A stretch of 64,000 nucleotides of DNA, from the NCBI RefSeq assembly GCF_000332235.1, contig NZ_CM001775.1:861630-925629 (forward strand), given 5' to 3'. The translations under genes and the position numbers were made by a program. This DNA is from Geminocystis herdmanii PCC 6308. Its GTDB lineage: Bacteria > Cyanobacteriota > Cyanobacteriia > Cyanobacteriales > Cyanobacteriaceae. Positions 1-64,000 of this stretch are shown here, piece after piece. The notes below the pieces were generated by a model. It had not been told where the DNA came from, searched no databases, and saw only the letters and a list, made by a program, of their open reading frames with translations. Within the stretch, counting starts at the first letter, position 1, and each line of letters opens with the position of its first letter.

Positions 1-57
1 AGAAAAACAGATAAAAGTTATGATAGAGAATTGTGAGTTTTCAAGCAATAAATCTCC

Positions 58-453
58 ATGTCTATAAATGCAAATGCGATTATTCGGTCGATCGAGGCTG
101 AATATCTGAAAGACAAAAGTTCATTACCCTCCATCAATGTCGGTGATACCGTGAAAATCGGTGTACGCATTCAAGAGGGAGGCAAAGAAAGAGTACAACC
201 CTTCGAGGGTACAATTATCGCCATGCGTAATGGCGGTATCAACGAAACTATTACCGTGAGACGTGTGTTTCAAGGTGTTGGCGTGGAAAGAGTCTTTATG
301 ATTCATTCTCCCGTAGTAGCCAATATTCAAGTAATCCGTCGTGGTAAAGTGAGACGCGCTAAACTTTATTATCTCAGAGACAGAGTCGGTAAAGCAACCC
401 GCATTAAACAACGTTTCGATCGACCTCTGGAAGGAAAAACCGCCAAAAAATAG
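58..453 (+). CDS. rplS: 50S ribosomal protein L19
   Basis: Structural protein of the large ribosomal subunit, located at the 30S-50S interface. The 131-aa product carries the L19 core: a [15 protein letters not shown] segment near residues 46-60, then the basic [22 protein letters not shown] tail region. It is slightly longer than the usual 115-120 aa because of N- and C-terminal extensions, as in other cyanobacteria. It is followed by tRNA-Trp, secE, nusG, rplK and rplA, the conserved cyanobacterial order. No strong Shine-Dalgarno precedes the ATG. Identification is secure. Confidence 0.97.
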
Positions 454-527
454 TCTCTTTATGGTGTTAACTAAAATTCTTGCTGTGTAGCTCCAACAAA
501 CTATAACAAGTTAAATTAAGCAAAAAC

Positions 528-557
528 TTGACAAAATTTAACAAAAATCGTTATATT
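528..557 (+). promoter_or_regulatory. Consensus sigma-70 promoter for trnW (and possibly secE-nusG)
   Basis: A perfect -35 TTGACA (528-533) is followed after 18 nt by a -10 TATATT (552-557). The expected start point falls a few bases before the 5' end of tRNA-Trp at 568, which fits a tRNA promoter with a very short leader. It may also drive secE-nusG downstream because no terminator is visible between them. Confidence 0.7.
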
Positions 558-567
558 GATAATATAT

Positions 568-640
568 ACGTCCTTAGTTCAGTTGGTAGAACGTCGGTCT
601 CCAAAACCGAATGTCGGAGGTTCGAGTCCTCCAGGGCGTG
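568..640 (+). tRNA. trnW: tRNA-Trp (anticodon CCA)
   Basis: The sequence folds as a tRNA: acceptor ACGTCCT (568-574) pairs with AGGGCGT (633-639), with discriminator G at 640. The anticodon stem TCGGT/ACCGA encloses the loop CTCCAAA with anticodon CCA at 601-603. The T arm is CGGAGGTTCGAGTCCTCCA. The 3' CCA is not encoded. A tRNA-Trp between rplS and secE is typical of cyanobacteria. Confidence 0.97.
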
Positions 641-748
641 TTGGTTTTACCCAAGAAAAATAATAGGTTAACAAACTCTATAATAGAGAAAAAATATTGG
701 TGTTGAAATTATCAACCCAGAAAAACGTCTATTAGTGAGGGAACTATT

Positions 749-988
749 GTGACAAATAAAGAAACTGTCAAGGCTAAAAATGTTGATCCTGCTTCTGGGG
801 AAAATAACAACCTCGATAAGTCTAATTTTGTGGAGGAAACAAAACAAGAATTAGCCAAAGTGGTTTGGCCTTCCCGTCAACAATTACTCAGTGAATCGGT
901 GGCAGTAATTCTAATGGTAACATTAGTAGCGACTGTAATTTATTTAGTGGATAAAGTATTTGGCTGGGCAGCTGGGAAGGTGTTTTGA
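749..988 (+). CDS. secE: Preprotein translocase subunit SecE
   Basis: Small essential subunit of the SecYEG channel in the plasma or thylakoid membrane. The 79-aa protein has a charged N-terminus, the SecE signature FVEETKQELAKVVWPSRQQL (about residues 27-46) and a single membrane helix near residues 49-70. Translation starts at GTG 749 behind an AGTGAGG-like ribosome site. The stop codon overlaps the nusG start by one base (TGATG), suggesting translational coupling. Confidence 0.95.
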   Translation: MTNKETVKAKNVDPASGENNNLDKSNFVEETKQELAKVVWPSRQQLLSESVAVILMVTLVATVIYLVDKVFGWAAGKVF

Positions 989-1602
989 TGACTTTTACTC
1001 CAGAAAATGAATTAGAATCTCCTCCTAAAAGGGCAGTGGGAAAACCCCGCTGGTATGTGGTACAGGTGGGTGCAGGATGCGAAAAAAAAGTCAAAACTGA
1101 CATCGAACAACGAGTTAATAGTTTTGATCTAGCCGATCGAGTTTTGCAAGTGAGAATCCCTCAAAGCCCTACGGTAAAAGTACGCAAAGATGGTAGTCGC
1201 TATAGTGGCGAAGAAAAAGTATTACCCGGCTATGTGCTAGTAGAAATGATCTTAGATGATGATGCTTGGCAGATGGTGAAAAATACTCCTAACGTCATTA
1301 ACTTTGTGGGAGCAGAACAGAGACGAGCTGTAGGCAGAGGTAGAGGTCATGTTAAACCCATGCCGTTATCTCCCTCAGAAGTCGATCGAATCTTCAAACA
1401 AATGGATGATGCCGAACCTGTGGTCAAAATTGATATGCAGGTAGGAGATCAAATAGTAGTACTATCAGGACCATTTAAAGACTTTGCCGGAGAAGTAATT
1501 GAGGTTAGTACCGAAAGAAGCAAACTCAAGGCGTTGTTATCAATTTTCGGGCGTGACACTCCCGTAGAATTGGAATTTAATCAAGTAGAAAAACAAGGAT
1601 AA
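988..1602 (+). CDS. nusG: Transcription termination/antitermination protein NusG
   Basis: RNA polymerase-associated elongation factor. The 204-aa protein has the NGN domain (PRWYVVQVGAGCEKKVKTDI near the start, LPGYVLVEMILDDDAWQMVKNTPNVINFVG in the middle) and a C-terminal KOW domain (VGDQIVVLSGPFKDFAGEVIEV). I choose ATG 988, overlapping the secE stop, over an in-frame TTG one codon earlier; a GGGAAGG ribosome site lies at about 974-980. It is the upstream neighbour of rplK. Confidence 0.95.
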   Translation: MTFTPENELESPPKRAVGKPRWYVVQVGAGCEKKVKTDIEQRVNSFDLADRVLQVRIPQSPTVKVRKDGSRYSGEEKVLPGYVLVEMILDDDAWQMVKNTPNVINFVGAEQRRAVGRGRGHVKPMPLSPSEVDRIFKQMDDAEPVVKIDMQVGDQIVVLSGPFKDFAGEVIEVSTERSKLKALLSIFGRDTPVELEFNQVEKQG

Positions 1603-1617
1603 AAGGAAACTTAAACA

Positions 1618-2043
1618 ATGGCAAAAAAAGTCGTTGCATTAATCAAATTAGCTTTACCCGCAGGTAAGGCAAACCCCGCTCCCCCCGTTGGTCCCGCTTT
1701 GGGACAACACGGTGTGAATATCATGGCATTCTGTAAAGAATATAACGCCAAAACCGCCAGTCAAGTAGGGATGATTATTCCCGTTGAAATTTCTGTTTTT
1801 GAAGATCGTAGTTTTACCTTTATTCTTAAAACTCCTCCAGCTTCTGAGTTAATCAAAACTGCTGTAGGAATTAAAAGTGGTTCAAAAGAACCTAATCGTA
1901 ATAAAGTAGCGAAAATCACTAAAGCTCAATTACAAGAAATCGCTCAAACTAAAATGCCAGACTTGAATGCTAATGACATTGAAGCGGCGATGAAAATTAT
2001 CGCTGGTACGGCTCGTAATATGGGCGTTACCGTTGTTGACTAA
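1618..2043 (+). CDS. rplK: 50S ribosomal protein L11
   Basis: Protein of the GTPase-associated centre of the 50S subunit. At 141 aa it has normal family length, with the N-terminal [20 protein letters not shown] motif and the C-terminal rRNA-binding [10 protein letters not shown] segment. An AAAGGAAA ribosome site precedes the ATG. The 168-nt gap to rplA shows no gene; a leader or autoregulatory site for L1 there is possible but I could not recognise one. Confidence 0.97.
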
Positions 2044-2211
2044 AAAAAATCAACAAAATCTCGATCGTTCAAATTAAAAGTAATTTTATTTTGGGGAGAG
2101 GTTTAATCATACTCTAAAAGTCATTTTTTTAGCTACAGAATCTAAACTAAGGCAAAATGACGGCATAAAGTATAACTTCGTTAGTTTACCCAAGGAGACA
2201 CATAATCTAAA

Positions 2212-2922
2212 ATGAGTAAAAAAGTCAGTCGTAGATATAAAGAGGCCGCCTCTAAAGTGGAAGCTAGAGCTTACCAACCTTTAGAAGCCTTGCAATTGTT
2301 AAAAGAAACCGCAACGGCAAAATTTGATGAAACCGCAGAAGTTCATATCCGCTTAGGCATTGATCCTAAATATACGGATCAACAGTTAAGAACTACTGTT
2401 AGCTTACCTAAAGGTACAGGACAAACCGTCAGAGTTGCGGTAATTACCAGAGGGGAGCAAGTCAAAGAAGCTAAATCTGCGGGGGCGGATATTGTGGGAG
2501 AAGAAGATTTAATCGATGAAATTCAAAAGGGAATGATGGATTTCGATGTGTTAATCGCAACTCCTGATATGATGCCTAAAATCGCTAAATTAGGTCGTGC
2601 TTTGGGACCTAAAGGTTTAATGCCTTCTCCTAAAGGTGGTACTGTAACTACTAATTTAGCTGGTGCTATCAGTGAATTTAAGGCAGGTAAGTTAGAATTT
2701 CGTGCCGATCGAACTGGTATTGTTCATGTCTTGTTCGGTAAATCTTCCTTCTCAGCAGAAGATTTATTATCTAACTTGAAAGCAATACAAGAAACTGTCG
2801 ATCGTCAGCGCCCCTCTGGTGCAAAAGGTCGTTACTGGCGTACTGTGTTTGTATCTTCTTCTATGGGGCCTTCCATCGAACTAGATGTTAATGCTTTAAG
2901 AGATTTGAAATTAAATGACTAG
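2212..2922 (+). CDS. rplA: 50S ribosomal protein L1
   Basis: L1-stalk protein and, in many bacteria, translational repressor of its own operon. The 236-aa product has family length and the signature [19 protein letters not shown] (about 128-146). An AAGGAGA site precedes the ATG. The stop codon TAG ends at 2922 and a transposable element begins at the next base. rplJ and rplL, which follow rplA in nearly all cyanobacteria, are not found downstream in this window. Confidence 0.97.
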
Positions 2923-3080
2923 TTGACAACTCCTCGCCGTGAACGGCTAGGATTCTTCCTTCACAGAAAGATGCCGAGTAAAAGCAGTGCCTTTACTCGG
3001 TCTTACTCTTTCTCCAGAAGCTATAGCGATGTGTCCCACCGCTTTTAAAATACGCAAACCTTCATCCCTGATATTGATAG
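2923..3080 (-). ncRNA. Putative TnpB omega RNA (right end of element)
   Basis: In IS605-type elements the guide RNA scaffold overlaps the 3' end of tnpB and the element's right end, and the guide is the flanking DNA. By position the scaffold would span the last ~130 bases of tnpB and the 2936-2947 hairpin, and the guide would be complementary to the last codons of rplA. This is placed by analogy; no conserved scaffold was verified and the 5' limit is a guess. Confidence 0.35.
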
Positions 3081-4125
3081 CAGCGTTAATATCTCTGTCG
3101 TGTATCGTTCCACATTTAGGACATTGCCACACTCTAATATCTAAACTTAACTTATCTATTTGATGTAAACAGTTATTACAGGTTTTAGAACTAGGGAAGA
3201 ATCTATCTACTTCGAGGTAAATTTTACCTTCCGATTCTGCTTTATATTTAAGCATAGTGCAGAATTGTCCCCAACCACAGTCACTAATTGACTTAGCTAA
3301 TTTGTGATTTTTCACCATGTTTTTTATTGCTAGATTTTCAACACAAGTGACTTGGTTTTCGTCAACTATTTTGCGTGATAGTTTGTGTAAGAAATCTTCT
3401 CTACATCTCGTTATTTTTTCATGTACTTTAGCGACGGCTTTTCTTGCTTTATGACGGTTATTAGAGCCTTTTTGTTTTCTAGCTAATTGTTTTTGTTTTT
3501 TAGCTAACTTTTGCTCATATTTACGGTAATGTTGAGGATTCCCATGTTTACTCCCATCGCTAGTAATACAAAAATGAGTTAAGCCCAAATCAATACCTAT
3601 TACTTTCCCCTCAGAGTTTTGCTCAGGGCTATCTTTACCGTCATCATAAAGACAACTAGCAAAGTACTGCCCTGATGGATTTACAGATACCGTTACTGAC
3701 TTCAATTTACCGAATGGCAAACGGGATACCTTACAGTAAACCTTTTTCAACTTAGGTAAAGTCAAGTAGTCACCATCTAGTTTTATCTCTTGAGGAAATC
3801 TAATAGATTGTCTATTACCTTTCTTTTTGAATTTAGGGAATTTAGCCCGTTTCTCAAAAAAATTCAGGAAAGCACGAGACAAATCTAAAGCTACCTGTTG
3901 TAGAACTTGAGAAGGTACTTCTGCTAACCATTCAAACTCCTTCTTTAGCTCAGGTAGTTTATTAATTATTTCATTGCGACTTAAACCTTTTCCCGTTGCT
4001 TTGTAAGTTTCATTAGTTAAATTAAGAGCATGGTTGTAAAACCACCGACAGCAACCGAAAGACTTAGTTAGTAAGACTTTTTGCTCAGTTGTCGGATAGA
4101 TTCTATATTTGTACGCTTTTAACAT
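2947..4125 (-). CDS. tnpB: RNA-guided endonuclease TnpB
   Basis: OrfB-type protein of IS200/IS605 elements; family members are omega-RNA-guided nucleases ancestral to Cas12. The 392-aa protein looks intact: N-terminal helix-turn-helix domain with KAYKYRIYPT, OrfB core, RuvC residues D179 (GIDLGLTHF), E263 (VENLAIKNM) and D343/D345 (HDRDINAAINI), and a zinc finger with cysteines 316/319 and 335/338. The stop codon lies within the right-end hairpin. It is transcribed against the ribosomal operon. The full length and intact catalytic residues argue for a recently active copy. Confidence 0.93.
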   Translation of the reverse strand: MLKAYKYRIYPTTEQKVLLTKSFGCCRWFYNHALNLTNETYKATGKGLSRNEIINKLPELKKEFEWLAEVPSQVLQQVALDLSRAFLNFFEKRAKFPKFKKKGNRQSIRFPQEIKLDGDYLTLPKLKKVYCKVSRLPFGKLKSVTVSVNPSGQYFASCLYDDGKDSPEQNSEGKVIGIDLGLTHFCITSDGSKHGNPQHYRKYEQKLAKKQKQLARKQKGSNNRHKARKAVAKVHEKITRCREDFLHKLSRKIVDENQVTCVENLAIKNMVKNHKLAKSISDCGWGQFCTMLKYKAESEGKIYLEVDRFFPSSKTCNNCLHQIDKLSLDIRVWQCPKCGTIHDRDINAAINIRDEGLRILKAVGHIAIASGERVRPSKGTAFTRHLSVKEES

Positions 4126-4267
4126 TTGACCAATATTTTACTTCTTTTCTTATCTTAACATACTTTTTGCGGAATGGTAAAAACATTAAGAAATATAAAG
4201 CCGCCCTGAAGTGCGGGGTTTAAAACCCAAAGATTTTGATAAATTAAACAAAAATTTTGTGAAAATG

Positions 4268-4289
4268 AAGGGCGAAAGCCCTTTTTTTT
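4268..4289 (+). terminator. Rho-independent terminator
   Basis: Stem AAGGGC (4268-4273), loop GAAA, stem GCCCTT (4278-4283), followed by a T run to 4289. Orientation is that of rplA, but the tnpB element now lies between rplA and this terminator. It is probably the original 3' end of the ribosomal operon, cut off by the insertion. Confidence 0.8.
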
Positions 4290-4497
4290 GTTCTTTGACT
4301 TTTTTTATCAAATAATGAGCATTTTATTAATATTATTGAATATGCAATTTTAAAAATTAAAAATAGGTATTAGAAAAATGTTATACAAAAACAGAATTAG
4401 GGTAAAATTTCTTCTAGGGTAGTCTTTTTCAAGAGTGAAATTTTATATTAAAAATATAAGATTATTTTTATGGTCTCAATTTTACAAACTTTCTTAA

Positions 4498-4920
4498 ATG
4501 AAATATTCTAAATCAGACGATCGAACTAAGATTTTAATTTTTAATCAATATTCCTTAACGGCTTGTGATATATCTTTAATTTCTATTGCTGAAGATATGG
4601 AAGGAGTGGTGGCACCGAGTAAACTTTATTCTACTTTAGCAGGAGGAAATGTTTTGGGGGTAATTTCTCCAGAAACATCTTTTTTAAATCAATTAGTGGT
4701 AAAAGCTCAATGCGGAGAAAGTTTTAGAAATGGAGATATTCAAGGGTTAGCAAATTTCTTTTTAAAACTGTATCATAATAAAGAACTTTGTGAACAAATG
4801 GCATATAATGCTAGAGAATATTTTTGTGATCATTTTACTAAGGATATTGCTATAGATAAATATGCCAATGTTATTGATAAAATTTGTTTAAACTCGATCG
4901 ACTATACTGCTAGTAAATAG
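4498..4920 (+). pseudogene. Truncated group 1 (WcaI/WbuB-like) glycosyltransferase, C-terminal fragment
   Basis: The 140 residues match only the last third of a GT4-type glycosyltransferase: SLTACDISLISIAEDMEGVV, then PSKLYSTLAGGNVLGVISPE (acceptor/nucleotide-sugar binding region), and the C-terminal helix NAREYFCDHFTK. Family members are about 400 aa, so the N-terminal domain is missing; the first ~20 residues show no GT similarity. The gene stands just before polysaccharide export genes, so it likely belonged to that locus. Truncation lies close to the tnpB element and fits a deletion or rearrangement there. Confidence 0.75.
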
Positions 4921-4943
4921 AATACTCATTTAATTATTTTAAT

Positions 4944-6509
4944 ATGTTTAAAATTGGTTCAAGTCATAAATTATTTTTAACTTTTGTGTTCTTATTGAGC
5001 TATGCTCCATTGGTGTTTGCCCAAAACATTAACCCCAGACAACCATTAAAACCTTTATCTCCTAGCAATAATACCAACAATTCTAATAATAACTCTTTTG
5101 ATTTACCCACAAGACAAGCTAATGTCAGTCAACAATTTCCCTATACCCTTGATTCAGGAGATGTAATTGCCTTAGATATTTTTAATGTGCCTGAGTATAG
5201 TAAAGAATATACTGTTTTAGTTGATGGTACAATTAGTTTACCCTTAGTTAATCGTGTTTCTGTAGCTGGGTTAACCTTAGCAGAAACAGAATCTCTTATC
5301 TATGACAAATATGTAAATTTAGGATTACTAAAAGACCCCATTGTCAGTGTAAATTTAGTTATCCCTCGCCCGATTACCGTAGCTATTGTCGGAGAAATAA
5401 GAACTCCTGGCTCTTATTCTGTGCCTTTTGAGGGTACTGGTAATGTTGGTAATCAGATAAGCAGAAAATTTCCTAATTTAATTATGGCTTTACAGTTAGC
5501 TAATGGAATTAATGCTTCTGCTGATCCTCGTAGGGTGCAAGTGATTAGAAGTTATAAAGGGCAAGAGTATATTATCCCCGTCAATTTTTGGGATTTTCTG
5601 GAAAACGGTGATTTGAGTCAAAATATTGTGTTACGGGATGGCGATCGAATTATTATTCCTAGTGCCACAGAAATTAACCCTGTAGAAGTGTTAAGGGTAG
5701 CAACGGCGAATTTTTCGGCAAACTTGAGCATTCCCATTAGTATTAGTATTGTGGGAGAAGTGAATCGTCCCGGTCCCTATACTTTAAGTGGCGATGATGT
5801 CAGAGCTAATAATTTAACCGATAGTTTAGGATTTCAAAACACGACTACTATTAGGAATCAAGAAGGTTTAGCAGGAATACCCACCGCCTCCAGAGCCATT
5901 AAAACGGCTGGTGGTTTAACGGCAAAAGCAGATATTCGTAACATCGAAGTTAGACGGACATTACCATCAGGACAAGAACAAACAGTTAAGGTTGATTTGT
6001 GGCAATTATTGCAAACGGGGGAGTTTAGAGAAGATGCTTTATTGCAAAACGGCGATCGAGTTTTTATTCCTACCATAGAAACGATTAAGGATAATGAAGT
6101 TCGTCAAGTTGCCATAGCAAGTTTTTCTCCCAATACCATTAATGTTAGTGTGGTAGGAGAAGTTAAAAGTGCAGGATTAAAACAGTTACCCCCTAACGTG
6201 AGTTTACAACAAGCCCTTTTACAAGCAGGAGGATTTGATAATCGCCGTGCCAACGAAAGTATCGCTCAATTAATACGTCTTAACCCTGATGGTACAGTCA
6301 CAAGACGATCGATCAAAGTCGATTTTAGCTCCCCTTTAAGTGATGAAAACAATCCACCTTTATTAAATAATGATGTGATCTTTGTCGAACGATCGAACCT
6401 TGCCGTGGCTTCCGACGCTACTTTTGCGATCATTAATCCCTTTGCTCAAATCTTAGGAATTATTGCTAATACAGCAGTTTTAATCGATCGACTAGATGGC
6501 AATAATTAA
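4944..6509 (+). CDS. Polysaccharide export protein (OPX/Wza-like, SLBB domains)
   Basis: Periplasmic/outer-membrane exporter of capsule or exopolysaccharide. The 521-aa protein has a signal peptide (residues 1-26, ending VFA-Q), an Asn/Ser/Pro-rich linker, the polysaccharide export domain (YTLDSGDVIALDIFNVPEYS, about 67-150), then three SLBB-type repeats each opening with a (S/A)(I/V)VGE motif (about 145, 265, 400). It is followed by a BY-kinase, the usual partner in Wzy-dependent export. Only 23 nt separate it from the truncated glycosyltransferase upstream. Confidence 0.9.
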   Translation: MFKIGSSHKLFLTFVFLLSYAPLVFAQNINPRQPLKPLSPSNNTNNSNNNSFDLPTRQANVSQQFPYTLDSGDVIALDIFNVPEYSKEYTVLVDGTISLPLVNRVSVAGLTLAETESLIYDKYVNLGLLKDPIVSVNLVIPRPITVAIVGEIRTPGSYSVPFEGTGNVGNQISRKFPNLIMALQLANGINASADPRRVQVIRSYKGQEYIIPVNFWDFLENGDLSQNIVLRDGDRIIIPSATEINPVEVLRVATANFSANLSIPISISIVGEVNRPGPYTLSGDDVRANNLTDSLGFQNTTTIRNQEGLAGIPTASRAIKTAGGLTAKADIRNIEVRRTLPSGQEQTVKVDLWQLLQTGEFREDALLQNGDRVFIPTIETIKDNEVRQVAIASFSPNTINVSVVGEVKSAGLKQLPPNVSLQQALLQAGGFDNRRANESIAQLIRLNPDGTVTRRSIKVDFSSPLSDENNPPLLNNDVIFVERSNLAVASDATFAIINPFAQILGIIANTAVLIDRLDGNN

Positions 6510-6587
6510 CAAAGTATCTCCCTAACACCCCAATTCCCCAACTCCCTATCAACCCCTTTTCTATCTTCATCAATAAATTTTATTCCT

Positions 6588-8708
6588 ATGGAAGAATTTT
6601 TTATTTATCTCAAAATTATTCGTAAAAGATGGCTACCGGCTTCCTTAGTCTTTGTCCTCGTGTTCTTCTTTTTAGGTTACGATCGATCGAGAAAAGCCGC
6701 TCCCCTTTATCGTGCTAGTGGAACACTTATTTTTGAAACAACAAGCCCTAATATAGCAGACCCTTTTGCCTTGGGTTCTCAAACAAAATTAAGTAATGAT
6801 GTCGTCTTAATTAAGTCTGATACTTTGGCGAAAAAAGTCATGACTGATTTACAGTTACCTTTAGATTTAGACCCGAAAAAATTATCGACAAATTTAATGG
6901 TAATAAATCCTGAAAAAACCGATGTAATTGAGCTTTCTTTTATTGCTGAAGATCCCGAATTAGCGACAGAAATTGTTAATACTTGGATAAAAAATTATGT
7001 GCAATTAGACAAAGATCAAAAAGTTGCTCAAACTAGAGAGTTAGCTAGTTTTTTAGAAAAACAGATTCCTGAAAGTCAAAAAGAATTAGAAAAAACTGCT
7101 GAAAAATTAAAAAACTTTAAACAAAATAATCGTATTCTTGACATTACCGCAGAAGCAGGTTCTACCATTCAAATTATAAGTGGATTAGACAGTCAAATAG
7201 CGGAAGTAGAAGCTCAATTAGCCTCTCAAAAATCTCGTAGAGATTCCCTCCAAAAAATCTTTCCTGTGGATTCCCAAGGTGGTATTACTTCCACATTTGT
7301 TAATGAATCTCCTATTGTGGCTTCATTGATCAAAGAAATTCAAGAAATTAAAACTGTCATTGAACAAGAAAAAATTCGTTTAGGAAATGAGCATCCTCAA
7401 TTAATTTCTTTAGAAAAAAAACGTGATGTTTTAGAAGAACAATTACAAAAATATCTTCAAAATGTTAATATTCAGGGAAATTCACCTCAAACTAATGTAG
7501 AAGACATTTATCAACCCGGTTCTAATCAAAATATTTTGTTAGCTGAATATGCTAATCTCGATCGAGAAATTGCCAGTTTAGAAGCCAGATTAAAATCTTT
7601 AAATCAACTCATCGACAACTATCGAGAAAGGGTGGATATTTTACCAAATTTAGAGTTTGAACAAGAACAATTACAAAGAGAATTAAATGCTCGAAGTGAT
7701 TTATTACAAAATTTAATTAAAAATTATCAAGATGTACAAATAGCTATTAATAATACTCAAGGAAATATTCGATCGGCAGAATTTGCTTCTGTACCAAAAG
7801 AACCCACAACTAACCGTGCGTTAACTTATTTAATTCAAGGATTTTTAGGAGGTATTCTAGCTGGTTCATTAGTGGCTTATTTACTAGAAAAATCAGATCA
7901 AGGAATTAATAATATTAAGCAAATTCGATATTATTTTAGCTACCCATTATTAGGAAATATTCCTGATTTTTATCGCCGAAAAATCGATAATATCACCAGT
8001 GATTTACCTGTTAAAGACAATCCATCTTCTCCTGTGTCTGAAAATTTTAGGGCTATTGTTGCTAGTTTCAATTTTATGGATACAGAAGAAAAACCCTTAA
8101 AAGTCATCACGATTTCCAGTACTGTAGCTAAAGAGGGTAAATCAACAATTTCGGCTAATATCGCCCTTGCTGCAGCGGGGATAGGTAAAAAAGTTTTATT
8201 AATTGAAGCAGATTTAAGACAACCCGGACAAAAGAAAATTTGGAAAAATATAGATAACGGCTTAGGATTAAGTAACTTATTACAGAAAGAAAATAACGCC
8301 TTAATCTCAGACTCAGTAGTTTCGGTGATGGATAATTTAGATATTTTATTCGCAGGAAATAATCAATCTAATCCTGTTGCCTTAATTGGCTCATCTCAAA
8401 TGTTATACCTCATTGAGGAAATAAAAAAAGAATATGATTTAATTATTATTGATGCACCCCCTATTAGTGTCGCTGCGGATGCTCAAATATTAGGTAGAAT
8501 GAGCGATGGAATGTTAGTGGTTATACGTCAAGGAAAAATAAATACATCCATGTTAGCAGGAACAAAAGAATCTTTAATCCAAGCGGAGGTTAATGTTGTA
8601 GGCTTAGTACTCAACGGCTTTACTGCTGATACTGATAATTATTATTATTACTCTAACTATTCACATTATCACAATCAAACAAATCAGAAATTAAAAAATA
8701 AGAAATAG
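6588..8708 (+). CDS. Wzc/GumC-like polysaccharide copolymerase with BY-type tyrosine kinase
   Basis: Inner-membrane regulator of polysaccharide chain length and export. The 706 aa contain an N-terminal Wzz domain with a membrane helix (about 17-33), a long periplasmic coiled coil (about 150-400), a second helix (about 410-432), and a cytoplasmic kinase: Walker A STVAKEGKSTISANIA, Walker A' VLLIEADLRQPG, Walker B YDLIIIDAPPI. The C-terminus ends in a tyrosine cluster (DNYYYYSNYSHYH), the expected autophosphorylation site. It pairs with the OPX gene; glycosyltransferases and Wzx/Wzy are not nearby. Confidence 0.9.
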   Translation: MEEFFIYLKIIRKRWLPASLVFVLVFFFLGYDRSRKAAPLYRASGTLIFETTSPNIADPFALGSQTKLSNDVVLIKSDTLAKKVMTDLQLPLDLDPKKLSTNLMVINPEKTDVIELSFIAEDPELATEIVNTWIKNYVQLDKDQKVAQTRELASFLEKQIPESQKELEKTAEKLKNFKQNNRILDITAEAGSTIQIISGLDSQIAEVEAQLASQKSRRDSLQKIFPVDSQGGITSTFVNESPIVASLIKEIQEIKTVIEQEKIRLGNEHPQLISLEKKRDVLEEQLQKYLQNVNIQGNSPQTNVEDIYQPGSNQNILLAEYANLDREIASLEARLKSLNQLIDNYRERVDILPNLEFEQEQLQRELNARSDLLQNLIKNYQDVQIAINNTQGNIRSAEFASVPKEPTTNRALTYLIQGFLGGILAGSLVAYLLEKSDQGINNIKQIRYYFSYPLLGNIPDFYRRKIDNITSDLPVKDNPSSPVSENFRAIVASFNFMDTEEKPLKVITISSTVAKEGKSTISANIALAAAGIGKKVLLIEADLRQPGQKKIWKNIDNGLGLSNLLQKENNALISDSVVSVMDNLDILFAGNNQSNPVALIGSSQMLYLIEEIKKEYDLIIIDAPPISVAADAQILGRMSDGMLVVIRQGKINTSMLAGTKESLIQAEVNVVGLVLNGFTADTDNYYYYSNYSHYHNQTNQKLKNKK

Positions 8709-8736
8709 GTATCATAAGAGTATTGAAATCAACCTC

Positions 8737-9021
8737 ACCTCAGTTCGACAGAAGAAAAATGATGAAGACGAGACACCTCAGTTCGATAGAAGAAAAGTGG
8801 TGAAAACGAGACAAGTGGACAAGTCGACCTCAGTTCGACATAAAGAAAATGATGAAAACTAGACAGGTGGACAAGTGGACAAGTGGACAGGGAGAAAAAT
8901 TCTCAATATTTGATGTACTTTTGAGAGAATTTTATTCATTCATCAGAAATACAATCTTCCTGTCTTCCTGTCTTCCTGTCAACGAGAGTCAGCCCTCACC
9001 TATTTTTATATCGAACTCAGG
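8737..9021. repeat. IS982-related MITE-like remnant with tandem end repeats
   Basis: Three related copies of ACCTCAGTTCGA(C/T)A begin at 8737, 8775 and 8827, each continuing with an AGAAAA-rich stretch and GATGAAGACGAGAC-like sequence. They match the left terminal repeat of the IS982 element at 12158. The right boundary 9006-9021 (TTATATCGAACTCAGG) equals that element's right end base for base. Inside are octamer tracts (GTGGACAA three times; TTCCTGTC three times). No transposase is present. The short open frame inside (8849-9043) is not credible. Confidence 0.6.
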
Positions 9022-9476
9022 TAATTTGTGCCGATTCCCCTAGCCATCATAGAAGCTAATAAGGGAATAATACTAAATCCGATTAACTCAAAAACAATGA
9101 TATTTTTTAATCTTTTATATTGATTAATCGTCATTTCTGGAGCTTTTTCTTCTAGGAGAGATTTAATCCATTTTAAAAATGAAATAGTGGGATAAAGAGA
9201 TACTGTTCCTACTATTAAATAAACGGTAATTTTAGCCCAAAAAACTGGTTGATTCATATAATAAGCGGTATCTTTAGCAAAGTATAAAACTCTTAAAACA
9301 CCCGTAGCTAAAATGACGATCGCACCTATACCATAGGCACTGTCTGCTAACACAATACGCCATGCTTCTTTAACAGTTAATTCTTCTTTTAAGGTAAAAA
9401 ATTCAATAGCAAGAGAAGCGAAAATAACTCCGATACTGAGATAATGAAAATAAGCAACAATAGCACTAGCCCACAT
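9006..9476 (-). CDS. DUF2214 family membrane protein (3' end altered by an IS end)
   Basis: Small integral membrane protein of unknown function, common in cyanobacteria. The 156 aa show four hydrophobic helices (about 5-25, 45-65, 78-100, 128-147) with the family's WASAIVAYFHYLSIG start and the conserved RVLYFAKDTAYYMNQPVFWAK stretch. The last residues (YLSSI) and the stop are encoded by an IS982-type terminal repeat (9006-9021), so the native C-terminus has been replaced. It lies downstream of secF on the same strand, 51 nt apart. Confidence 0.85.
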   Translation of the reverse strand: MWASAIVAYFHYLSIGVIFASLAIEFFTLKEELTVKEAWRIVLADSAYGIGAIVILATGVLRVLYFAKDTAYYMNQPVFWAKITVYLIVGTVSLYPTISFLKWIKSLLEEKAPEMTINQYKRLKNIIVFELIGFSIIPLLASMMARGIGTNYLSSI

Positions 9477-9527
9477 GGTAAATAAACTCCTGATAATGGT
9501 AAAAATTTGAACTTAAATAATAAAATT

Positions 9528-10469
9528 TTATGCTTGAACAGTTTGTTTTTTCATCATAGTTTTTCGCCACCAACCTAGCAAAGTACTGGCAATAAAAATA
9601 CTAGAATAAGCTCCACAAACAAAGCCCACAATTAAAGCTAAAGCAAAATATTTCAAAGTATCACCACCGAATAAATAAATGGCAACTACGGGTAAAAGAG
9701 TGGTTAAACTGGTGTTGATCGATCGAGTTAAAGTCTGCAATACGGCTTGATCTACTATGTCATTCATGTTGTCAATATCAGTATTTTGGCTGGTTTCTCG
9801 GATTCGATCGTAAATAACTACGGTATCATTAACCGAAAACCCTGTAATAGTCAGTAAAGCCACCAAAAACAGAGTATCCACTTCTACCCCAGCCACTAAA
9901 CCTAAGATAGCAAAAACTCCTGCCGTCACTAAAACATCATGAAATAAGGCAACAATGGCGAAAATAGCATAGTCTGTTTGAAAACGAAAACTTAGATAAA
10001 CGATAATTCCTGTAAAAGAGACTACTAAGGCTAAAATACCAGAGATAAAAAGTTCTTTCCCTATGGTAGGTCCTACGGTATCAATTTGTATGGTTTTTTG
10101 GTCAAAAACACCGATTTTTTCCGTTAAAACCTCTTGTAATTTGCTTCTCTCATCCACATCTAAGGTTTTGGTGCGAATAGAAATACCGTGTTTATCTTCT
10201 CCGACAATCTGAATACTGCTATTAGTGGCTAAATTTTCCGTTTCTAATATTTCTCTTACTTCATTAACTGTAATAGCTCGATCGCAATTATTGACAATAG
10301 TACAATCTAATTCTAGCTGTAACCTAGTTCCTCCCACAAAATCCAGACTAGGACGCAAAATATTACCTGTGGTAGTATAAGAAATAATCATCGCCAAAAT
10401 ACTACCGATACAAAGAAAAGCCGAGATACTCCACCAGACTTTTTCCCATTTAACAACGCTAAATTTCAT
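9528..10469 (-). CDS. secF: Protein translocase subunit SecF
   Basis: RND-type accessory subunit of the Sec translocon that works with SecD using the proton gradient. The 313-aa protein has the N-terminal helix, a periplasmic P1-type domain ([13 protein letters not shown], about 42-54), and five C-terminal helices including [18 protein letters not shown], the SecF hallmark. Length is normal. secD, usually directly upstream, is absent here; kaiC lies 52 nt upstream instead, so secF may be co-transcribed with a clock-related gene. Confidence 0.95.
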
Positions 10470-10521
10470 AAATATTGATAATTAATAGTTTTTTTTAATA
10501 ATATCAGTTTAAACTTCCTAA

Positions 10522-12042
10522 TTATTCCTCAAATAGGTTACTAAGACGCTCAACTTCCGTTTGAGTTGTGTACATGGGTGTACCTGCTAAAATACCTGTA
10601 ACGTTACGGAATGGATGCCCGATGTGCATTCCTTGATGATCAATGGTAAACTCTCGAATATCTTTATCGTGCATCGAGCCTCGCATTTTTAATACCGTTA
10701 TACCTCTACGCATTTCTCCATACATTTCTACATATCGCAATAAAATAATCGAGTCGGTAATAGTAGAAATATGAGCTTCTGTAATGGATGAACCCCCTAG
10801 TAATGTGGGAGTAGTGGAAGTAAATAAACCGCCGATTTCCTGCTGTTTGATGAAAGAAGTTAAGCCAATGATAAATTCTCGAAAACCTTTAAGATTTGAT
10901 ACCCTCTCTAATGCGGAAAGACTATCTACCGCCACTCGATTTGGTTTAAATTCTTTGATGGTTTCCTTCATGTTGATAAGATGGTTTTCTAACCCCGTAG
11001 TTTCGGGATAACGACACACTACTTTGAGTTTGCCTTCTTTTTCCATCTGCTGAAAGTTCACTCCCCAACCTGTGGCATTTCTGAATAATTGCTCTCTACT
11101 TTCTTCAAAAGCAAAGACTAAACAACGTTCATCATTTTGTACTCCCCCTGCCATAAACTCTGTCACCATCAGGGTTTTACCCGTACCTGTCGCCCCAGAC
11201 ACCAAAATAATGGAGTCTCGGAAAAATCCACCTCCGCACATCCGATCTAATTCTTCACTACCAGAGGTTATCCTAATATTAGATGAATGTTGCTCTAGTT
11301 CGATCGCGCTCAAGGGTACAACTACCATACCTTGACGGGGAATAATGGTAAAAGGATACTCTCCTTTTTGATGATCTGTACCACGATACTTTAAGATTTC
11401 GATCGTACGGCGACGTTTTTCATCATTTAAAACATTGCGTAAAATCACCACATTATCCGCCACAAATTCTTCTACTCCATAACGGCTAATTTCTCCGTAC
11501 TCTTGTGTACGTTCAGCCGTCATAATCGCAGTGACACCCAACTCCCTTAACGCCGAAGCCAATCTAAATAAATCATTTCTCACTTGGGCGCTATCTGCCA
11601 AATGACTAAAAATTGCGCCTAAAGAATCTAAAGATACCCGTTGGGCGGAGTATTTGCGAATAGCATACTCAATTCTGGCAATTAACGCCCCTAAATCATA
11701 TTCTCCTGCCACCATAGGAATTTCTCCGGGTTGAGGAGAAGCATCCACAAAAGCCCATTGTCGATTCGCTTCCCATTCCCTGATTTTCCAACCAAAACCC
11801 GACATATTGCACCTAATGGCTTTAGGCGGTTCTTCAAACGTTACAAAAACACCATTCTCTCCTAATTTAACACCTTCCACTAAAAATTGACAAGCAAACA
11901 CAGTTTTAGCACTTCCTGCTGTACCTGAAATGAGTGTTGCCCTTCCTTTAGGTAATCCTCCTTCTGCTAAAAAATCGAAACCCGGAATCCCCGTTTCTAG
12001 CTTTTCTATGTAGTCAATATCTAAATCGGTTTCTTGACTCAT
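10522..12042 (-). CDS. kaiC: Circadian clock ATPase KaiC, KaiC3-like
   Basis: Double-RecA-domain ATPase and autokinase. The 506 aa show the CI domain Walker A GTAGSAKT (40-47) and catalytic pair E70/E71, the CII domain Walker A GATGTGKT (283-290) with E313/E314, and dual phosphorylation sites S426/T427 in AHISTITDS. The P-loop variant GSAKT, the N-terminus LETGIPGFDF and C-terminus GILAGTPMYTTQTEVERL resemble the KaiC3 group of Synechocystis rather than the kaiABC-encoded KaiC1. No kaiA or kaiB is nearby. An IS982 element inserts 115 nt upstream of the start and may affect its promoter. KaiC3 assignment is from recalled similarity. Confidence 0.88.
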   Translation of the reverse strand: MSQETDLDIDYIEKLETGIPGFDFLAEGGLPKGRATLISGTAGSAKTVFACQFLVEGVKLGENGVFVTFEEPPKAIRCNMSGFGWKIREWEANRQWAFVDASPQPGEIPMVAGEYDLGALIARIEYAIRKYSAQRVSLDSLGAIFSHLADSAQVRNDLFRLASALRELGVTAIMTAERTQEYGEISRYGVEEFVADNVVILRNVLNDEKRRRTIEILKYRGTDHQKGEYPFTIIPRQGMVVVPLSAIELEQHSSNIRITSGSEELDRMCGGGFFRDSIILVSGATGTGKTLMVTEFMAGGVQNDERCLVFAFEESREQLFRNATGWGVNFQQMEKEGKLKVVCRYPETTGLENHLINMKETIKEFKPNRVAVDSLSALERVSNLKGFREFIIGLTSFIKQQEIGGLFTSTTPTLLGGSSITEAHISTITDSIILLRYVEMYGEMRRGITVLKMRGSMHDKDIREFTIDHQGMHIGHPFRNVTGILAGTPMYTTQTEVERLSNLFEE

Positions 12043-12157
12043 TCATTTTCTCTCTATAATCAACATCATCAACAATAATATATTATCTAGTCTGATTACT
12101 GACAATGCAAGTTTTATTTTATCAAAATGGGAGCAAGAATACCCCTTCCCTCTTTAG

Positions 12158-13414
12158 CCTGAGTTCGATATAAGAAAATAGTCTCAAACTATTAACTAAT
12201 ATGAGTTTTGGTTTTATACTGTTTTTCACTACTTTAGAATTCTTAATAGATTAACAGCTCTACCCAGATTAATAAGTTAATTTTTGTGAAATATTTATTA
12301 AATTTCATTGCTAATATCTCCTTTTCTTTTTTATTAATTTCATAATCAATATGTTATTTTTTAAAATTGATTGTTATAGACTTAGAAAGACTCTTCTATA
12401 AGGTTGATAATTTTTGTTTAATTTTTGAACCATCTTTTAATCAGCAACTTTTATTATCTACACAGAAAAAAAGAATCAAAAATAGTCGATTATCCTTAAG
12501 TGAAATTATGACTATTATTATTTATTTTCATCATTCCAGTTATCGGAACTTTAAACATTATTATCAAGATCATATTCAGATTTATCATCTTCAAGATTTT
12601 CCTAATTTGGTCAGTTACAATCGTTTTGTTGAACTAAAATCTTCGGCTTTAATTCCTTTAATTTTTTATCTCAATACTCGTAAAGGACTATGTACTGGAA
12701 TCTCTTTTATCGACACAATGGGTATTGCTATTTGCCACAATAAAAGAGCGAAAAGAAATAAAGTTTTTGAGAACTTTGCTCATTGGGGGAAAAGCTCTAT
12801 CGACTGGTACTATGGTTTTAAACTTCATTTGGTTATTAATGAGCAAGGTGAAATATTGGCTTTTAAAATAACACCAGGAAATGTTGATGATCGAAAAACA
12901 GTTCCTTATTTAACAAAATATATATGGGGTAGATTATTTGGGGATAAAGGATATATTTCCCAAGATTTATTCCAAGAACCATATCAAAGAAATATTAAAT
13001 TAATTATCCCATTCAAAAAAAAGATGAAAAATAAATTATTAGAATTATGGGAAAAGTTGATGTTAAGAAAACGCTCTTTAATTGAAACTGTCAATGACCA
13101 GTTACAAAATATATCCCAAATAGTTCATTCACGACACCGAAGTCCAATTAATTTTTTGGTAAATGTAATTGGTGGATTAATCGCTTATACATGGCAAGAT
13201 AAAAAACCTAAATTACAATTAGAAAAAGAGGAAATAAACTCTTTATCCCCATTAGTAATTTAAACTTAATAACTATATAAAAGTAGATATATTAGGCTAA
13301 AAAAGAATAATTTTAGCTCTGGTTTTTCATGCTTATTTTTAGATAAAAATTATCAATCAAGACAAAACCCTTATTTTACATTGTTTTCAGGTTCACTGTT
13401 ATATCGAACTCAGG
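12158..13414 (+). mobile_element. Intact IS982-family insertion sequence
   Basis: Perfect 16-bp terminal inverted repeats CCTGAGTTCGATATAA (12158-12173) and its complement (13399-13414) bound a full-length transposase. The element is about 1.26 kb, with unusually long non-coding arms (about 190 and 135 bp). No convincing target duplication is visible. It separates the kaiC 5' region from pstS. Confidence 0.88.
12367..13263 (+). CDS. IS982 family transposase
   Basis: DDE transposase for the surrounding element. The 298 aa carry the family layout: N-terminal LERLFYKVDNFCLIF, catalytic D116 (FIDTMGIAICHNKR), D193 (FGDKGYIS) and E240 (SLIETVNDQL), followed by HSRHRSP. All three acidic residues are present, so the protein is probably functional. 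It starts at TTG; the only nearby ATG (12351) is out of frame, so the exact start is uncertain. Confidence 0.9.
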   Translation: MIVIDLERLFYKVDNFCLIFEPSFNQQLLLSTQKKRIKNSRLSLSEIMTIIIYFHHSSYRNFKHYYQDHIQIYHLQDFPNLVSYNRFVELKSSALIPLIFYLNTRKGLCTGISFIDTMGIAICHNKRAKRNKVFENFAHWGKSSIDWYYGFKLHLVINEQGEILAFKITPGNVDDRKTVPYLTKYIWGRLFGDKGYISQDLFQEPYQRNIKLIIPFKKKMKNKLLELWEKLMLRKRSLIETVNDQLQNISQIVHSRHRSPINFLVNVIGGLIAYTWQDKKPKLQLEKEEINSLSPLVI

Positions 13415-13509
13415 TGAAGTAAGGTGGGGTTCTTCAATGGTTTGTAGATTTTAACCTTATTCTATAAAATACGATCGATGTCTAATTATCCATTCTCCAT
13501 TTTCCATTC

Positions 13510-14586
13510 TCAATTATCCAACACCTCCTCTAGTTTAAGTCCAATAGTTGAACCTTCAGGAAATACTGTACCTGTTTTTTCTGCCGAAAGACGGGCTAAG
13601 GCTTTATCATAAACGGTATCAGATAAGTGAATATAACCGATCTCATCCACGATCGATTTATGCTCTTTACTGAGATAATATTCTACAAAACTTTTGACTT
13701 CGGGGCGTTGTAAAGATGCTTTTTTCACATAGATAAAAATAGGACGAGCTAGGGGTTGATATGTACCATTTTCTACGGTAGCAATACTAGGCTCAATACA
13801 ACCCTCACCATTACTAGCATCTTCATCATCGATGGAAATGGGCTTCACTTTCGTTAAGTTTTCTTCTAAATAAGAAAGACCAAAGTAGCCTAAAGCACCT
13901 CGATCGCCTCCAACACCCTGTACAATGACGTTATCATCTTCACTAGCGGTATAGTCTCCCCTACTTTCTCCTCCTTTACCATTCACAGCTTCCGTAAAGT
14001 AATCAAACGTACCCGAATCTGTACCCGGTCCGTATAAGTTTAATGGTACATCAGGAAAGCTCGATCGCGCAGCGCCACTTTGTGATCGAACTTGTTTCCA
14101 ATTAGTTACATTACCCTGAGCAGAAGGATTCCAGATGGTTTCTAATTCTTTTTGTGTCAAACATACCGCCCAATCGTTTTCAGGATTAACCACCACCGAC
14201 AAAGCATCAAACGCCACAGGTAACTCTACATATTCAATGCCTTCTTGTTGACATTTCTCTATCTCCTCCTTTTTAATCGGGCGAGAAGCGTTAGAAATAT
14301 CCGTTTCTCCAGCACAAAATTTCTTAAAACCGCCCCCCGTGCCAGAAACGCCAATAGCAATTTTTACCCCTTCATTATCATCTTGAAAATCCTCCGCCAT
14401 AGCCTGAGTAATAGGGAATACTGTCGATGAACCATCAATACTAATATTACCTGTTAAATCACTCTTTTGGGGAGGGGTAACTGTTGCCGTTGAGTTATTT
14501 TTACCACAAGATTGTACTCCCATTAAGATCATAATTAAGGGAAAAGATAACCATAATTTACTGATTTTGTTAGTTTTAATTTTCAT
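13510..14586 (-). CDS. pstS: Phosphate ABC transporter substrate-binding lipoprotein PstS (SphX-like)
   Basis: Periplasmic phosphate-binding protein for PstCA-PstB. The 358 aa start with a lipoprotein signal (lipobox ending at C27, GVQSC), followed by [20 protein letters not shown] and [23 protein letters not shown], the phosphate-binding loops, and [16 protein letters not shown]. Residues 167-175 are encoded by a 21-bp dispersed repeat inserted between the WKQVR helix and the next strand. The gene diverges from the rest of the pst operon, with a Pho box between them. Confidence 0.93.
14062..14088 (-). repeat. 21-bp CGATCG-delimited repeat inserted in pstS
   Basis: CGATCG (14062) and TGATCG (14083) are exactly 21 bases apart and enclose CGCAGCGCCACTTTG, the complement of the core found in recJ and the 53171-56746 glycosyltransferase. 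In pstS it is read as RSQSGAARS. The variant bases (CACAAAG instead of GTAAAAC) remove the TAA stop that the standard unit would place in this frame. Confidence 0.75.
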
Positions 14587-14658
14587 AAAAATTACTGTCT
14601 TTATTAATACATTTACTTCTTTATTTGTCTAAAATATAACTTATCAATCTAGTAATTA

Positions 14659-14688
14659 AGGTTATTATAAAATTAAGAATAGGTTAAG
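14659..14688 (-). promoter_or_regulatory. Pho box (predicted SphR/PhoB binding site) of pstS
   Basis: Three octamers AGGTTATT, AAATTAAG and AGGTTAAG are separated by 3-bp spacers (ATA, AAT). On the minus strand they read CTTAACCT-N3-CTTAATTT-N3-AATAACCT, matching the cyanobacterial Pho box (CTTAACCT-type repeats, 11-bp period). The site is 73 bp upstream of the pstS start, with a TATATT -10 candidate about 20 nt downstream. It may also serve the divergent operon starting at 14844. Confidence 0.75.
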
Positions 14689-14843
14689 TTTTAATTAATG
14701 AAAAATTAAGAAATAAAACTATTGACAATTAAAGATTAATCATCCACAATTTAAAAATAATTATTCTTAAAATTATTGTAAAATTTATACTTATAATCCC
14801 CTTAAATTTATGATTTGCTATTGAGGCTCAATTACCTTATACC

Positions 14844-15983
14844 ATGAAAAATGAACATAATATTAATCAATATTACACCACTCTTAAACAATTACCTTTA
14901 GATAATTATAGAGTTGATATTAAGGTTTCTACAGAAATAGTAGAAGAACAATTACTATTAAATCCAAAACTTTCAGGGGTTTTTATTCTTAAAAATAATG
15001 AGGTATTTGGCATTATTTCTCGGCGAAAATTCTTTGAAAAAATGAGCAAAGAATATGCTAGAGATATTTATAGTAAACGTCCTATTAAATTACTTATAGA
15101 AAGTTTTAATTATGAACCTCTTAAAATTCCCTTAAAAACGGGCATAAATGAAGCCGTAAAGATTGCTTTAGAACGTAGTCCAGACTTTATATATGAACCC
15201 ATAGTTGTTACTAAAAAAGGGGAAGAAGTGGGAATGTTAGAATTAAGTATTTTAATTTTATATCAAGCTCAAACTTTCTCGGAAATTAATGATAAACTGG
15301 TAGAACAAGAACAAAATTTAAGGGATTATGCAAGTACGATCGAACTAGAAAAACAAAAAGTAAAAGAGTATGCAGAGCAATTAGAACAACAACAAAAAGA
15401 CTTAAAAAAAGCTAATAAATTACTTAAAAATCAAACCGAAGAATTAGAAGAAAAACAAAATCAATTATTCTTAGAAACTCAAAAAGTTAATAATTTGAAT
15501 CACAGATTTTCTGAAGTAGGTTTACTCTTATCGAAAGAAGGAAAAAATACCTTTTCAGCCTTAAGTGAAAGTGTAAAATTAATGATTCAATTTACCGAAC
15601 AAATTAACGAAATTGGCGATAGTTTTCAAGAGAAAATTAAGAATGTCAATCAGGCAACAGATTTAATTAACAAAATTAGTAAAAGAGTCGAAAATTTATC
15701 TTTTCAAGCTGGGGTAATGGTAGCTAATTTACCTGCAGATGATGGGAGAGGTTTATCTTTTAATATGATTGCTGAAGAAATCAAAAAACTGAGTTTACAA
15801 ATTGCAGAAGCCACAGCAAGTGTTAATAGTATTGCAAAACAATTGAAACCTGAAATTAAAATTTTGGTTAATACTGCACAAGAAAATAGAGTGGTAGTTA
15901 AAAGTTTAACTCGCAACTCTGAAGGTACACAATTAGCTTTAAATAAATTAACTAATTTAGTCGAAGGAGGAGATAATGTATAA
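14844..15983 (+). CDS. CBS-pair, coiled-coil, MCP-like signalling protein
   Basis: Predicted soluble 379-aa sensor. Residues 20-135 look like a CBS pair (VFILKNNEVFGIISRRKFFEKMS; EPIVVTKKGEEVGML), 150-215 form a strong Glu/Gln/Lys coiled coil, and 220-375 resemble a shortened methyl-accepting signalling domain (INEIGDSFQEKIKNVNQATDLI, FNMIAEEIKKLSLQIAEATAS). No transmembrane helix is seen. It is the first gene of an operon with pstCA and pstB; its 3' end overlaps pstCA by 8 nt and contains the latter's AAGGAGG ribosome site. The likely role is in phosphate signalling or Pst regulation (inference). Confidence 0.75.
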   Translation: MKNEHNINQYYTTLKQLPLDNYRVDIKVSTEIVEEQLLLNPKLSGVFILKNNEVFGIISRRKFFEKMSKEYARDIYSKRPIKLLIESFNYEPLKIPLKTGINEAVKIALERSPDFIYEPIVVTKKGEEVGMLELSILILYQAQTFSEINDKLVEQEQNLRDYASTIELEKQKVKEYAEQLEQQQKDLKKANKLLKNQTEELEEKQNQLFLETQKVNNLNHRFSEVGLLLSKEGKNTFSALSESVKLMIQFTEQINEIGDSFQEKIKNVNQATDLINKISKRVENLSFQAGVMVANLPADDGRGLSFNMIAEEIKKLSLQIAEATASVNSIAKQLKPEIKILVNTAQENRVVVKSLTRNSEGTQLALNKLTNLVEGGDNV

Positions 15984-17844
15984 AACATCTTCAGTAAATT
16001 TAGTAAAAAATCCCAAATCATGGCAGGAAATTTGTTTTACTATTTTAGGATTTATTCCTATTATTATTACTTTCATTATTTTCTCTATTTTTATTACTCA
16101 AACTTGGCAATTTTTTCAAGAAATTTCTATCTTTAATTTTTTTACCAGTAAAGAATGGACTCCTAACTATAGTAATGCTCAATTTGGTATAATTGTTTTA
16201 CTTTCTGGTACTTTTTTAGTAACTCTAATCTCTTTAATTATCGCCATTCCATTAGGCATTTTAGCAGGAATTTATTTAGCAGAATATGCCTCTAATAAAT
16301 GGAGAGGTATTTTAAAAATTTCTTTGGAATCTTTAAACGGTATTCCGGGAGTTGTTTATGGATATTTTGCTCTTTTATTTCTCACTCCTTTTTTACAAAG
16401 TTATTTTTTCCCTTCCCTTGGCGGATTTAATGCTTTAAGCGCTGGTATTTGTATCGGAATTTTGATTATTCCTATTATTGCTTCTTTAACAGAAGATGCT
16501 TTAATCTCTCTTTCTCCTGAATTACGCAATTCTGGCTATGCTTTAGCATTAACTAAACAAGAGGTTATTCGTTTAATTCTTTTACCTGCTATTTTCCCTA
16601 AAGTCTTATCTGCTATCACTTTGGCAACTTCTGTAGCGGTTGGTGAAACTATGATTGTTTCTATTGCCTCTGGGCAAAAACCGAATCTTACTTTAAATCC
16701 TTTTGATTCGATCGAAACCATCACATCATTTATTATTAGAGTAAGTTTAGGCACAGTAGAGTTTGACTCGATTATGTTTAAAACTATTTTTACCGTGGGA
16801 TTTATTCTCTTTTTAGCAACATTTTTCTTAAATACCTTTAGTTATTGGTTACAAAATAGGGAAGAAAAAAGCGAAAATAAGAGTAGTTTCAAGGAAAAAA
16901 TATCTAGTAATTATGTTACTAACAACTCAGAAAATAAATATATATTACCCATAGAAAAAGAAATAATTAATCTTCATAGTAAAATTTCTTTACCGAGAAT
17001 TATACTAGATCAAATATTAAAAATTAGTGGTTTTTGTGCTGGTATGATAGGCATTGTTTTCCTCATCATCCTCTTATGGGATGTGGGAGAAATGGGCTTA
17101 CACCGCATCAACTGGACATTTTTAACCAGTTTTTCCTCTCGTCGGGTAGAAGAATCAGGGATTTTAGCCGGTTTAGTCGGCAGTGTCTGGTTATTTATTC
17201 TTAGTTTAATTATGGTTGTACCTTTGGGGGTGGGAAGTGCCATTTATTTAGAAGAATATCGCAAAAATAACGCCTTAAATCGCTTTTTAGAAGTCAGTAT
17301 CGCCAATTTAGCGGCTATTCCTAGTATTATCTATGGTTTACTCGGTTTAGAAATTTTTGTGCGTTTGTTAAAACCTGTCACTGGGGGTTATAGTATCCTT
17401 TCTGGTGCATTAGTTTTAACAGTGATGACTTTACCCACCCTCATTATTACCAGTCGTAGCGCCTTAAAACATGTTGGCAAAACTTTAAGACAGGGAGGCT
17501 ATGCCGTAGGCATGACAAAAGAGCAAGTATTACAACAATTAGTCATTCCCCGTGCCTTACCCAGCATCATTACGGGGGTATTAATTGCCCAAATTCGTGC
17601 TTTAGCAGAAACCGCCGCTTTAATTGGAGTTGGTGCAAAAGCATCCGTGCGATTTTTACCCCCTCTGTCATGGGAAGGTTTAACCAGTAGTTATACAACT
17701 TTACCAGTACAAATATTCTATTGGTTACAAAATCCGAAGGAGGAGATTCAATCTTTAGCCGCCGCCGCCATTATTGTTTTGGTGGTGATACTATTAATTC
17801 TCAATTTAATTTCCCTATTAATCCGAGCATCAATTAACAATTAA
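15976..17844 (+). CDS. pstCA: Fused phosphate ABC transporter permease PstC-PstA
   Basis: Both membrane subunits of the phosphate importer in one 622-aa chain. Residues 1-290 are PstC-like (FTSKEWTPNYSNAQFGI, GIPGVVYGYFALLF, EALTKQEV-type coupling loop with YALALTKQEVIRLILLPAIF). After a polar linker (about 290-340) comes PstA (NWTFLTSFSSRRVEESGILAGLVGS, AIPSIIYGLLGL, GYAVGMTKEQVLQQLVIPRA). Two EAA-type loops are visible, one per half. The ATG lies 5 nt after a perfect AAGGAGG inside the preceding gene, indicating coupling. The last codons run into a heptanucleotide repeat. Confidence 0.92.
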   Translation: MYKTSSVNLVKNPKSWQEICFTILGFIPIIITFIIFSIFITQTWQFFQEISIFNFFTSKEWTPNYSNAQFGIIVLLSGTFLVTLISLIIAIPLGILAGIYLAEYASNKWRGILKISLESLNGIPGVVYGYFALLFLTPFLQSYFFPSLGGFNALSAGICIGILIIPIIASLTEDALISLSPELRNSGYALALTKQEVIRLILLPAIFPKVLSAITLATSVAVGETMIVSIASGQKPNLTLNPFDSIETITSFIIRVSLGTVEFDSIMFKTIFTVGFILFLATFFLNTFSYWLQNREEKSENKSSFKEKISSNYVTNNSENKYILPIEKEIINLHSKISLPRIILDQILKISGFCAGMIGIVFLIILLWDVGEMGLHRINWTFLTSFSSRRVEESGILAGLVGSVWLFILSLIMVVPLGVGSAIYLEEYRKNNALNRFLEVSIANLAAIPSIIYGLLGLEIFVRLLKPVTGGYSILSGALVLTVMTLPTLIITSRSALKHVGKTLRQGGYAVGMTKEQVLQQLVIPRALPSIITGVLIAQIRALAETAALIGVGAKASVRFLPPLSWEGLTSSYTTLPVQIFYWLQNPKEEIQSLAAAAIIVLVVILLILNLISLLIRASINN

Positions 17845-17870
17845 TAATTAACAATTAACAATTAATAATT
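17832..17870. repeat. Heptanucleotide tandem repeat (AATTAAC/AATTAAT)
   Basis: Five and a half 7-bp units of AATTAA(C/T), starting within the last codons of pstCA and including its stop codon. It belongs to the STRR class seen at many 3' ends in this window. Confidence 0.85.
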
Positions 17871-17926
17871 GTACTCAGGTTGAGTGTATTTATTAATAAC
17901 TTATTTAAAATTTAAAAAATATTAAT

Positions 17927-18712
17927 ATGAATAGTATAATTAAAGTAGAAAATTTGACAGTTTTATATCAAAATTTGCCGATTATTGCAGGAGTTTATTT
18001 AGACATAAAGCCTCAAGAAATTACTGGCATTATAGGTCGATCGGGCTGTGGAAAAAGTACTCTATTAAAGTGTTTTAATCGCCTTAATGATTTTGTTGAT
18101 GGCATGAAAATTAAGGGAAATATTTTGTTTAAAGAGCAGAATATTTACGATTCTGATGTCAATTTAGTGCAATTGCGTAGGGTTATTGGTATGTTATTTC
18201 AACGCCCTGCCCCTTTTCCTACATCAATTTATAAAAATATTTCTATGACTTTAAAAGCAAATGGTTATAAAAAAAATCTGGATGATTTAGTAGAAGATTC
18301 ATTAAAAAAAGTCGGTTTATGGGATGAGGTAAAAAATCACCTTCATAAAAACGCTATGAATCTTTCGGGAGGGCAAAAACAACGACTTTGTTTAGCAAGA
18401 GCCATCGCTATTCAACCAGAGATTATACTATTAGATGAGCCTTGTTCTGCATTAGACCCAATTTCTACCCTCGAAATTGAGAATTTATTATATCAATTAA
18501 AGAAAGATTATACCATCATTATCACTACTCATGATCTCAAACAAATTGCTCGTATTTGTGATGATGTAATTTATATGGATATGAGAGAGGACGATCGAGG
18601 TAATAAAACTGGGTTTATTGTAGAACAAAACAGTGTCGAAAAGATATTTCTTAACCCTGATAATCAAGAAACTTTAGCCTACACTTCAGGAGGAATTGCC
18701 ATCAATAAGTAA
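17927..18712 (+). CDS. pstB: Phosphate ABC transporter ATP-binding protein PstB
   Basis: ATPase that energises phosphate import with the fused PstCA. The 261 aa show Walker A GRSGCGKS, the PstB-specific FQRPAPFPTSIYKNI, the signature LSGGQKQRL, Walker B IILLDEPCSALDP and the H-loop THD. Length is normal. It lies 82 nt after pstCA in the same direction. No phoU follows. Confidence 0.95.
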   Translation: MNSIIKVENLTVLYQNLPIIAGVYLDIKPQEITGIIGRSGCGKSTLLKCFNRLNDFVDGMKIKGNILFKEQNIYDSDVNLVQLRRVIGMLFQRPAPFPTSIYKNISMTLKANGYKKNLDDLVEDSLKKVGLWDEVKNHLHKNAMNLSGGQKQRLCLARAIAIQPEIILLDEPCSALDPISTLEIENLLYQLKKDYTIIITTHDLKQIARICDDVIYMDMREDDRGNKTGFIVEQNSVEKIFLNPDNQETLAYTSGGIAINK

Positions 18713-18720
18713 GAAGTAAT

Positions 18721-18808
18721 TTTCAGAAATAAAGATACCAATTTTCTCAATAAATTCCCCCTTTTTTAAGCAGGGGGTTTTCAAAGTTGAAAATGTTAAT
18801 TTCTGAAA
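18721..18808 (+). repeat. Inverted-repeat element with terminator-like hairpin after pstB
   Basis: Ten-base arms TTTCAGAAAT (18721-18730) and ATTTCTGAAA (18799-18808) enclose a hairpin CCCCC (18757-18761)/GGGGG (18773-18777) followed by TTTTC. It probably terminates the pst operon; the outer arms and the AGCAGGG...TTTTCA core, similar to sequence at 22014-22032, suggest a small mobile repeat. Nothing else is seen up to 18906. Confidence 0.5.
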
Positions 18809-18906
18809 CTAATATATAGTGGCAGATACGAAAGTTTTTAACTATTAATTAATCAATTATTAGAAAAAATCCCCCTAATACACCAATACCCTAATACCCC
18901 AGGGTG

Positions 18907-19206
18907 TTAAATTGTACTGTGTCTAATCGCCAATGTAATTAAGCCTTGTTGCCCTAACAATACTTCTCTTAATAGGGTAATAATGCCAAGCCACACCACT
19001 GGAGTAATATCGATACCCCCTAAAGGTTGAATTATTTTACGGGTAGGTGCTAAAAATGGTTCTGTAGGTAAATAAGCTAATTTATAGGGAAATTCCGTTA
19101 AATTGACGTTGGGATACCACGTTAAAACGATGCGAAAAATAAATAATACTGTCATTATCAGTAATAAAATCCCTAATAACACACTACCAATAATTGCAAG
19201 ATTCAT
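18907..19206 (-). CDS. YggT family (Ycf19-like) membrane protein
   Basis: Small 99-aa protein with two membrane helices (about 5-28 and 65-86) and the family motif FRIVLTWYPNVNLTEFP followed by LAYLPTEPFLAPTRKIIQPLGGIDITP. YggT/Ycf19 homologues are linked to membrane organisation or thylakoid/cell-division functions; the exact role is unknown. It stands alone, facing the pst operon. Confidence 0.9.
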   Translation of the reverse strand: MNLAIIGSVLLGILLLIMTVLFIFRIVLTWYPNVNLTEFPYKLAYLPTEPFLAPTRKIIQPLGGIDITPVVWLGIITLLREVLLGQQGLITLAIRHSTI

Positions 19207-19386
19207 ATAAATTTTATCTCTAATTTATAATCTGATTTTACCACAACCATCGAACCCATTTTGAGAAGAAAACAACTCAAAACGAAAAAAGTTAAAATAG
19301 ATTTTAGTTAACCTTACTTAACAGATTAGGATCGATCGAAAGATTATAATAGACCTTATCTGTATCCAAAACGAGGATCAAATTTT

Positions 19387-20469
19387 ATGATTGACGTAAT
19401 TATTATTAGTATTTTTGTTCTAGCCTTTGCGGGAGTAGGTTTCGATGTTATTGAAATTCTACCCGATGATATACAAAATCAAATATCCAATATTCAGGCT
19501 TTGAGATGGTTAGCGGCAGGATTCGCTTCCATCATCGGATTAGCATTAGGATTAGTTGCCCAAACTACCTACAGACGACTAGAGCAAAAAATTCGCAAAA
19601 CTCCCATCGAAGTTATTATTACTAGAGCCATCGGCTTAGTGATAGGATTACTTTTAGCTAATTTAATGTTAGCCCCAATTTTCCTTTTACCCATACCGGG
19701 TAACTTCAGTTTCATCAAACCTATGATGGCAATACTTGGTAGTGTGATGTTTGCGGTTTTAGGGGTATCCCTTGCAGATGCTCACGGGCGTACATTTTTA
19801 CGACTGATTAACCCCAACAGCATCGAATCCATGTTAGTGGCAGAAGGCACATTAAAACCCGTTGCCACCAAAATTTTAGATACTAGCTGTATCATTGACG
19901 GGAGAATTCAACAACTTCTCTCTACTGGTTTTCTGGAAGGACAAATTTTAATCCCCCAGTTTATCTTAAACGAATTGCAACAATTAGCCGATGCTACTAA
20001 TGATCAAAAAAGAGTGCGAGGCAGACGAGGATTAGACATCTTAAATCAGATGCAGGAAACTTATCCAGATAAAATTGTCATTCATCCCGAAGAATATGAA
20101 GATGTCACCACCGTTGACGCAAAATTATTGCACCTTGCCCATGACATCAACGCTATGTTGATTACTAACGACTTTAATTTAAGTAAAGTGGCTAGTTTAC
20201 AAAAAATTGAAATACTTAATGTTAACGATTTAGCTCAAGCTGTGCGCCCTATTTATTTACCCGGCGACTATATCGACTTAAAAATTCTCAAACATGGTAA
20301 AGAACCCAGTCAAGGTATTGGTTACTTAGAAGATGGTACAATGGTGGTAGTAGAAGAAGCTAATGGTTATGTAGGCGCGGAAATGAGAGTTATTGTTACT
20401 TCTGCTTTGCAAACCTCCGCAGGAAGAATGATTTTTGCTAAAACTAATGCTTCTGCTATGGTTTCTTAA
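19387..20469 (+). CDS. PIN/TRAM domain membrane protein (YacL-like)
   Basis: The 360-aa protein has an N-terminal membrane region of four helices (about 5-135), a PIN domain (about 155-285) with acidic motifs LDTSCIIDGR, VDAKLLHLA and LITNDFNL, and a C-terminal TRAM domain (PGDYIDLKILKHGKEPSQGI onward). PIN domains are metal-dependent ribonuclease folds and TRAM binds RNA, so a membrane-bound RNA-processing enzyme is likely. This architecture is conserved in cyanobacteria, Firmicutes and plastids. Confidence 0.9.
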   Translation: MIDVIIISIFVLAFAGVGFDVIEILPDDIQNQISNIQALRWLAAGFASIIGLALGLVAQTTYRRLEQKIRKTPIEVIITRAIGLVIGLLLANLMLAPIFLLPIPGNFSFIKPMMAILGSVMFAVLGVSLADAHGRTFLRLINPNSIESMLVAEGTLKPVATKILDTSCIIDGRIQQLLSTGFLEGQILIPQFILNELQQLADATNDQKRVRGRRGLDILNQMQETYPDKIVIHPEEYEDVTTVDAKLLHLAHDINAMLITNDFNLSKVASLQKIEILNVNDLAQAVRPIYLPGDYIDLKILKHGKEPSQGIGYLEDGTMVVVEEANGYVGAEMRVIVTSALQTSAGRMIFAKTNASAMVS

Positions 20470-20500
20470 TTTCATTGTTAGAGTATGTCACGCAAAGGTT

Positions 20501-20558
20501 AACTGTCAAGTATCATTGTTTCTGGTTAAGAAATTCAAGGAAATTTGACAGTTTTTAT
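20501..20558 (+). terminator. Possible terminator after the PIN/TRAM gene
   Basis: AACTGTCAA (20501-20509) pairs with TTGACAGTT (20545-20553), followed by TTT. The 35-nt loop is long, so it could instead be a small inverted-repeat element. Confidence 0.4.
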
Positions 20559-20590
20559 CTTTCTATATATTCATCTTTTTTACCTATCAC

Positions 20591-21169
20591 ATGAATTCTA
20601 TTTTAATGGTTCATGGTATTACTGATACGGGCAATGTTTTTGATACCATGAAATCCTATTTTCAAAATAAGGGATTTACTATCTATACTCTTGATTTAAT
20701 TCCTAATTTTGGTAGTGCAGATTTACGGGATTTGGCACAACAAGTTAAACAATTTATTGATACTCAATTCCCCTCTGAAGAAAAAATAATTTTGCTTGGT
20801 TTTAGTATGGGAGGATTAGTCACTCGTTATTATCTTCAAAGGCTTAATGGGTTAACTAAAGTCGATCGATATATTAGCATTTCTGCACCTAATAATGGTA
20901 CTAATTTAGCTTATCTTCCTCCCTTAAAAGGGATTCAACAAATGTGTCCGAATAGTGAGTTTTTACAAGACTTAAATCACGATGTCAAGGAAACATTAGG
21001 AATGATTAATTGTTTAATTATTTGGACTCCTTTTGATTTGATGATTCTTCCAGCTAATAGTTCTATTTTAGGTATCGGTAAAGAGGTTGATATTCCTATT
21101 TTAATCCATAAATGGATGTTAAGTGATCAAAGAGTTTTTGATGAAATTAATTCTTTTTTAAATACTTAA
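20591..21169 (+). CDS. Alpha/beta hydrolase, lipase-like
   Basis: The 192-aa protein starts with the oxyanion strand ILMVHGITDTG and contains the nucleophile elbow GFSMGG (about 76-81), then a VDRYISISAPNNGT strand typical of triacylglycerol lipase/PGAP1-like hydrolases. A candidate acidic residue (WTPFDLMI) and His (LIHKWMLSD) follow in the right order. No signal peptide. The substrate cannot be told from sequence. Confidence 0.85.
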   Translation: MNSILMVHGITDTGNVFDTMKSYFQNKGFTIYTLDLIPNFGSADLRDLAQQVKQFIDTQFPSEEKIILLGFSMGGLVTRYYLQRLNGLTKVDRYISISAPNNGTNLAYLPPLKGIQQMCPNSEFLQDLNHDVKETLGMINCLIIWTPFDLMILPANSSILGIGKEVDIPILIHKWMLSDQRVFDEINSFLNT

Positions 21170-21290
21170 AATTTAACATTCATCTATGGCGTTTTTTTTA
21201 TTATGACGTACATTTGTTTTGCCTATTGCCTTTCAACGAAAATTTTCGTACCTCACTAAAACGAGTATTGCTATATCTTCATCTTCTAGG

Positions 21291-21932
21291 TTAATATTGA
21301 ATGACAAAGGGATCAAGAGAACGCCAAAGATACCACACTGCGACAGTGCGATAAGGTTGCCATTGTTGTGACAATGTAATTATTTCAGCTTTTGTCATGT
21401 TTCCATAATGTTGATAGATGGCGTTGATTAATCCTAAATCAGCTAATGGTAGTATATCAGGACGATGTAAATGGAAGATTAGAAACATTTGCGCACTCCA
21501 TTCACCAATACCTTTGATTTGGGTTAACTGTTTAATGATTTCATGATCACTCATGTATTCCCATGTATTTGGGGTTAAAAGTCCATCATGGAAAGCGTTG
21601 GCAACGTTGGTGATGTAATTAATTTTCTGTCGGGATAATCCGCATTGACGTAATTTTTCCCTGTCTGAAGTCAAAAAACTATGGGGAGTAATACTTTCTA
21701 AGACGGTGGCAAGTCTTTGCCAGACTGCTTCGGCGGCTTTCACTGAGATTTGTTGCCCTACTACTGCCCTAATTAGTGTATGAAAGGGGTTATGATGATT
21801 TGTCAATATTTCATCGGGATAAGTGATGATTAAGTTACCAATTATTTTATCTTGATGTGTAAGAAGTTCGAGGGCTTTTTGCCAATACAATGGAGTAATA
21901 GGTTTTACTAATTTTTTGTGATTAATTGACAT
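21291..21932 (-). CDS. DNA-3-methyladenine glycosylase II (AlkA family, HhH-GPD)
   Basis: Base-excision repair enzyme removing alkylated purines. The 213 aa carry the helix-hairpin-helix-GPD fold: FHTLIRAVVGQQISVKAAEAVW, the hairpin LTQIKGIGEWSAQMFLIFHL, and the catalytic Asp in LPLADLGL. It lacks the N-terminal extra domain of E. coli AlkA, which is normal for short homologues. Divergent from the hydrolase gene upstream and alone in its transcription unit. Confidence 0.9.
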   Translation of the reverse strand: MSINHKKLVKPITPLYWQKALELLTHQDKIIGNLIITYPDEILTNHHNPFHTLIRAVVGQQISVKAAEAVWQRLATVLESITPHSFLTSDREKLRQCGLSRQKINYITNVANAFHDGLLTPNTWEYMSDHEIIKQLTQIKGIGEWSAQMFLIFHLHRPDILPLADLGLINAIYQHYGNMTKAEIITLSQQWQPYRTVAVWYLWRSLDPFVIQY

Positions 21933-21974
21933 AAAGTTATTTATAAAAATAATTTAATACTGATAATAATTTTC

Positions 21975-22012
21975 TAACCCTCTCCCCTAACCCTCTCCCC
22001 TAACCCTCTCCC
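21975..22012. repeat. 14-bp tandem repeat (CTAACCCTCTCCCC)
   Basis: About 2.7 copies of a 14-bp unit, itself two diverged heptamers, in the gap 21933-22255. The same gap holds a dispersed AT-rich repeat at 22023-22090 (see separate entry). No gene is seen there. Confidence 0.8.
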
Positions 22013-22022
22013 ACAGCAGGGC

Positions 22023-22090
22023 GTTTTCATTCTCAAAATTTGGTTTAATTCAAAACTATAATTGAGAAGAAATCTAGCCATTTTTACTGA
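22023..22090. repeat. Dispersed ~68-bp intergenic repeat, copy 1
   Basis: The stretch containing GTTTTCATTCTCAAAATTTG, then ACTATAATTGAGAAG and AATCTAG closely matches 45405-45480. A weaker relative lies at about 44105-44170. No coding capacity; function unknown. Confidence 0.5.
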
Positions 22091-22255
22091 TTTAAAAATT
22101 AATTATCATTAAAAATCATGATATTTTTGGTGGAAATTGAACTTACAAAATACAATTTTACCCCGACTTTGAAAAAACTGCTGCTACAGGAGAGGGAAAC
22201 TAATATATTTAGAAAAAATTTTCTTATGGTTTGCAGATAAATATAACATATTTTT

Positions 22256-24592
22256 TTAGTCATAAATTAGTTTAATTTCTTCTTGAATGATGGGAATTGG
22301 TGCTTGATAAAAATAGTTTTTTTGTAAGTTTTCTTGATATATTATTTCTTCAAAAATATTTTTAACTTTTACATAATTTTCTGGCAAAAAGTTGGCTTGA
22401 TTTTGTCTAAATTTTATTTTATTACCAACTATTTGATAACTAATATTGATTTCTTGTAAAGCATTTAAGATAATTTTTAAGGTATCTTTTTTAATAGCTA
22501 ATAAGGGTAATATTTCTTCGATCGAAATCTCCTCACTTTTCTGTATATTCTGTTTAATTAGCTTAATTAAAGTTTGCCAAAGTTGTTCTATATCGAGGTT
22601 ATTTTGATGCTGATAGGCTAAAACTAAATCTTTTTGATTGTCGATCGCTTTTTGGGATTTATCGGTGATTTCTTGCCATTGTAAAGGACATTCGTTGACT
22701 AAAATTTCACGATGATCAATATTATTTAATAAGGTAAGGTTCGATCGATAATCTACAATAGTAGGAAGATGGTTAATGTTACGGTAAAAAGTAGTGTTTT
22801 CCTGTGCAATTTTTAAATCGATTATCTTGACAAAATAGAGATTTTTTTGTAAATGATAATCTAACTCGATAATAGCATCATAACGAGATTGTTGATTAAT
22901 TTCATTGTTATAATGTCCTTCCCATTTCCCTTCAATTCCTTGAGAGCAACTCTCATCATTTAAGGTAAAATAAACCGTATTTAGGGGTAATTTGTTGCCA
23001 TGATTATCCTTCTTTTTATCAGAAGTTTTTGTAAACCAACAATTTTTTATTAATAATTTCGGGTAAGGATTATCAAAGGTAAAAGGTTCAATTAATTTTA
23101 ACTCATTATATAATTTTTTCCCTAATTGTTCGATCGAAACTATCAAATCAATCTTTTTTGTCGAGGATAAACTATTACTTTTATTCCTTAATTGTTGATT
23201 AAGATTATCTGTCAATAAGTTAATATTTTCTGATGGTAAAGATATTTCTATTTCTTGATGATATTTCGTGATACTTATTAATAAATCCCTTTGATTATGG
23301 AGTAATTCCCATAAATTAAGACTAGAATGAGCATAACAATAACCATACTCGATCACGAAGTGGCGCTGCGCGATCGTAAAACGGCGCTGCTCGATCGTAA
23401 AACGGCGCTGCGCGATCGAATTTTCGTCACTAGAAAATAAAATAATAGGATGTCTATATTCTTGACTTAAAAAGCGAGAGATTAAAGGTAATAATTTTCT
23501 ATCCCATGAATTATTGTGCAAAATAATAATCTTATTGTTAGATAAATCTAAAGAAGCAATTTTTTGCTTAAATTGTTTAATAATTTTTTCTTTTAACTCT
23601 ACAAAAATTCGATAAGATTGCTCAACTTTCATCACCAATTCTCCCCATAAACGAGGATTTTCTGTAGTTAATAACTTTAACAATAAATTATCTTTTTTGT
23701 ACAGACTATTAAACACATTTAATCGAATGCCTAAACCTTTTTGATAGTCGGTAATTTTATCTTTACTATTTTCACAAGTTTTGATTAATCTTGTAATATA
23801 AAGGCGTTTTTCTAATGAGATTAATTCGATACCTTTTTTAAGTAAATAACGAGATTCTCCTTTGATATTATCTCCCGAAGCTAATAATCCTAAAGCAACT
23901 AAATCTAACAATTTGTCAGGTTTTTCCTGAGAAAATTCTTGATATAAACTCTCTAACAATTTATAAGCAATTCCTACCGCCGAGAGATGATAAAAAGGAT
24001 GATTTTCTGCGAAATTTAACGGATTAAGAAAAGAAATAACAGGAGGTCGTGCAACTGGTAAAATATGATGGTCAATGATAATTATATCTATTTCTAAATC
24101 TTGAGCATAACTAATCATCTCAAGACTTTGACACCCCATATCGACTACTAAAATTAACTTAACTTCCCTTTGGTTTAATAAATCGATACCTTCACGGGTT
24201 AATCCCTTAATTTCAGTGGGAGAAATATAGTAACTTAATTGATGATTTTGTAAGGAAAAAAAAGGCTTTAAACCTTCTATTAATATGGCTGTGGCTATCA
24301 CTCCATCAATGAAGGAATCTCCCCAAATCACCACTTTTTCTTGATTCACCCATGCTTGTTGTAAACTCTGGATTCCTCTTTTCATTTCTTGCCCAAATTC
24401 ATCTCCAGAAAGGGATTGAGTCTCATGACAATTCAATAATTCCCTCAAATTGTCAATGTCTCGAATCCCCCGATTCCAGAGTAATTGCCCTAAAAAATCT
24501 ATGTCACTATTATTGACATCAGTCTTTATTTCTGCCAAAAACCATTGAGGAATATCAATGCTTGGGATTATTTCCCATGAGTAGCTATCCAT
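22256..24592 (-). CDS. RecJ-like DHH family protein, probably catalytically degenerate
   Basis: A 778-aa relative of single-strand exonuclease RecJ. The fold is clear: DHH domain with motif II VVDMGCQS and motif III IIIIDHHILP, then GIAYKLLESL and a DHHA1-like RHPIILFSSD. But motif I reads GDSFIDG where RecJ has GDYDADG, losing the central metal-binding Asp, and I cannot find the DHHA1 GGHAxAAG or RGSGRS motifs. Residues about 392-415 are encoded by three copies of a 21-bp repeat. It starts 3 nt after an FHA gene. NCBI-style annotation would be RecJ; nuclease activity is doubtful. Confidence 0.8.
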   Translation of the reverse strand: MDSYSWEIIPSIDIPQWFLAEIKTDVNNSDIDFLGQLLWNRGIRDIDNLRELLNCHETQSLSGDEFGQEMKRGIQSLQQAWVNQEKVVIWGDSFIDGVIATAILIEGLKPFFSLQNHQLSYYISPTEIKGLTREGIDLLNQREVKLILVVDMGCQSLEMISYAQDLEIDIIIIDHHILPVARPPVISFLNPLNFAENHPFYHLSAVGIAYKLLESLYQEFSQEKPDKLLDLVALGLLASGDNIKGESRYLLKKGIELISLEKRLYITRLIKTCENSKDKITDYQKGLGIRLNVFNSLYKKDNLLLKLLTTENPRLWGELVMKVEQSYRIFVELKEKIIKQFKQKIASLDLSNNKIIILHNNSWDRKLLPLISRFLSQEYRHPIILFSSDENSIAQRRFTIEQRRFTIAQRHFVIEYGYCYAHSSLNLWELLHNQRDLLISITKYHQEIEISLPSENINLLTDNLNQQLRNKSNSLSSTKKIDLIVSIEQLGKKLYNELKLIEPFTFDNPYPKLLIKNCWFTKTSDKKKDNHGNKLPLNTVYFTLNDESCSQGIEGKWEGHYNNEINQQSRYDAIIELDYHLQKNLYFVKIIDLKIAQENTTFYRNINHLPTIVDYRSNLTLLNNIDHREILVNECPLQWQEITDKSQKAIDNQKDLVLAYQHQNNLDIEQLWQTLIKLIKQNIQKSEEISIEEILPLLAIKKDTLKIILNALQEINISYQIVGNKIKFRQNQANFLPENYVKVKNIFEEIIYQENLQKNYFYQAPIPIIQEEIKLIYD
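23350..23418 (-). repeat. Three tandem 21-bp CGATCG-delimited units inside the recJ-like gene
   Basis: Boundary sites at 23350 (CGATCA), 23371, 23392 and 23413 (CGATCG) are each exactly 21 bp apart. Each unit has the core (A/G)AA(A/G)(C/T)GGCGCTG. The units are read as repeated (E/A)QR(R/H)F(T/V)I, so the insertion keeps the frame and falls in a loop of the DHHA1-like region. Confidence 0.85.
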
Positions 24593-24595
24593 GAA

Positions 24596-25105
24596 TTAAA
24601 TTATAGTATCAAAAATAAAACTCACTTTGTCTTCTTTTCCTAAGGCAATACGATCTCCATTTTTGAGCCGATGACGATTTCCTGTCGGTAAGGGTGTATG
24701 ATTGATATAAGTACCATTAGCGCTTCCAGTGTCTTCAAGGAAAAAAGTATCACCCTCCACAATAATATCCACATGGATACGGGAAACAACCTGAGAATGA
24801 GGAAAACCTGATACGTCTATATCGGGAGGACTTTTTTCGTTAGGTTTCCCAATGTGGATTACTGGTAATTCCGTGGGCAATTCTAAAATAACTCCTGTTT
24901 GTACATGGGTAAGACTAGCTTTATAACTTTGAATCTGAGTCGAATTATCGATAATATTTGCTGTGGGTGAAACAGAAGAATCTGTTTCAAATAAATCGAC
25001 ATCGATATTACTAATATCTTCTAAGTTACCTACCACGTCAGTATTGCCAACATCTTCTAGGCTACCAATTACGTCTGTGATAATTTCTGATGACTCGTTA
25101 ATCAT
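24596..25105 (-). CDS. FHA domain-containing protein
   Basis: Phosphothreonine-binding adaptor, 169 aa. Residues 1-60 are an acidic, low-complexity segment with repeated VGNxEDxxN-like pieces; residues 78-165 form the FHA domain with conserved VIHIGKPN, SRIHVDI (Ser-Arg and His phosphopeptide contacts), GSANGTYIN and LKNGDRIALG. It ends 3 nt before the recJ-like start, so the two are almost certainly co-translated. The kinase that it reads is not in this window. Confidence 0.92.
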   Translation of the reverse strand: MINESSEIITDVIGSLEDVGNTDVVGNLEDISNIDVDLFETDSSVSPTANIIDNSTQIQSYKASLTHVQTGVILELPTELPVIHIGKPNEKSPPDIDVSGFPHSQVVSRIHVDIIVEGDTFFLEDTGSANGTYINHTPLPTGNRHRLKNGDRIALGKEDKVSFIFDTII

Positions 25106-25200
25106 ATAGAATTTCTCTTGAGGTTGTGATCAACATTTTATCGCAAAAACGAATTTTCCGTAGAAATAGGAAAGGAGGAATAAGGCAAAATTGTTAACGG

Positions 25201-25908
25201 TTAATTATTTAAGGCAGATTTGTCAAGAAACCAGATTAATTCTCCTTGGGGATTAATAAATTTACTGGGGTATTGATTGGGGTTGCCTGTGTCACTAAAT
25301 ACCTCTTTTAAAGCCTCTTGTTTACTACTTCCTGCTACTAAAAAAATGACACAGTTTGCGTGATTAATTAAGGGTATGGTGAAGGTTAGTCTTAAACTTT
25401 CGCCTCGATTTCCGACGGTAATTAGTCGATCGAACACTTCTAAGGCTTTAGTATAAGGGAAAAGAGAAGCCGTATGTCCATCGTCTCCCATACCTAATAA
25501 GATGATGTCAAAGCTAGGAAAACCAGAGGTTAAACCGAAAAAGTCGAGTATCTCTTGATGATGTTTTTGGGCATCGGTGTCGGGATTTTCTCCATCTGTG
25601 GGCATGGGATGAATATTCGTCACGGGAATATTAACGTGATTTAACCATGCTTCCCTTGCCATTTTTTCGTTACTATCGGCATGAGTTGGCAAGACATAAC
25701 GCTCATCTCCCCAGAATATATGAATTTTATCCCAAGGTAAATCAGTTTTGGCGATGGCTTCATAAATTGGTTTAGGAGTATTTCCTCCAGCTAGGGCGAT
25801 CGTACATCTGTTTGTAAGCTCGATCGAACTTCTGATTTTCTCAATAATAAAATCTGTTGCCGTGGCAATCAAAGCAGTTTTATCGGCAAGTATTTTAGTT
25901 TGTACCAT
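25201..25908 (-). CDS. pgl: 6-phosphogluconolactonase
   Basis: Second step of the oxidative pentose phosphate pathway, hydrolysing 6-phosphogluconolactone in the cytosol. The 235-aa DevB-type protein shows ALAGGNTPKPIYEAI (phosphate site), WGDERYVLPTHADSNEKMAREAWL and GMGDDGHTASLFP with the catalytic His. Length is normal. Upstream lies a 211-nt gap without genes. Confidence 0.95.
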   Translation of the reverse strand: MVQTKILADKTALIATATDFIIEKIRSSIELTNRCTIALAGGNTPKPIYEAIAKTDLPWDKIHIFWGDERYVLPTHADSNEKMAREAWLNHVNIPVTNIHPMPTDGENPDTDAQKHHQEILDFFGLTSGFPSFDIILLGMGDDGHTASLFPYTKALEVFDRLITVGNRGESLRLTFTIPLINHANCVIFLVAGSSKQEALKEVFSDTGNPNQYPSKFINPQGELIWFLDKSALNN

Positions 25909-26119
25909 GAATTTTATCTTATCTGGAAAGAATATCTACAGTATAAATTCTAACTTGAGTTCGATCGACCTCTACCGCAATACATTCTGTCTCTAGGTTT
26001 ACTCATTTTCACAATCTTATTAATAAGTAAAAATTATCTATTTCGCTATTGATATTTTTATTTTTTATAGCTATACTAAAAACAGTTAAGGAAAACTAAT
26101 AACAAAAAGGTAAAAGATT

Positions 26120-26410
26120 ATGTTTGGTTATACTAAGTTTTGGAAAGGTTTATTAATATCTCCCTTTAATCACATTAAAAATAAATTAGATTCTTGGGAA
26201 ATTAAAGAGAAAAATATCGCTAAAAAAATAGTTAGTTTAATTCCTAGTCAATGCCCTTTTGCTCAAGATATTTGTGTGTTCGATCGAAAAATTGTGACTA
26301 TTCCGCCTTTATGTAAACTAAATCCTTTTTACGATAATCTAATGATATTAAGGTTTAAGGCTTTATGTTTTTTAAGTGAAATTGGTGAAGATATTAGCCC
26401 ATATTGCTAA
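26120..26410 (+). CDS. Mo-dependent nitrogenase C-terminal domain protein
   Basis: A 96-aa protein matching the cyanobacterial family named for similarity to the C-terminal region of Mo-nitrogenase-associated proteins: KIVSLIPSQCPFAQDICVFDRKIVTIPPLCKLNPFYD followed by RFKALCFLSEIG (shown in two parts). Cysteines at CPFAQDIC and CKLNP are conserved. The family occurs in non-diazotrophs, so it does not imply nitrogen fixation; function is unknown. Confidence 0.8.
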   Translation: MFGYTKFWKGLLISPFNHIKNKLDSWEIKEKNIAKKIVSLIPSQCPFAQDICVFDRKIVTIPPLCKLNPFYDNLMILRFKALCFLSEIGEDISPYC

Positions 26411-26521
26411 TTATTAGTATCAAAAAAAGATAATTTTATCAAGGGTATATTTTATCTTAAATTAGAGGATAACATCACATTCTCACCAATTTTTTTCAAC
26501 TCTCTAACCCCTAATTCCTGA

Positions 26522-27376
26522 TTAATTTCTCAAGGTTAAAATTTCATAACCATCATTAGTCACTAATACGGTATGCTCAAACTGGGCAGATAATTGTTTA
26601 TCTACTGTTACAACCGTCCAACGATCTTTTAGGGTACGAGTTTGTTTTTTCCCTTCATTAATAATCGGCTCAATAGCTAGTGTCATTCCAGCTTTTAATT
26701 GTACATTGGGTAAATCTTTCGTGCGCACATTGAAGACAGACGGTTCTTCGTGTAAGTTTCTGCCCACACCGTGTCCTACAAAATTTTCTACCACTGAAAA
26801 GCCATTTTTTTCCACATAATCTTGAACTGCGATCGCAATATCCATGAGATAATTTCCAGCTTTTACTTGCTCAATCCCTTTATATAAAGCAACTTCAGCC
26901 ACTTCTAATAATTTGACAGCATTGCGTTTGATTTTGCCCACAGGAAAAGTAATACAAGAATCACCATGAAAACCATTATAAAAAGCGCCTGTGTCAATTT
27001 TGACAATATCCCCCATGTTAATCACTTTTTTAGGATTGGGAATACCATGGACTACTTCATCATTAATACTGGCACAAATAGAAGCTGGAAATCCATGATA
27101 ACCTTTAAAACTAGGAGTTGCCCCCATTTCTTTGATTCTCTTTTCGGCATAGGCATCTAAATCCGCCGTTGTCATGCCCGGTTTTGTCATTTCTTCAATT
27201 TCTTTTAACACCGTGGCAACAATTTTTCCCGACACTCGCATAATTTCGATTTCCGCTTCCGTTTTTAATTCTATCCCCTTTTTACTTTTTTTCATGGGGG
27301 GAAGTCCTTTTGTTTTCGGTGGGTTCGATCGCTCATTTTTGAGAGGATTAAATAATAAATCTCTTAAATTTTTCAT
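26522..27376 (-). CDS. map: Type I methionine aminopeptidase
   Basis: Removes initiator methionine from nascent proteins. The 284 aa have a 35-residue basic N-terminal extension, then the pita-bread fold with metal ligands in [17 protein letters not shown] (two Asp), [12 protein letters not shown] (His), LAIEPII (Glu) and FEHTVLVT (Glu). Cyanobacteria carry several map paralogues; the extension suggests one of the longer forms. Confidence 0.94.
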
Positions 27377-27403
27377 CTTTTTTATTATTACTAAATATAT
27401 TAA

Positions 27404-28645
27404 TTATTCTTTTACTTTAGGTTTAAAAGTTTTAGGTTTAAAATCTTTTTTATCCCCTTTATTATAATTATTGTCTCGATTATTGTCTTTTATAAAGTTT
27501 TTTGGTTCAGGTTTAATACGAGGACAAGCATAAGGAATTACCTTTTTAATTTCTAAAACATCCCCTTTTCTTTTGCAAATTAATTTATAGACATATCCCA
27601 TCCATAATTTTTTCTGTTTAACAAAATCAAAGGAATTAATAAAAGTATATTTAAACTTCTTAATAAACCCTGTTTCTTTCGCTATTTTTCTAATATCATC
27701 CATTGTCATCGATCGTTGCACAGTAACATTTCTTTGGGCAGTCCATACACCTATAAACTCCCATGTTTCTTCTCCCCTAGGATTAGACGGCATTCCCTTA
27801 TCCCAAGCAATGATTTGTACACTAATTAACTTATCATCCTTCATTTTGGGATACACTCGAAACCAATGAGAACCAACCACTGCGTCTGTATTATGAGCTA
27901 ACCATTTAAGACGAGGATTTTTAAAGGTAGCCTCCATCTGAAATCCGTCAGGTAAAATCAGGAGGAAGGGCGCTTCTTCATTGTGTGGTGGAACTAATAT
28001 TCCTTGTAATTCTGCGATCGCCTGATGACAACCATTCCCCGCTAAAATTTTATAGCGCTTTTTTTCTACCTTCTCTACCTTCTCTTGTTTATTCTCAGAA
28101 GGTTGTTTTTTAGTCTTAGCATCCTTTTTCGACTCAGATTTGTCATTTTTGACATCATTAGAGGTAGAATCTTGAGTTTTCTCAGATTTACTCTCTTTAA
28201 CTGATTTTTTCTTTTTGACTTCCTCTTTAACGGATTCCTTATCTTTGACTTTAGGTGAAGTCTCCTCACTATCTGTTACTTCTTTGACGGGGATTGTTTG
28301 AGTTTCTTCCGTCTGAGAAATAGTAGTTTCCTCAATATTTGATGATTCTTGAGAAATAGGAATAGTAGTTTCCTCAATGCTTGGTAATTCTTGGGGAGTA
28401 ACAGAATCTTCTTTGTCAACGATCGAAATACTAGATTTTTCTTGTAATATTTTTATTTCCGCTTCCGAAGGGCAACAAAGGCGACAAGGTTGATAACCTT
28501 CGGTGAAACCTTGTAAAAAGGAGTCTAATTTTTGCCATCCTTCTTTATCTGGTTGACAATGACGACAACTGCGCTCATGAATTTTACCACTAGGAGAGAC
28601 GTAATAAATAAGGGGGGTGGATGGGGAATTATTTTTTTGTGCCAT
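27404..28645 (-). CDS. Hypothetical protein with Cys-rich N-terminus and charged linker
   Basis: 413 aa, not recognised. Residues 20-60 contain a possible zinc site (ERSCRHCQPD and CRLCCPSE) preceded by a YYVSPSGKIHERS segment. Residues 70-200 are a low-complexity Glu/Lys/Ser linker. Residues 205-385 form a globular domain with YKILAGNGCHQAIAELQG, LPDGFQMEATFKNPRLKWLA and WEFIGVWTAQRNVTVQRSM, which resembles a conserved cyanobacterial domain of unknown function. The tail is Asn/Lys-rich. It lies 27 nt upstream of map. Confidence 0.8.
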   Translation of the reverse strand: MAQKNNSPSTPLIYYVSPSGKIHERSCRHCQPDKEGWQKLDSFLQGFTEGYQPCRLCCPSEAEIKILQEKSSISIVDKEDSVTPQELPSIEETTIPISQESSNIEETTISQTEETQTIPVKEVTDSEETSPKVKDKESVKEEVKKKKSVKESKSEKTQDSTSNDVKNDKSESKKDAKTKKQPSENKQEKVEKVEKKRYKILAGNGCHQAIAELQGILVPPHNEEAPFLLILPDGFQMEATFKNPRLKWLAHNTDAVVGSHWFRVYPKMKDDKLISVQIIAWDKGMPSNPRGEETWEFIGVWTAQRNVTVQRSMTMDDIRKIAKETGFIKKFKYTFINSFDFVKQKKLWMGYVYKLICKRKGDVLEIKKVIPYACPRIKPEPKNFIKDNNRDNNYNKGDKKDFKPKTFKPKVKE

Positions 28646-28985
28646 GATTTACTGAAAAAAAGCCTGTTAGTTTAGATTAACTTAATTTAGTCACAGTGTT
28701 TCATTGTAGATGTTTTTCTCTATTAATCTTACACCTGCTACCTGAAACCTCCCTTAACTTAACATTTGAATCAGTGGGTAACGTCAGTTATTAAATCGCT
28801 TTAGCCGATTTTCGCTGTTAGCTTCGAGATTGCTTCGTGCCTCGCAATAAATCGAGCAGTGTTGCGAGGAAAATTATCGTACAAAAACGACTTTTTGTCA
28901 AGTTTTATATTAAGATTTATTTCGCCAACAGACTCAATTTATTGCAAGGCTGTTGATGATAAAATCCTAAAAATCAATCTTTCTT
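28646..28985. other. Intergenic region with a stem-loop, no gene
   Basis: No credible open frame. The only structure is an 8-bp inverted repeat CCTCGCAA (28840-28847)/TTGCGAGG (28862-28869) next to GAGATTGCTTCGTGCC, resembling a degenerate dispersed repeat whose partial copies also appear near 62605-62620 and 63381-63400. Confidence 0.5.
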
Positions 28986-29016
28986 ATTCTCCATTCTCCA
29001 TTCTCCATTCTCCATT
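28986..29016. repeat. Heptanucleotide tandem repeat (ATTCTCC)
   Basis: Four units of ATTCTCC ending at the stop codon of the GT39 gene on the minus strand. Same unit as the long array at 46229-46308. Confidence 0.85.
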
Positions 29017-30766
29017 AATTTATTATCGCTTCTGATTTAATTCTAATTAATTTAAAGGCTTGTTTTTCGGCTAATAAATCATAGTCAATATCTTTTAATT
29101 CACTATCTTCTAAATATTTAGATTCTATCACTAATAAAATAGTGTCATTTTCCTGATTGTTTACTTCATTTAATTTAGCTTTAAAATCTTCTATACCATG
29201 AACAAAATTAACAGATGTGTCACCATAGTAAACAATACTATAACGAGTAAATCCGATTAAAAAAACTTCTTCTTCGGGTAAAATTTGTTGTTTTACTTCT
29301 AAGGAAATTTCTCGAAAAGATTGCTGTCTTTCCGTATCTAGTAAAGGAATTAAGGGAGGAAAAACAAATGTGGCAAAGGTAAAAAATCCGACTAAATTCG
29401 CACTCCAAAACCAACGCCATAAACGTTTTTTTAATAATAAAATTATGGCAATAATTACTCCTAATCCCCAAGAAATAGCTGATATTATGGGTATTCCTGA
29501 TTTTCCTAAATTTTCCGCAAAAGTTGGAGCAGAAGTGTCTTCTCCTATTAAACTAACACTTATGGCAGATGCGATCGAAAGTGCCAGTAAAATAATTAAA
29601 TTGAGCATCGCACTAACTAAAAATAATTTCTCATATTTAGGAGAAGATTCTTGTAACTTTTGCCCCCAAAATAAAGCAAGGATAATGACAACGGCAGGGG
29701 CGACTGGTAAGATATAACCTTGCAGTTTGGTGGCGGCAGCGGAGAAAAAGATAAAAGTGGTGATAAACCAACAAAAACAATATAAGCCTAATTGAGTTTC
29801 TCGTGCCGATTGCCTTACTTTTTGCCAACGCCAACAGGATAAATTGACAAGGGCAAGGGGAAAATAAATCACCCAAGGCACCATAAACACAGCACCCCAA
29901 ATAATATAATAGTACCAAGGACCGGGATGGTCAAAAACTACAGTAGTGAAACGTTTAAAGTTACTAACCGCTAAAAATTCATTGACGAATATTTCTCCAT
30001 CCATAATGATGGCGGCGATATACCAAGGGAGAGTTAAGCCAAGAAAAATAGCTATAGTGCGAAAAGGCTTAATTTCCCAGAATATTTCCCAGAATTTGCC
30101 CACATATAACAGAAAACTGCCGATTCCTAACACGGGTAAAATAACTCCGATGGGACCCTTGACTAAAACGGCGATCGATAATAAAATTGGAAAAGTAGAA
30201 TAGCATACCCTTTGCAATTTTGGCTTATGCGGTTGACCATACCCCACAAAAAAGATTAACATAGCCAGTGCGATCGAGCTAGATAACAACATATCCGATA
30301 CAGCAACCCTTCCCCAAGCAATCCAAGCAGGATTTAACGCCATGATTCCTCCCCCAATCCATGCCGTTAACCATAGATAAAGACAATTTTGAGGCTTGTT
30401 ATGAATATAGCCAAAATGAAGAAGGGTATAAAACACCATGAAAACTACCGCCGTTGCGCTTAATGCCACAGGTAATCTCGCCGCAAATTCCGACATACCA
30501 AATAGCTTAAAACTCAACGCTAAAAACCAATAACCCCCCGCAGGATAGGAATAAAAATAAGTACCATTCCAATGAGGGCTAACCCAATTATTAGTTAACA
30601 CCATTTGTCGAGCAACTTCAACATATAAAGCCTCAGTTTTGTCGATTAAACCAATATTTCCCAGATTCCAAAAGAAAGCAACTCCACAAATTAAGGATAA
30701 AGAAACAAGGGAAATAATCCATAATTTATCAGGAGATTTTGACAAAGATTTCCAATCAATTTGCAT
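29015..30766 (-). CDS. Glycosyltransferase family 39 (ArnT-like) membrane protein
   Basis: 583-aa polytopic membrane enzyme transferring sugars from lipid-linked donors. The first periplasmic loop carries KTEALYVEVARQM, the GT39 acidic motif (normally D/E-E-A-R/Y), followed by NNWVSPHWNGTYFYSYPAGGYW. About eleven hydrophobic helices follow; the C-terminal ~90 residues are soluble. Substrate unknown; a role in surface glycan or lipid modification is likely. The PAP2 phosphatase upstream could recycle polyprenyl phosphate (inference). Confidence 0.88.
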   Translation of the reverse strand: MQIDWKSLSKSPDKLWIISLVSLSLICGVAFFWNLGNIGLIDKTEALYVEVARQMVLTNNWVSPHWNGTYFYSYPAGGYWFLALSFKLFGMSEFAARLPVALSATAVVFMVFYTLLHFGYIHNKPQNCLYLWLTAWIGGGIMALNPAWIAWGRVAVSDMLLSSSIALAMLIFFVGYGQPHKPKLQRVCYSTFPILLSIAVLVKGPIGVILPVLGIGSFLLYVGKFWEIFWEIKPFRTIAIFLGLTLPWYIAAIIMDGEIFVNEFLAVSNFKRFTTVVFDHPGPWYYYIIWGAVFMVPWVIYFPLALVNLSCWRWQKVRQSARETQLGLYCFCWFITTFIFFSAAATKLQGYILPVAPAVVIILALFWGQKLQESSPKYEKLFLVSAMLNLIILLALSIASAISVSLIGEDTSAPTFAENLGKSGIPIISAISWGLGVIIAIILLLKKRLWRWFWSANLVGFFTFATFVFPPLIPLLDTERQQSFREISLEVKQQILPEEEVFLIGFTRYSIVYYGDTSVNFVHGIEDFKAKLNEVNNQENDTILLVIESKYLEDSELKDIDYDLLAEKQAFKLIRIKSEAIIN

Positions 30767-30910
30767 TTTTTTTAGCTATGATTTTTTAAATATATTAATA
30801 AATTTCTGATATTTTAATTCAAAAATTTTACATTTTTAATTCCTTTTTTACAACATATTTTTATCTTAATTTTTAACACTTAAAATTAATGTTTATGTAT
30901 CAGTGTTTTT

Positions 30911-30955
30911 CCTAACTCCTCTCTCCTAACTCCTCTCTCCTAACTCCTCTCTCCT
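30911..30955. repeat. 14-bp tandem repeat (CCTAACTCCTCTCT)
   Basis: Three copies of a 14-bp unit made of two related heptamers. It encodes the last codons of the PAP2 gene (REELGERS) and extends beyond its stop. Confidence 0.85.
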
Positions 30956-31615
30956 ATTCTGATTATTTTTACTACTTTTTAACAAAGTAATTGCTAAACT
31001 AAACATGATATATCCTAGACAATAAGAAGCTAAAATATCACTTACCCAATGGACTCTTAAATAAGCACTACTTATGCCCATTAATATGATTGAAAATGTG
31101 GCGATACCATAATAATAAATTCTATTGTGTGGAAATTTTTGTGTGAGAAAATAAGCTAATAAAAAGTATAAAATTAAATTACCTGAAGCGTGTCCACTAG
31201 GATAACTATAACCGAAAGCGTTATCAACTAATCGATCGATTGGACGTGCAACAGCAAAAAAAGGTTTGAAAATTTTATCAATTAAAATCAGAATAGCTAA
31301 AGAAAATAAAGCTAAAACTTGTGCTTCTTCCCAGTACTTTTTCCACACTAAAAAACCTAAACTAAAAAGTACAATAAAAACAGCAACTTCTGCTTCTCCA
31401 ATAAAATAAGAAGCCCTAGCAATATAAAAAAACCAATCTGGTAAAATTACATGAAGTTGGACTAATAAATATTCATCTAAGGGTTTTAATTTTCCCGTAG
31501 AAACTATCATACTAATCAGGATAAAAAATAACAAGGCTAAACTAGAAAAAAAAAGGTTAACCTTATTAAAATGATGGAAAAATTTTTGTGGTTTTAATAA
31601 GTGCTTGACTTTCAT
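30926..31615 (-). CDS. PAP2 family phosphatase
   Basis: Membrane phosphatase acting on lipid phosphates, e.g. undecaprenyl pyrophosphate or phosphatidic acid. The 229 aa have six helices and the three family motifs: KPFFAVARP (K-x6-RP), SYPSGHAS (PSGH) and SAYLRVHWVSDILA (R-x5-H-x3-D form). The C-terminal residues come from a tandem repeat, so the natural end may have been shorter. Upstream of the GT39 gene, same strand. Confidence 0.92.
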   Translation of the reverse strand: MKVKHLLKPQKFFHHFNKVNLFFSSLALLFFILISMIVSTGKLKPLDEYLLVQLHVILPDWFFYIARASYFIGEAEVAVFIVLFSLGFLVWKKYWEEAQVLALFSLAILILIDKIFKPFFAVARPIDRLVDNAFGYSYPSGHASGNLILYFLLAYFLTQKFPHNRIYYYGIATFSIILMGISSAYLRVHWVSDILASYCLGYIMFSLAITLLKSSKNNQNRREELGERS

Positions 31616-31639
31616 TGAAATTTAATTTACCATACCTTT

Positions 31640-31680
31640 TTAATAATTAACAATTAATAATTAATAATTAATAATTAACA
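31640..31680. repeat. Heptanucleotide tandem repeat (AATTAAT/AATTAAC)
   Basis: About five to six units of the TAATAAT/AATTAAC heptamer between ilvE and the PAP2 gene. Related to the array at the end of pstCA. Confidence 0.8.
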
Positions 31681-31729
31681 ACTATCTTCTGTCTCCTTAC
31701 TCTTTACTTCTTACTCCTAATCTCCCAAA

Positions 31730-32641
31730 TTAAACATCAATAACAGTAATCCAATCTTTATATTCAGTGTCTCTATTTTCTGTAATAGCAGTTAGTTTTT
31801 CCTTAATTTTTAGGGTAATATTTTTCTCTTGAGGAAGGTGATAATTTTCGACTCTTTTCACAGGAGTAACTTTTGCTGCCGTGCCACATAAAAAGACTTC
31901 ATCGGCGATAAATAATTCGGTTTTATCTATCTCTCTTTGCTCAATTTCGATACCTAAACTTTTAGCAATGGTTAAGATACTATCTCTAGTAATTCCTTCT
32001 AAAATATCTTGATCTAAACTAGGAGTAATTAATTTATTATTTCTTACCATAAAAATATTCATTCCCGTAGCTTCACAAACTTTTCCTTGGGAATTCATCA
32101 AAATTGCTTCATCAAAACCACTATCAACGGCTTCGGTTTTCGCTAAAGCAGAGGTAATATATGCTCCACTAATTTTACCTCTCAAGGGCAAACTACGATC
32201 TTCTTGACGATACCATGAACTAATACGACAACTGATACCATCGGGAGAAAGATAGTCTCCCATTTCTAAACCATAGACAAAAAAGTTTTTTTCAATTTTA
32301 TGAAGTCTTGGTGCAATACCTAAATCTGATGTATAAACAAAAGGACGAATGTAAAAAGGTTTACTTGGTTTATTTTTACTAACAAAGTCTCTAATTACTT
32401 CTTCAATCTTACTCGCCGATAACTCGTAATGTAAATATTTTGCACTATTGCTTAATCTTTGACAATGACGATCTAAACGAAATAATAACACTTGTTGGGG
32501 GTTAGCTGGGTTTATTGTGCCTCTTAATCCACCAAAAGCACCTGTACCATAATGTAACGCATGAGTTGCGATCGAAATATTAGCATCTTTAAAAGGGAGA
32601 AATTTGCCTTCAAAATAGGCGATAGGTAAAAAATCTGACAT
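31730..32641 (-). CDS. ilvE: Branched-chain amino acid aminotransferase
   Basis: PLP enzyme for the last step of Val, Leu and Ile synthesis. The 303 aa (class IV fold) show ATHALHYGTGAFGGLRG near the start, the PLP-lysine region GKISGAYITSALAKTEAVDSG, and the cofactor phosphate motif NSQGKVCEATGMNIFMV, plus EVFLCGTAAKVTPV. Length is normal. No operon partners. Confidence 0.93.
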   Translation of the reverse strand: MSDFLPIAYFEGKFLPFKDANISIATHALHYGTGAFGGLRGTINPANPQQVLLFRLDRHCQRLSNSAKYLHYELSASKIEEVIRDFVSKNKPSKPFYIRPFVYTSDLGIAPRLHKIEKNFFVYGLEMGDYLSPDGISCRISSWYRQEDRSLPLRGKISGAYITSALAKTEAVDSGFDEAILMNSQGKVCEATGMNIFMVRNNKLITPSLDQDILEGITRDSILTIAKSLGIEIEQREIDKTELFIADEVFLCGTAAKVTPVKRVENYHLPQEKNITLKIKEKLTAITENRDTEYKDWITVIDV

Positions 32642-32691
32642 GATGTGTGTGATTTAACGGTCTTTTTATAGATCGTTATATCATATCATTA

Positions 32692-32747
32692 ATGGAGAAT
32701 GGAGAATTAAGAACTAAGAATGAACAATGAACAATGAACAATGAAGA
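32692..32747. repeat. Degenerate heptanucleotide array
   Basis: Units such as AATGGAG, then ATGAACA repeated three times, 7 bp period, upstream of ilvE. It is one of several items in the 362-nt gap 32642-33003, which holds no gene. Confidence 0.7.
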
Positions 32748-32766
32748 AAGTATCTTCTGGTATTTT

Positions 32767-32783
32767 ACCTTAGTTCGACATAT
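32767..32783 (+). repeat. Solo IS982-like terminal repeat
   Basis: ACCTTAGTTCGACATAT resembles the IS982 end at 12158 (CCTGAGTTCGATATAA) and the MITE copies at 8737-8827. No transposase nearby. Confidence 0.45.
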
Positions 32784-32799
32784 CTTTCCGTTATCAATA

Positions 32800-32870
32800 G
32801 ACATCTCCATTAATTGCTAAAACGAGGGCTGAAGCCTACGAGCCAATAAAAAATCTTTTTTGGAGAAGTC
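32800..32870 (-). repeat. MITE-like element, copy 1 (GAC(A/T)TCTCCA ends)
   Basis: GACATCTCCA (32800-32809) and TGGAGAAGTC (32861-32870) are imperfect inverted ends. The whole 71-bp stretch matches 37659-37733 in reverse orientation, including CAATAGACATCTCC at one end. The centre holds an AGGGCT...AGCC-type palindrome. Confidence 0.65.
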
Positions 32871-33003
32871 TAATTAACTCTTTTCTCCCCAAATCCCCCA
32901 ATACCCAAATCCTCCAGTCTTTCTACAATAATTTCAGGAACATTTTATCAAGAGAAATAGTCAAATTAAGTGCAACTATTCTTAAATCAGCATAGAATAT
33001 ATT

Positions 33004-33666
33004 ATGGTTTCCTCTATTCCTCTATCTTGGTCTAATTTGTCTATACCGTTTATACAGCAAAAAGTGAAAGTTGAACAATTATCCAATACTGATTTAATCT
33101 TGCGTTGTCAGGAAGGTAGTCAACCTGATAGGGAGGCGTTTTCTGAGTTGTTACGCCGTCATCAGGCTTATGTGGATAAGATATTGTATAATTTAGCTCC
33201 CGACTGGCAAGATAGGGGTGATATTGCCCAAGAAGTTTGGATTAGAGTATATAAGAAAATTAAAAGTTTACAAGAACCAAATAAATTTAAGGGTTGGTTG
33301 AGTCGTATTGCGACCAATTTGTTTTATGATCAGTTAAGAAAACGTAAACGTCATGCTACGCCTTTATCTTTGGATGCTTCTATTATGGTGGAAGATGATG
33401 AGTTAAAATGGGAAGTAGCCTCGGATTTACCATCCCCTGAAGATAATTTAACCACGGCTGAATTTTATGATCAATTGAAACAAGCTATTGCTGATTTACC
33501 TGATACTTTTCGCACAACGATCGTATTAAGAGAAATACAAGGTTTAAGTTATGAGGAGATTGCCGACATTACGCAAGTGTCTCTGGGTACGGTAAAATCA
33601 AGAATTGCTAGAGCAAGAAATAGACTGCAATTATTATTAAAACCCTACTTAGAAAATAATCAATAA
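33004..33666 (+). CDS. sigG: ECF-type RNA polymerase sigma factor, SigG-like
   Basis: Group 4 sigma factor. The 220 aa contain sigma region 2 (AFSELLRRHQAYVDKILYNL, DIAQEVWIRVYKKI, KFKGWLSRIATNLFYDQLRK) and region 4 (LPDTFRTTIVLREIQGLSYE, VSLGTVKSRIARARNRL). The 25-residue N-terminal extension is usual in cyanobacterial SigG. A putative anti-sigma factor follows after 47 nt, as is typical for ECF pairs responding to envelope or stress cues. Confidence 0.9.
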   Translation: MVSSIPLSWSNLSIPFIQQKVKVEQLSNTDLILRCQEGSQPDREAFSELLRRHQAYVDKILYNLAPDWQDRGDIAQEVWIRVYKKIKSLQEPNKFKGWLSRIATNLFYDQLRKRKRHATPLSLDASIMVEDDELKWEVASDLPSPEDNLTTAEFYDQLKQAIADLPDTFRTTIVLREIQGLSYEEIADITQVSLGTVKSRIARARNRLQLLLKPYLENNQ

Positions 33667-33713
33667 TTTCATTTTTAACTATTATAAATCACGATAAATC
33701 AAGGAGAATAAAT

Positions 33714-34214
33714 ATGATGAGTAACCATTCTTACCCCCCCGATAAATGTACTTTTGAATTGTTAAGCGCCTATTTGGATGGAGAAGTCACTGCCGAACAA
33801 CGGCAAGAAGTACAAGAATTGTTGTCGAATGATCCTGAAATTCAGGGTTTATACAAACGACTTTTATATTTACGTCAAGAATTTAATAATTTACCTACTC
33901 CTTCTTCGGAATGTACGGCAAAACAATTATCGGATGCGGTTTTTGCTAGGATCGATCGAACTCAAACACAACGTAAAATATTTTTATGGGGTGGCGGTGC
34001 GATCGCTGCGGTAATATTAGCTAGTATAAGCGGTATTTTTAGCCCTAATAGAACGCCGTTACTACAAATGGCTCAAAATAATAACTCGACATCTAATGAT
34101 GAGGCTTTAATTATTGCGTTAAATGAGCCTTTAATCGATATGTCTAGTATTCAACAAGAAAATTTAATGATTCCTTTAGATCATTCTCTTATCGAAATGC
34201 CTGATAATAAATAA
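33714..34214 (+). CDS. Membrane anti-sigma factor for SigG
   Basis: 166 aa with an N-terminal anti-sigma-like helical domain (CTFELLSAYLDGEVTAEQRQEVQELL) and one membrane helix (about 84-106), then an extracytoplasmic tail. It keeps the LLSAYLDGE signature of zf-HC2 anti-sigma factors but lacks the H-x3-C-x2-C zinc ligands. Strong AAGGAG ribosome site 7 nt before the ATG. Role as SigG inhibitor is inferred from position. Confidence 0.85.
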   Translation: MMSNHSYPPDKCTFELLSAYLDGEVTAEQRQEVQELLSNDPEIQGLYKRLLYLRQEFNNLPTPSSECTAKQLSDAVFARIDRTQTQRKIFLWGGGAIAAVILASISGIFSPNRTPLLQMAQNNNSTSNDEALIIALNEPLIDMSSIQQENLMIPLDHSLIEMPDNK

Positions 34215-34412
34215 AAACCCAAGACCTGAAGAAGTAATTATAGAAAAAATAGGTTGGGTTACAGCCGAATTAACGTCTGTGGACAGTATCAAGCCGACTT
34301 GACTGGTAGAAGCAGAAAGTAAACGCTATAGTGAGTAACTATAGATAAGTTTTATCTAACAGTAAATCAACTATAATTTATATATTAATAAACATTTATA
34401 AATTTAGACCTC
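34215..34412. other. Intergenic region, possible degenerate repeat
   Basis: No gene. It contains ATAGGTTGGGTTACAGCC, related to the AGTAGGTTGGGTTAAACG repeat at 63491-63508. The stretch 34275-34330 looks less AT-rich than its surroundings, but I cannot identify it. Confidence 0.35.
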
Positions 34413-34889
34413 ATGAATAGTAACTCTCCTGTCAATATTGGTATAGAAGAAGACGATCGTCAAAAAATTGCTGACGGATTATGCCGTCTTTTAGCAGATA
34501 CCTATACTTTATATCTGAAAACTCATTATTTCCATTGGAATGTAACAGGAACATTATTTAATTCTTTACATTTGATGTTTGAACAACAATATACAGAATT
34601 AGCTTTAGCAGTGGATAGTATCGCCGAGAGAATTAGAACTTTAGGATATACTGCACCGGGTAGTTATAGTCAGTATGCAGAGTTATCTTCCATTGAAGAA
34701 ACAAGAGAAGTACCCAACGCTTTAGACATGGTAAAGTTATTGGTAGAAGGCAATGAAGCTGTAGTAAGAACTGCTAGAAGTATATTTTCGATCGTCGATA
34801 AAGCTAATGATGAGTCAACGGCGGATTTATTAACTCAACGCATGAGTATTCATGAAAAAACCGCTTGGATGTTAAGAAGTATTCTTTAA
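34413..34889 (+). CDS. dps: Dps family DNA-protecting ferritin
   Basis: Dodecameric ferritin-like protein that stores iron and detoxifies peroxide, protecting DNA. The 158 aa show the Dps core: LADTYTLYLKTHYFHWNVTG, and FNSLHLMFEQQYTELALAVDSIAERIRTLG, with the inter-subunit ferroxidase ligands (His in THYFHW, Asp and Glu in AVDSIAERI). Its position after the SigG pair may reflect stress regulation, but a 198-nt gap separates them. Confidence 0.92.
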   Translation: MNSNSPVNIGIEEDDRQKIADGLCRLLADTYTLYLKTHYFHWNVTGTLFNSLHLMFEQQYTELALAVDSIAERIRTLGYTAPGSYSQYAELSSIEETREVPNALDMVKLLVEGNEAVVRTARSIFSIVDKANDESTADLLTQRMSIHEKTAWMLRSIL

Positions 34890-34912
34890 ACTTTGTCAAT
34901 ATCTCTATAAAT

Positions 34913-34929
34913 GGTGGGCAATGCCCACC
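34913..34929. repeat. Palindromic repeat GGTGGGC-AAT-GCCCACC
   Basis: Perfect 7-bp stem with 3-nt loop between dps and sfsA. A relative (GGTGGGCGGTGCATCGCCC) lies at 63597-63615. Such hairpins are dispersed in cyanobacterial genomes; no T run follows, so terminator function is doubtful. Confidence 0.55.
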
Positions 34930-34950
34930 CTACTATTCTCTATTTACTAA

Positions 34951-35706
34951 ATGACTATTGACACTTTTTTATATCGTTATCCGCCCTTAATCTCTGGTAT
35001 CCTCAAAAAAAGATATAAGCGTTTTCTCGCTGACATCGAATTGGAAACGGGAGAATTGATTACTGCCCATTGTGCAAATACGGGTCCCATGTTAGGATTA
35101 TGTTCGATCGATAGTCGGGTAATGGTGTCGAAAAGTGATAACCCGAAGCGTAAATTGGCTTATACATGGGAAATGATCGAAGTTGGGGAAGAAAATCCCG
35201 TTTGGGTGGGCATTAATACGGCGTTACCGAATAAAATTATCAAGTTAGCCTTGGAAAAACAGTTAATTCCTGAGTTAGCACAACAATATACTCAGGTGAA
35301 AAGTGAGGTAAAATTTGGTCATGATGGCAAAAGTCGCATTGATTTTGTCTTGTCGGGAGGGGATTGCGATATTTATGTGGAAGTGAAAAATACTACCCTT
35401 GCGGAAAATGGCGTTGCTTTATTTCCTGATACTGAAACTACTAGGGGACAAAAGCATTTACAAGAATTGATGGATTTGCCTTCTTCGGTTAAGAGGGTGA
35501 TGTTATATTTTATCGCCCGATCGGACTGTACAGTTTTTGAAGTGGGACATAAGTTCGATCGAACCTATGGAAAGTTATTTGATGAAGCTAGAGAAAAAGG
35601 GGTGATAATCTTGCCCTGTCGTTTTGAAATAACTCCTCTCGGAGTTGAATATTTAGGGAGTTCGATCCTTAAAAACGTCTTTTTCTCTGTTGTGGATCTC
35701 GTTTAA
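34951..35706 (+). CDS. sfsA: SfsA family nuclease
   Basis: DNA/RNA nuclease family once named sugar fermentation stimulation protein. The 251 aa show the N-terminal OB-like RRYKRFLADIELETG region, HCANTGPMLGL, and the nuclease motif KSRIDFVLSG...CDIYVEVKNTTL (Asp and E-x-K). The last ~12 residues overlap the RelE-type toxin gene on the other strand by 38 bp, and the protein is somewhat longer than the usual ~235 aa. Confidence 0.93.
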   Translation: MTIDTFLYRYPPLISGILKKRYKRFLADIELETGELITAHCANTGPMLGLCSIDSRVMVSKSDNPKRKLAYTWEMIEVGEENPVWVGINTALPNKIIKLALEKQLIPELAQQYTQVKSEVKFGHDGKSRIDFVLSGGDCDIYVEVKNTTLAENGVALFPDTETTRGQKHLQELMDLPSSVKRVMLYFIARSDCTVFEVGHKFDRTYGKLFDEAREKGVIILPCRFEITPLGVEYLGSSILKNVFFSVVDLV

Positions 35707-35965
35707 CATGAAAACAAGCTAATACAAAAATCATATCATCTTTAATTAAATAAAATAAGCCATAGGGAAATCTTGGTAATAATTTACGGCGAATATTATT
35801 ATGAATAACGGGATAAGCAAAAGGATTTTTTTGAATCAAAGCTAAATTATTATCTACGATTCGGATAAACTCTGAACCTAATTGATTAACTTGTGATTCA
35901 TACCACTGATAAGCCTCATCTAAATCCAATTGTGCATCTTCTGAAACTTTTACTTTATAAGTCAT
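35669..35965 (-). CDS. RelE/ParE family toxin
   Basis: 98-aa toxin of a type II module. It shows the family pattern VSEDAQLDLDEAYQWYESQ, then FIRIVDNNLALIQKNPFAYP and the basic LLPRFPYGLFYLIKDD strand, with C-terminal HVKRDPQQRKR. The start overlaps the antitoxin stop by 4 nt (ATGA). Members act on ribosome-bound mRNA (RelE) or gyrase (ParE); which applies here is unclear. Confidence 0.9.
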   Translation of the reverse strand: MTYKVKVSEDAQLDLDEAYQWYESQVNQLGSEFIRIVDNNLALIQKNPFAYPVIHNNIRRKLLPRFPYGLFYLIKDDMIFVLACFHVKRDPQQRKRRF

Positions 35966-36201
35966 TTTTTGATAATTTTTTCCTTAACTATTTCCCAAGA
36001 TTCACCTTGATTTTCAAGATTTTCATAAAATTCTAAACGTCTATCTAATTCTTCTTTCTGAGCTTGAGTTAAAGGAATTTTCTCAGGATAAATGATAACA
36101 CTATCCCATATATCTTCTATTAATTTAAGTTTTTCAGCAATAGTTAATGGTAAAATTTGTTCAGATAATAGACTGTTCATAAAGTCAACGGTATGATTCA
36201 A
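35962..36201 (-). CDS. Addiction-module antitoxin (TIGR02574-like)
   Basis: 79-aa partner of the RelE/ParE toxin. Family pattern: LTIAEKLKLIEDIWDSVI followed by a charged helix PLTQAQKEELDRRLEFYE. These antitoxins lack an obvious DNA-binding domain. The pair forms a two-gene operon with 4-nt overlap. Confidence 0.87.
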   Translation of the reverse strand: MNHTVDFMNSLLSEQILPLTIAEKLKLIEDIWDSVIIYPEKIPLTQAQKEELDRRLEFYENLENQGESWEIVKEKIIKK

Positions 36202-36292
36202 TAATTTTAGTCTAACTGATTTTTAGCATTTTGTGTCATTTTAATATTAAACAAAATGATTTTTGACTATTCTTGACTAAATAAAGAATAAT

Positions 36293-37498
36293 TTATTCTT
36301 TATTATTAACGTTTTGAAGTTCATCAATTTTGGTTATAAAATAGTTTTCTTGATGGCTTAAACTACGAGCAATAGCAAGGGCTTTTTCATAAGATTTGAG
36401 AGCAGAAGAATAGTCGTTTTTTTTCTGATAAATTATGCCCATAGAATCATAACTTTTCATTAAACCATAGTGATTATAAGAGAGTTGTTGCAGTTTAATT
36501 AACTCTTGATAAATTTCTAAAGCGGAGTCTAATTGTTCATATTCTTGGTAAAGAATACCTAGTTTTTCTAAGGCATCTCCAGCGATCGAGTATTGTTGTA
36601 ATGACCAAGCTAAAGAGAAGGCTTCTTGATAAGATTTTGCTGATTCATCGGGTTTTTTTAAGGCTTTATAATCATCGCCGATGGAGATTTTTATCAAAGA
36701 TAGTCTTAATAAATTTTGATTTTTAACATAATTTTCTGCTAATTCTCGTTTATATTTTATGGCATTTTCAGGATTAATAATTTCGCCACTAATTTCTGCT
36801 AATTGACGTAAATAAAGCCCTTCTGCAAGATAATCTAGTTCAAGTCTAGCAATATTTAATAACTCTTGATAAATCGGTTCTGCTCTGTAATAATCAAACT
36901 TTGCTAGATAAAATCTACCTAGTTTTTCTAAAGCCGTTTTAATAGTAGAAATGTCATTATTTGCTCTTGCTAATTCAAGATTTTTTTTGTTAATTGCGAT
37001 TGATTTATCAAGGTTATGTAACGCTTCATAGCCTTCAATAAATAGGGGTAAATATTCAGGATTAATATTATTATCTTTAGTGTATTCTAATTCTAATTTA
37101 AGTAGTCTTTCATTTAAAAAATTAATATCTTCATTACGACTTTTATCCCATGCAATTTTGCCGACTTTACTAATCATCGTAATTTCTTCTTTTGTGCCCA
37201 ATGCTCTACTTAAATTGATCGATCGATACCACAAAGCGAAGGCAATATCATCATTTCCTGCCTGAGATTCTTCTAAAGCTAAAGTGTCTAAATCATTAAT
37301 TTTTGCTTGGATTCTTTTTCTTTCTATACCTGTCAAATCTCGTTTGATAGTAGGTAATAATTCATCTTTAAAATCGACTAATAAAGGATTAACTTTTACT
37401 TCTTCTGTTTGTGCCAAAACTAGAGAAGATTTACCCGTAAATAAAAATAGAATAAAGACAAAAGTTGTTAAAGAAAGTTTAGAAATATTTACCTTCAT
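36293..37498 (-). CDS. Secreted tetratricopeptide-repeat protein
   Basis: 401 aa with a signal peptide (about 1-29, ending VLAQ), an extended helical region and at least six TPR-like units between residues 150 and 385, the last two canonical (AGDALEKLGILYQEYEQLDS, KSYDSMGIIYQKKNDYSSAL). Probably a periplasmic scaffold; similar proteins are widespread in cyanobacteria. Function unknown. Single-gene unit. Confidence 0.85.
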   Translation of the reverse strand: MKVNISKLSLTTFVFILFLFTGKSSLVLAQTEEVKVNPLLVDFKDELLPTIKRDLTGIERKRIQAKINDLDTLALEESQAGNDDIAFALWYRSINLSRALGTKEEITMISKVGKIAWDKSRNEDINFLNERLLKLELEYTKDNNINPEYLPLFIEGYEALHNLDKSIAINKKNLELARANNDISTIKTALEKLGRFYLAKFDYYRAEPIYQELLNIARLELDYLAEGLYLRQLAEISGEIINPENAIKYKRELAENYVKNQNLLRLSLIKISIGDDYKALKKPDESAKSYQEAFSLAWSLQQYSIAGDALEKLGILYQEYEQLDSALEIYQELIKLQQLSYNHYGLMKSYDSMGIIYQKKNDYSSALKSYEKALAIARSLSHQENYFITKIDELQNVNNKE

Positions 37499-37586
37499 AA
37501 ATTTAATATAGATAGAATAATGAGGAATGTAGGAGCTTAATATATTAAGCCCAGATTGAGGAATGAGGGCGTTAATCCATGAATCG

Positions 37587-37638
37587 CAGTGTAATGAATT
37601 ACACTGCTAACGAGATCACGTTCAATAAATTGAACTCA
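37587..37638. repeat. Double-palindrome repeat, copy 1
   Basis: CAGTGTAATGAATTACACTG (37587-37606), 13 nt, then GTTCAATAAATTGAAC (37620-37635). The same two palindromes at the same spacing occur at 60988-61036, where the first stem differs at two complementary positions. Confidence 0.75.
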
Positions 37639-37658
37639 AAATCTTTAAGATAACATTT

Positions 37659-37733
37659 GACTTCTCCAAAAAATATTTTGCAATAGTTTGTAGTAAGGGC
37701 TTTAGCCCGTTTTCCCTGAATTATTGGAGATGT
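37659..37733 (+). repeat. MITE-like element, copy 2 (GAC(A/T)TCTCCA ends)
   Basis: GACTTCTCCA at the left and TGGAGATGTC at the right form imperfect inverted ends of a 75-bp element with central palindrome GGGCTTTAGCCC. Full-length relative in reverse at 32800-32870; partial relatives at 44261-44286 and 56789-56827. Confidence 0.7.
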
Positions 37734-37739
37734 CTATTG

Positions 37740-38567
37740 TTAATTATTCATTAGTTTATAGATTTCTCGGCGAGAAAGAGTTGTATATTGGGCTAGATGT
37801 TGACTGGCTTCACTTTTACTCATGCCTTGCTGTGTTAATTTTGTCATTTCAGCGATAAGATCGTTTTCGGATAAATTGATTTGCTCTAATTGATGATTTC
37901 CGTCTAGGATAATAGTATATTCTCCCTTTGGTTCTTTGTGTTGATAGAGTTCGATCGAACTTTTAATAGTACCACGCCAAATGTCTTCATGAATTTTAGT
38001 TAATTCTCTAGCTAAAGCAAGATGACGAGTTTCACCGAAAAATTGTGCGAAATCTGCAAGAGTTTTTTGGAGACGATGGGGCGCTTCATAAAAAATCATA
38101 GTGCGCTTTTCCTGTTGTAAACTTTGGAGAAGACTATCCCGTAACTTCTTTTTGGTGGGCAAAAAACCCTCAAAACAAAATCTTTCCGTAGTTAAACCAG
38201 AGGCAATTAAACCATTTATTCCTGCCATCGCGCCCGGAATGGAGATAATATTGATCTCAGTTTCTATACAGGCTAACACTAAATGATACCCTGGATCGGA
38301 AATAGCCGGAGTACCTGCATCGGTGACTAAGGCGATATTTAATCCTTGAGATAGCTTATCTAATAATTCCTTAACCCGTTGTTGATGGTTATGCTGATGA
38401 TAGCTAATACTAGGGGTTTTGATTTGATAATGGTGTAATAATTTGCCCGTGTGTCGGGTATCTTCGGCGGCGATTAAGTCCACATTTTGTAGGATTTCGA
38501 TCGCACGAAAAGTAATATCTTTTAAATTGCCGATGGGAGTCGCTACTAAATAAAGTATTCCTGTCAC
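37740..38567 (-). CDS. rsmI: 16S rRNA (cytidine(1402)-2'-O)-methyltransferase
   Basis: SAM-dependent tetrapyrrole-methylase-fold enzyme modifying C1402 of 16S rRNA. The 275 aa show GILYLVATPIGNLKDIT, AAEDTRHTGKLLHHY and LVTDAGTPAISDPGY, with EAPHRLQKTLADF, all hallmarks of RsmI. Length normal. A MITE-like element abuts its 3' end. Confidence 0.96.
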   Translation of the reverse strand: MTGILYLVATPIGNLKDITFRAIEILQNVDLIAAEDTRHTGKLLHHYQIKTPSISYHQHNHQQRVKELLDKLSQGLNIALVTDAGTPAISDPGYHLVLACIETEINIISIPGAMAGINGLIASGLTTERFCFEGFLPTKKKLRDSLLQSLQQEKRTMIFYEAPHRLQKTLADFAQFFGETRHLALARELTKIHEDIWRGTIKSSIELYQHKEPKGEYTIILDGNHQLEQINLSENDLIAEMTKLTQQGMSKSEASQHLAQYTTLSRREIYKLMNN

Positions 38568-38646
38568 GATGTTGATAAATTGACAATGGACGATGAACGA
38601 TGAACAATGGAAAAAGACAATAATTCAATTAACCAGAGTAATTTTT

Positions 38647-38985
38647 ATGAGTCAATTTACCGTTAATCTTCTTCAAGGTTCAATCTCTTTCAATTTTAGT
38701 ATGAGTGCGGCAGAAAAACTGAAACAAGAAATCGCACTTTTGATGGAAAGTTTAAAAGAAATTGCGATACAAGCGAAAAGCGGAGGCAAACCAACCCCGA
38801 AAAAAGTCATGGAATATCAACACACGGGAGATGTATTTTTTGAGGTTTTTTGTAACCCGAATATCTACGGTAATCCTTTTTCTGCAAAAATGTTGATTAC
38901 AGTGAGGGACGATCGATTAAGATTAACTTCAGAAGCAGAATTAACCCGTTTAATCGAAGATTTAGATCAATATTTGAATCAATAA
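38647..38985 (+). CDS. Conserved hypothetical protein, 112 aa
   Basis: Not recognised. I place the start at ATG 38647 (MSQFTVNLLQGSISF) because the 18 residues upstream come from heptamer-repeat sequence. The body has an amphipathic helix (AAEKLKQEIALLMESLKEIAIQAK) and a strand-rich half with FEVFCNPNIYGNPFSAKMLI. Divergent from rsmI. No membrane segment. Confidence 0.65.
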   Translation: MSQFTVNLLQGSISFNFSMSAAEKLKQEIALLMESLKEIAIQAKSGGKPTPKKVMEYQHTGDVFFEVFCNPNIYGNPFSAKMLITVRDDRLRLTSEAELTRLIEDLDQYLNQ

Positions 38986-39102
38986 TTAGAATTAAGTACT
39001 ATTTTTTCTTTAAAATAATAACGCCTTGCTGTTGAGTAGTTCCTGTTATTATAAATGTAGGAAAAATTAACAAAATTTATCAAAAAATCCTAGTAAATAA
39101 TT

Positions 39103-39402
39103 ATGAATAATTCTCAAAATACAGCAACCAAACAAAGACTAGATTTATTAACAGAAATTAAAAAAACTCCTGAAGAATATATCCCCGAATTATTAAACTT
39201 TGTGCGTTTGTTTCGTCAAAGTATAATGACAAAAAAGACATCTATTAATGCTTGGGATAATGCTATTAATCAAATTAATAATAGTGAGCAAAATGAAGAA
39301 AAATTTAAACAATTATTTGAGTCTTGGGCAGAATTAGATGATAAAAATGAACAAAAAGAAACATTACAAATTATTGAATCTTTAGAGAGTATTTCTATTT
39401 AA
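39103..39402 (+). CDS. Small hypothetical protein, possible orphan antitoxin
   Basis: 99 aa, strongly acidic. The start LLTEIKKTPEEYIPELLNFVRLF resembles DUF2281-type antitoxins (which begin with a similar P-E-Y-hydrophobic-helix motif), but no toxin gene follows on this strand. Classification is tentative. Confidence 0.55.
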   Translation: MNNSQNTATKQRLDLLTEIKKTPEEYIPELLNFVRLFRQSIMTKKTSINAWDNAINQINNSEQNEEKFKQLFESWAELDDKNEQKETLQIIESLESISI

Positions 39403-39484
39403 TGAATAATGAAATTTTTAAAAATATGTTCACTCAAAAATCAAGCACAAAATACAACCTTATAAGTATTACCTTATAGTATTA

Positions 39485-40111
39485 TTAAGGAATAAAAATC
39501 AAATTATTATCTAGTGCTATCCGTTGAATATGAGAACGTAATCTAATATCATCTAGTCTGATAATTTGATCCTGATTACAACTTAAATCATTTTCTGCTC
39601 TTTCGTAAAGTGCGATCGCTTCCTCGTCGTTATGGGCATTAAAGTAGATAATTCCGTCTATTTTTCCATAAATTTCCTCATTTTCATAGAAATATCTTGA
39701 CCATTTTTGAGAAAGCTCTCTATCGGCGGTTTTTGCTAACGCTGACACCGAACCTGCTCTCATAGCACCACTACCTCTAATATCCAATAATAATAGAGAA
39801 CGAGTTGACTGTACGATCGAAACACATTGTTGTTGAATATCCATTACACCACTATCACCAAAATATTCGACAATGCAACTTGATAAAGTAAAAGCAGTGT
39901 AGTAAATTCCCCTTTCAGAATCTAATTGAGGCTTTTTGCCACTGGGATGATGATCAAAGCGATGTAATGCTCCAAAATAACGAAACGTAAGAGCTTGAGT
40001 CTTATATTTAGTGGTGGGATCAAAAATTCTCACTAATTCTGTATTAACTTGTAAATCGTAAAAAAGAGGATTTGGCTTGTTTTTGGGCGGTGGGGAAGCA
40101 ATAACTACCAA
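39485..40111 (-). CDS. RES domain toxin (NAD+-degrading)
   Basis: 208-aa toxin of a RES-Xre module; studied relatives degrade NAD+. The RES core is visible: FRYFGALHRFDHHPSG, GIYYTAFTLSSCIVEYFGD (RES-type Arg/Glu/Ser region), and a C-terminal DGIIYFNAHNDEEAIALYER. Translation probably starts at TTG 40111, directly after the antitoxin TAA, with a strong GGGGGAGG ribosome site inside the antitoxin's last codons. Confidence 0.88.
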   Translation of the reverse strand: MVVIASPPPKNKPNPLFYDLQVNTELVRIFDPTTKYKTQALTFRYFGALHRFDHHPSGKKPQLDSERGIYYTAFTLSSCIVEYFGDSGVMDIQQQCVSIVQSTRSLLLLDIRGSGAMRAGSVSALAKTADRELSQKWSRYFYENEEIYGKIDGIIYFNAHNDEEAIALYERAENDLSCNQDQIIRLDDIRLRSHIQRIALDNNLIFIP

Positions 40112-40723
40112 TTAAGCACCTCCCCCCATTGCTTCGACAATTACTCTGGTTTTTAATCCTTGTTTTAGGGCTTCCACAGGAGTTAAACCATCTAAAACAG
40201 GTAAGGGGTGCATAAACCAGTTAAGTTTAGCAAATTCTGAATTAATCGATAAATTTTTGAGTATTTCTGGTAAACCATCAATCACACCATCCGCCTCTTC
40301 CGCATCAAATTGCCACAGAGGAAATTTCCACACTCCATTATCTCGCACAGCCAATAAACTTTTATTTTTTATCCTGTCATGGGGTGTTTGTCTTGAAGTG
40401 CCTAGTAATTTAGCTACTTGAGGGGCGGTAAAAGAATTAGATAATAATTCTCGACGACGTTCAAAATATCGTTGTAAGGTTTCCAGTTCTAATTCTATTT
40501 TTTCTGCTGAAGTATAACTCTCACCGTTGGTTAATTTTTCGATAGTTCGATCGTTTTTTGTAGTGCTTACGATTTTATCTTTATGGGTTTTTGATGTCGA
40601 TCGAAGTTCTATACTTGTTTTTATTTTAGCTATGCTACTCACTAAAATATTCTGTTCATCAGTAGCTAAAATTTCTAGTAAATGAGCATATTCTGATGCT
40701 TCTTTTTCAATGGTTGCAATCAT
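40112..40723 (-). CDS. Xre/MbcA/ParS-type antitoxin of the RES toxin
   Basis: 203 aa. Residues ~95-150 hold a helix-turn-helix (SFTAPQVAKLLGTSRQTPHDRI) and the C-terminus a DUF2384-like toxin-binding domain (FMHPLPVLDGLTPVEALKQGL). I prefer ATG 40723 (MIATIEKEA), which has an AGGAG ribosome site, over a start 27 codons upstream that would include the direct repeats at 40739-40789. The Gly-rich end GGGA reflects the toxin's ribosome site. Confidence 0.85.
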   Translation of the reverse strand: MIATIEKEASEYAHLLEILATDEQNILVSSIAKIKTSIELRSTSKTHKDKIVSTTKNDRTIEKLTNGESYTSAEKIELELETLQRYFERRRELLSNSFTAPQVAKLLGTSRQTPHDRIKNKSLLAVRDNGVWKFPLWQFDAEEADGVIDGLPEILKNLSINSEFAKLNWFMHPLPVLDGLTPVEALKQGLKTRVIVEAMGGGA

Positions 40724-40738
40724 AATTATATTTCTCCT

Positions 40739-40789
40739 GTAAGAGATGTCAATAACTATAGTTTGGCATTTATAGGTAAGAGATGTCAA
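40739..40789 (-). promoter_or_regulatory. Candidate operator of the RES-Xre module
   Basis: Two identical 14-bp direct repeats GTAAGAGATGTCAA at 40739-40752 and 40776-40789, just upstream of the antitoxin start, 37 bp apart (close to 3.5 helical turns). Position and exact identity suggest antitoxin binding sites for autoregulation. Confidence 0.55.
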
Positions 40790-40893
40790 GAGGAAAATTG
40801 GCAATCGAAATAATTAGGGTTTGTTATTTTTATTTGAGCGGTTTGTTATTTATTAAAATATAATTATAGCTACTGTAAAAGAATCATAATTTT

Positions 40894-42012
40894 ATGCTTA
40901 ATTTAGTGTTAGTGGGGGGTGGTCATAGTCATTCGATCGTGCTTAAATTATGGAGTAAAAAGAAGGTATCAGGAGTAAAAGTAACTTTAATTAGCAATGT
41001 CAAAAATACGCCTTATTCGGGAATGTTGCCTGAATATATTTCTGGATTTTATAGCTATGAAGACAGTCATATTAATTTAGTAAAATTAGCAGAAGTTGCA
41101 GGAATAGAATTAATAATTGATGAAGTTATTAATATTGATGCAGATAAGAAAATAGTTAGTTGTCAATCAGGTTTAAAAATAAGTTTTGATGTCTTATCTT
41201 TAGATATTGGTAGTCGCCCTGAAAAGAGTCAAATTAAAGGTGCTAATCTATATGGTATTCCCATTAAACCCATCCCTTTATTTCTGGAAAAATGGCATAA
41301 AATTATTGATTTAGCTGATAATAAGCCTCATGATAAAATGATTTTAACAATTATTGGAGGGGGTGCAGGAGGTGTAGAATTAGCCTTAAATATTCATCAT
41401 AAATTAACTAAGATTTTATCAGCAGAAAATTTGACGATTAATTTAATTCATCGAGGGAAAAGAATTATCTCTAATCATAGTTTATCCATGAGTAAAAAGT
41501 TAACTAAAATTTTAGAACAAAATCAGGTTAATATTTATCTTAATGAGGAAGTTAAAAGTATTGATAGTCAAAAAATTACGCTATTTTCAGGGAAAAATAT
41601 TGATTCAGATTATAATTTTTTAGTAACTCAAGCCTGCGCACCTAATTGGTTAAAAAATAGCTCGATCGAAACCGATACCCAAGGTTTTATAATGGTAAAA
41701 AATACCCTTCAAAGTGTCAATTATCCTTATATTTTTGCCTCTGGAGATATTGCTAATATAAGAGATTATCCTTGCCCAAAAGCAGGAGTTTTTGCGGTAA
41801 AACAAGGTATGCCTTTATATCAAAATTTATGTAATTTTTTAACTAAAAAATCTCTAACATTATATTATCCTCAAAAAAACTATTTAAACATTATTGGTAC
41901 AGGAAATAAAAATGCTGTAGCAAGTTGGGGTAATATTTGCGTACAATCTCCATTGATATGGTATTGGAAACAATATCTTGACAATAATTTTATGAAACAA
42001 TTTCCCCATTAA
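40894..42012 (+). CDS. FAD-dependent oxidoreductase of the SelD-associated NDH type
   Basis: 372-aa pyridine nucleotide-disulfide oxidoreductase fold: N-terminal FAD motif LVLVGGGHSHSIVL, NAD-binding IIGGGAGGVELALN and C-terminal FASGDIANI. The GGGHSH start, the NTPYSGMLPEYISGFY segment and the end QYLDNNFMKQF match the N-terminal half of the large cyanobacterial oxidoreductase-SelD fusion, but here the frame stops where SelD would begin. So it is either a stand-alone paralogue or a remnant that lost SelD. Confidence 0.82.
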   Translation: MLNLVLVGGGHSHSIVLKLWSKKKVSGVKVTLISNVKNTPYSGMLPEYISGFYSYEDSHINLVKLAEVAGIELIIDEVINIDADKKIVSCQSGLKISFDVLSLDIGSRPEKSQIKGANLYGIPIKPIPLFLEKWHKIIDLADNKPHDKMILTIIGGGAGGVELALNIHHKLTKILSAENLTINLIHRGKRIISNHSLSMSKKLTKILEQNQVNIYLNEEVKSIDSQKITLFSGKNIDSDYNFLVTQACAPNWLKNSSIETDTQGFIMVKNTLQSVNYPYIFASGDIANIRDYPCPKAGVFAVKQGMPLYQNLCNFLTKKSLTLYYPQKNYLNIIGTGNKNAVASWGNICVQSPLIWYWKQYLDNNFMKQFPH

Positions 42013-42030
42013 ACAATCAACAAACTATAA

Positions 42031-42732
42031 TTAAACAGCTAAAAATTCTTGAATAACTCTTTGGCTTAATTGACTGGTTAAACCAGAGGCAACAATACCG
42101 CCTTTTTGCATAGCATAATATCGATCAGCCTGACGGACAAAATGCAAATGTTGTTCGACTAAAAGAACAGAAATACCAGTTTCTTTAATAATCTTTTTTA
42201 CTGCTGATTCAATCTCTAAAATAATCGAAGGTTGAATGCCCTCTGTTGGCTCATCTAAAAGCAATAATTTAGGTTTTCCCATTAATGCTCTTGCTATGGC
42301 TAATTGTTGTTGTTGCCCACCACTTAAATCGCCTCCCATGCGGTTTAACATAGTTTTTAAAACAGGGAATAACTCAAAAATTTCCGTAGGAATTTCTTTT
42401 TTTACCTTAACATTTTTGGGGATAGCTTCTAAACCTAAAATCAAGTTTTCTTTCACGGTTAAACGAGGAATAACATCCCTACCTTGAGGCACATAACCGA
42501 TACCTAATTTAGCACGTTGATCTGTGGTAACTTTATCAATAACTCTATCCTTAAAATTAATCTCACCTGTGCGTGATTTTAACAACCCCATAATGGTTTT
42601 TAACAAGGTAGTTTTACCTACCCCATTTCGCCCAATTAAACATACCATTTCACCACTATTGATACTTAAATCCACATCTCTTAAAATGTGACTTTCACCA
42701 TAATAAACATTCAAACTAGATAGATTTAACAT
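42031..42732 (-). CDS. urtE: Urea ABC transporter ATP-binding protein UrtE
   Basis: One of two ATPases of the high-affinity urea importer UrtABCDE. 233 aa from ATG 42732 (MLNLSSLNVYYGESH); the 12 residues upstream are unlikely. Walker A GRNGVGKT, signature LSGGQQQQL and Walker B LLLLDEPTEGIQ are intact. Downstream of urtD after 143 nt. urtA, urtB and urtC are not in this window. Confidence 0.9.
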   Translation of the reverse strand: MLNLSSLNVYYGESHILRDVDLSINSGEMVCLIGRNGVGKTTLLKTIMGLLKSRTGEINFKDRVIDKVTTDQRAKLGIGYVPQGRDVIPRLTVKENLILGLEAIPKNVKVKKEIPTEIFELFPVLKTMLNRMGGDLSGGQQQQLAIARALMGKPKLLLLDEPTEGIQPSIILEIESAVKKIIKETGISVLLVEQHLHFVRQADRYYAMQKGGIVASGLTSQLSQRVIQEFLAV

Positions 42733-42875
42733 AATAATAAAACTAAAGCTAAAATTGAGTAATAACAAATAAAAGTTTGTAAAATTTTCTTCTTTTCCTT
42801 ATGCAATTAATTAATTGACACATCAAAAACTTTGCGCCTTTGCGTCTTTGCGTGAGAAAAAAAAGAATTGAATTA

Positions 42876-43976
42876 TCACAAGACAATACGATCGACTACT
42901 TCTTGAGGTAAATTAAGCAATTCTAATAACTCTTGATAAACTTGATTTTCTAACTCATTAATACCATGATTACTAATAATTTGATAACTTAATTGTAAAA
43001 CTTTTTCCTTTTCTTCCTGAGTTTCTAATAAAGGAATTAAATCAATTAAAGGGATGTTTTCAGCTAAAAAGTTAACTAATTCCTCTTTTAACTGCAACTC
43101 GTCTTCTTCAGAAGTAGCAAATTGTTTACTTAAATTAGTGATAATTATATCTTGTTCTTCGGGAGTTAAATTAAAATCTGCCCATGCCATAGTTGCGGCG
43201 ATACGCACTATGACAATTTCATCTCTTTCTAAGGAGGTTTCCTGCCCTAAATATACTTCAATTACACGAGGATCATTTTGAATTTCATTCATTGTACCCT
43301 CACATAATACAGTGCCTTGATGTAAAACAGTAACTTGTTTCGCTATCTGTCGCACAAACTCCATATCATGCTCAATGACAATGATAGAATGATTTTCGGC
43401 TAAAGCTAACAGCAGATTACCGACATTTTCTGTTTCTTCATCGGTTAAACCAGCTACAGGCTCATCTACTAATAATAAATCAGGAGACTGCGCTACTAAC
43501 ATTCCAATTTCTAATCGTTGTTTTTCCCCGTGAGACAACAAGGCAGCTTGTAATTCTGCTTTGGCGGTTAAACCGATGGTTTCGAGTAAACTGGCAACGT
43601 TACGTTTATCTTGTTCGGTGGGTTTATTAAACAGGGTTGAAAAAACATTTTTTGTCTTATTTGCTACTAAGTCTAAATTCTCTTTTACTGTTAGGTTTAA
43701 ATAGACTCTTGGGGTTTGAAATTTGCGCCCAATACCCATTCTTGCTATTTGATGTTCGCTAATTTTTCGGAGGTTTTTACCTTTAAAAAATACGTTGCCT
43801 TCTGTGGGTTGAACTTTACCAGTAATAACATCTAAAAAAGTTGTTTTTCCTGCTCCATTAGGTCCAATAATTACTCTTAATTCACCTTTATTCATTTTGA
43901 ATTTGAGATGATTTAAGGCTTTAAAACCGTCAAAACTTACGGTTAAATCGTCAATTTCTAATATAGTATCACTCAT
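42876..43976 (-). CDS. urtD: Urea ABC transporter ATP-binding protein UrtD with TerB-like C-terminal extension
   Basis: 366 aa against about 250 for a typical UrtD. Residues 1-250 are a complete UrtD (Walker A GPNGAGKT, signature LSHGEKQRLEIG, Walker B LLLVDEPVAGLT, ending DPRVIEVYLG). Residues about 255-366 are all-helical with VRIAATMAWADFNLTPEEQD, resembling a TerB/tellurite-resistance-like fold. The tail may sense or anchor; its role is unknown. An NtcA-type promoter lies directly upstream. Confidence 0.88.
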   Translation of the reverse strand: MSDTILEIDDLTVSFDGFKALNHLKFKMNKGELRVIIGPNGAGKTTFLDVITGKVQPTEGNVFFKGKNLRKISEHQIARMGIGRKFQTPRVYLNLTVKENLDLVANKTKNVFSTLFNKPTEQDKRNVASLLETIGLTAKAELQAALLSHGEKQRLEIGMLVAQSPDLLLVDEPVAGLTDEETENVGNLLLALAENHSIIVIEHDMEFVRQIAKQVTVLHQGTVLCEGTMNEIQNDPRVIEVYLGQETSLERDEIVIVRIAATMAWADFNLTPEEQDIIITNLSKQFATSEEDELQLKEELVNFLAENIPLIDLIPLLETQEEKEKVLQLSYQIISNHGINELENQVYQELLELLNLPQEVVDRIVL

Positions 43977-44020
43977 TATTTATATATTAATAATTGGGCT
44001 TTTTTGTTTATAGCCTAAAT

Positions 44021-44063
44021 AATATAATTTATTAAACGAATCATTTTCGGTAGTGATTGTTAC
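44021..44063 (-). promoter_or_regulatory. NtcA-activated (class II) promoter of urtD-urtE
   Basis: A palindromic NtcA site GTA-N8-TAC (44050-44063, GTAGTGATTGTTAC on the plus strand) is followed on the minus strand after 23 nt by a -10 box TATATT (44026-44021), the spacing known for NtcA-activated promoters. The predicted leader to the urtD ATG is about 40 nt. Predicts induction under nitrogen limitation. Confidence 0.78.
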
Positions 44064-44320
44064 AAAATAATGAAGGGTTAAAATCCTGTAAGCGGGTAAA
44101 TTTTAAAGTCTGAATTTAACCTAACTCAAAACCTTAATTACCAAGAAATCTAGCTATTTTTTATGATTAGAAAATTGACTCACTTTAGTAGAGTTGTGCT
44201 ATCAGCAATGAAATTTATTTCTTTGCGGGATAAAGGTTTCTAATCATAAATTATTAAAAAAGTTTGTAGTGATGGCTTTAGCCATTAATTATTAATATTT
44301 AAACGAACTTTATATTATAT
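44064..44320. repeat. Intergenic region with dispersed repeat fragments
   Basis: Between urtD and gpsA. A partial MITE centre AGTTTGTAGTGATGGCTTTA followed by GCCATT lies at 44261-44286 (relative of 37685-37708), and AAGAAATCTAGCTATTTTTT at about 44143-44162 resembles the 22023/45405 repeat. No gene. Confidence 0.5.
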
Positions 44321-45235
44321 CTAAAACTCCTCTTTTAATTCTCTAGCCATTAGATTTTTTACGGCAATTTGAGGGGTAATTTTTTCTTCTAATAATAAAT
44401 ATATTTGGTAGGTTATGGGGACAGAAATATTTTGATTGTGGGCTAATTTTACTAAAACTTTGGTGGTATTTATTCCCTCTGCTGTACCTTCTAAGATAGT
44501 TAAAATTTCGGGGATAGTTTTGCCTTTTGCTAAAGCGAAACCCACTTGATAATTACGAGATAATGGGCTATCGCAGGTAGCTAATAAGTCTCCTAATCCT
44601 GATAACCCAAAAAATGTGTCTATGCGTGCGCCTAGTTTCACTCCTACTCTGATCATCTCAGGTAATGCCCTTGTTAGTAAGGCGGCTTTGGCATTTGTAC
44701 CTAATTCTAAACCATCACATACCCCAGATGCGATCGCCATGACGTTTTTTAGTGTACCTCCTAATTCTGTACCAATGGGATCATCATTGATATATACTCG
44801 AAAAATATCGGATGCGAAAACACTCTGCACTAATTCCGCCGATGGGTGATGATTACTTGATACTACGGTGGCGGCGGGTAAACCTCGTTGAATTTCTTTT
44901 GCTAAATTAGGTCCTGATAATACTACGATGGGGTTATGGGGAAAAGCGGTTTGCCAAATTTGAGAGGGGGTATGGGTGGTTTCTAAATCCAATCCTTTAG
45001 TAGCAGTAACGATAATTGTATCAGGTTTAAGATTAGTCTCCCCTAACTGTTGAATAACTTCCCTAACTCCTTTCATTGATACTGCGGAGATGATTATATC
45101 GGCATCCTGCGTTATAGTTGTTAAAGATTCTTGTTGATGACGACTCCATAACTGATATTTTTGGTTCGATCGAGTGAGTAAGTAACCAAGAGTATTACCC
45201 CATGCTCCTCCACCGATAATAGTGATTTTTGTCAT
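44321..45235 (-). CDS. gpsA: NAD(P)H-dependent glycerol-3-phosphate dehydrogenase
   Basis: Makes sn-glycerol-3-phosphate for lipid synthesis. The 304 aa have the Rossmann start ITIIGGGAWGNTLGYLL, GPNLAKEIQRGLPAATVV, LKNVMAIASGVCDGLELGTNAKAALLTRAL and the active-site region GLSGLGDLLATC. About 25 residues between the second and third strands of the Rossmann domain are missing compared with E. coli GpsA, giving a short but otherwise complete enzyme. Confidence 0.94.
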   Translation of the reverse strand: MTKITIIGGGAWGNTLGYLLTRSNQKYQLWSRHQQESLTTITQDADIIISAVSMKGVREVIQQLGETNLKPDTIIVTATKGLDLETTHTPSQIWQTAFPHNPIVVLSGPNLAKEIQRGLPAATVVSSNHHPSAELVQSVFASDIFRVYINDDPIGTELGGTLKNVMAIASGVCDGLELGTNAKAALLTRALPEMIRVGVKLGARIDTFFGLSGLGDLLATCDSPLSRNYQVGFALAKGKTIPEILTILEGTAEGINTTKVLVKLAHNQNISVPITYQIYLLLEEKITPQIAVKNLMARELKEEF

Positions 45236-45635
45236 AAATAATACTATAGGCTTCTTGCAGAAATCGAGTAATGAGTAATGAGTAATGAGTTAAGAAATTT
45301 CACCCTAAAATAGATTTTACTTTTTATTTTGCAAGAGGTCTTATATACTCAACAAATTTTAATCTAAATAATCCTCATCAACAAATTGTATATCAAAGTA
45401 GGAGATTTTCATTTTCAAAATTTGATTTAATCCGACACTATAATTGACAGAAAATCTAGATTTTTTTCTGATTAGAAAATAAATTATTAGAAAAAATCTC
45501 CCTAACCCTTCAATACCTTAAAACTTTAACATTTTAACCTAAAGATTTGATAAGAAAATGAACATTGATAGAAGGAAGTTAAATTAGTTGTATAAAAATA
45601 AATCTTATGTAACAATGAGAAAAAATATCTAAATT
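45236..45635. repeat. Intergenic region: heptamer array and dispersed repeat copy 2
   Basis: 45266-45291 holds three to four GAGTAAT heptamers; 45405-45480 matches the dispersed repeat at 22023-22090. No gene in these 400 nt. Confidence 0.6.
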
Positions 45636-46214
45636 ATGATCAAAAATATGTTATTACTCACAGTTTCTGAAAAGGTAAATAATGGTATTGAGACGAGCAA
45701 AATTTTTTTCAAAAATGTCGAAAATAAAGCCATTAATCTCTCTGATAATATTACTAATTCCACCGTAGATACTTTAAATAATGCTCAGACAACTACTCAA
45801 AATATTATTCAAGATGGTGTTTCTAAAGCCAATAATATGACTACTATTGCTTATAATAACCTCCAATCTGCCCTAGAATCATTATGGAATAATTGGGTAA
45901 CAAATCACCCCACTATAGCTTTTTTTGTTTCTCATCCTTTTATTTCGATCGTACTAATAATTATCTTTATTTTGACAATTTGGGGCATAATTCAGATGAT
46001 TCCCTCATTATTTGTTAACTTTTGGTTGATGCTTTTTAAGTCTCCTTTTATTCTAGGTAAATCTTTATTAAATACTAATTCTCAAGAAGTTATTTCGGAA
46101 AATTTTAGCCCTAAACAAGAGAAATTATTGAAACAAATATTAGAGAAATTAGAATCGATCGAAACTAAACAAAGTCAACTTGAATTACGGCTCGATCGAC
46201 TTAACAAAAATTAA
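45636..46214 (+). CDS. Hypothetical membrane-anchored coiled-coil protein
   Basis: 192 aa, not recognised. Residues 1-85 are an Asn/Thr-rich helical region (NNGIETSKIFFKNVENKAIN), 95-135 contain one or two hydrophobic helices (FISIVLIIIFILTIWGII), and the C-terminus is a short coiled coil (LEKLESIETKQSQLELRLDRL). A long heptamer array begins 15 nt after the stop. Confidence 0.7.
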   Translation: MIKNMLLLTVSEKVNNGIETSKIFFKNVENKAINLSDNITNSTVDTLNNAQTTTQNIIQDGVSKANNMTTIAYNNLQSALESLWNNWVTNHPTIAFFVSHPFISIVLIIIFILTIWGIIQMIPSLFVNFWLMLFKSPFILGKSLLNTNSQEVISENFSPKQEKLLKQILEKLESIETKQSQLELRLDRLNKN

Positions 46215-46228
46215 AAGGGTGCGTTACT

Positions 46229-46308
46229 CATTCTCCATTCTCCATTCTCCATTCTCCATTCTCCATTCTCCATTCTCCATTCTCCATTCTCCATTCTCCA
46301 TTCTTCAT
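46229..46308. repeat. Heptanucleotide tandem array (CATTCTC x11)
   Basis: About eleven near-perfect copies of CATTCTC between the convergent 3' ends of the 45636 gene and nurA. One of the cleanest STRR arrays in the window. Confidence 0.9.
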
Positions 46309-46311
46309 TTT

Positions 46312-47508
46312 TTAAGCAATACTACCTCGTTTTCGAGCTTCTTTATAGGATGTGCCAACATTTCTTAATCCAGCTTTAATCATTTGTTCTTCTAATAATG
46401 CAAAGAAACGACTTCGATCGATCCCTTTAACTACAGCTAAGTTATGGGCTTCCGCTAAGGCAACGGGATAACCAAAACCCTTATCAACTTGGGTAAGGGT
46501 AAGACTTAAAGCCTGATTTAACAAGGTGGAATTTTCCGCTACCCACTCAGGAAATTCTACTCTTGCAACTTCAGTTCCCACATGGAGATAACAAAAATGA
46601 GTTCGTTGTTTTTCCCAATATATATCTAAAATACGGGAATTACTGCGAAAAATAGCACTTCTTTGACGGGGTTTTAAAATACTTCCCCATAAAGTAGCAT
46701 CCCGCAAAGGCTCAACTTTTTGACAGGGAGTTTTATCAATCACATCACTACAGTTAACGACACAATTTGGAGTATCATAAGGACAAGTCAGAAAACGTAA
46801 AAAGTTGATAGCATCCATACTGCGAGAAGCGCTGACATAACCCACAATGGGAATATTCGTTGCCCGTAATTGTTCCCAAGACTGTAGAATAGGGTTTAAA
46901 ACTTGCTCTCGTGCTTCTATGGGTAAAGTATCCAAAAACCAGTATATTAGAGAACCATCAGTCATGGCTAAATTTGGGATATTAAAATGCGCCCCTGGGG
47001 GATTAACCCATGTACAAGCCATTTCTGCTAATACTTCCGCTTCCGCAACAGTGCGTTTATAACTCATCCATTCTTCCGTGCGAATACCCCATTTTCTGGA
47101 GGCGTATAAGTCTTCGTTTTTATAGTAAATTTCGGGAAGGGTATCGAGAAGGGGATGAAAATTTTGTCCATAGTGCAACATGATTCGCCCGATATTAATT
47201 AGATAACAGTAGGCAATTTCATGATGAGAAGGGGCAATTTGTGAGCCATCGGCAGAAAATACACTATGACTTACGGGAGCAGATTCGATGTCAATACAAG
47301 TAGTAATCGGCTCAAGGGGAGTGGCTGGAGTAAAAATGAGTCGATCGAGCCATTCTTCTTGAGTTTTAATGAGGGTATCCAGATTTTTTTCGGTGTCAAT
47401 GAGTAAAGATTGAGCTAATTTTAATCTTTCGACACTAGCTAAAGCCTCTTTTTGCATTTGTTGCCCCATATTAGGCATTTGTCGGGCTAATTTTGCTAAA
47501 TCAAGCAT
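46312..47508 (-). CDS. nurA: NurA domain 5'-3' nuclease
   Basis: 398 aa with the NurA motif VFSADGSQIAPSHHEIAYCY (catalytic Asp), a long central domain, and ALAEAHNLAVVKGIDRSRFF near the C-terminus. In archaea NurA acts with the HerA helicase in double-strand-break end resection; in cyanobacteria the gene is common. No herA in this window. It lies 3' of the HNH cassette on the same strand, 109 nt away. Confidence 0.88.
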   Translation of the reverse strand: MLDLAKLARQMPNMGQQMQKEALASVERLKLAQSLLIDTEKNLDTLIKTQEEWLDRLIFTPATPLEPITTCIDIESAPVSHSVFSADGSQIAPSHHEIAYCYLINIGRIMLHYGQNFHPLLDTLPEIYYKNEDLYASRKWGIRTEEWMSYKRTVAEAEVLAEMACTWVNPPGAHFNIPNLAMTDGSLIYWFLDTLPIEAREQVLNPILQSWEQLRATNIPIVGYVSASRSMDAINFLRFLTCPYDTPNCVVNCSDVIDKTPCQKVEPLRDATLWGSILKPRQRSAIFRSNSRILDIYWEKQRTHFCYLHVGTEVARVEFPEWVAENSTLLNQALSLTLTQVDKGFGYPVALAEAHNLAVVKGIDRSRFFALLEEQMIKAGLRNVGTSYKEARKRGSIA

Positions 47509-47617
47509 AATGAAGAATTAATCAAGAAGTATTCTCAGAATTAAGGAATATTTTAAGAATATTATAATACTTTTGTTCTTAATCAAATAACTTTGAGCAA
47601 AATAAAAGTTAGGAGAT

Positions 47618-48130
47618 TTATAATAGTTGATAACGATCGTTTGTTATATTCAATAGATCAGTAAAATAATCCAAATCTTTTTTAATGTCAAAAGCGTTAT
47701 CATCTTTCTTTTCATTATTGCAACGCCAACAAATTACTTCTAAATTATTAAAGTCAAATAATAATTCAGGAAAACGAGCTTTATTTAATTTATGATCTAA
47801 AGTGACATAGTTAATATGATAATAGATATTTCCTGCTTGATTAATTGTTTTAATTAATTTTCCTTGACTATTTTTATATTGATATTCATAACCTTTTTTA
47901 ATGGCTATTTCTTTACTATTTGTCGAATAATTATTTCCTTGAACCATTTTTTTACCACAGTAAGGACAAGGTTTATTAACAAATAAACTACGATATTTAT
48001 GAGGACTAATCCAGCCATAATCAGGATGTTTAATTAAAGGATTATGTCTATTTTCTTGCCAAATTTGATTAATTTCTTGGGCATTGTATAAACTATCTAA
48101 CATTAACTTTTTTAGTTTTTTTTCAGTCAT
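47618..48130 (-). CDS. HNH endonuclease
   Basis: 170 aa. A zinc-binding CPYCGKK (about residues 55-61), the catalytic VTLDHKLNKARFPEL (about 109-123) and FNNLEVICWRCNNEKKDD complete a classical CxxC-DH-N-CxxC HNH fold. The last gene of a three-gene unit, 9 nt after the preceding stop. Could be a defence effector, a homing-type nuclease or a phage remnant. Confidence 0.85.
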   Translation of the reverse strand: MTEKKLKKLMLDSLYNAQEINQIWQENRHNPLIKHPDYGWISPHKYRSLFVNKPCPYCGKKMVQGNNYSTNSKEIAIKKGYEYQYKNSQGKLIKTINQAGNIYYHINYVTLDHKLNKARFPELLFDFNNLEVICWRCNNEKKDDNAFDIKKDLDYFTDLLNITNDRYQLL

Positions 48131-48139
48131 AATAAAATT

Positions 48140-48493
48140 TTATAAAAGTTCATATTTTGCTAGAGTTTCTTCAGCTAATTTATTTAATCTATCGGTATTT
48201 TTAGTTAAATATTCGACGGTATTTTTAGCAGTTTCCTTAATATTATCTGTATCGATAATTGCTAGATCGATCGCACCTATTAAATCACCTTTTGCTAATT
48301 TATAATCAAAAATATTAATAATATTAGGGGCAAATTTTTGTAAAATTAACCATGATTTTTGAACACTATCCCAACCAAGATTACGATAACCTTCTTTCTT
48401 AACTTCTTTTTGTTGAATTTTAGTTAACTTATCAAAAAAATCAGTATTTCTTTTTTGCCATTGACGATAATTTAGATTTTCAATTACTTTCAT
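48140..48493 (-). CDS. Hypothetical protein of the HNH cassette, 117 aa
   Basis: Not recognised. Start placed at ATG 48493, which overlaps the preceding gene's stop (TAATG); the frame extends four codons further upstream. All-helical and lysine-rich; WQKRNTDFFDKLTKIQQ near the N-terminus and a central DYKLAKGDLIGAIDLAIIDTD. No membrane segment. Translational coupling implies joint function with its neighbours. Confidence 0.75.
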   Translation of the reverse strand: MKVIENLNYRQWQKRNTDFFDKLTKIQQKEVKKEGYRNLGWDSVQKSWLILQKFAPNIINIFDYKLAKGDLIGAIDLAIIDTDNIKETAKNTVEYLTKNTDRLNKLAEETLAKYELL

Positions 48494-49035
48494 TATTTTT
48501 CCCAATATTTTCTGATTTCATTCCAAGTATTCATCCCATAATTATTAGTTATATAAAGTTGAATAGAATCTAATTGTTTGCGTAATTTATCATTTTTTAT
48601 TTCAAAATCTTTAATGATTTCTTCTGCTTTTTCAGTTGTTTGAATAAGTCCATTTTGTTGTTCTTTAATAACTTCTTTTAAATCGGTAATTGCTCCATTA
48701 TAATCTTCTTTATGAACCAAATTATTCTCCAACAAATGGTTTTTTCTTTCCTCTCCTTTCTTCGATAAAGTCTCAAATAACCACTTTCCTATCTTAATTA
48801 CTTCGGAATTATCTGGATTTAAAAATTGTTTTAACTTAGCGTTAGCTTCTGCAGTTTTTTGTGCTTGACAATAACGGTTATAATCATTGGATGATTTAAC
48901 TAATTTGAGAATGTCTAAATGTTCAGATAACTTCAGTAAATCTTCATCGGTAATTTTTTTTTCGATGGCATATTTAGCAATTCCCGATGCTTTCGCTACT
49001 CTTGCAATTAATTTCACTCTTTCTTGCTTAATCAT
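48493..49035 (-). CDS. Hypothetical coiled-coil protein of the HNH cassette, 180 aa
   Basis: First gene of the cassette; not recognised. N-terminal helical part with KASGIAKYAIEKKITDEDLL, a middle ICKIGKWLFE-like hydrophobic patch (VIKIGKWLFETLSKKG), and a C-terminal coiled coil (TEKAEEIIKDFEIKNDKLRK). Very lysine/asparagine-rich, like the other two genes. Confidence 0.75.
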   Translation of the reverse strand: MIKQERVKLIARVAKASGIAKYAIEKKITDEDLLKLSEHLDILKLVKSSNDYNRYCQAQKTAEANAKLKQFLNPDNSEVIKIGKWLFETLSKKGEERKNHLLENNLVHKEDYNGAITDLKEVIKEQQNGLIQTTEKAEEIIKDFEIKNDKLRKQLDSIQLYITNNYGMNTWNEIRKYWEK

Positions 49036-49196
49036 TTTTTCTCTGATTTGTAATGCTACCAGTTAGTGTTTTCATAATAACACGAAACATTCATTCTTAC
49101 AAACAAAAAAAATCTGAAGAAGTGATAAACTAAGACGTATCTAAGTTATCTGAGTTAGACAGATGAAAAACCTTTATTTTTAAGTATTTCTCCTGT

Positions 49197-49224
49197 CTCC
49201 TAACTCCTAACTCCTAACTCCTAA
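49197..49224. repeat. Heptanucleotide tandem repeat (CTAACTC)
   Basis: Four units of CTAACTC abutting the pntB stop codon on the minus strand. Confidence 0.8.
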
Positions 49225-50661
49225 TTAAGCATTAACTAAAACTTTTGTACTAGATTTACCTTTACTGGTTTTCTCTCTCAATGCCACTAATAAAGAATCA
49301 ACATTGGCTTTAGCATCACCGAAAAGCATTCGAGTATTTTCTTTATAGAATAAGGGGTTATCTACTCCTGCGTAACCTGTGGCTAAACTACGTTTCATTA
49401 CCACACAAGTTTCTGCTTTCCATACTTCTAATACGGGCATTCCTGCTATGGCACTATTGGGGTCTTCTAATGCGCTAGGATTAACAGTATCATTCGCACC
49501 GATAACCAACACTAAATCGGTTTCGGGGAAGTCTTCATTAATTTCATCCATCTCCAAAACGATGTCATAAGGTACATTTGCTTCTGCTAACAATACATTC
49601 ATGTGACCGGGTAAACGCCCTGCTACGGGATGAATGCCAAAACGCACATTAACTTTACGACTTTTAAGAATTTTAGTAATTTCCGATACTCCATGTTGAG
49701 CTTGAGCTACCGCCATACCATAACCGGGGGTAATAATAACGCTTTTAGCATTAACTAACATTTCCGCAACTTCTTCAATATTGGAGGCAACGGCTTCTCC
49801 CGTTTGTTGGGTGGTAGCGGAGGTTGTTTTTGTGCTTCCTTCCCCAAAACCGCCTAAAATAACGCTAATGAACGATCGATTCATGGCTTTACACATGATA
49901 TAACTTAGAATCGCACCACTACTACCCACTAACGCACCAGTAATAATTAACAAGTCATTGCTTAACATAAAACCAGCAGCCGCAGCAGCCCAACCAGAGT
50001 AGCTATTTAACATGGAAATAACTACAGGCATATCAGCGCCACCAATGGCAGCCACAAGGTGAATCCCCAATAAACAAGCGATACCTGTCATGATTAACAA
50101 GGGTTGTAAACCAGATTCAGTGTGAAGGAAGGCATAACCGAAATAAATAGTTGCGCCTAACATCCCCAAGTTAAGGAAATGACGAGCAGGTAACATGAGG
50201 GATTTTGAACTAATGATAGCGCGTAGTTTACCAAAAGCCACTATCGAACCAGTGAAAGTAACAGCGCCAATGAAGACACCAATATAAATTTCGATTTGAT
50301 GGATAAATTCCTCCGCACCAATTAAACCAGATTCTGGTTGTAAATAGTTGCCCACTCCCACCAAAACGGCGGCTAAACCAACAAAACTATGTAAGATTGC
50401 CACTAACTCAGGCATCGATGTCATGGCTACCCTACTAGCTAAAATTGCGCCCACTATCACGGCGGGAATAATAGCAGTAATCAGGGTTGTGTAATTTGTA
50501 ACATCAGCACTAAAAGCTGTAGCTAAAAATGCGATCGCCATTCCAGCGATACCATAAATGTTGCCTTTTCCAGCGGTTTCCTGATTAGATAAACCCGCTA
50601 AACTGAGGATAAATAAGGCACTGGCGGCAATATAAGCCACCGTAATTAAATTGTTGCTCAT
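49225..50661 (-). CDS. pntB: NAD(P) transhydrogenase subunit beta
   Basis: Membrane/NADP-binding subunit of proton-translocating transhydrogenase. 478 aa: nine or so membrane helices (1-270) and a soluble domain III with [40 protein letters not shown] and [13 protein letters not shown], then [19 protein letters not shown]. The alpha subunit genes are not adjacent, as in Synechocystis where pntA and pntB are unlinked. Confidence 0.95.
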
Positions 50662-50851
50662 AAATATTTAATTCGTACTTTGAGTAATTGACAATAGAGA
50701 ATAAATAATGCTCTACTATTAGGTTATGCAATTTATGAGTGTTTAATTGTTAAGAATCTTTTAAAATATATTTATTAGTGATTTTTTAGTTATTACAAAA
50801 TATAAATTGGTATGAAATAGAGATACTTAAACATAATTTAATCATTAAAAA

Positions 50852-52414
50852 ATGAAATTATTAATATTAACAAAACAAGAAATAAAAGCTTTTCTGTGGA
50901 TATTAGGAATATCTCTTTTTAGTTTAATCAGCTTATTTCAAGCTAACACATTATATTTAGATGATTATTGGCGATTAGTCGATGGTAATATGGGATGGGA
51001 TTTTAATGCTCGTCCTTTAGCGACTATAATCATTACACTTTTACAATTAGGTAAACCTTTTACGGATATTTCTCCTCTTCCTCAAGTATTAGGTATAGCT
51101 TTTTTTTCGATAGGAATTATTTATTTAGCCAGAATATTTGAGATAAGAAACCAAGTTTTATTAGTTTTAATTGGTGTTATCACTATTCTTAATCCTTATA
51201 ATCTTTCTATGTATGCTTTTGTGCTGGATTCTTTAACTATGAATTTAGCGATTTTATCTGGAATACTTAGTTTATATTTAGCAATTTATACCAGAGAAAA
51301 TCTTAAAATTACTTATCATTTAGTAATAGGTTATTCTTTAAGTATTTTATTATTAATAGTCGTCTTATGTTTTTATCAAACTAGCTTATCTTTTTATTTT
51401 GTAGGGTTTATTTTCTATTTATTAACTAAATTATGTCAAACAAAAGATTATCAAAAATCCATTATTAATTGTTTGATATTTGGGAATATTTTGTTATCGT
51501 CAATGATTTTATATATACCAATAAAAAATCAGTATAAACTAGATGAATATACCTTAAAAAGTTCTCAATTACCCACATTTAATAACTTACCTCAAACAAT
51601 AATTAATAATATACTTAGCTCTTGGAATTTAACCAAATTTCATTTGGGAACAAGCACAATAATATGGTTACTATATTTATTAGGATTTTTTGTCATTTTT
51701 ACGATTATTTTTAAATGTTTATTCGACAAAACAAAAGATACACTATTAAAGAATAAATTAATCAGTTTTGCATTAGCTATTTTCTACTATTTGATTATAA
51801 TAACATCGTTTATTTTTCCTAGTTATATTCTTCTTAATCCACCTTTGCATACTAGAATTTTTTTAGGATTTACAGCTATTGTCTGTTTTTCTTGTTTCTT
51901 TTTAGTACAATTATTATCTAATTTTAATATTAAGTATTTTAATCTTTTGCTAATATTTTATTTCTCTTTAATAGCTTTGTCATTTATCAATATAAGTTTA
52001 ACTTTTGGAAATGTTACTCATCAACAAAATCTGTATGAAGAAAGAATAGGAATGTCAATTTTAAGAGATATAGAAAATTTAAGTAATGACTATTCACTAC
52101 CTTTAGATAAAGCCAAAATTTCATTTGTTAATTCTGAAAAAGTTTTCACATTAAAACCAAATAATTTAGTACAAAAATCTTTAGAAAAATATCCTATTAT
52201 TCAACCTCTTGCTTATCAATACTTATCATCTGATAATTTTGGTATAACTAAACTAAAAACTTTTGGAATAGAAATTGAATCTTTACCGAAAGAAGATTTT
52301 TATTCAGATGATAAAGATTATTATCAACCTCTTAAACCACCGGTTTTAAAACGTCAGTTATATAATATTTATTTAGAAAATAACAATGTGTTTGTGATTA
52401 CCTTCAATGAATAA
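50852..52414 (+). CDS. GtrII-like glucosyltransferase domain membrane protein
   Basis: 520-aa polytopic protein. After the first helix comes NTLYLDDYWRLVDGNMGWDF, the acidic loop typical of the GtrII family (lipid-linked glucosyl transfer to surface polysaccharide), then about ten helices and a ~110-residue soluble tail. Long AT-rich gene; substrate unknown. Alone between pntB and small genes. Confidence 0.75.
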   Translation: MKLLILTKQEIKAFLWILGISLFSLISLFQANTLYLDDYWRLVDGNMGWDFNARPLATIIITLLQLGKPFTDISPLPQVLGIAFFSIGIIYLARIFEIRNQVLLVLIGVITILNPYNLSMYAFVLDSLTMNLAILSGILSLYLAIYTRENLKITYHLVIGYSLSILLLIVVLCFYQTSLSFYFVGFIFYLLTKLCQTKDYQKSIINCLIFGNILLSSMILYIPIKNQYKLDEYTLKSSQLPTFNNLPQTIINNILSSWNLTKFHLGTSTIIWLLYLLGFFVIFTIIFKCLFDKTKDTLLKNKLISFALAIFYYLIIITSFIFPSYILLNPPLHTRIFLGFTAIVCFSCFFLVQLLSNFNIKYFNLLLIFYFSLIALSFINISLTFGNVTHQQNLYEERIGMSILRDIENLSNDYSLPLDKAKISFVNSEKVFTLKPNNLVQKSLEKYPIIQPLAYQYLSSDNFGITKLKTFGIEIESLPKEDFYSDDKDYYQPLKPPVLKRQLYNIYLENNNVFVITFNE

Positions 52415-52444
52415 AAATCTTAAATATTAATTCCTAAGGTAATT

Positions 52445-52714
52445 TTAATGACCATGGGTAGGGCAAGGTAACGGTTTTATGGTACGATCGAGCCAACCTT
52501 GAGCTTGATTAATTCTTTCTAATGCTTCTTCTGGTTCATCATTGAGTAAATAGACTAAACTAGCCGTTAATTGTTGTAATGCTTGAGCCTTGCGATTATT
52601 TTTCAGTCTATGCCAATCATAGGAGCTAATGGTCATTTTTTCTGCCAATAATTGTGCTAATTCCAAATTACTCATGTCTGTCGTTACAGATTTTGATTCT
52701 ACATTTAAACTCAT
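52445..52714 (-). CDS. Conserved cyanobacterial hypothetical protein (DUF6439-like)
   Basis: 89 aa, helical: MSNLELAQLLAEKMTISSYD and NNRKAQALQQLTASLVYLL, ending in LPCPTHGH, a Cys/His tail that might bind metal. Matches my recollection of a small cyanobacterial family; function unknown. Divergent from the next gene with 40 nt between. Confidence 0.75.
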   Translation of the reverse strand: MSLNVESKSVTTDMSNLELAQLLAEKMTISSYDWHRLKNNRKAQALQQLTASLVYLLNDEPEEALERINQAQGWLDRTIKPLPCPTHGH

Positions 52715-52754
52715 GTTGCTATAATTCTCCTTAACTATCTGTATTTATTGTAGA

Positions 52755-53111
52755 ATGTCTGACCAAGAAACTAACTCCGATACCCCAGAATTTGATATTA
52801 CCGAAGCCATTGCTAATATCGAGGCTTCCCTAGAAAAAGTCAAAGCCCGTCATCAACAAATTATACTCGATCGAGCGAAAAAAGAGGAACTCTTAGAAAG
52901 AAAAAAAGAAATTAAAAAATTAGCTAAAAATAATCATCAAGACTCCCTCAAAAGTGAGCTACATTTCTTAGAAGAAGAATTAACACAAATAGAAGTACGC
53001 TTAGAGAGTGAATTGTTTAAATGGAGTAGTTTAAATGAACCATTTTGGCAAATAGTGCGTTTTGTCGGACTTGGTATTGTAATTGGTTGGTTTTTGAAAA
53101 CCTATTCCTAA
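52755..53111 (+). CDS. Hypothetical coiled-coil protein with C-terminal anchor
   Basis: 118 aa. Acidic N-terminus, a long charged coiled coil (about 20-90, IANIEASLEKVKARHQQIIL) and a C-terminal membrane helix (VRFVGLGIVIGWFLKTYS). Tail-anchored, probably lining the cytoplasmic membrane face. Function unknown. Confidence 0.75.
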   Translation: MSDQETNSDTPEFDITEAIANIEASLEKVKARHQQIILDRAKKEELLERKKEIKKLAKNNHQDSLKSELHFLEEELTQIEVRLESELFKWSSLNEPFWQIVRFVGLGIVIGWFLKTYS

Positions 53112-53170
53112 AGCTCATAAAATTCTCAAACTATTGCCCAATCCAATTCTATTTTATTATATTTTTAAAC

Positions 53171-56100
53171 GTGAAAAAATTTATTATCATTGATCATTCT
53201 TTACAAGATTTACAAGGACATCATTTTGAATGTAGCGTATCTGTTGCAGAAGCATCTCAAAGATTAAACTATGAAGCGATTATTATTGCTAATAAAAATT
53301 TTTCTTCGGATTTTTACCCACAAAATATTAAAATTATTTCTGAATTTGAAGTTGATTGGTTTAATAATTCTACCCAAAAATTAACTAATTTTCAAAGTAA
53401 AATTAAGAGTTTAATTAATATTTTAGATGACTTTAATTTAGATAATTTTCTACATAAATATCGACAAAAAATTGATTATCAACTATTTAAACTTAAATTA
53501 ACTCAGCCTAAAAGTAGAGTCTTATTAGAAAAAATTGAAGGTAGTTTATTTAGGTTAATTCAATGGATAAAAGAAGATATTAAGTTACTAAAATTTGTTC
53601 CTTTAAGTCATACCATCTGGGGCATATTAAAAATTATTTTAGGAGTCATTAAATTTTCGTTTAAGGTAATTAATAAAAGTGTTAAAAAAATATTATTAAA
53701 ATTTATTAAAATCAGTCATAAAACCTTTGAAGAATCCTTAGAAAATACTCTTAATAATTTACAAGTAACCCTCGATGATCATATTTTTATTCATACTTTA
53801 GGTATCGAACAATTAGAAGAATTATTATACTTATTACAAAAGCAAAATCTCGCCAAGATACCGCAATATCATATTATGTTGAGACGAGATATTGACGATT
53901 CTCTCGTCAAAAATGCTCAGGGTATAGGCATTAAAGCCTGTTTAAATCAATTTTATCAGTGTCAATTTTCCTCTAGTAAAGTGAGATTTTATACCGATAC
54001 TCCTCAATTAGTCGATCGATATAATAGTTTATCACCGATTGAGTTTATCGAAATACCTGTACCTTTTAGACAAGAAAAATTATCGCAAAATTTACCTACA
54101 GAGAAAGAAAATCAACCCTTACATTTAGTTTATTTAGGAGATGCAAGAATTGAAAAAGGTTACTTACATTTACCGAATATAATTAAAGATTTATGGACAG
54201 ATTATTTAATCACGAAAAAACTAAGAATCACTATTCAATCTAACTTTAATATTAATAGTGGTGAAAAAGGAATTTTAAGCAGTAGATTAATCCTCGAACA
54301 ATATCCCGAAAGTATGGTAAAAATCATTAAAAATGCCATGACAACGGAGGAATATTATCAACTATTAATGAGTGCAGATTTGTTAGTTATTCCCTATGAT
54401 AATAAGAGTTATCGTCATCGCACTTCGGGAGTTTTAACGGAATCTTTAGCGGCAGGAAAGCCTGTAATTGTACCTGCAAATACTTGGTTAGCTAGTCAAA
54501 TTGACGACACAAGGGGAGAAGTTTATACCTATCCTCAAGAGATTAGTCAAAAAATTATCAAGGTGATTAATAATATTGAAGAATATCAAAAAAATGCTCA
54601 AGCATTTAGTCTTAATTGGTGTAAAAAACATTCCCCTGATAGTTTGATGAATCGCTTATTTTCTCCCTCTAGTTTTCAGCAGAATTTAACTAATAATCAT
54701 CAAGATATAATTTCTCAATCTACTATCAATCATCACCATAGTTTTTTATTTATTATACAGCTCGATCGAATTTTACAACTGGATATAACAGGGCAAATTA
54801 TCCTCAGTCATTTAGAGTATTTAACAGGGTGTAATAGTAAAATTTTTGTGATTATTTATTCTTTAACATCACCATTGATAGCAGAAAATGATGATTTATT
54901 TAGCAAAGCAAAGGAGATTTTAGCTAGTTATAATTTACAACAAATTTGGTTGATAAAAATAGCAGATTCTCCTCAATTTATTCCCAGTTTAGACAAAGAA
55001 AAATATTTCCGTGATTGTCATAATAGTCAACAAAGTTTAACCAGAAATTTAGTTGATATAAATAGTTTATCTATTCCTGAGAGTTTAGTTAATTATCTAC
55101 AGAATCAGGAAATAAATAATATTTTCTTAGATAGCATTTCTAGTCAAATTTTAGTTAACAAATTAGGATTAACTCATCTTTCTATTACTTGTCAAGTGTC
55201 ACAATTAGAATCTTATCAGTATGCCATAGAAAATAATCAAGAAATTGACTTACAGGAGTTAAAACAAGAGTTTAGTTTATTTAATCAAGTAAAAGTTATT
55301 TTAGTTAATCATCAATATTTAACTGAAAAAATTATTAATCAATATCCCACTTTAAAAGCCTATACTTTACCTCATTTTTATCCTCTTAATTCTGCCAAAA
55401 ATACTATTCATCATAGTAAAATTATTAATTTACTTTGGGGACATAATCAAGCTCAATATTATCAGATAATGAGTGATATTTTTATGGTAAATCATGATGG
55501 GGAAATGCTCGATCGTAAAACGGCGCTGAGCGATCGAACTCCTGATAAAATAAGTAAAAACATTGCTATTTTATACCCTTGGGGAGACATTTTAGAACGA
55601 AAAGCAGGAGCAAGTCAAAGGGTAGGGTTATTAATTGATTATTTACAAGAAAATAATAATCATATCTGGTTATTTACTACAGGAGAAGAAAAAGAGTTAT
55701 TATTAGATAATATTCGTTATACTTTTTATGAGCAAAATTCGGATAACTTCGACAACCTCAATCAAACTGATGAAGAAAACTTAAGAGAAAATAGCGATAT
55801 TATTACTCAAGATTGGCGTTGGAAAATGTATCATCAATTTGATAATGATTATAAGTTTAAAACTTGGCTAGAAAATATAGTCGATTGGGCAGATATAGTT
55901 ATTTTAGAATATCCTTTTTGGGGGAAAGTTGTCAGTAAAATCTGTACTCAAAAACAAGTTAAATTAATTATCACTGCCCATGATATTTTATGCAAACAAG
56001 TATCCCCTAATACCGATATTTATCAAACTTTATTAACAGAAGAAATTAACAGCTTAAAACAAGCTAATTATGTTATTAGTGTTGCCGAAAAAGACAAAGA

Positions 56101-56746
56101 ATTTTTAGAAGAATGGGGCATAAATAGTCAAGTTATTCCTAATCCTGTTAACCTTAATATTGCTCAACAAAATATAGTTATTAATCATAAACAACAATGG
56201 TTTAACTTGTATCCTTGGTTGACAGAAAATTACTGTTTATTTGTGGGTAGTGGACATTTTCCGAATCTGGAAGCGGTGAAAGAAATAAAAAATCTTGCCT
56301 CCATATATCAAGAAAAACAATACAATCCTCCTTGTAAATTTGTTGTGATTGGTAATTGTTGCCCTCCTGAAAATCAAGATAATTTTATCGCTTTAGGGAA
56401 GGTAGAATCAGAATTATTGACATTAGTTTATCAACAAGCTAAATTAGTTATTGTACCATTATTATCGGGTACTGGTTCATCTTTAAAAATTGCTGAAGCC
56501 ATGAGTTTTAGTAAAGTAATTATCGGTACAAATATTGCTTTTCGTGGTTATAATATTGAGCATAAAATTAATGGTATTATTGAAGATAATTTAAGACTTT
56601 ATCCCGATTCGATCGAGCAAATATTAAAAGACGATAATCTATTAAAATCTATGAGTGAAAATGCGAAAATTTTTGCTAAAAAATATGATTATAGAGTTTT
56701 ATATCAAGATTATTTAAACTTAATTAATCACGAGTTAGATAAGTAA
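53171..56746 (+). CDS. Large tandem glycosyltransferase (two GT4-like domains)
   Basis: 1191 aa from GTG 53171 (VKKFIIIDHSL); upstream in-frame codons overlap the preceding gene and are not convincing. Domain 1 (about 1-510) ends in the GT-B motif YRHRTSGVLTESLAAGKPVI. A central ~300-residue part is not recognised. Domain 2 (about 800-1190) begins IAILYPWGDILERKAGASQR and has VPLLSGTGSSLKIAEAMSFS and FRGYNI. A 21-bp repeat is inserted at about residues 780-788. Cytoplasmic; probably builds a surface glycan. Confidence 0.85.
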   Translation: MKKFIIIDHSLQDLQGHHFECSVSVAEASQRLNYEAIIIANKNFSSDFYPQNIKIISEFEVDWFNNSTQKLTNFQSKIKSLINILDDFNLDNFLHKYRQKIDYQLFKLKLTQPKSRVLLEKIEGSLFRLIQWIKEDIKLLKFVPLSHTIWGILKIILGVIKFSFKVINKSVKKILLKFIKISHKTFEESLENTLNNLQVTLDDHIFIHTLGIEQLEELLYLLQKQNLAKIPQYHIMLRRDIDDSLVKNAQGIGIKACLNQFYQCQFSSSKVRFYTDTPQLVDRYNSLSPIEFIEIPVPFRQEKLSQNLPTEKENQPLHLVYLGDARIEKGYLHLPNIIKDLWTDYLITKKLRITIQSNFNINSGEKGILSSRLILEQYPESMVKIIKNAMTTEEYYQLLMSADLLVIPYDNKSYRHRTSGVLTESLAAGKPVIVPANTWLASQIDDTRGEVYTYPQEISQKIIKVINNIEEYQKNAQAFSLNWCKKHSPDSLMNRLFSPSSFQQNLTNNHQDIISQSTINHHHSFLFIIQLDRILQLDITGQIILSHLEYLTGCNSKIFVIIYSLTSPLIAENDDLFSKAKEILASYNLQQIWLIKIADSPQFIPSLDKEKYFRDCHNSQQSLTRNLVDINSLSIPESLVNYLQNQEINNIFLDSISSQILVNKLGLTHLSITCQVSQLESYQYAIENNQEIDLQELKQEFSLFNQVKVILVNHQYLTEKIINQYPTLKAYTLPHFYPLNSAKNTIHHSKIINLLWGHNQAQYYQIMSDIFMVNHDGEMLDRKTALSDRTPDKISKNIAILYPWGDILERKAGASQRVGLLIDYLQENNNHIWLFTTGEEKELLLDNIRYTFYEQNSDNFDNLNQTDEENLRENSDIITQDWRWKMYHQFDNDYKFKTWLENIVDWADIVILEYPFWGKVVSKICTQKQVKLIITAHDILCKQVSPNTDIYQTLLTEEINSLKQANYVISVAEKDKEFLEEWGINSQVIPNPVNLNIAQQNIVINHKQQWFNLYPWLTENYCLFVGSGHFPNLEAVKEIKNLASIYQEKQYNPPCKFVVIGNCCPPENQDNFIALGKVESELLTLVYQQAKLVIVPLLSGTGSSLKIAEAMSFSKVIIGTNIAFRGYNIEHKINGIIEDNLRLYPDSIEQILKDDNLLKSMSENAKIFAKKYDYRVLYQDYLNLINHELDK
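55510..55536 (+). repeat. 21-bp CGATCG-delimited repeat inserted in a glycosyltransferase
   Basis: CGATCG at 55510 and 55531, 21 bp apart, enclosing TAAAACGGCGCTGAG. Read here as DRKTALSDR, a frame different from those in pstS and the recJ-like gene. Confidence 0.8.
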
Positions 56747-56788
56747 GATATTCAAATGGAATAAAAACAAAATCTTTTTTATAGAAGT

Positions 56789-56827
56789 GCTAAAATAAGG
56801 GTTAAAACCCTTACTACAAACCTATTG
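56789..56827 (-). repeat. Partial MITE-like element between glycosyltransferase and P450
   Basis: On the minus strand CAATAGGTTTGTAGTAAGGG then TTTTAACCCTT matches 37681-37710, but the central palindrome reads GGGTTTTAACCC instead of GGGCTTTAGCCC, a paired change. Confidence 0.65.
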
Positions 56828-56840
56828 AATTTTCTAGCTT

Positions 56841-58187
56841 ATGGCACAAATCAATGTTTTAACAACTCCGATTATTCAACAAAAAATTAAATGGGTACTT
56901 GATCCTGTAGGATATTTAAGAGAGGCTTATAAACAACATCCAGACATTTTCACTGCTAGTATATCGGGTTTAGGTAGTGATTCATTAGTTTTTGTGAGTC
57001 ATCCCCAAGCTATACAACAAATTTTAACAAACGATCGACAACAATTTTTTGCGAATGGAGAATTAAATAGTATTTTGACTCCCGTAGTTGGTTTTTCTTC
57101 CTTGTTGTCTTTAGATGGTGAAAATCATAAACGAGAAAGAAAATTATTGATGCCTTCTTTTCATGGAGAAAGAATGGAAATTTATGCCGATTTAATTACA
57201 GAAATTACTGAAAATATTTTTAGTAATTTAAAACAAGGAGAGGTTTTTATTGCAAGGGAATTAATGCAAGAAATCTCTTTACAAGTCATCATGAAAATTG
57301 TTTTTGGCTTGTCAGAAGGCCATCGATTTGATAGAATGAAAGACCTAATTAAAGCTATACTCGATCGATTTAATAACCCTATTAACATTAGTTTCTTATT
57401 CTATGATAAACTGCAAAAAGACTTCGGAGCATGGAGTCCATGGGGTAGTTTTATTCGTACAAGAAAGGCATTAGACGAGTTAATTTACAATGAAATTAAT
57501 TTGCGTCGTCAAGAAAATAATCAGGATAAAAACGATATTCTTTCCACCCTGCTGACGGCAGTGGATGAAGAAGGGCAACCCATGAGCGACTTAGAATTAC
57601 GAGATGAATTAATGTTAATGCTATTTGCAGGGCATGAAACAACTGCCATCGCCATGACATGGGCGTTATATTGGTTACACCGTCAACCAGAAGTTAAAAC
57701 AAAGTTACTAGCAGAATTAGCTGAAAATGTCGATCGAGATGGTGCTAGTATTTTTAAACTACCCTATTTAACCGCAGTCTGTAACGAAATCTTAAGGATT
57801 CATCCCGTAGCGATGTTAACTTTTCCTCGACAGGTGATGACAGAGACAGAATTATTAGGGCAAAAAATTACTAAAAATACAGTACTATTAGGGTGTATTT
57901 ATTTAACTCATCATCGAGAAGACTTATACCCCGAAGCAGATAAATTTCAACCCGAAAGATTTTTAAATCGTCAATATTCACCCTATGAATTTATGCCTTT
58001 TGGCGGTGGAGTTAGACGTTGTTTAGGGGAAGTTTTAGCCTTGTATGAAATGAAACTTTCGATCGTGCATATTATCACGAATTATGATTTAAGTCTAGCA
58101 GAAAAAAAAGTCTTAAAACCCAAAAGAAGAGGAGTTGTTTTAAGCCCAGAAAGTGGTGTTAAAATGATTTTTAATGGCAAAAAGTAA
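56841..58187 (+). CDS. Cytochrome P450 (CYP110-like)
   Basis: Haem monooxygenase, 448 aa, soluble. I-helix LFAGHETTAIAMTWALYW, ExxR motif in NEILRIHP, and the haem loop FMPFGGGVRRCLGEVLALYEM with the axial Cys. Closest in style to the cyanobacterial CYP110 family (putative fatty acid or terpenoid hydroxylases). No redox partner or biosynthetic cluster adjacent. Confidence 0.92.
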   Translation: MAQINVLTTPIIQQKIKWVLDPVGYLREAYKQHPDIFTASISGLGSDSLVFVSHPQAIQQILTNDRQQFFANGELNSILTPVVGFSSLLSLDGENHKRERKLLMPSFHGERMEIYADLITEITENIFSNLKQGEVFIARELMQEISLQVIMKIVFGLSEGHRFDRMKDLIKAILDRFNNPINISFLFYDKLQKDFGAWSPWGSFIRTRKALDELIYNEINLRRQENNQDKNDILSTLLTAVDEEGQPMSDLELRDELMLMLFAGHETTAIAMTWALYWLHRQPEVKTKLLAELAENVDRDGASIFKLPYLTAVCNEILRIHPVAMLTFPRQVMTETELLGQKITKNTVLLGCIYLTHHREDLYPEADKFQPERFLNRQYSPYEFMPFGGGVRRCLGEVLALYEMKLSIVHIITNYDLSLAEKKVLKPKRRGVVLSPESGVKMIFNGKK

Positions 58188-58226
58188 TGGAGAATGCAGA
58201 ATGGAGAATGCAGAATGCAGAATGAA
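58186..58226. repeat. Heptanucleotide tandem repeat (ATG(G/C)AGA)
   Basis: Five to six heptamers starting at the P450 stop codon. Confidence 0.8.
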
Positions 58227-58245
58227 TAGGAGATACTTTTAATTA

Positions 58246-58310
58246 TTAATTCCTAATTCCTAACTCCTAATTCTTAATTCTTAATTCTTAATTCTTAATT
58301 CTTAATTCTT
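58246..58310. repeat. Heptanucleotide tandem repeat (TTAATTC)
   Basis: About nine units of TTAATTC and variants, running into the stop codon of the ylqD-like gene on the minus strand. Confidence 0.85.
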
Positions 58311-58737
58311 ATAAACTTCCTCTAATTTCCTCAATTACTCCATCTCGTAAAATGATTTCCACATTCAGTTTTTCTACTAAATTATCACCTTCTTGAACAT
58401 CAAAAAAACTTTCCATTTGTGCTTGAAAAACCTCCTGCCCTAATTCTAATAATTGCACTTGTTGCATTTGCTGTAAAAATTGGTTTTTTTGTTGCAACAT
58501 TTCCCCTTTTTTCTGATTAACTTGCCCTTGAATATTCTCAATTTGTTGAGGTGCTTGTAAACTGCCTTGTTTTCTAATTTCAGCGATGGCACTTTGACCT
58601 TGTTGATCTAACTGTATCATTTGTTGGTCAATTTGAGCAATTTGTGCTTGTAACTGTTTTTGTGCTTCATCCTGCCAAGCTGGAGTAACAATTACTTTGA
58701 CATTGACTGGACGTTTTAAGGTTAATTTGTTTGTCAT
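58309..58737 (-). CDS. YlqD family protein
   Basis: 142 aa. N-terminal LKRPVNVKVIVTPAWQDEAQ and C-terminal NVEIILRDGVIEEIRGSL strands flank a Gln-rich coiled coil (about 25-105), the layout of the YlqD family conserved in cyanobacteria and Firmicutes. Function unknown; soluble. Confidence 0.88.
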   Translation of the reverse strand: MTNKLTLKRPVNVKVIVTPAWQDEAQKQLQAQIAQIDQQMIQLDQQGQSAIAEIRKQGSLQAPQQIENIQGQVNQKKGEMLQQKNQFLQQMQQVQLLELGQEVFQAQMESFFDVQEGDNLVEKLNVEIILRDGVIEEIRGSL

Positions 58738-58963
58738 GATACAGAAATTTTCTCTCGTTTTAATGCTAATTTTTTTTGTACTTTCAGTATGATTGAGAAT
58801 TGAGAATTAATCAATCATTGTGGTTAAAATCATGAAAATCAATCAATCACCCTCCTTGAAACAAATAAGTATATTAGTTCTATTCTCCTCTGAGAGAATC
58901 AGGTGAATCTATGTTAACCGAGTGGGAAATTAAAATCATACAAATAATTGTTTTGCGTAACTA

Positions 58964-59749
58964 CTATAATTTATTAGTGAGTTGACGAGCTTTGTAAAAA
59001 GTTTCTAAACTATGGGTATCCCCCACAAAACGCCAGTGCCAAGGCTCGTAACTGATACCTTGTAAATTATCAGGGGTAAAAGACAATTCAAAGCTATATT
59101 TAGCGGCATTTTGGCTTAACCATTTGTAGGCGGGAGTTTGTTCAAAATTGGTGTTTAAATTAGTTGCAGGTGCATTACCGTCTCCAATGTCAACAGCGTA
59201 TCCTGTATGATGTTCACTGTATCCCGGTGGAGCGCTTACTTCCGCTCTTTTTGAGGTGGGTTGTTTCCGTTGTTCTTTAATTTTAAAAAAGAGATATTCT
59301 TGATCTGAGATCGATCGAAATCCAGAAATGGGAGTTAAAATGATACCTTGTGCCCTTGCATCCCTCTGCATTTGTAAGAATTTATCGGCGGCTTTTTCTC
59401 TTAAACGAATCGCACCATCACGAGTTATGGGTTTTAACTCACTTTGAGGGGCTTCTTCGTAGGCTAAATGTCCTAAAATATTATCGGGGATTGCTTCTTC
59501 ATTTGGAGGGGGTGGGGTAGATTCATCGGGGCTAGTGACAACTTCTTCTTCCGTGGTTGGAGTATTATTAACCTGTGGTGACGGGGCAGAATCGCCATTG
59601 TTGAATAATAATAAAACTACTGCTAATAATCCCACCGTAGCCCCAATTATACCAATAATCAGTATTTTAGGTTCGATCGATCGATTTCCCTTACTGGGGG
59701 TTTTTTGTAATTCCCTTAAAGCAACTGGAATTTCATCCATAGACTTCAC
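58964..59749 (-). CDS. VanY-type D-alanyl-D-alanine carboxypeptidase
   Basis: Trims peptidoglycan stem peptides in the periplasm. 261 aa: an N-terminal membrane anchor (about 28-50), a Pro/Thr/Glu linker, and an M15B peptidase domain with ISGFRSISDQEYLFF, the zinc ligands in SEHHTGYAVDIGD (His, Asp) and EPWHWRFVG (His). All three ligands are present. Confidence 0.9.
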   Translation of the reverse strand: MKSMDEIPVALRELQKTPSKGNRSIEPKILIIGIIGATVGLLAVVLLLFNNGDSAPSPQVNNTPTTEEEVVTSPDESTPPPPNEEAIPDNILGHLAYEEAPQSELKPITRDGAIRLREKAADKFLQMQRDARAQGIILTPISGFRSISDQEYLFFKIKEQRKQPTSKRAEVSAPPGYSEHHTGYAVDIGDGNAPATNLNTNFEQTPAYKWLSQNAAKYSFELSFTPDNLQGISYEPWHWRFVGDTHSLETFYKARQLTNKL

Positions 59750-59910
59750 ATTTCTTGATTTAATCTTAATTATTTTAGCCTTTGTTGTACTAATTAGGCG
59801 TTGCTTAAAAAGTATTTTGATGAGGGGAGGAGAAAAGAGTTAGGAGTGAGGAGATAGGAGAAATACCTAAAAATCAAGGTTTCAGGATTTTGTCTATATA
59901 AAAATAAAAT

Positions 59911-60780
59911 TTAGTCAAAACCATCATAAAAAGTTCGATCGAATTTTGTCGCCCCCTGTATTTTTACCACCTTACTAGCAAATTCTTGCGCCCGTTGAAG
60001 GGTGGTAGATATATCCCATTGTTTGAGGATACCCAAAATTAACACACTAGAAAAAGCATCTCCTGCGCCTACGGTATCAACGACGACGGTATTTTGAGAG
60101 GGAGAAACTTGATAATTTTGCTGAGGTGAGGTGAAAGAAGTTGCCCCAGCTTTGCCTTGAGTTAAGGTAATTTGGGTTAAGGAATAATGACTAAATAAGT
60201 AATTAATTTGACTTTCTGTATTTTTTTCTTGAGGTACTATTAAGGGCAATTCATCTTGATTCAATTTTAACCATGATGTTTGCGATAGTAGGGATTCGAT
60301 CGAGCTTAAATCCCAAAAGGGCGATCGTAAGTTAACATCAAAGAAGATAGAAGGAGAAACATCCTTTTTGATACTATCAAGGGTTGCTTGAGAAGTCTGA
60401 TTTCGTAAAGCTAAACTGCCATGATAAAGAAGACTATTTTTATCAAGATAGGGAATAGAAGATGAGTCTATAAAATCATAGGCACTATTTTGGACAATAT
60501 CATAATAAGGCTCATTATCCTTAAATTTTACATCTACAACTCCTGTGGGGTATTGCTTATCAGTTTGTATTCCCGATAAATCCATGCCCCAATCCTTCAT
60601 ACTTTGTTTAATCTTTTCTCCTTCGGAGTCATTACCGACACGGGAGATAAATAAAGGAGAGACTCCAAAACCTTGTAAATGCCACGCCACATTAAAGGGT
60701 GCGCCACCCAATACCATTTTACCATCAGGAAATCGATCGAACAAAACTTCACCAAAAATAATTACTTGTGAATGAGTCAT
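59911..60780 (-). CDS. PfkB family sugar kinase (fructokinase-like)
   Basis: 289-aa ribokinase-fold enzyme. FGEVLFDRFPDGKMVLGGAP starts the sugar-binding lid, NVAWHLQGFG follows, and the C-terminal anion hole VDTVGAGDAFSSVLILGIL carries the catalytic Asp. The DRFPDG and GGAPFNVAWHL motifs favour fructokinase. A 168-bp heptamer array starts 20 nt upstream of the ATG. Confidence 0.88.
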   Translation of the reverse strand: MTHSQVIIFGEVLFDRFPDGKMVLGGAPFNVAWHLQGFGVSPLFISRVGNDSEGEKIKQSMKDWGMDLSGIQTDKQYPTGVVDVKFKDNEPYYDIVQNSAYDFIDSSSIPYLDKNSLLYHGSLALRNQTSQATLDSIKKDVSPSIFFDVNLRSPFWDLSSIESLLSQTSWLKLNQDELPLIVPQEKNTESQINYLFSHYSLTQITLTQGKAGATSFTSPQQNYQVSPSQNTVVVDTVGAGDAFSSVLILGILKQWDISTTLQRAQEFASKVVKIQGATKFDRTFYDGFD

Positions 60781-60800
60781 AAATTGATAATTAATAATAA

Positions 60801-60968
60801 AGAATAGGAAATAGGGAATAGGAAATAGGGAATAGGAAATAGGGAATAGGAAATAGGGAATAGGAAATAGGGAATAGGAAATAGGGAATAGGAAATAGGG
60901 AATAGGGAATAGGGAATAGGAAATAGGGAATAGGGAATAGGGAATAGGGAATAGGGAATAGGGAATAG
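60801..60968. repeat. Long heptanucleotide tandem array (GAATAGG/GAAATAG, ~24 units)
   Basis: 168 bases of alternating GAATAGG and GAAATAG heptamers, the longest array in the window. A frame through it translates as an LFPIPYS repeat and is not a gene. Confidence 0.92.
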
Positions 60969-60987
60969 CGTGTTAATCAATAGCCCA

Positions 60988-61036
60988 CCGTGTAATGAAT
61001 TACACGGACAACAATATAACGTTCAATAAATTGAAC
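60988..61036. repeat. Double-palindrome repeat, copy 2
   Basis: CCGTGTAATGAATTACACGG (60988-61007), 13 nt, GTTCAATAAATTGAAC (61021-61036). Matches 37587-37635; the stem base pair A-T there is C-G here. Confidence 0.75.
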
Positions 61037-61060
61037 TCTAAATTTTTGAAAGAGGGTAAC

Positions 61061-61105
61061 ATTCTTAATTCTTAATTCTTAATTCTTAATTCTTAATTCT
61101 TAATT
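61061..61105. repeat. Heptanucleotide tandem repeat (ATTCTTA)
   Basis: Six units of ATTCTTA supplying the 3' end of the methyltransferase gene on the minus strand, including its stop. Confidence 0.85.
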
Positions 61106-62026
61106 AATTTTCTGAGCAATAATAGCTCGATGACGGCAACTAATAGGCACAATTTTAGGGGTTGAAAATCCATATTTAGTGAACACAGATGCCATATCTA
61201 AGCTAAAATATTGATCTAAATAAGGCTCAGTACTTTTTAATAAAGTCAAGACATAACGAGGCATTTTTTGATAAATTTCTGATTGTGGATTCATGTCCAT
61301 GATGGCAAAAAAACCACCTTTTTTAAGGAGTTTATTACTATGGGAAATAATATTTTCTGCTGCCGATTGAGGTAATTCATGAAAGATTAAAAAATTGGAA
61401 ATTAAATCAAAAGATTCGAGGGGTAAATTGTTATTTTCTCCTGCGTCATGAATCCAATTAATGGTTTTTCCTTTCTGTTGTGCTTGATATTTGGCAACCG
61501 CTAAAAAATAGGGAGATAAATCTAACCCTGAAATGTGACTGTGAGGATAGGCTTCCTGTAAAGCAAATGTACTTAAACCGACACCGCAACCAATATCTAA
61601 GATATTCTCAGGATTTGTTGATATTTGGGTTTGTAAAAATTCATGATAGCTTTTTCTCAGATTTCGATCGCCATCAGGTTGGGGAGTTTTCGAGTAGATA
61701 GTAGAATGCACACTATAAGCGGCAGATTCTAATTCCCAAGCGGCATCCCAACTCATATTACCTTTTTCGTAGGCATGAAAAGAGGTTAAATAATAGGGGG
61801 GATATTGAAGATTCGGATTTTCGATGGCGTTAATTTCTTCCTGCCAAGAATGATTTTGCAGATTCTGCACGTTATCTTCCCAATTTACCCCAATCAGATG
61901 CGCTCGTTTGATGATCATTTTTCGAGCTTGGGCTTTCGCAAATTCCGCTAAGGGTTTAATATTGAGTAATCCGTTGATTAATTTTGTACTAAAATTTTGT
62001 TTAAGTTCGATCGTGCTTGATGTCAT
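61100..62026 (-). CDS. Class I SAM-dependent methyltransferase
   Basis: 308 aa. A ~135-residue helical N-terminal part (with NPNLQYPPYYLTSFHAYEKG) precedes the Rossmann core: motif I ENILDIGCGVGLSTFAL, SGLDLSPYFLAVAKY, DLISNFLIFHELP. Substrate unknown; the N-terminal region is shared with a conserved cyanobacterial methyltransferase group. Possibly co-transcribed with the SRPBCC gene 67 nt upstream. Confidence 0.85.
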   Translation of the reverse strand: MTSSTIELKQNFSTKLINGLLNIKPLAEFAKAQARKMIIKRAHLIGVNWEDNVQNLQNHSWQEEINAIENPNLQYPPYYLTSFHAYEKGNMSWDAAWELESAAYSVHSTIYSKTPQPDGDRNLRKSYHEFLQTQISTNPENILDIGCGVGLSTFALQEAYPHSHISGLDLSPYFLAVAKYQAQQKGKTINWIHDAGENNNLPLESFDLISNFLIFHELPQSAAENIISHSNKLLKKGGFFAIMDMNPQSEIYQKMPRYVLTLLKSTEPYLDQYFSLDMASVFTKYGFSTPKIVPISCRHRAIIAQKIN

Positions 62027-62093
62027 ATAAATAATTGAGAATGGAAAATGAAAAATGTCTAATGAAAAATGAATAATAATTGATTAATACCTA

Positions 62094-62546
62094 TTACCTA
62101 TGAATTTCTAATTCGTTTTTAGTAATTTGATGACGATAACGAAACATATCTTCAAGGCGAGAATTTACCCACCACCCTAGCATAATATCACTTAACCAAC
62201 CACCGGGTATTTGGTACTCGATCGAATCCGTTAAAATAGTATCCGTACCTTTAGCCTCAAAACGATGATAATGTACCCATGAATCCATAGGTCCTTCGAT
62301 TTGTTCATCCGTAAATAGTTTATACTGTTGGTATTGAGTATGACGGGCTACCCAAAGAATATTGATAAAGCCAAACATCAGCAAAAATTCGCTAGTCGCA
62401 CCAATATTTAAACCCCCTTGTCGGCGAATTACTTTGACAGGTTGCCAAGGAGGAGTAAGTAATTCGAGAATATCATCTCTTTCGTGAAACTGCCAAACTT
62501 TCTCTACAGAAGCCTTAATTTGACTGGAATATTGAAATTTAACCAT
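62094..62546 (-). CDS. SRPBCC (START-like) family protein
   Basis: 150-aa lipid/aromatic-binding fold: FQYSSQIKASVEKVWQFHER, LTPPWQPVKVIRRQGGLNIG, WVHYHRFEAKGTDTILTDSI and C-terminal helix GWWVNSRLEDMFRYRHQIT, typical of the cyclase/dehydrase or YfiR-like cell-inhibition group. No signal peptide. Ligand unknown. Confidence 0.88.
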   Translation of the reverse strand: MVKFQYSSQIKASVEKVWQFHERDDILELLTPPWQPVKVIRRQGGLNIGATSEFLLMFGFINILWVARHTQYQQYKLFTDEQIEGPMDSWVHYHRFEAKGTDTILTDSIEYQIPGGWLSDIMLGWWVNSRLEDMFRYRHQITKNELEIHR

Positions 62547-62799
62547 AAAACCTTTGTCATTCTCCTGATGTTTTTTGAGGGGATATACGATCGAACTATT
62601 CTGTCATTGCAAAGCACGAACCTTCCCCTATATTTTCTTTTCTAACTCTGATACTATACATAAAAATAACAGAAAAAATCCTCAAAAGTGAAAACCGATA
62701 AGTTATATTATCGAATACTCTTAAAATCATATTTACTTATGAATATCATGTATTTTATTCATTAGTTACCTCCAAAAAATTGATGCTATAGTTAGTAAA

Positions 62800-63054
62800 T
62801 TAGTAATGGTAACGACACTGAATAATAATAATCTCATCGTCTAATAACTGATAAATTAATCGATGTTCTTGATTAATACGTCTTGACCACAATCCACTAA
62901 AATCAAACTTTAAGAGTTCAGGTTTGCCAATACCATCAAATGGGTTTCTTTCTATATCTTTAATGATTTGATTAATTCTTTTTAATGTTTTTTTATCTTG
63001 ATTTTGCCAATATAAATAATCATGCCAACCGTCTTCTAAAAAGGAAATTTTCAT
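62800..63054 (-). CDS. yoeB: Txe/YoeB family toxin
   Basis: 84-aa ribosome-dependent mRNA interferase. Family sequence WHDYLYWQNQDKKTLKRINQ, then RNPFDGIGKPELLKFDFSGL, WSRRINQEHRLIYQL and the C-terminal IIQCRYHY with the catalytic His. Five nt downstream of the YefM antitoxin. Confidence 0.95.
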   Translation of the reverse strand: MKISFLEDGWHDYLYWQNQDKKTLKRINQIIKDIERNPFDGIGKPELLKFDFSGLWSRRINQEHRLIYQLLDDEIIIIQCRYHY

Positions 63055-63059
63055 GATTA

Positions 63060-63317
63060 TTATTCCTCTTCAATTAATTCATGACTTTCGTATTTTCCTT
63101 GTTTTAATTCTCCTAATGCTTTATAAAGTCGTTGGGCATTTTCTGGACTCCGTAATAAATATAATGTCTCTTCGATCGAGCTATAATCTTCAAGAGACAT
63201 CATTACCACTGGTTTTTCTGACTGACGAGTGATGATAATTGGAGCATGATTTTCACAAACTTGATTCATGACACCAGTAAAGTTTTTTCGAGCCTGAGTA
63301 TAAGTGATTGCATCCAT
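63060..63317 (-). CDS. yefM: YefM/Phd family antitoxin
   Basis: 85 aa; Phd/YefM DNA-binding domain MDAITYTQARKNFTGVMNQV, PIIITRQSEKPVVMMSLEDY, followed by the LYLLRSPENAQRLYKAL segment that binds YoeB. Partner of the next gene and likely autorepressor. Confidence 0.95.
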   Translation of the reverse strand: MDAITYTQARKNFTGVMNQVCENHAPIIITRQSEKPVVMMSLEDYSSIEETLYLLRSPENAQRLYKALGELKQGKYESHELIEEE

Positions 63318-63627
63318 AATGGTTAGAAATTGATTTAATTTTTGGTTTACCGTTTATGTACTTATATGGTTAATTATAAAAGATTGCTTCGTGCTTTGCT
63401 ATGACTGATAGAGATTGTCTCCTTACCTTCTAATGACGATTGAGATTTAGAAAACTGGTTAGCTAATCCTAATAACCAATAATCTTAATAAGTAGGTTGG
63501 GTTAAACGTAATTACAACCCAACATTTCAGTAAAAAATTATGAAGACAGATAAGTTATTTTACCGTATCTTTTTAAATCAACCCAGTCTAATTTTGGTGG
63601 GCGGTGCATCGCCCTAGATTTAGAGTT
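63318..63627. other. Intergenic region with repeat remnants
   Basis: No gene. AGTAGGTTGGGTTAAACG...CAACCCAAC (63491-63522) forms an inverted repeat typical of dispersed cyanobacterial repeats; GGTGGGCGGTGCATCGCCC lies at 63597-63615; GATTGCTTCGTGC at 63383 recalls 28830. Confidence 0.5.
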
Positions 63628-64000
63628 TTAAATGTTTCCTAGCTGACTAAGGGGATTAGTTATCCACTTTAAAGCTACAGCTAATTGATGCTCAAAAGTA
63701 GGTAAACGATAAAGATAGACTAAACGTCTCGCTAAGTATGCTAAATCACCGTTTAATGAGATGCCTAAACCGCTTAGGGTGGCGTTGTCTTTGCCTAATG
63801 CTAACATTTCCCCTAGGGGTTGATATTGGAAGGGTAACAAGGGTTTTTCTTCGATAGTTGCCCAGATATTCCATGCACAATAATCTGATTGTTGAAAGGC
63901 AACTTGTGCAGTGTTAGGTAAGATTTTACCATGTTGATCATAACATTCAACTAAGTCTCCCATGGAGCTAATTTCGGGATAGTCTTCTACTTGTAAATAA
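63628..64000 (-). CDS. Type II NADH dehydrogenase, C-terminal part (runs off the window)
   Basis: Reading continues without a stop to the window edge. Visible: YLQVEDYPEISSMGDLVECY (FAD-binding xxPxIxxxGD motif), TAQVAFQQSDYCAWNIWATI, FQYQPLGEMLALGKDNATLS and a C-terminal amphipathic helix LAYLARRLVYLYRLPTFEHQ. These match NDH-2 enzymes oxidising NADH with quinone. The first ~280 residues lie beyond position 64000. Confidence 0.85.
   Translation of the reverse strand, partial: YLQVEDYPEISSMGDLVECYDQHGKILPNTAQVAFQQSDYCAWNIWATIEEKPLLPFQYQPLGEMLALGKDNATLSGLGISLNGDLAYLARRLVYLYRLPTFEHQLAVALKWITNPLSQLGNI

Follow-up and report, generated by a model that had tools for sequence, protein, structure and literature searches.

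A 21-bp hairpin unit within HIP palindromes of Geminocystis herdmanii PCC 6308, very probably a small mobile DNA element of the SDR kind

SDRs are reportedly 21–27 nt long and restricted to a subgroup of Nostoc, with compensating changes in the case of SDR4–6. Rickettsial palindromic elements (RPEs) measure approximately 100–150 bp. SDR5 of Nostoc inserts between nucleotides 3 and 4 of HIP1 (Elhai 2015, PMC4390886), HIPs (HIP1, TCGATCGA) being 8-bp target sites (PMC4390886). Proteins containing RPEs have been listed (PMC2635572), and REP/REPIN sequences are described together with RAYT (PMC3116915).

The element presented here is a 21-bp insert within a HIP. In the window, i.e. the whole 64-kb stretch of the Geminocystis herdmanii PCC 6308 genome (G000) that was analysed, five copies are present, namely a tandem array of three in a recJ-like gene and single copies in pstS and a glycosyltransferase gene; the original prediction had located all five exactly. 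The features are:

13510..14586, minus strand: host gene, phosphate-binding protein PstS (PBP_like_2)
14062..14088, minus strand: element copy in pstS, CAC/GTG subtype, loop AAA
22256..24592, minus strand: host gene, RecJ-like protein (DHH domain), 778 aa
23350..23376, plus strand: element unit 1 of the recJ-like array, CAC/GTG subtype (CGATCACGAAGTGGCGCTGCGCGATCG)
23371..23397, plus strand: element unit 2 of the recJ-like array, CGT/ACG subtype, loop AAA
23392..23418, plus strand: element unit 3 of the recJ-like array, CGT/ACG subtype, loop AAA
53045..56746, plus strand: host gene, glycosyltransferase group 1 protein (ORF start codon uncertain)
55510..55536, plus strand: element copy in the glycosyltransferase gene, CGT/ACG subtype, reads DRKTALSD

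Unit 2 of the array has CGATCG in common with the adjoining units, and the RecJ-like protein carries a 21-aa insertion that is missing in sister species (a RecJ scan of genome contigs gave no match). The pattern CGATCG-N15-CGATCG occurs 3 times in the window (0.01 expected from dinucleotide shuffles), and two further units, at 23350 and in pstS (14062–14088, minus strand), have CGATCA at one end. The units read SIAQRHFVI (antisense) in recJ, RSQSGAARS (sense) in pstS and DRKTALSD (sense) in the glycosyltransferase gene. Frame and orientation had both been predicted to differ in all three genes; the frames do, the orientations do not, as the pstS and glycosyltransferase copies are both sense. 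The pstS copy had further been taken for a standard unit edited to remove a TAA, a reading that has to be dropped: it is a member of the CAC/GTG subtype, of which 34 copies were catalogued, and its CAC AAA GTG contains no stop in the frame used. The window also contains many heptamer tandem arrays (STRR-like), e.g. at 60802–60968, 46229–46309 and 58239–58311.

The closest described system is SDR5, of which the element is probably a relative, although the comparison was made by description and not by sequence. Both are very small dispersed repeats placed precisely inside HIP1, and the insertion points agree. The units (20–24 bp, with 69 exact-core copies) agree with SDRs in size and dispersal, and they show the compensating changes of SDRs in hairpin 1, hairpin 2 having no such support. 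The element differs from SDR5 in that it was found in other lineages (families f1, f8, f16 and f23) and not in the HetR-bearing family f33, in that its target follows the HIP variant of the host, and in that many of its copies are in-frame in genes. It is therefore filed here as a member of the SDR kind and not as SDR5, from which it is set apart by description only. What the present data add are the many in-frame gene copies, a filter that passes only triplet lengths, a target that tracks the host and the occurrence in further lineages. RPEs are likewise in-frame repeats that add peptides to unrelated proteins, but they are much longer, occur in Rickettsia and have no HIP target. REP/REPIN sequences resemble the element as short, non-autonomous, dispersed hairpin DNA; in contrast, REPs are extragenic and tagged by GTAG/CGTC, while the element is bounded by GATC/CGATCG and has 41 of its 59 21-bp copies in ORFs.

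Unit anatomy and abundance

In the complete G. herdmanii genome (4.26 Mb, one contig; approximately 34% G+C in the fetched part) the exact-core pattern GATC-N6..11-GGCGCTG-NN-CGATC has 69 matches, split 39 to 30 between the two strands, and its reversed control has none. This is the fair whole-genome figure, since spacing was counted in 0.9 Mb fetched mostly around copies, which is thus enriched for them. Within this enriched sequence, GATC pairs 21 bp apart number 102 (about 16, typically 8–25, at other distances) and CGATCG pairs 21 bp apart number 41 (0–14 at other distances), so that the excess of 21-bp spacing for which the original prediction had called is indeed found. The same copy-centred 0.9 Mb contains TCGATCGA 693 times and GCGATCGC 128 times, a TCGATCGA-dominant profile that agrees with the one published for G. 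herdmanii PCC 6308 (705 and 121 per Mb, respectively; Elhai 2015, PMC4390886). Different CGATCG-anchored repeats were also observed in this genome, namely the minisatellite TTCGATCGAGTTTTGGGGGAG with a 21–22-bp period (837558–837735, L087) and an array of approximately 40-bp units, GTTCGATCGTGCTTATGAGGTAATGTTGATGTGGTTAAAGG (2644712–2650567, L094).

The unit can be written as GAT-[CAC GAA GTG]-[GCG CTG CGC]-GATC, the element being a 9-nt triloop hairpin (hairpin 1) followed by GGCGCTGCGC and placed within the HIP palindrome. The usual unit spacing is 21 bp, with rarer forms of 20, 23 and 24 bp. In its 9-nt form hairpin 1 has the stems CAC/GTG (34 copies), CGT/ACG (22) and CGC/GCG (1) and the loops GAA, AAA, CAA or GTA; an 11-nt form has 4-bp stems (CACT/AGTG, 11 copies; CGCT/AGCG, 6; CGCC/GGCG, 4; CACC/GGTG, 1), and copies in related genomes add CAT/ATG stems and further loops. 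The stem of hairpin 1 changes by compensating pairs: it is fully Watson–Crick in 57 of 59 copies (shuffle mean 28.5, maximum 40) and the 4-bp form is strictly paired in 22 of 26 (shuffle mean 8.1, all shuffles lower), the few founder subtypes meaning that independent events are fewer than copies.

No covariation was detected in hairpin 2 (59/92 paired, 57 after shuffling), and the last bases of this block often match the HIP flank instead. Minimum-energy folding of the 27-mer, as DNA and as RNA, preferred one rod-like hairpin and did not return the two-hairpin form; the two-hairpin picture is therefore based on hairpin 1 covariation only. The possibility that the flanking palindrome forms an outer stem was rejected, as the palindrome arms do not covary (observed equals expected); the palindrome therefore belongs to the target.

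Copies in genes and empty sites in sister species

According to simple ORF calling, 41/59 copies with 21-bp and 3/4 with 24-bp spacing are inside ORFs, against 0/26 with 23-bp and 0/3 with 20-bp spacing, i.e. 44/63 for triplet versus 0/29 for non-triplet spacings (Fisher p = 1.7e-11); plain CGATCG sites are in ORFs in 80% of cases. An insert that shifts the frame would by itself disrupt the ORF as called; to allow for this, the flanks on either side of each 20- and 23-bp copy were joined by script. This yielded a long ORF (624 aa) at one site only, and nearly all of these copies are thus truly intergenic and not hidden frameshifts. The site in question, 2978807 (L289), is the one place where a 23-bp copy may interrupt a gene. 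Since 20- and 23-bp units occur only outside ORFs (0/29), frame preservation is a matter of selection after insertion. The multiple-of-three length noted in the earlier proposal is thus not a design feature: 20- and 23-bp units exist, none of them in ORFs.

Copies within genes occur in each of the six frames and encode unrelated peptides in proteins that are themselves unrelated; many other copies are intergenic. The host genes include those for acetate kinase, carbonic anhydrase, a C5 cytosine methylase, CheA-like, CpeS and TrkA-like proteins, an LMW phosphatase and a tRNA nucleotidyltransferase-like protein, in addition to PstS and the RecJ-like protein. The RS frame is occupied by 5 CAC and 0 CGT units and the mirror frame by 0 CAC and 1 CGT, which fits a loss of stop-containing insertions, the counts being too few to prove it.

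The flanks of 17 copies were joined without the element and searched in four genomes of the same genus. In 31 of 32 spanning alignments, covering 12 loci, the sister sequence was exactly 21 nt shorter (net length, from aligned coordinates). Exactly 21 bp are missing from pstS of the sister genome G003, where the target is kept as GTCGATCGAATT, and exactly 63 nt from its recJ-like gene, which has GAAAACTTGATCGCTCATGG at the site. Other empty sites are CTCGATCGATTT (G003) and ATCGATCAATTT (G002) at 964807, CACGATCGACAA (G002) at 336071 and TATCGATCGAAG (G004) at 2446936. The acetate kinase has a clean 7-aa insertion, DHEVALH, relative to orthologues 77–79% identical (the AlphaFold model of acetate kinase, built from four sequences, has a pLDDT of 48). 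As the sisters lack exactly 21 bp and often retain CGATCG or GATC at the empty site, the copies are recent insertions. Reciprocally, two copies of G002 have empty partners in G. herdmanii, and one intergenic filled site, the only conserved one seen, is common to G. herdmanii and G003; insertion has therefore been active in more than one lineage. The comparison with sister orthologues proposed in the original prediction thus found the element missing from them, and this, together with the several frames and both orientations in use, bears out its central claim that the repeat spreads as DNA and not as a protein motif.

Target palindrome and distribution

In G. herdmanii, 55 of 92 copies are flanked by TC..GA, and none of the twelve most frequent flank classes is GC..GC. 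Copies from other genera and families are flanked by GC..GC (HIP1) in 15 of 24 cases and by TC..GA in none. The full flanks are TCGATC..GATCGA in G. herdmanii and GCGATC..GATCGC (HIP1) elsewhere; G002, a genome of the same genus whose fetched sequence is richer in GCGATCGC, has GC..GC copies too. The element is thus the same across hosts, but its target palindrome is the form of HIP that each host itself uses. The extended HIP consensus is matched more closely by the flanks of filled sites than by plain sites. Some arrays mix subtypes (one CAC followed by two CGT units in recJ; CGT and CAC at 54838/54859), which shows insertion into the CGATCG of an earlier copy. For a transposon-derived MITE, terminal inverted repeats of a known IS and a target duplication would be expected; here, with GATC/CGATCG at both ends, element and duplicated target are not separable, and the search for a cognate IS covered Y1 transposases. 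Insertion at HIP-type sites, another expectation of the original prediction, agrees both with the CGATCG/GATC left at empty sites and with flanks that follow the host HIP.

The copy at 336071 (L294:9252-10511) is inside a C5 cytosine DNA methylase gene; should this enzyme be the CGATCG methylase, the interrupted gene would be one whose product acts on the target of the element itself. In a LamG/FG-GAP repeat gene, 2.67 kb located between two CGATCG sites in G003 (L268:3003-5671) are missing from G. herdmanii (2425833; L092:188-2098), and an element copy is present exactly at the junction. Recombination between HIP sites or element copies is a possible cause of this loss.

A scan of 391 genomes of the order, with one mismatch allowed, detected the pattern in 12 of the 15 family f1 genomes. 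Its occurrence is patchy in f8 (G280 and G314), f16 (G056) and f23 (G036), with a few single weak matches elsewhere and none found in f33, a HetR-bearing family (HetR is not confined to f33). An identical 25-mer is found in some members of f1, f8, f16 and f23, with exceptions, and G280 has an exact triple tandem in a 618-aa ORF. No HIP1-split family was seen in a 400-kb sample of a HetR-bearing genome. A scan of the genome collection with a loose pattern was discarded, as it returned mostly chance matches in GC-rich bacteria. Likewise rejected was the Nostocales repeat GCGATGTCTACGACGGGCTACGCCTACGC as a possible SDR5, whose left flank fits HIP1 while the right one does not. This dispersed repeat, present in G034 and G060 (family f21), has triloop-like blocks (GTC-TAC-GAC, GGC-TAC-GCC) that vary with pairing kept (GCC-TAC-GGC) and is HIP1-like on its left side only.

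Possible routes of movement

Taken together, the element very probably is mobile DNA of very small size and of the SDR kind, non-autonomous and placed in HIP. The unit would be copied into the centre of a host palindrome XCGATCGX', after which each end would read GATC/CGATCG. A trans-acting machinery at GATC/CGATCG may recognise the hairpin, as single-stranded DNA or as RNA, and insert a copy; most copies in genes would then be tolerated passengers adding 7 aa. More tentatively, movement may proceed without a transposase of the element's own kind, via cyanobacterial HIP/CGATCG methylation and repair, the target changing with the HIP octamer of the host.

It is also conceivable, if doubtful, that there is no dedicated enzyme and that fragments containing the unit are dispersed among the thousands of HIP sites by template switching or by gene conversion aided by homology. 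The shared flanks AAAGYTCGATC..GATCGARCTTT would provide a short stretch of homology at either side, HIP sites are highly abundant and the better consensus fit of filled sites agrees with such a process, as do the CGATCG shared within tandem arrays and the copy at the CGATCG junction of the 2.67-kb deletion. However, several filled sites far from the consensus match the empty site of the sister with no co-conversion (e.g. CACGATCGAC at 336071 and TATCGATCGAAG at 2446936), and no covariation is seen between the flank arms.

Mobilisation by a Y1 transposase of the IS200/IS605 or RAYT type, which would recognise the hairpin and cleave at the tetranucleotide CGAT/GATC in the manner of REPINs, is improbable. 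Small hairpins bounded by a fixed tetranucleotide would suit such an enzyme, and an identical pair of IS200/605-type genes and a single RAYT-like gene are present in G. herdmanii. However, no Y1 transposase gene was found in G003, which has copies, while G001 and G004 have Y1 genes and at most one weak copy each. The RAYT-like gene (L094:8483-9058, genome position 2640050) adjoins GTAG..GGTGGGCATTGCCCACC palindromes instead, which look like its own REP family; in G003 and G. herdmanii, no association of the element with RAYT was thus found. RVT_1 is absent from G013, another genome with copies, and neither an HUH nor a reverse-transcriptase route is supported in the handful of genomes compared.

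Very improbable is a conserved protein or RNA motif kept for its function, be it a peptide insertion or a regulatory hairpin: the near-identity of the sequence across families would suit it, but all six frames are used, the peptides and proteins are unrelated, sister orthologues do not have the element and many copies are intergenic. An origin at HIP sites by simple local slippage or by expansion of a minisatellite, suggested by the tandem arrays at recJ and some other loci and by the other CGATCG-anchored minisatellites, can practically be set aside, as single, dispersed copies on either strand predominate, the core is missing from empty sites, and arrays mix subtypes (recJ; 54838/54859).

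As a non-autonomous mobile element of the SDR kind, the unit would rank with the smallest mobile DNA elements so far known, and it bears on two open questions, the function of HIPs and the movement of elements of approximately 20 nt. The G. herdmanii genome offers dozens of young insertions, with clean empty sister sites wherever a spanning alignment could be made, and the two hairpin subtypes serve as tags. With the insertions in acetate kinase, carbonic anhydrase, the RecJ-like protein and PstS, the tolerance of proteins to 7-aa insertions can be measured on natural examples. If the route via methylation and repair is true, the element would be not only among the smallest mobile DNA known but also a direct reporter of HIP-site processing.
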